6,597 bases of DNA from contig JAJZGE010000102.1 in the NCBI GenBank assembly GCA_021798675.1, forward strand, positions 1 through 6,597, written 5' to 3'. The notes beneath the pieces were generated by a model. It saw only the letters and a program-made list of their open reading frames with translations, made no database searches and was not told the DNA's origin. The translations under genes and the position numbers were made by a program. The stretch comes from Pseudomonadota bacterium. Lineage in GTDB: Bacteria; Pseudomonadota; Gammaproteobacteria; Xanthomonadales; Rhodanobacteraceae. This document shows positions 1 to 6,597 of the stretch, piece after piece; position 1 is the first letter of the stretch, and each line of letters starts with the position of its first letter.

Positions 1-575
1 CCGCCGGTCGCGAGCACCACCGCGGCGGCCTCGATCAGCTGCTGCCGCCCCCGTGCGTCGCGCACGCGCACGCCGGCGACACGGCCACCGCGCAGCAGTA
101 GCGCCTCCGCATCCACCCCGCCACGCCACTGCACGTGCGGAGCGGCTTGCACCTTCGCGCGCAGCGCGCGCATCAGAGCCGCACCACTGGCGTCGCCGCC
201 CGCGTGCACGATGCGGGAGACACCGTGACCGCCCTCGCGCCCGAGTTGCAGGCCGCCGTCGGGCCTGCGGTCGAACGCCACGCCCAGCGCGTCCAGCCAG
301 GCCACCGTGGCCGGTGCCGCTTCGCACAGCCAGCGCACGGCGGACGCATCGTTGTGACGGGCACCCGCTTCCAGCGTGTCGCGCACATGCGCCTCGACAC
401 CATCGCCCTCCCCCAGCGCAGCCGCGATGCCGCCCTGGGCCAGCGCACTGGCGCTGCCGGTGCCGTCGGCACTACGGCAGAGCAGGCGTACCGGTGCGGG
501 CGCTGCGGCCAGTGCCGTGGCCATGCCGGCGACGCCGCTACCGACCACCACGATGGGCAGGCGGGGATGCCTCAC
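1..575 (-). CDS. nadB: L-aspartate oxidase NadB, N-terminal third (partial, runs off the window)
   Basis: Cytoplasmic FAD enzyme that oxidises L-aspartate to iminoaspartate, the first step of de novo NAD synthesis; its product is used by NadA. The visible 191 codons read without a stop. They show the Rossmann FAD loop GSGVAG (residues 12-17), the family block ALAQGGI (44-50), DTLEAG (66-71), GREGGH (112-117), RIVHAGGDASG (121-131), and an ATGG at the window edge. Full-length NadB is about 500-540 residues, so roughly two thirds is missing. The start is GTG at 575-573: it lies just before the FAD loop, no ATG precedes that loop, and it overlaps the nadA TGA as GTGA, implying translational coupling. 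There is no clear Shine-Dalgarno sequence. NadB can pass electrons to oxygen or to fumarate (known for the family), which suits a cluster with an oxygen-sensing regulator. The family call is firm; the exact start is slightly less so. Confidence 0.93.
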   Translation of the reverse strand, partial: MRHPRLPIVVVGSGVAGMATALAAAPAPVRLLCRSADGTGSASALAQGGIAAALGEGDGVEAHVRDTLEAGARHNDASAVRWLCEAAPATVAWLDALGVAFDRRPDGGLQLGREGGHGVSRIVHAGGDASGAALMRALRAKVQAAPHVQWRGGVDAEALLLRGGRVAGVRVRDARGRQQLIEAAAVVLATG

Positions 576-1597
576 GCGGTTTCGCGCCGGCCCACCGCGA
601 GCATGCGCTCCAGCGCGCGACGCGCGCCCGCGGCGGTATCGGCGGGGATCTCGACCGCATGCCGCAGGTCGCGCAACGCGGCGTAGACGTTCTGCAGCGT
701 GATCCGTTGCATGTGCGGGCACAGCTTGCAGGGCCGGATGAACTCGGTGTGCGGGAAGCTGGCCCGCAGGTTGTCGGCCATCGAGCACTCGGTGATCAAC
801 GCCACCCGTGCCGGTTGCCTGCGCGCCAGCCACGCGCCCATGGCCGTGGTCGAACCCACGAAGTCGGCTTCGGCCAGCACCTCGGGCGGGCACTCGGGAT
901 GCGCCACCAGCATGGCGCCGAACTGCTCGCGCGCGTGCCTCGCCTGCGCCGCGGTGAACCTCGCGTGCACCTCGCAGCGACCGTGCCACAGGATCAGCTC
1001 TACCGCGGTCTGGCCGGCCACGTGGCGGCCGAGGAACTCGTCGGGCAGGAAGATCACCTTCGGCGTGCCCATCGCCTCGACCACCTGCACCGCGTTGGCC
1101 GAGCTGCAGATGGCGTCGGACTCCGCCTTCACCGCGGCCGAGGTATTCGCGTAGCTCACCACCGGCACGCCGGGATGCCGCGCCTTGAGCGCGCGCACGT
1201 CGTCGGCGGTGATGGATGACGCCAATGAGCAGCCCGCCGCGGGATCGGGGATCAGCACGGTCTTGCCCGGCGCGAGGATCTTGGCGCTCTCGGCCATGAA
1301 GTGCACGCCGCACATCACGATCAGGTCGGCATCGCAATCGCGCGCGGCCTGTGCCAGGCCCAGCGAATCGCCGGTGACGTCGGCCACGCCGTGGAAGATC
1401 TCCGGCGACTGGTAGCTGTGCGCCATGATCACCGCGCCACGCTGCTGCTTCAGCGTGTTGATGGCGGCTATCCATGGCAGGTGCAGCGGAATCTCCAGGC
1501 ACGGCACCAGCGGTTTCAGGCGTGCGGCGAGCGCGGCGTACTCGTCTTCGAGGTCGTCGCGCCATACGGGTACGGGCAGGTCGGCGAGCTGGTGCAC
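572..1597 (-). CDS. nadA: Quinolinate synthase NadA ([4Fe-4S] enzyme)
   Basis: Condenses iminoaspartate with dihydroxyacetone phosphate to give quinolinate, the second step of de novo NAD synthesis; cytoplasmic. With the GTG start it has 341 residues, close to the 347 of E. coli NadA. Seen in order: AHSYQ (59-63), CGVHFMAESAKIL (96-108), PDPAAGCSL with C123, YANTS (149-153), CEVH with C208, HPEC (233-236), and CKLCPHM with C290/C293. C123, C208 and C293 match in motif and spacing the three cluster ligands of the family (E. coli C113, C200, C297). The frame is open upstream to 1729, but that part lies inside the preceding gene and looks unlike NadA. GTG at 1597-1595 is the first usual start codon after the upstream stop (1639-1641) and places the protein just before VPVWRDDLE. 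Only a weak GGA lies 5 bases ahead of it. The gene ends in a GTGA overlap with nadB. Clustering with anaerobic genes is unusual for a housekeeping pathway. Confidence 0.95.
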   Translation of the reverse strand: MHQLADLPVPVWRDDLEDEYAALAARLKPLVPCLEIPLHLPWIAAINTLKQQRGAVIMAHSYQSPEIFHGVADVTGDSLGLAQAARDCDADLIVMCGVHFMAESAKILAPGKTVLIPDPAAGCSLASSITADDVRALKARHPGVPVVSYANTSAAVKAESDAICSSANAVQVVEAMGTPKVIFLPDEFLGRHVAGQTAVELILWHGRCEVHARFTAAQARHAREQFGAMLVAHPECPPEVLAEADFVGSTTAMGAWLARRQPARVALITECSMADNLRASFPHTEFIRPCKLCPHMQRITLQNVYAALRDLRHAVEIPADTAAGARRALERMLAVGRRETA

Positions 1598-1638
1598 AGT
1601 GGTCCGCGGCGGCAGGAAGAGGAGGGAAGCGGGCGGCG

Positions 1639-2478
1639 TCAGCGCTGCCGATGCGCTTCGCGTGCGGCACGGGCGAAGCGGGCACCGCGGTTCAACGCGA
1701 TGCGCAAGCCCAGCGGCACCGACTCCCACGGCAGGCGATCCAGCAGGTTGCGCGCGGTGAGGCCAAGCTCGGTGTCGCCGGTGAGCACCAGGCTGCGCTG
1801 GAAGAACAGGGTGTCGGCGTCTTCCAGCCGGCTGGCGAGCAGCAGCAGGTCGGTGGCGCTGCCGCGCACGCTGGCCTCGGGCTGCCCGTCGATCGCCACC
1901 AGGCGCCCGTCGTGCAGGGTCAGCACCCAGTGCAGGCCAAGGTCGCTCACCTCGATGCCGAGCCGGCGTCCGGCCATGAAATCCAGCGCGCCATCGGCGA
2001 TCGGCGCGGCGAGCACGCGCGCCATCGCGCGTTCCAGCACCGCCTGCTGCCAGCGTGCCGGGAATGCGCGCAACAGCGGTGCGATCCGTCGTGGCGGCGG
2101 CAGCAGGCGCAGCAACGTTGCAGCGCGGGGGGAGTCGTCGAGTGGGTGCATGCCGTCGAGCATGGCAGCAGTCGTGCCCTGCCCGCCTTGACCGGCGTCA
2201 TCCCGCAGGCCTTGCTGTACGCATGCATCGGTGATCACCAGGTCGAACAGTCGCGCCGCGGTGCCGGCGGGGAGGTCGAGCCGTCGCGCCAGTCGTTGCC
2301 CACGCTGGCGCACCATGGACTCGCGTGCGGGATCGCGTGCCGGTACACCAGCGCGCGGCTTGAGCTGCGCCACCATCCGCACCAGGCGCCGGCGTGCCGC
2401 CAGCAACAGCAGCATGCCGTCGTCCACCGCATCGATGGCGGTGCGGGTGCGCGCCAGCGCAAAACGCTCAGCACGCAT
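1639..2478 (-). CDS. ubiT: Chorismate mutase (AroQ) - UbiT/SCP2-like fusion protein
   Basis: A 279-residue two-domain cytoplasmic protein. Residues about 6-90 form an AroQ-type (all-helical) chorismate mutase domain. Aligned by eye with the E. coli PheA mutase domain, R12, R29, K40, D49, R52, E53 and Q89 match the active-site R11, R28, K39, D48, R51, E52 and Q88; S84 is replaced by Ala85. Residues about 91-120 are a Gly/Gln/Asp-rich linker. Residues about 120-279 resemble UbiT (YhbT), the SCP2-like accessory factor of oxygen-independent ubiquinone synthesis, with DTLFFQRSLVLTGDTELGL at 222-240 nearly as in E. coli UbiT. AroQ domains convert chorismate to prephenate, but the isochorismate pyruvate-lyase PchB shares this fold, so the reaction is not certain. 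ATG at 2478 is chosen over the in-frame GTG at 2487 because the strong Shine-Dalgarno sequence sits 8 bases before the ATG but abuts the GTG. It overlaps the DGC gene by 11 bases. No ubiU or ubiV is in the window. Confidence 0.88.
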   Translation of the reverse strand: MRAERFALARTRTAIDAVDDGMLLLLAARRRLVRMVAQLKPRAGVPARDPARESMVRQRGQRLARRLDLPAGTAARLFDLVITDACVQQGLRDDAGQGGQGTTAAMLDGMHPLDDSPRAATLLRLLPPPRRIAPLLRAFPARWQQAVLERAMARVLAAPIADGALDFMAGRRLGIEVSDLGLHWVLTLHDGRLVAIDGQPEASVRGSATDLLLLASRLEDADTLFFQRSLVLTGDTELGLTARNLLDRLPWESVPLGLRIALNRGARFARAAREAHRQR

Positions 2479-2857
2479 CGTCGGCACCCTCCCCTTGCAG
2501 GGCCCGGGCTGCGGGAAGCACGTGTTCCCGATACAGATGCCGCGCCTCGACGGGATCGAAATCGGCGTGCCTGCGCTTTTTCACGCCGTGATCGGAGAGC
2601 ACCAGGTGGATATCGGCCGTCACGCCTGCCCTGGCGAGACAGGCCGCGACGCATTTCAGCATGCAGCCATCCAGCGCAAGGATGCGCCGCCCGCCCTGCG
2701 CGGTGCGCACCAGGCCGGCCACCCCGCCGCCCACGCCGGCAATGCAGGACATCTCGGCGGCACCGGCGCGGTCCAGTTGCAAGGCGAGATGGTTGGCCAT
2801 CTGCGCCGCGCTGGAGCAGCCGGAGCAGGAATACGCCAGGGGCAAGTCGTGGCTCAT
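2468..2857 (-). CDS. DGC-domain putative metal-binding protein
   Basis: A 129-residue soluble protein that fits the DGC family (Pfam DGC, named for a conserved Asp-Gly-Cys), often labelled putative zinc-binding; its biochemical role is not established. Seen: CSGCS near the N terminus (C11, C14), C38 next to a glycine-rich stretch (IAGVGGG, 39-45), the signature DGCMLKC (63-69) with C65 and C69, C73, and a C-terminal C129. A basic VKKRR follows at 92-96. The paired cysteines suggest a metal or thiol site (inference). ATG 2857-2855 has GAGGA 7 bases upstream, and the frame upstream of it is unlike the family. The gene follows the membrane-protein stop by 10 bases and overlaps the fusion gene by 11, so it is within the operon. 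Position beside nnrS, DUF2249 and UbiT-type genes suggests a role in anaerobic or nitrogen-oxide metabolism, but this is context only. Confidence 0.85.
   Translation of the reverse strand: MSHDLPLAYSCSGCSSAAQMANHLALQLDRAGAAEMSCIAGVGGGVAGLVRTAQGGRRILALDGCMLKCVAACLARAGVTADIHLVLSDHGVKKRRHADFDPVEARHLYREHVLPAARALQGEGADDAC
2487..2496 (-). promoter_or_regulatory. Strong ribosome binding site of the chorismate mutase-UbiT gene
   Basis: On the minus strand the bases read AAGGGGAGGG and end 8 bases before ATG 2478-2476. The in-frame GTG at 2487-2485 shares its first base with this motif and so has no room for it; the site therefore decides the start. It lies inside the end of the DGC gene, as expected for coupled translation. 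Confidence 0.7.
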
Positions 2858-2864
2858 CGGTACA

Positions 2865-2869
2865 TCCTC
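2865..2869 (-). promoter_or_regulatory. Ribosome binding site of the DGC-domain gene
   Basis: GAGGA on the minus strand, 7 bases before ATG 2857-2855. It shares bases with the TGA stop (2868-2870) of the upstream membrane-protein gene, a typical coupled-operon arrangement. It supports the short 129-residue start over the longer open frame reaching 3010. Confidence 0.65.
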
Positions 2870-4112
2870 AAGCGGGTTGTTCGACGCGGCGGGCAAAACC
2901 ACGCGCACTGCGCAACGCGCTCCACAACGCGTGGCCGTGCACGCCCCAGGCGCCCAGCTGTCCGAGACCCGCCCATCGGGCCAGCCATGGCTGTGGCCAA
3001 AGCACCGCAAGCACCAGCCATGGCGCGGCCAACGCCTGCACCATCAGCACGCGCTGTCTGGCCGTGTGCGGCAACAGGCGCTGCACGCCGGGAATCTGCA
3101 TGCCCCGCGGCAGCCGGCGGCGCAAGCCCACCCAGGCGATGAACGGCACGATCTCCATCGCCATCGCGCCCACCAGCAGCGGCAGACCAACGCCCAACGC
3201 GAGCGCTCCGGCAAGCAGGCCACCACCGCCGAGCAGCGCCACGGCAGCCAGCAGCATCGCCAGCAAGCCGATGCGCCAGTGCCGGAACAGCGCGCTGCGG
3301 CGCGCCGTCGGCACCGGCCACTGCAGCCACAACCCGGCCAGCGCGAACACGGCGGCACCCACGGCCACCAGCGCCGGCAGCAGGACATCCAAGCCATGCG
3401 ACAGGTGCCATGCCGCCGCTGCGGGCAAGGCCAGCGCTACGCTGCCCAACCATGCCGCCTGCGCACGCGCCGGCACGCTGCCGGTGGCCTGGAACATCGG
3501 CATGACGAGTCGTCCGACCGCGGCCAGCAGCAACAGCATCCAGCCCAGCACGCCGAAGGCCGCGTGCACGTCAACCACGGCCAACGGCCACGGCCCGGCG
3601 CCGGCAAGCCGCAGGGCCATTCCGCCCCCGACCAGTGCCGTCGCCACGCCATAGCCGAGCGCGATGCCGATGCCGGCCCGCATCAGGCGTTCGCCAGCCG
3701 CGCCGAGCAGGCCCGGCAGTGTCATCACGGCCAGCCACACGAAGGCCAGCGGCAACACCATGCCCGCCGCCAACAGCGGGCCGCGCAGGCCGCCGTGCAG
3801 GCCGGCGACGAGCAACAGCACGCCGAGGTTGAACAGCGCATGCAGCCATGGCGCACTGCGCTGCCAGCGGACCTCCGCCCCCACCGCCACCGGCAGGAAC
3901 TGCAGCAGGCTGCCGAACATCGCGTTGCCCAATACGCCCAGCGTCCACACGTGCACCAGGGCCAGGGTGGCCGGATGCCAACGCGAATAAAAAGGCAGGT
4001 CGCCGTCCATGCACAGCATCAGGCCGCCGGCCATGCCCCAGCACGGCGTGGTCAGCAGGAAGCGCAACGGCAGCGCCGCCGCGGGAGACCCTTCAAGCCT
4101 GAGCTTCGGCAT
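2868..4112 (-). CDS. Polytopic inner-membrane protein, NnrS / heme-copper oxidase subunit I-like, function unknown
   Basis: A 414-residue very hydrophobic protein with about 11-12 predicted membrane spans by eye, no signal peptide and a short basic N terminus. I do not recognise an established gene name. Two His-containing helices stand out: LVHVWTLGVLGNAMFG (H54 in residues 52-67, followed by LLQFLPVAVG) and VHAAFGVLGW (H183), followed by GRLVMPMF (200-207). These resemble, in style only, the helix histidines of NnrS and heme-copper oxidase subunit I proteins, so heme or copper binding is possible but unproven. H235 and H239 (WHLSHG) and H348, H392, H394 are further candidates. The ATG at 4112 lies 20 bases inside the end of the DUF2249 gene with no strong Shine-Dalgarno sequence, suggesting coupling. 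Starting later would cut into the first span. The stop lies 10 bases before the DGC gene. The neighbours suggest a role in anaerobic or NO-related respiration. The reading frame is certain; the function is not. Confidence 0.85.
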   Translation of the reverse strand: MPKLRLEGSPAAALPLRFLLTTPCWGMAGGLMLCMDGDLPFYSRWHPATLALVHVWTLGVLGNAMFGSLLQFLPVAVGAEVRWQRSAPWLHALFNLGVLLLVAGLHGGLRGPLLAAGMVLPLAFVWLAVMTLPGLLGAAGERLMRAGIGIALGYGVATALVGGGMALRLAGAGPWPLAVVDVHAAFGVLGWMLLLLAAVGRLVMPMFQATGSVPARAQAAWLGSVALALPAAAAWHLSHGLDVLLPALVAVGAAVFALAGLWLQWPVPTARRSALFRHWRIGLLAMLLAAVALLGGGGLLAGALALGVGLPLLVGAMAMEIVPFIAWVGLRRRLPRGMQIPGVQRLLPHTARQRVLMVQALAAPWLVLAVLWPQPWLARWAGLGQLGAWGVHGHALWSALRSARGFARRVEQPA

Positions 4113-4335
4113 CGCCGGGGTACCGGATCACCACGCGCACGCTGCCGTCGGCCTGCGGAGCCTGCGGCTCCGCATCGAAGCCGAGGTGGGCCAGCTCGGT
4201 CAGCAACGGTCGCGGAAAGCGCGGCGCCACGATGACCAGTGTCTCGTTCGGTGCCAGCCGGCTGGCGGCGTCGAGCGCCCGCATCATCGGCTGGGGCGCC
4301 TCCAGGTGGCGCAGGTCGAGTTCGTCGGAAGCCAT
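4093..4335 (-). CDS. DUF2249 domain protein
   Basis: A small soluble protein of 80 residues that is essentially one DUF2249 domain (TusA/SirA-like fold family, biochemical role unclear). Seen: the N-terminal signature ELDLRHLEAPQPM (residues 5-17), NETLVIVAPRFPRPLL (30-45), LGFDAEPQ (51-58) and a closing strand RVVIRYPG (67-74). Members are common next to denitrification and NO-response genes. ATG 4335-4333 is chosen because it sits immediately before the family start. The in-frame GTG at 4377 would add 14 Cys/Trp/Arg-rich residues and lies inside the FNR-type box. No clear Shine-Dalgarno sequence precedes the ATG; if the FNR box acts at -41.5, transcription would start almost at this ATG, giving a very short or absent leader. 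The gene overlaps the membrane-protein gene by 20 bases and appears to be the first gene of a long operon. Confidence 0.85.
   Translation of the reverse strand: MASDELDLRHLEAPQPMMRALDAASRLAPNETLVIVAPRFPRPLLTELAHLGFDAEPQAPQADGSVRVVIRYPGDAEAQA
4154..4174. repeat. Perfect 9-bp inverted repeat (hairpin) inside the DUF2249 gene
   Basis: The arms TGCGGAGCC (4154-4162) and GGCTCCGCA (4166-4174) are exact reverse complements separated by 3 bases. In the transcript this gives a GC-rich 9-bp stem with a triloop, over the codons for the Glu-Pro-Gln-Ala-Pro-Gln-Ala stretch. There is no U-run after it, so it is not an intrinsic terminator. It may be a by-product of the near-tandem CCGCAGGC repeat in this segment. 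Confidence 0.5.
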
Positions 4336-4370
4336 GCCGGCATTGAAGCACCGGCACCACCGTGCGGGCG

Positions 4371-4384
4371 CTGACACAGGTCAA
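4371..4384 (-). promoter_or_regulatory. FNR/ANR/DNR-type operator upstream of the DUF2249 operon
   Basis: The minus strand reads TTGAC-CTGT-GTCAG, a two-half-site 14-bp element matching the FNR-family consensus TTGAT-N4-ATCAA at 7 of 10 defined positions, with a perfect TTGA half-site core. It is 12 bases after the nnrS stop and centred about 42 bases upstream of the DUF2249 ATG. A TTCAAT at 4342-4347 (4 of 6 to TATAAT) lies where a -10 element would sit for an activator centred near -41.5. The regulator gene in this window has the DNA-contact residues that fit such a site. Activation by FNR or a DNR paralogue is inferred. Confidence 0.6.
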
Positions 4385-4395
4385 GCGGCATCACA

Positions 4396-5643
4396 TCAGC
4401 CCGGCTTGCCATCCTTGCGCGGCGTGAGATAGATCCACGCCGAGCGCAACACCCAGGGCAGGAATGCCAGCAACCACCCGCTGCCGGCGACCACCAGCCA
4501 CAGGTAGCGGTCGCCGCCGAACTCGGCGCGGATGCGCAGGAGCGCCACCGTCTGCAGCAGCACGAAGCACAGCCACGGCACCGGATGCATTTGCAGCAGC
4601 CGGCCGGAGTGGCCATGGGTGACCCGGGTCACCATCGCCACCAGCATCGAACCGAAGAACCCGATCGCCAGCGCGTGCAGCGGCGCCAGTCCGAGCACGT
4701 GTTCGCCGCTCACGGCGAGCGCGAGGTCCTGCACTGCGAACAGTACGAAGGCGACCGGCAACCAGGCAAAGGCGATATGCAGCACGGCGAGCAGGCCCGG
4801 CCGCAGGCAGCGCCAGGGCTTCCACATCAACGCATGCAAACCGAACAGCACGGCGAGCGGCAAGTCGCAGGCCCACAGCCAGCGCGACAACCCGGCCCCG
4901 TCCAGCAGCAGGTGCGCCAGAAGCAGCACCCACGCCAGCGGCAGGCTCCACGCCGGTCGCCACATGGCGTAGCCGGGCACCACGTTCTTGCTGAAGAACG
5001 GCAACATGCGGTGGCAGACGGTGAAGTACATCGGCAACAGGAAGCCGAACGTGCCCAGCTTGATCGCCAGCCGGTCCAGCGCCGACGGAAGTCCGGGATC
5101 GAACAGCCGCAAAACGAAAATCGCCAGGCCCAACGTACCCAGGTAGAACGCGGCGAGGCATGACCAGCCGTGCCTGTTGCGATCGGCCGACCGGGCCAGC
5201 ACGTCGGTCAGCGTACCCACGCCAAACAGGTAAGCCGCCAGCATCAGGCACAGGCCGACCCTGAGCAGGACCGGCATGTCCAACAGCCCCAACGTGCCCA
5301 GCACGTACCCGCCCAGCACGCCGCCGGCCACCGGCAGGTAGCGCCCGGGAGGAACCGGTGGACCGTCCATCCAGCGCGGGAACGTGGTCATCAGGAAGCC
5401 GAACATGAAGAGCGGAAACAGGCCGTACTGGATCAGCACGGCGTGTGCCCACCCTGCCGGCACGGTGGGCTGCGGCCAGCGGGTCCAGCCGAAGCGCAGC
5501 GAGGCCAACTCCAACGTCCACCAGGCCATGCTCAGCAGCACCGCCACGGTGCCAGCGAGGAATAGCGGTCGATGCGGCGCCGAGGCAAGGAGCGCGACGG
5601 GATCGGCGGAGACGGAGGAAGTCGATGGATCCATGGGCGGCAT
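4396..5643 (-). CDS. nnrS: NnrS family heme-copper membrane protein
   Basis: Integral membrane protein of 415 residues with about 12 predicted spans. NnrS proteins are reported as heme- and copper-containing and protect against nitrosative stress; they are commonly found in denitrifiers under FNR/DNR/NNR control. Seen (numbering from ATG 5643): HAVLIQYGLFPLFMFGF (67-83) leading into TTFPRWM (86-92), CHRMLPFFS (210-218), and the family hallmark HALAIGFFGSMLVAMVTRV (323-341) followed by THGHSGR (342-348). These carry the conserved histidines likely to bind metal or heme. The usual length is about 390-420. In-frame start choices are GTG 5655, ATG 5643 and ATG 5634. ATG 5643 is preferred because GTGAG lies 7 bases upstream and because the operator at 5689-5702 would place transcription start near 5654. 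It is transcribed in the same direction as the fnr-like gene and probably has its own promoter. Confidence 0.93.
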   Translation of the reverse strand: MPPMDPSTSSVSADPVALLASAPHRPLFLAGTVAVLLSMAWWTLELASLRFGWTRWPQPTVPAGWAHAVLIQYGLFPLFMFGFLMTTFPRWMDGPPVPPGRYLPVAGGVLGGYVLGTLGLLDMPVLLRVGLCLMLAAYLFGVGTLTDVLARSADRNRHGWSCLAAFYLGTLGLAIFVLRLFDPGLPSALDRLAIKLGTFGFLLPMYFTVCHRMLPFFSKNVVPGYAMWRPAWSLPLAWVLLLAHLLLDGAGLSRWLWACDLPLAVLFGLHALMWKPWRCLRPGLLAVLHIAFAWLPVAFVLFAVQDLALAVSGEHVLGLAPLHALAIGFFGSMLVAMVTRVTHGHSGRLLQMHPVPWLCFVLLQTVALLRIRAEFGGDRYLWLVVAGSGWLLAFLPWVLRSAWIYLTPRKDGKPG

Positions 5644-5688
5644 GCAGTTGCTCACGGCCCATGGTGGCAGGCCGGTAGTGCGGCGGCC

Positions 5689-5702
5689 CTGACCTGGATC
5701 AG
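5689..5702 (-). promoter_or_regulatory. FNR/ANR/DNR-type operator upstream of nnrS
   Basis: The minus strand reads CTGAT-CCAG-GTCAG, a near-perfect inverted repeat matching TTGAT-N4-ATCAA at 7 of 10 defined positions. It lies in the 72-base gap between the regulator stop and the nnrS start. CACCAT at 5661-5666 sits about 29.5 bases downstream of its centre, the expected place for a -10 element at a class II FNR promoter, although only 3 of 6 bases match TATAAT. It predicts a transcription start near 5654. Confidence 0.6.
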
Positions 5703-5715
5703 CCGGGACTTCCGC

Positions 5716-6489
5716 CTATTTCAGCAGCAGGCTGGCGCCGACCTCGCGCAGGTCGTGCTGCTTGAGCAGCACCAGTTCGCGCCCTTCGATCGCGATCAGG
5801 CCCTGGCTGCGGAACCGCCCCAGTACGCGGCTTACCGTCTCCGAGGCGAGCCGCAGGTAGTTCGCAATGTCGCCGCGCGACATGCTGAGGTGGAAGCGCG
5901 TGGCGGAGAGGCCGCGCATCGCGAAACGCGTGGACAGGTCGATCAGGAAAGCCGCCATGCGCTCGTCCGCGCTGTGATCGCCGGCCAGCAGCGACGCGGC
6001 ACCGAGTTCCTTGCTGATCAACCGGAAGAGATGCTGTTGCATCGCCGGCTGGCGCGCCGCCAGCGCACTCATTGCGGGAAACGAGAAGCGGCAGAACTGC
6101 GTGTCCTCCAGCGCTACCGCATCGCAGGGGAAGTACTCGGGGTAGATGGCGTTGAGCCCGATCACCTCGCCCGGCAGGTAGAAACCCATCACCTGCTCGT
6201 TGCCCTCGCGGTCGAACAGCCGCGTCTTCACCGAGCCGCTGCGCACGGCGTAGATCGCCCGGAACGGATCGCCGGTGCGGAACACGTGCTCGCCGGTGCG
6301 GAACGGCCCCACGTGTTCGACCAGGCAATGCAGCTCGAGCAGCTCCTGCTTGCCATAACCCTGTGCTTGGCAGGCCGAGGAGAACGCGCAACTCGAACAG
6401 AACCGGGTGGCATCGCCATCGTCGGCGATGGGTTGGACGACCGGATGCGGCTGTCCTGACGAGTGGCTGGTTGCCATGGCGTCTCGCAT
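5716..6489 (-). CDS. fnr: FNR/ANR-type oxygen-sensing Crp-family regulator
   Basis: Cytoplasmic transcription factor of 257 residues in the Crp/Fnr family. The N terminus holds CSSCAFSSAC (C31, C34, C40), with the spacing of E. coli FNR C20, C23, C29. C133 (DTQFCRF) lies 93 residues after C40, exactly as C122 follows C29 in FNR. All four [4Fe-4S] ligands are therefore present, making it an oxygen sensor rather than a cluster-less DNR-type NO sensor. The cyclic-nucleotide-binding-like beta roll spans about 55-145, the dimer helix about 145-170, and the HTH about 200-226. The recognition helix SETVSR carries E217, S220 and R221, equivalent to FNR E209, S212, R213, which read TTGA half-sites. 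Extra cysteines C55 and C122 are present. Start: ATG 6489 gives this length; ATG 6477 (four residues shorter, weak GAG 5 bases upstream) is equally possible. Stop is TAG at 5716-5718. It likely controls the two operators in this window. Whether it is named fnr or anr depends on the host lineage. Confidence 0.93.
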   Translation of the reverse strand: MRDAMATSHSSGQPHPVVQPIADDGDATRFCSSCAFSSACQAQGYGKQELLELHCLVEHVGPFRTGEHVFRTGDPFRAIYAVRSGSVKTRLFDREGNEQVMGFYLPGEVIGLNAIYPEYFPCDAVALEDTQFCRFSFPAMSALAARQPAMQQHLFRLISKELGAASLLAGDHSADERMAAFLIDLSTRFAMRGLSATRFHLSMSRGDIANYLRLASETVSRVLGRFRSQGLIAIEGRELVLLKQHDLREVGASLLLK

Positions 6490-6520
6490 TGCGGGAATTG
6501 GCTATGCCGCGGATGGCTGC

Positions 6521-6526
6521 ATGATA
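6521..6526 (-). promoter_or_regulatory. Candidate -10 element of the fnr-like gene
   Basis: TATCAT on the minus strand, 5 of 6 to TATAAT, 31 bases upstream of ATG 6489. No good -35 hexamer is seen 16-18 bases further upstream, and no FNR-type box is seen in 6490-6597, so there is no sign of autoregulation by such a site within the window. Confidence 0.35.
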
Positions 6527-6597
6527 CGCAAGCAGCTCCGCCGCCGCGAATCTCCGTGGCAGCGCGCCGCAGGAAGATCGCCCTGCTGCTCGGCGAC

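Follow-up and report, generated by a model that had tools for sequence, protein, structure and literature searches.

UbiT is known from the work of others as a lipid-binding accessory factor, UbiU and UbiV are members of the U32 family, and the product of chorismate mutase (CM) is prephenate. In Escherichia coli, UbiT (YhbT) of the O2-independent ubiquinone pathway is a protein of 174 residues made up mostly of an SCP2 domain, according to excerpts of its description (PMC6747719), and the initial annotation of the DNA studied here was right to call it a stand-alone protein. Two U32 relatives, TrhP and RlhA, are given as prephenate-dependent in part of a published account (PMC6599085); excerpts of a 2023 study on E. 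coli raise prephenate as a possible oxygen donor for ubiquinone (PMC10470549), and a section of a 2024 review states, citing a PNAS paper of 2024, that the hydroxyl group stems from prephenate, adding that catalysis of the reaction by U32 enzymes still awaits direct proof (PMC11574389). The idea that prephenate serves as an organic oxygen donor is recent, and how it would be delivered to UbiU-UbiV calls for an explanation. Here we describe CM-UbiT, a fusion that naturally connects the making of the donor with the hydroxylation machinery: it is probably a UbiT with its own chorismate mutase, making prephenate for the UbiU-UbiV hydroxylations. The initial annotation had tied a chorismate-consuming domain to the anaerobic ubiquinone pathway, which our analysis supports, and had overlooked the direct link, namely that the CM product prephenate is the oxygen donor reported, in the excerpts cited, for the anaerobic ubiquinone hydroxylations.

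The gene lies on the minus strand of the window, by which we mean the whole stretch of DNA analysed (6,597 nucleotides, contig JAJZGE010000102.1, Rhodanobacteraceae):

1639-2478, minus strand: CM-UbiT fusion gene of 279 aa from the ATG, or of 282 aa from a GTG at 2487 (1639-2487)
2212-2460, minus strand: AroQ-type chorismate mutase domain, residues 10-92 of 282, with CM_2 match, 1ecm fold and catalytic residues
2134-2199, minus strand: flexible linker, residues 97-118, pLDDT <50
1651-2124, minus strand: UbiT (SCP2) domain, residues 122-279, with NF047962 match and UbiJ-SCP2 fold
2487-2496, minus strand: ribosome-binding-site-like stretch AAGGGGAGGG, 9-18 bases 5' of the fusion ATG

Inspection of the open reading frames in the window shows a single uninterrupted frame of 279-282 residues on the minus strand that spans both the CM and the UbiT part. 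In 282-residue numbering, Pfam CM_2 (PF01817) matches residues 15-89 with 54.1 bits (cut-off 27) and Pfam SCP2 residues 157-250 with 54.6 bits (cut-off 21.3), and the NCBIfam equivalog model for UbiT, NF047962, matches residues 140-255 with 129.2 bits (curated cut-off 46.9). None of the named NCBIfam chorismate mutase equivalogs scored over its cut-off for the query, the best being PRK09239 with 45.2 bits against 120. The AlphaFold model of CM-UbiT (mean pLDDT 81.6, pTM 0.54) comprises three AroQ helices, at residues 2-46, 53-69 and 74-91, and a C-terminal part that is SCP2-like. In Foldseek searches with this predicted model, UbiJ-SCP2 (PDB 6h6p) was the top match, and E. coli chorismate mutase 1ecm superposes at an rmsd of 1.0-1.1 Å over 83 alignment columns. 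The linker region (residues 93-120) has a mean column entropy of 2.63 bits in the alignment of fused proteins. These matches confirm the identities that the initial annotation had given to both domains; its coordinates are also correct, and so are the seven residues it had named, R12, R29, K40, D49, R52, E53 and Q89, which are R15, R32, K43, D52, R55, E56 and Q92 in 282-residue numbering.

CM and UbiT share one frame at 79 of 80 similar loci (the best 80 of 354, on named contigs, picked by likeness to the fusion, two of them sitting on one chromosome). According to precomputed Pfam matches, 119 of 120 listed relatives (of 1284) carry CM_2 and SCP2, the remaining one, of 245 aa, having SCP2 alone; the listed homologues are 245-306 aa long, many of them 279-290. 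The fusion is present across many assemblies, isolates among them, and is therefore no assembly artefact; an assembly join, against which the one open frame had already been held, is ruled out. The CM-UbiT fusion is genuine. At the exceptional locus, in the complete genome of Luteimonas granuli (L071), CM and UbiT occupy two frames that overlap, owing to a frameshift or an error in sequencing. A fusion 58% identical to ours is also present in a record titled Erythrobacter (Alphaproteobacteria; L070), possibly on a misbinned contig.

Around the fusion, the window contains the following features:

1-575, minus strand: start of a nadB-like gene, identified by eye; continues on genome contig L266
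572-1597, minus strand: nadA-like gene, identified by eye, directly downstream of CM-UbiT
2468-2857, minus strand: DGC-domain gene, ATG near 2857 by eye; PF08859 at 109.9 bits for frame 2471-2878
2868-4112, minus strand: membrane protein of 414 aa between the DUF2249 and DGC genes, without Pfam or NCBIfam match, NnrS-like by eye
4093-4377, minus strand: DUF2249 gene, PF10006 at 46.1 bits, probable ATG near 4335 by eye
4371-4384, minus strand: FNR/DNR-type box TTGACCTGTGTCAG, one mismatch to TTGAYNNNNRTCAA, ahead of the DUF2249, DGC and CM-UbiT genes
4396-5655, minus strand: nnrS, PF05940 at 224.8 bits
5716-6489, minus strand: CRP/FNR-family regulator, best NCBIfam model Fnr NF008365 at 189.2 bits, below its cut-off of 228

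CM-UbiT is co-directional with nnrS, with the DUF2249, membrane-protein and DGC genes and with the nadA- and nadB-like genes, and the CRP/FNR-family regulator precedes; the DGC gene ends 11 bases inside CM-UbiT. The window holds two FNR-type box matches, against 0.09 expected, the second of which (2188-2201) lies within the fusion gene. At 77 of the 80 related loci, the 4 kb upstream of the fusion contain an FNR-type box, and over all 80 loci 147 boxes were counted in 305 kb upstream versus 63 in 290 kb downstream, where the count may contain ubiUV's own boxes. In Pseudomonadota, ubiT is often preceded by an FNR site (1001 of 1566, as given in a portion of PMC11707229). The genome contig C290 (L266) starts at window position 4516, and window positions 4517-6597 were not found on it.

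For comparison with E. coli CM, the 1ecm alignment was used, in which E. coli numbers equal query numbers minus 4; it prints one gap just before Q88, and the gapless register was adopted. Query residues R15, R32, K43, D52, R55, E56 and Q92 align with R11, R28, K39, D48, R51, E52 and Q88 of the E. coli enzyme, and with all seven present the domain looks catalytically able, as had been judged before. Among 92 fused proteins of <80% identity (from 211 distinct, 244 in all), R15, R32, K43, R55 and E56 are conserved to 100%, Q92 to 99% and D52 to 97%, and the seven positions, named beforehand, are all among the 11 of 83 CM positions that reach at least 96.5% (hypergeometric P 8e-8). Departures across the 211 distinct proteins amount to Asn for D52 in four, His for Q92 in one and otherwise gaps in three proteins. 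As the locus proteins of the 92-protein set were chosen by a CM profile, strongly decayed CM copies would be missed; the order-wide sample started from UbiT instead, and here all seven residues are kept in 41 of 42 fused genes, the exception (G015) having His for the Q88 equivalent. Mean column entropy is 1.64 bits in the CM part versus 1.09 in the better conserved UbiT part. The dN/dS ratios were 0.17-0.36 (CM) and 0.18-0.25 (UbiT) for three close pairs, with all-pair medians of 0.45 and 0.34, respectively, and CM values of at least 1 in 15 of 4133 pairs; as distant pairs are near saturation, dN/dS is given no weight.

U32 matches occur in each of the 42 fused genomes (37 with two, five with one), and wherever a U32 gene occurs in the fetched flanks (34 of 42 fusions), it lies downstream of the fusion and convergent to it (34 of 34). 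The fusion contig of the window's genome, C290, also encodes UbiU (528 bits against a cut-off of 440) and UbiV (351 against 275), which face the fusion from about 5 kb off; in genome G233, too, both score over cut-off on the same contig as the fusion. None of 45 genomes searched (42 fused, three not) has more than two U32 matches; in the two genomes examined by family model, the matches are to UbiU and UbiV, so that TrhP and RlhA are apparently missing. TrhP and RlhA were accordingly rejected as prephenate users, given at most two U32 matches per genome in the 45 and their assignment in the window's genome and G233. CmoA, of tRNA carboxymethylation, was rejected as well, with 0 of 22 genomes over its cut-off of 193.3 bits and 13 with matches of at most 46 bits. 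A ubiD-like gene lies directly 3' of ubiU/ubiV in G233 (L265, 10586-12058, minus strand), and at many of the 80 loci a self-built UbiD profile gives a match close to ubiT.

CM_2 was searched in the same 45 genomes, and 37 of the 42 fused ones have another CM_2 match in a PheA-sized frame. In G246, G233, G207 and G116, which are 99-100% complete, the fused CM_2 is the sole match, and these four also gave no match to prephenate dehydratase; gene absences here rest on a loose first-look search and on assemblies in many contigs. In six other genomes, the dehydratase search gave a single match spanning almost the full domain; in G160 the dehydratase is split over three frames and a partial CM_2 match exists besides the fused one. 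An AroH-type CM was found in none of 14 genomes, G246, G233, G207 and G116 included, and chorismate synthase in all 14. The fused CM keeps all seven catalytic residues in these four genomes and in G160. The TyrA domain PDH_N (cut-off 26.5 bits) has no match in G233 and scores 23.6 bits in G207, 22.5 in G116, 26.7 in G246 and 34.8 in G160; it is likewise without a match in G121 and G184, which have a whole dehydratase, and in G075, which has a PheA-sized CM frame, so a missing PDH_N match is common here. In the search for dehydratase, PDH_N, CmoA and U32, UbiU-UbiV are the only known prephenate users found in G246, G233, G207, G116 and G160.

Outside the order, 89 loci were inspected, taken from 91 UbiT-like matches (G299 and G410 were left out) and in some cases ending at contig ends. 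At five of them, with five family labels, a separate CM frame adjoins or overlaps ubiT, the gaps between stop-to-stop frames being 72, 57, 41, -6 and 15 bases (L173, L178, L198, L205 and L230). On the assumption of two CM genes per ~2900 genes, 0.12 such neighbours are expected (P 2e-7). Four of the five separate CMs were tested against Pfam CM_2 and gave 59.5-66.8 bits; four, from the first 40 loci, score 40-58 bits against a profile of the fused CMs, compared with 18-23 bits for six PheA frames. The separate CMs keep the equivalents of R11, R28, K39, R51 and E52, none keeps Q88 and only L205 keeps D48, which makes their activity less sure. A database search with one of them returned three near relatives, none with a name.

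The same domain order, which the initial annotation had proposed to seek in other genomes, recurs within the order. UbiT scores over the curated cut-off in 80 of 299 genomes, 42 of these loci having CM fused and 38 having no CM. Fused genes make up 18 of 21 in family f1, 19 of 19 in f2, one of one in f3 and four of four in f4 (42 of 45 in total), compared with none of 35 in f8, f9, f10 and f12 (14, 11, 8 and 2 genomes). No CM was found near stand-alone UbiT at the 38 loci within the DNA fetched. Three f1 genomes depart from the pattern: G184 has lost the CM part save for a short stretch resembling its end (by eye) and has no U32 match in its genome; G255 has a UbiT frame without the CM part and keeps two U32 genes; and G291, which has U32 genes, encodes UbiT and CM in separate frames ~35 kb apart. 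As G255 and G291 have U32 genes without a fused CM, the fusion is not needed. In G255 (L146, 6873-7811, minus strand), the start of a membrane gene, by eye like that at window positions 2868-4112, runs in frame into UbiT, as after a deletion. The separate parts of G291 include L258, 6799-7311, plus strand, and G012, of the same genus, has a CM-only frame (L259, 7049-8641, minus strand) in which the catalytic Lys is replaced by Arg, with no UbiT over cut-off.

Among 369 genomes of the class, no fusion was found outside the order; matches to both parts occurred only in G000, G001 and G013, all within it, and UbiT matches outside the order start at query residue 85 at the earliest. In G445, a CM-side match covering residues 11-166 lies in a 395-aa frame on a contig different from that of its UbiT. 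The fused proteins mostly cluster in a UbiT tree, with G024 among the stand-alone ones; in view of its placement, of many low supports and of the arbitrary rooting, we claim no number of fusion events.

A CM with this ordinary active site might serve phenylalanine and tyrosine synthesis in general and have been fused to UbiT by chance; any CM product may join the cell pool, and PDH_N over cut-off in G246 and G160 fits this reading too. Such a general role is improbable, however, given the second CM that most fused genomes already possess in a PheA-sized frame, the lack of dehydratase matches in the four genomes with no other CM (in G233 of PDH_N matches as well) and the CM genes that adjoin ubiT in five families outside the order. 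A shade less probable is a non-catalytic AroQ fold that dimerises or docks UbiT. E. coli CM is an intertwined dimer and the UbiT relative UbiJ acts within a multiprotein complex, as stated in excerpts of PMC12329711 and PMC6747719, respectively, but the seven catalytic positions form part of a small conserved core, whereas much of the domain is variable. Conserved binding residues would also be required of a chorismate sensor or gate, in which a ligand at the CM domain switches UbiT. This function, which had been suggested for the fusion, is allowed by the data, yet it leaves unexplained why the residues are kept where the fused CM is the sole CM found and why separate CM genes stand alongside ubiT elsewhere; we consider it very unlikely, below docking.

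Least probable of all is a lyase acting on chorismate or isochorismate to provide the benzoate ring, another suggestion of the initial annotation, for which we found no support. Its appeal lies in the isochorismate lyase PchB, which has the same fold and related chemistry, and in G041, a fused genome without a XanB2-type match. The positions that separate CM from isochorismate lyase are described in part of a 2025 study (PMC12329711). There, the query has D52, E56, D87 and A88, as against Ala51, Val55, Trp86 and Tyr87 in PchB, and the PchB-type signature (non-acidic residues at EcCM positions 48 and 52, a bulky aromatic pair at 83/84) is absent from it. Among NCBIfam models, neither that of isochorismate lyase (19.4 bits with the query) nor the best-scoring CM model (45.2 bits) reaches its cut-off. 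The query has no match to the UbiC or XanB2-type Pfam domains; an FkbO/Hyg5-type chorismatase domain, which we take to be the XanB2 family, is present elsewhere (G000:C225) and occurs in 44 of 45 genomes, among them that of the window, so that in most of them a CM making 4-hydroxybenzoate is not needed. Judged by its residues, the active site is of the CM type and not of the isochorismate-lyase type.

Since a CM makes prephenate and prephenate is the reported donor, the fusion most likely makes the donor where it is used. We propose that the CM domain would convert chorismate to prephenate, that the UbiT (SCP2) domain, which is thought to hold the prenylated ubiquinone intermediate, may present it to the UbiU-UbiV hydroxylases, and that these would take oxygen from the CM-made prephenate for the O2-independent ring hydroxylations. 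The fusion would thereby have prephenate made where it is consumed, separately from PheA of phenylalanine synthesis. Computation has provided the domain identities, the conserved CM site, the co-presence of U32 genes, the retention of the fusion where no PheA was found and the separate CMs touching ubiT; CM activity, prephenate use by UbiUV and any direct hand-over we infer. We lean slightly towards a dedicated supply, in which CM-UbiT would form a complex with UbiU-UbiV and pass prephenate on to them, and in which some bacteria, having lost the route from prephenate to phenylalanine, would retain the conversion of chorismate to prephenate solely for ubiquinone. G184, whose UbiT is without the CM part and whose genome is also without a U32 match, counts in favour of the proposal. 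Against it count the CM-less UbiT of E. coli and of all 35 genomes from f8, f9, f10 and f12, the better conservation of the UbiT part, the His at the Q88 equivalent in G015, and PDH_N over cut-off, hence possibly TyrA, in G246 and G160.

If the proposal is true, the repeated recruitment of CM to ubiT would mark CM as a pathway member that recurs and has so far gone unrecognised, and a CM gene beside ubiT is predicted to mark prephenate-dependent hydroxylation. The genomes without PheA are hosts in which a chorismate mutase can be probed for one role. Public annotation already names both domains of CM-UbiT. In the literature searched we found no functional description of the fusion, a point on which the initial annotation holds, and no treatment of UbiT and chorismate mutase together; the 2024 PNAS paper on prephenate, known to us through the review only, may mention the fusion.

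CM-UbiT resembles the described UbiT (YhbT) of the O2-independent pathway in scoring over the curated UbiT cut-off, in having ubiU and ubiV on its contig and in an SCP2 fold nearest to UbiJ-SCP2, and differs from the E. coli protein in the CM domain that precedes it. With PchB it has the AroQ fold in common; PchB is without equivalents of Asp48 and Glu52, whereas CM-UbiT has both. The AroQ CMs fused in PheA, TyrA and DAHP synthase contain the same domain, with the catalytic residues of the E. coli PheA type, but their partners belong to aromatic amino-acid synthesis, whereas the partner in CM-UbiT is a ubiquinone accessory factor. The ubiT-ubiU fusion of Zymomonas mobilis (Pelosi et al. 2019, PMC6747719) is the only other ubiT fusion in the excerpts of the UbiTUV literature examined, and there ubiT is likewise joined to a part of the anaerobic hydroxylation; in Zymomonas the partner is a hydroxylase, whereas in CM-UbiT it would be the enzyme that makes the oxygen donor.
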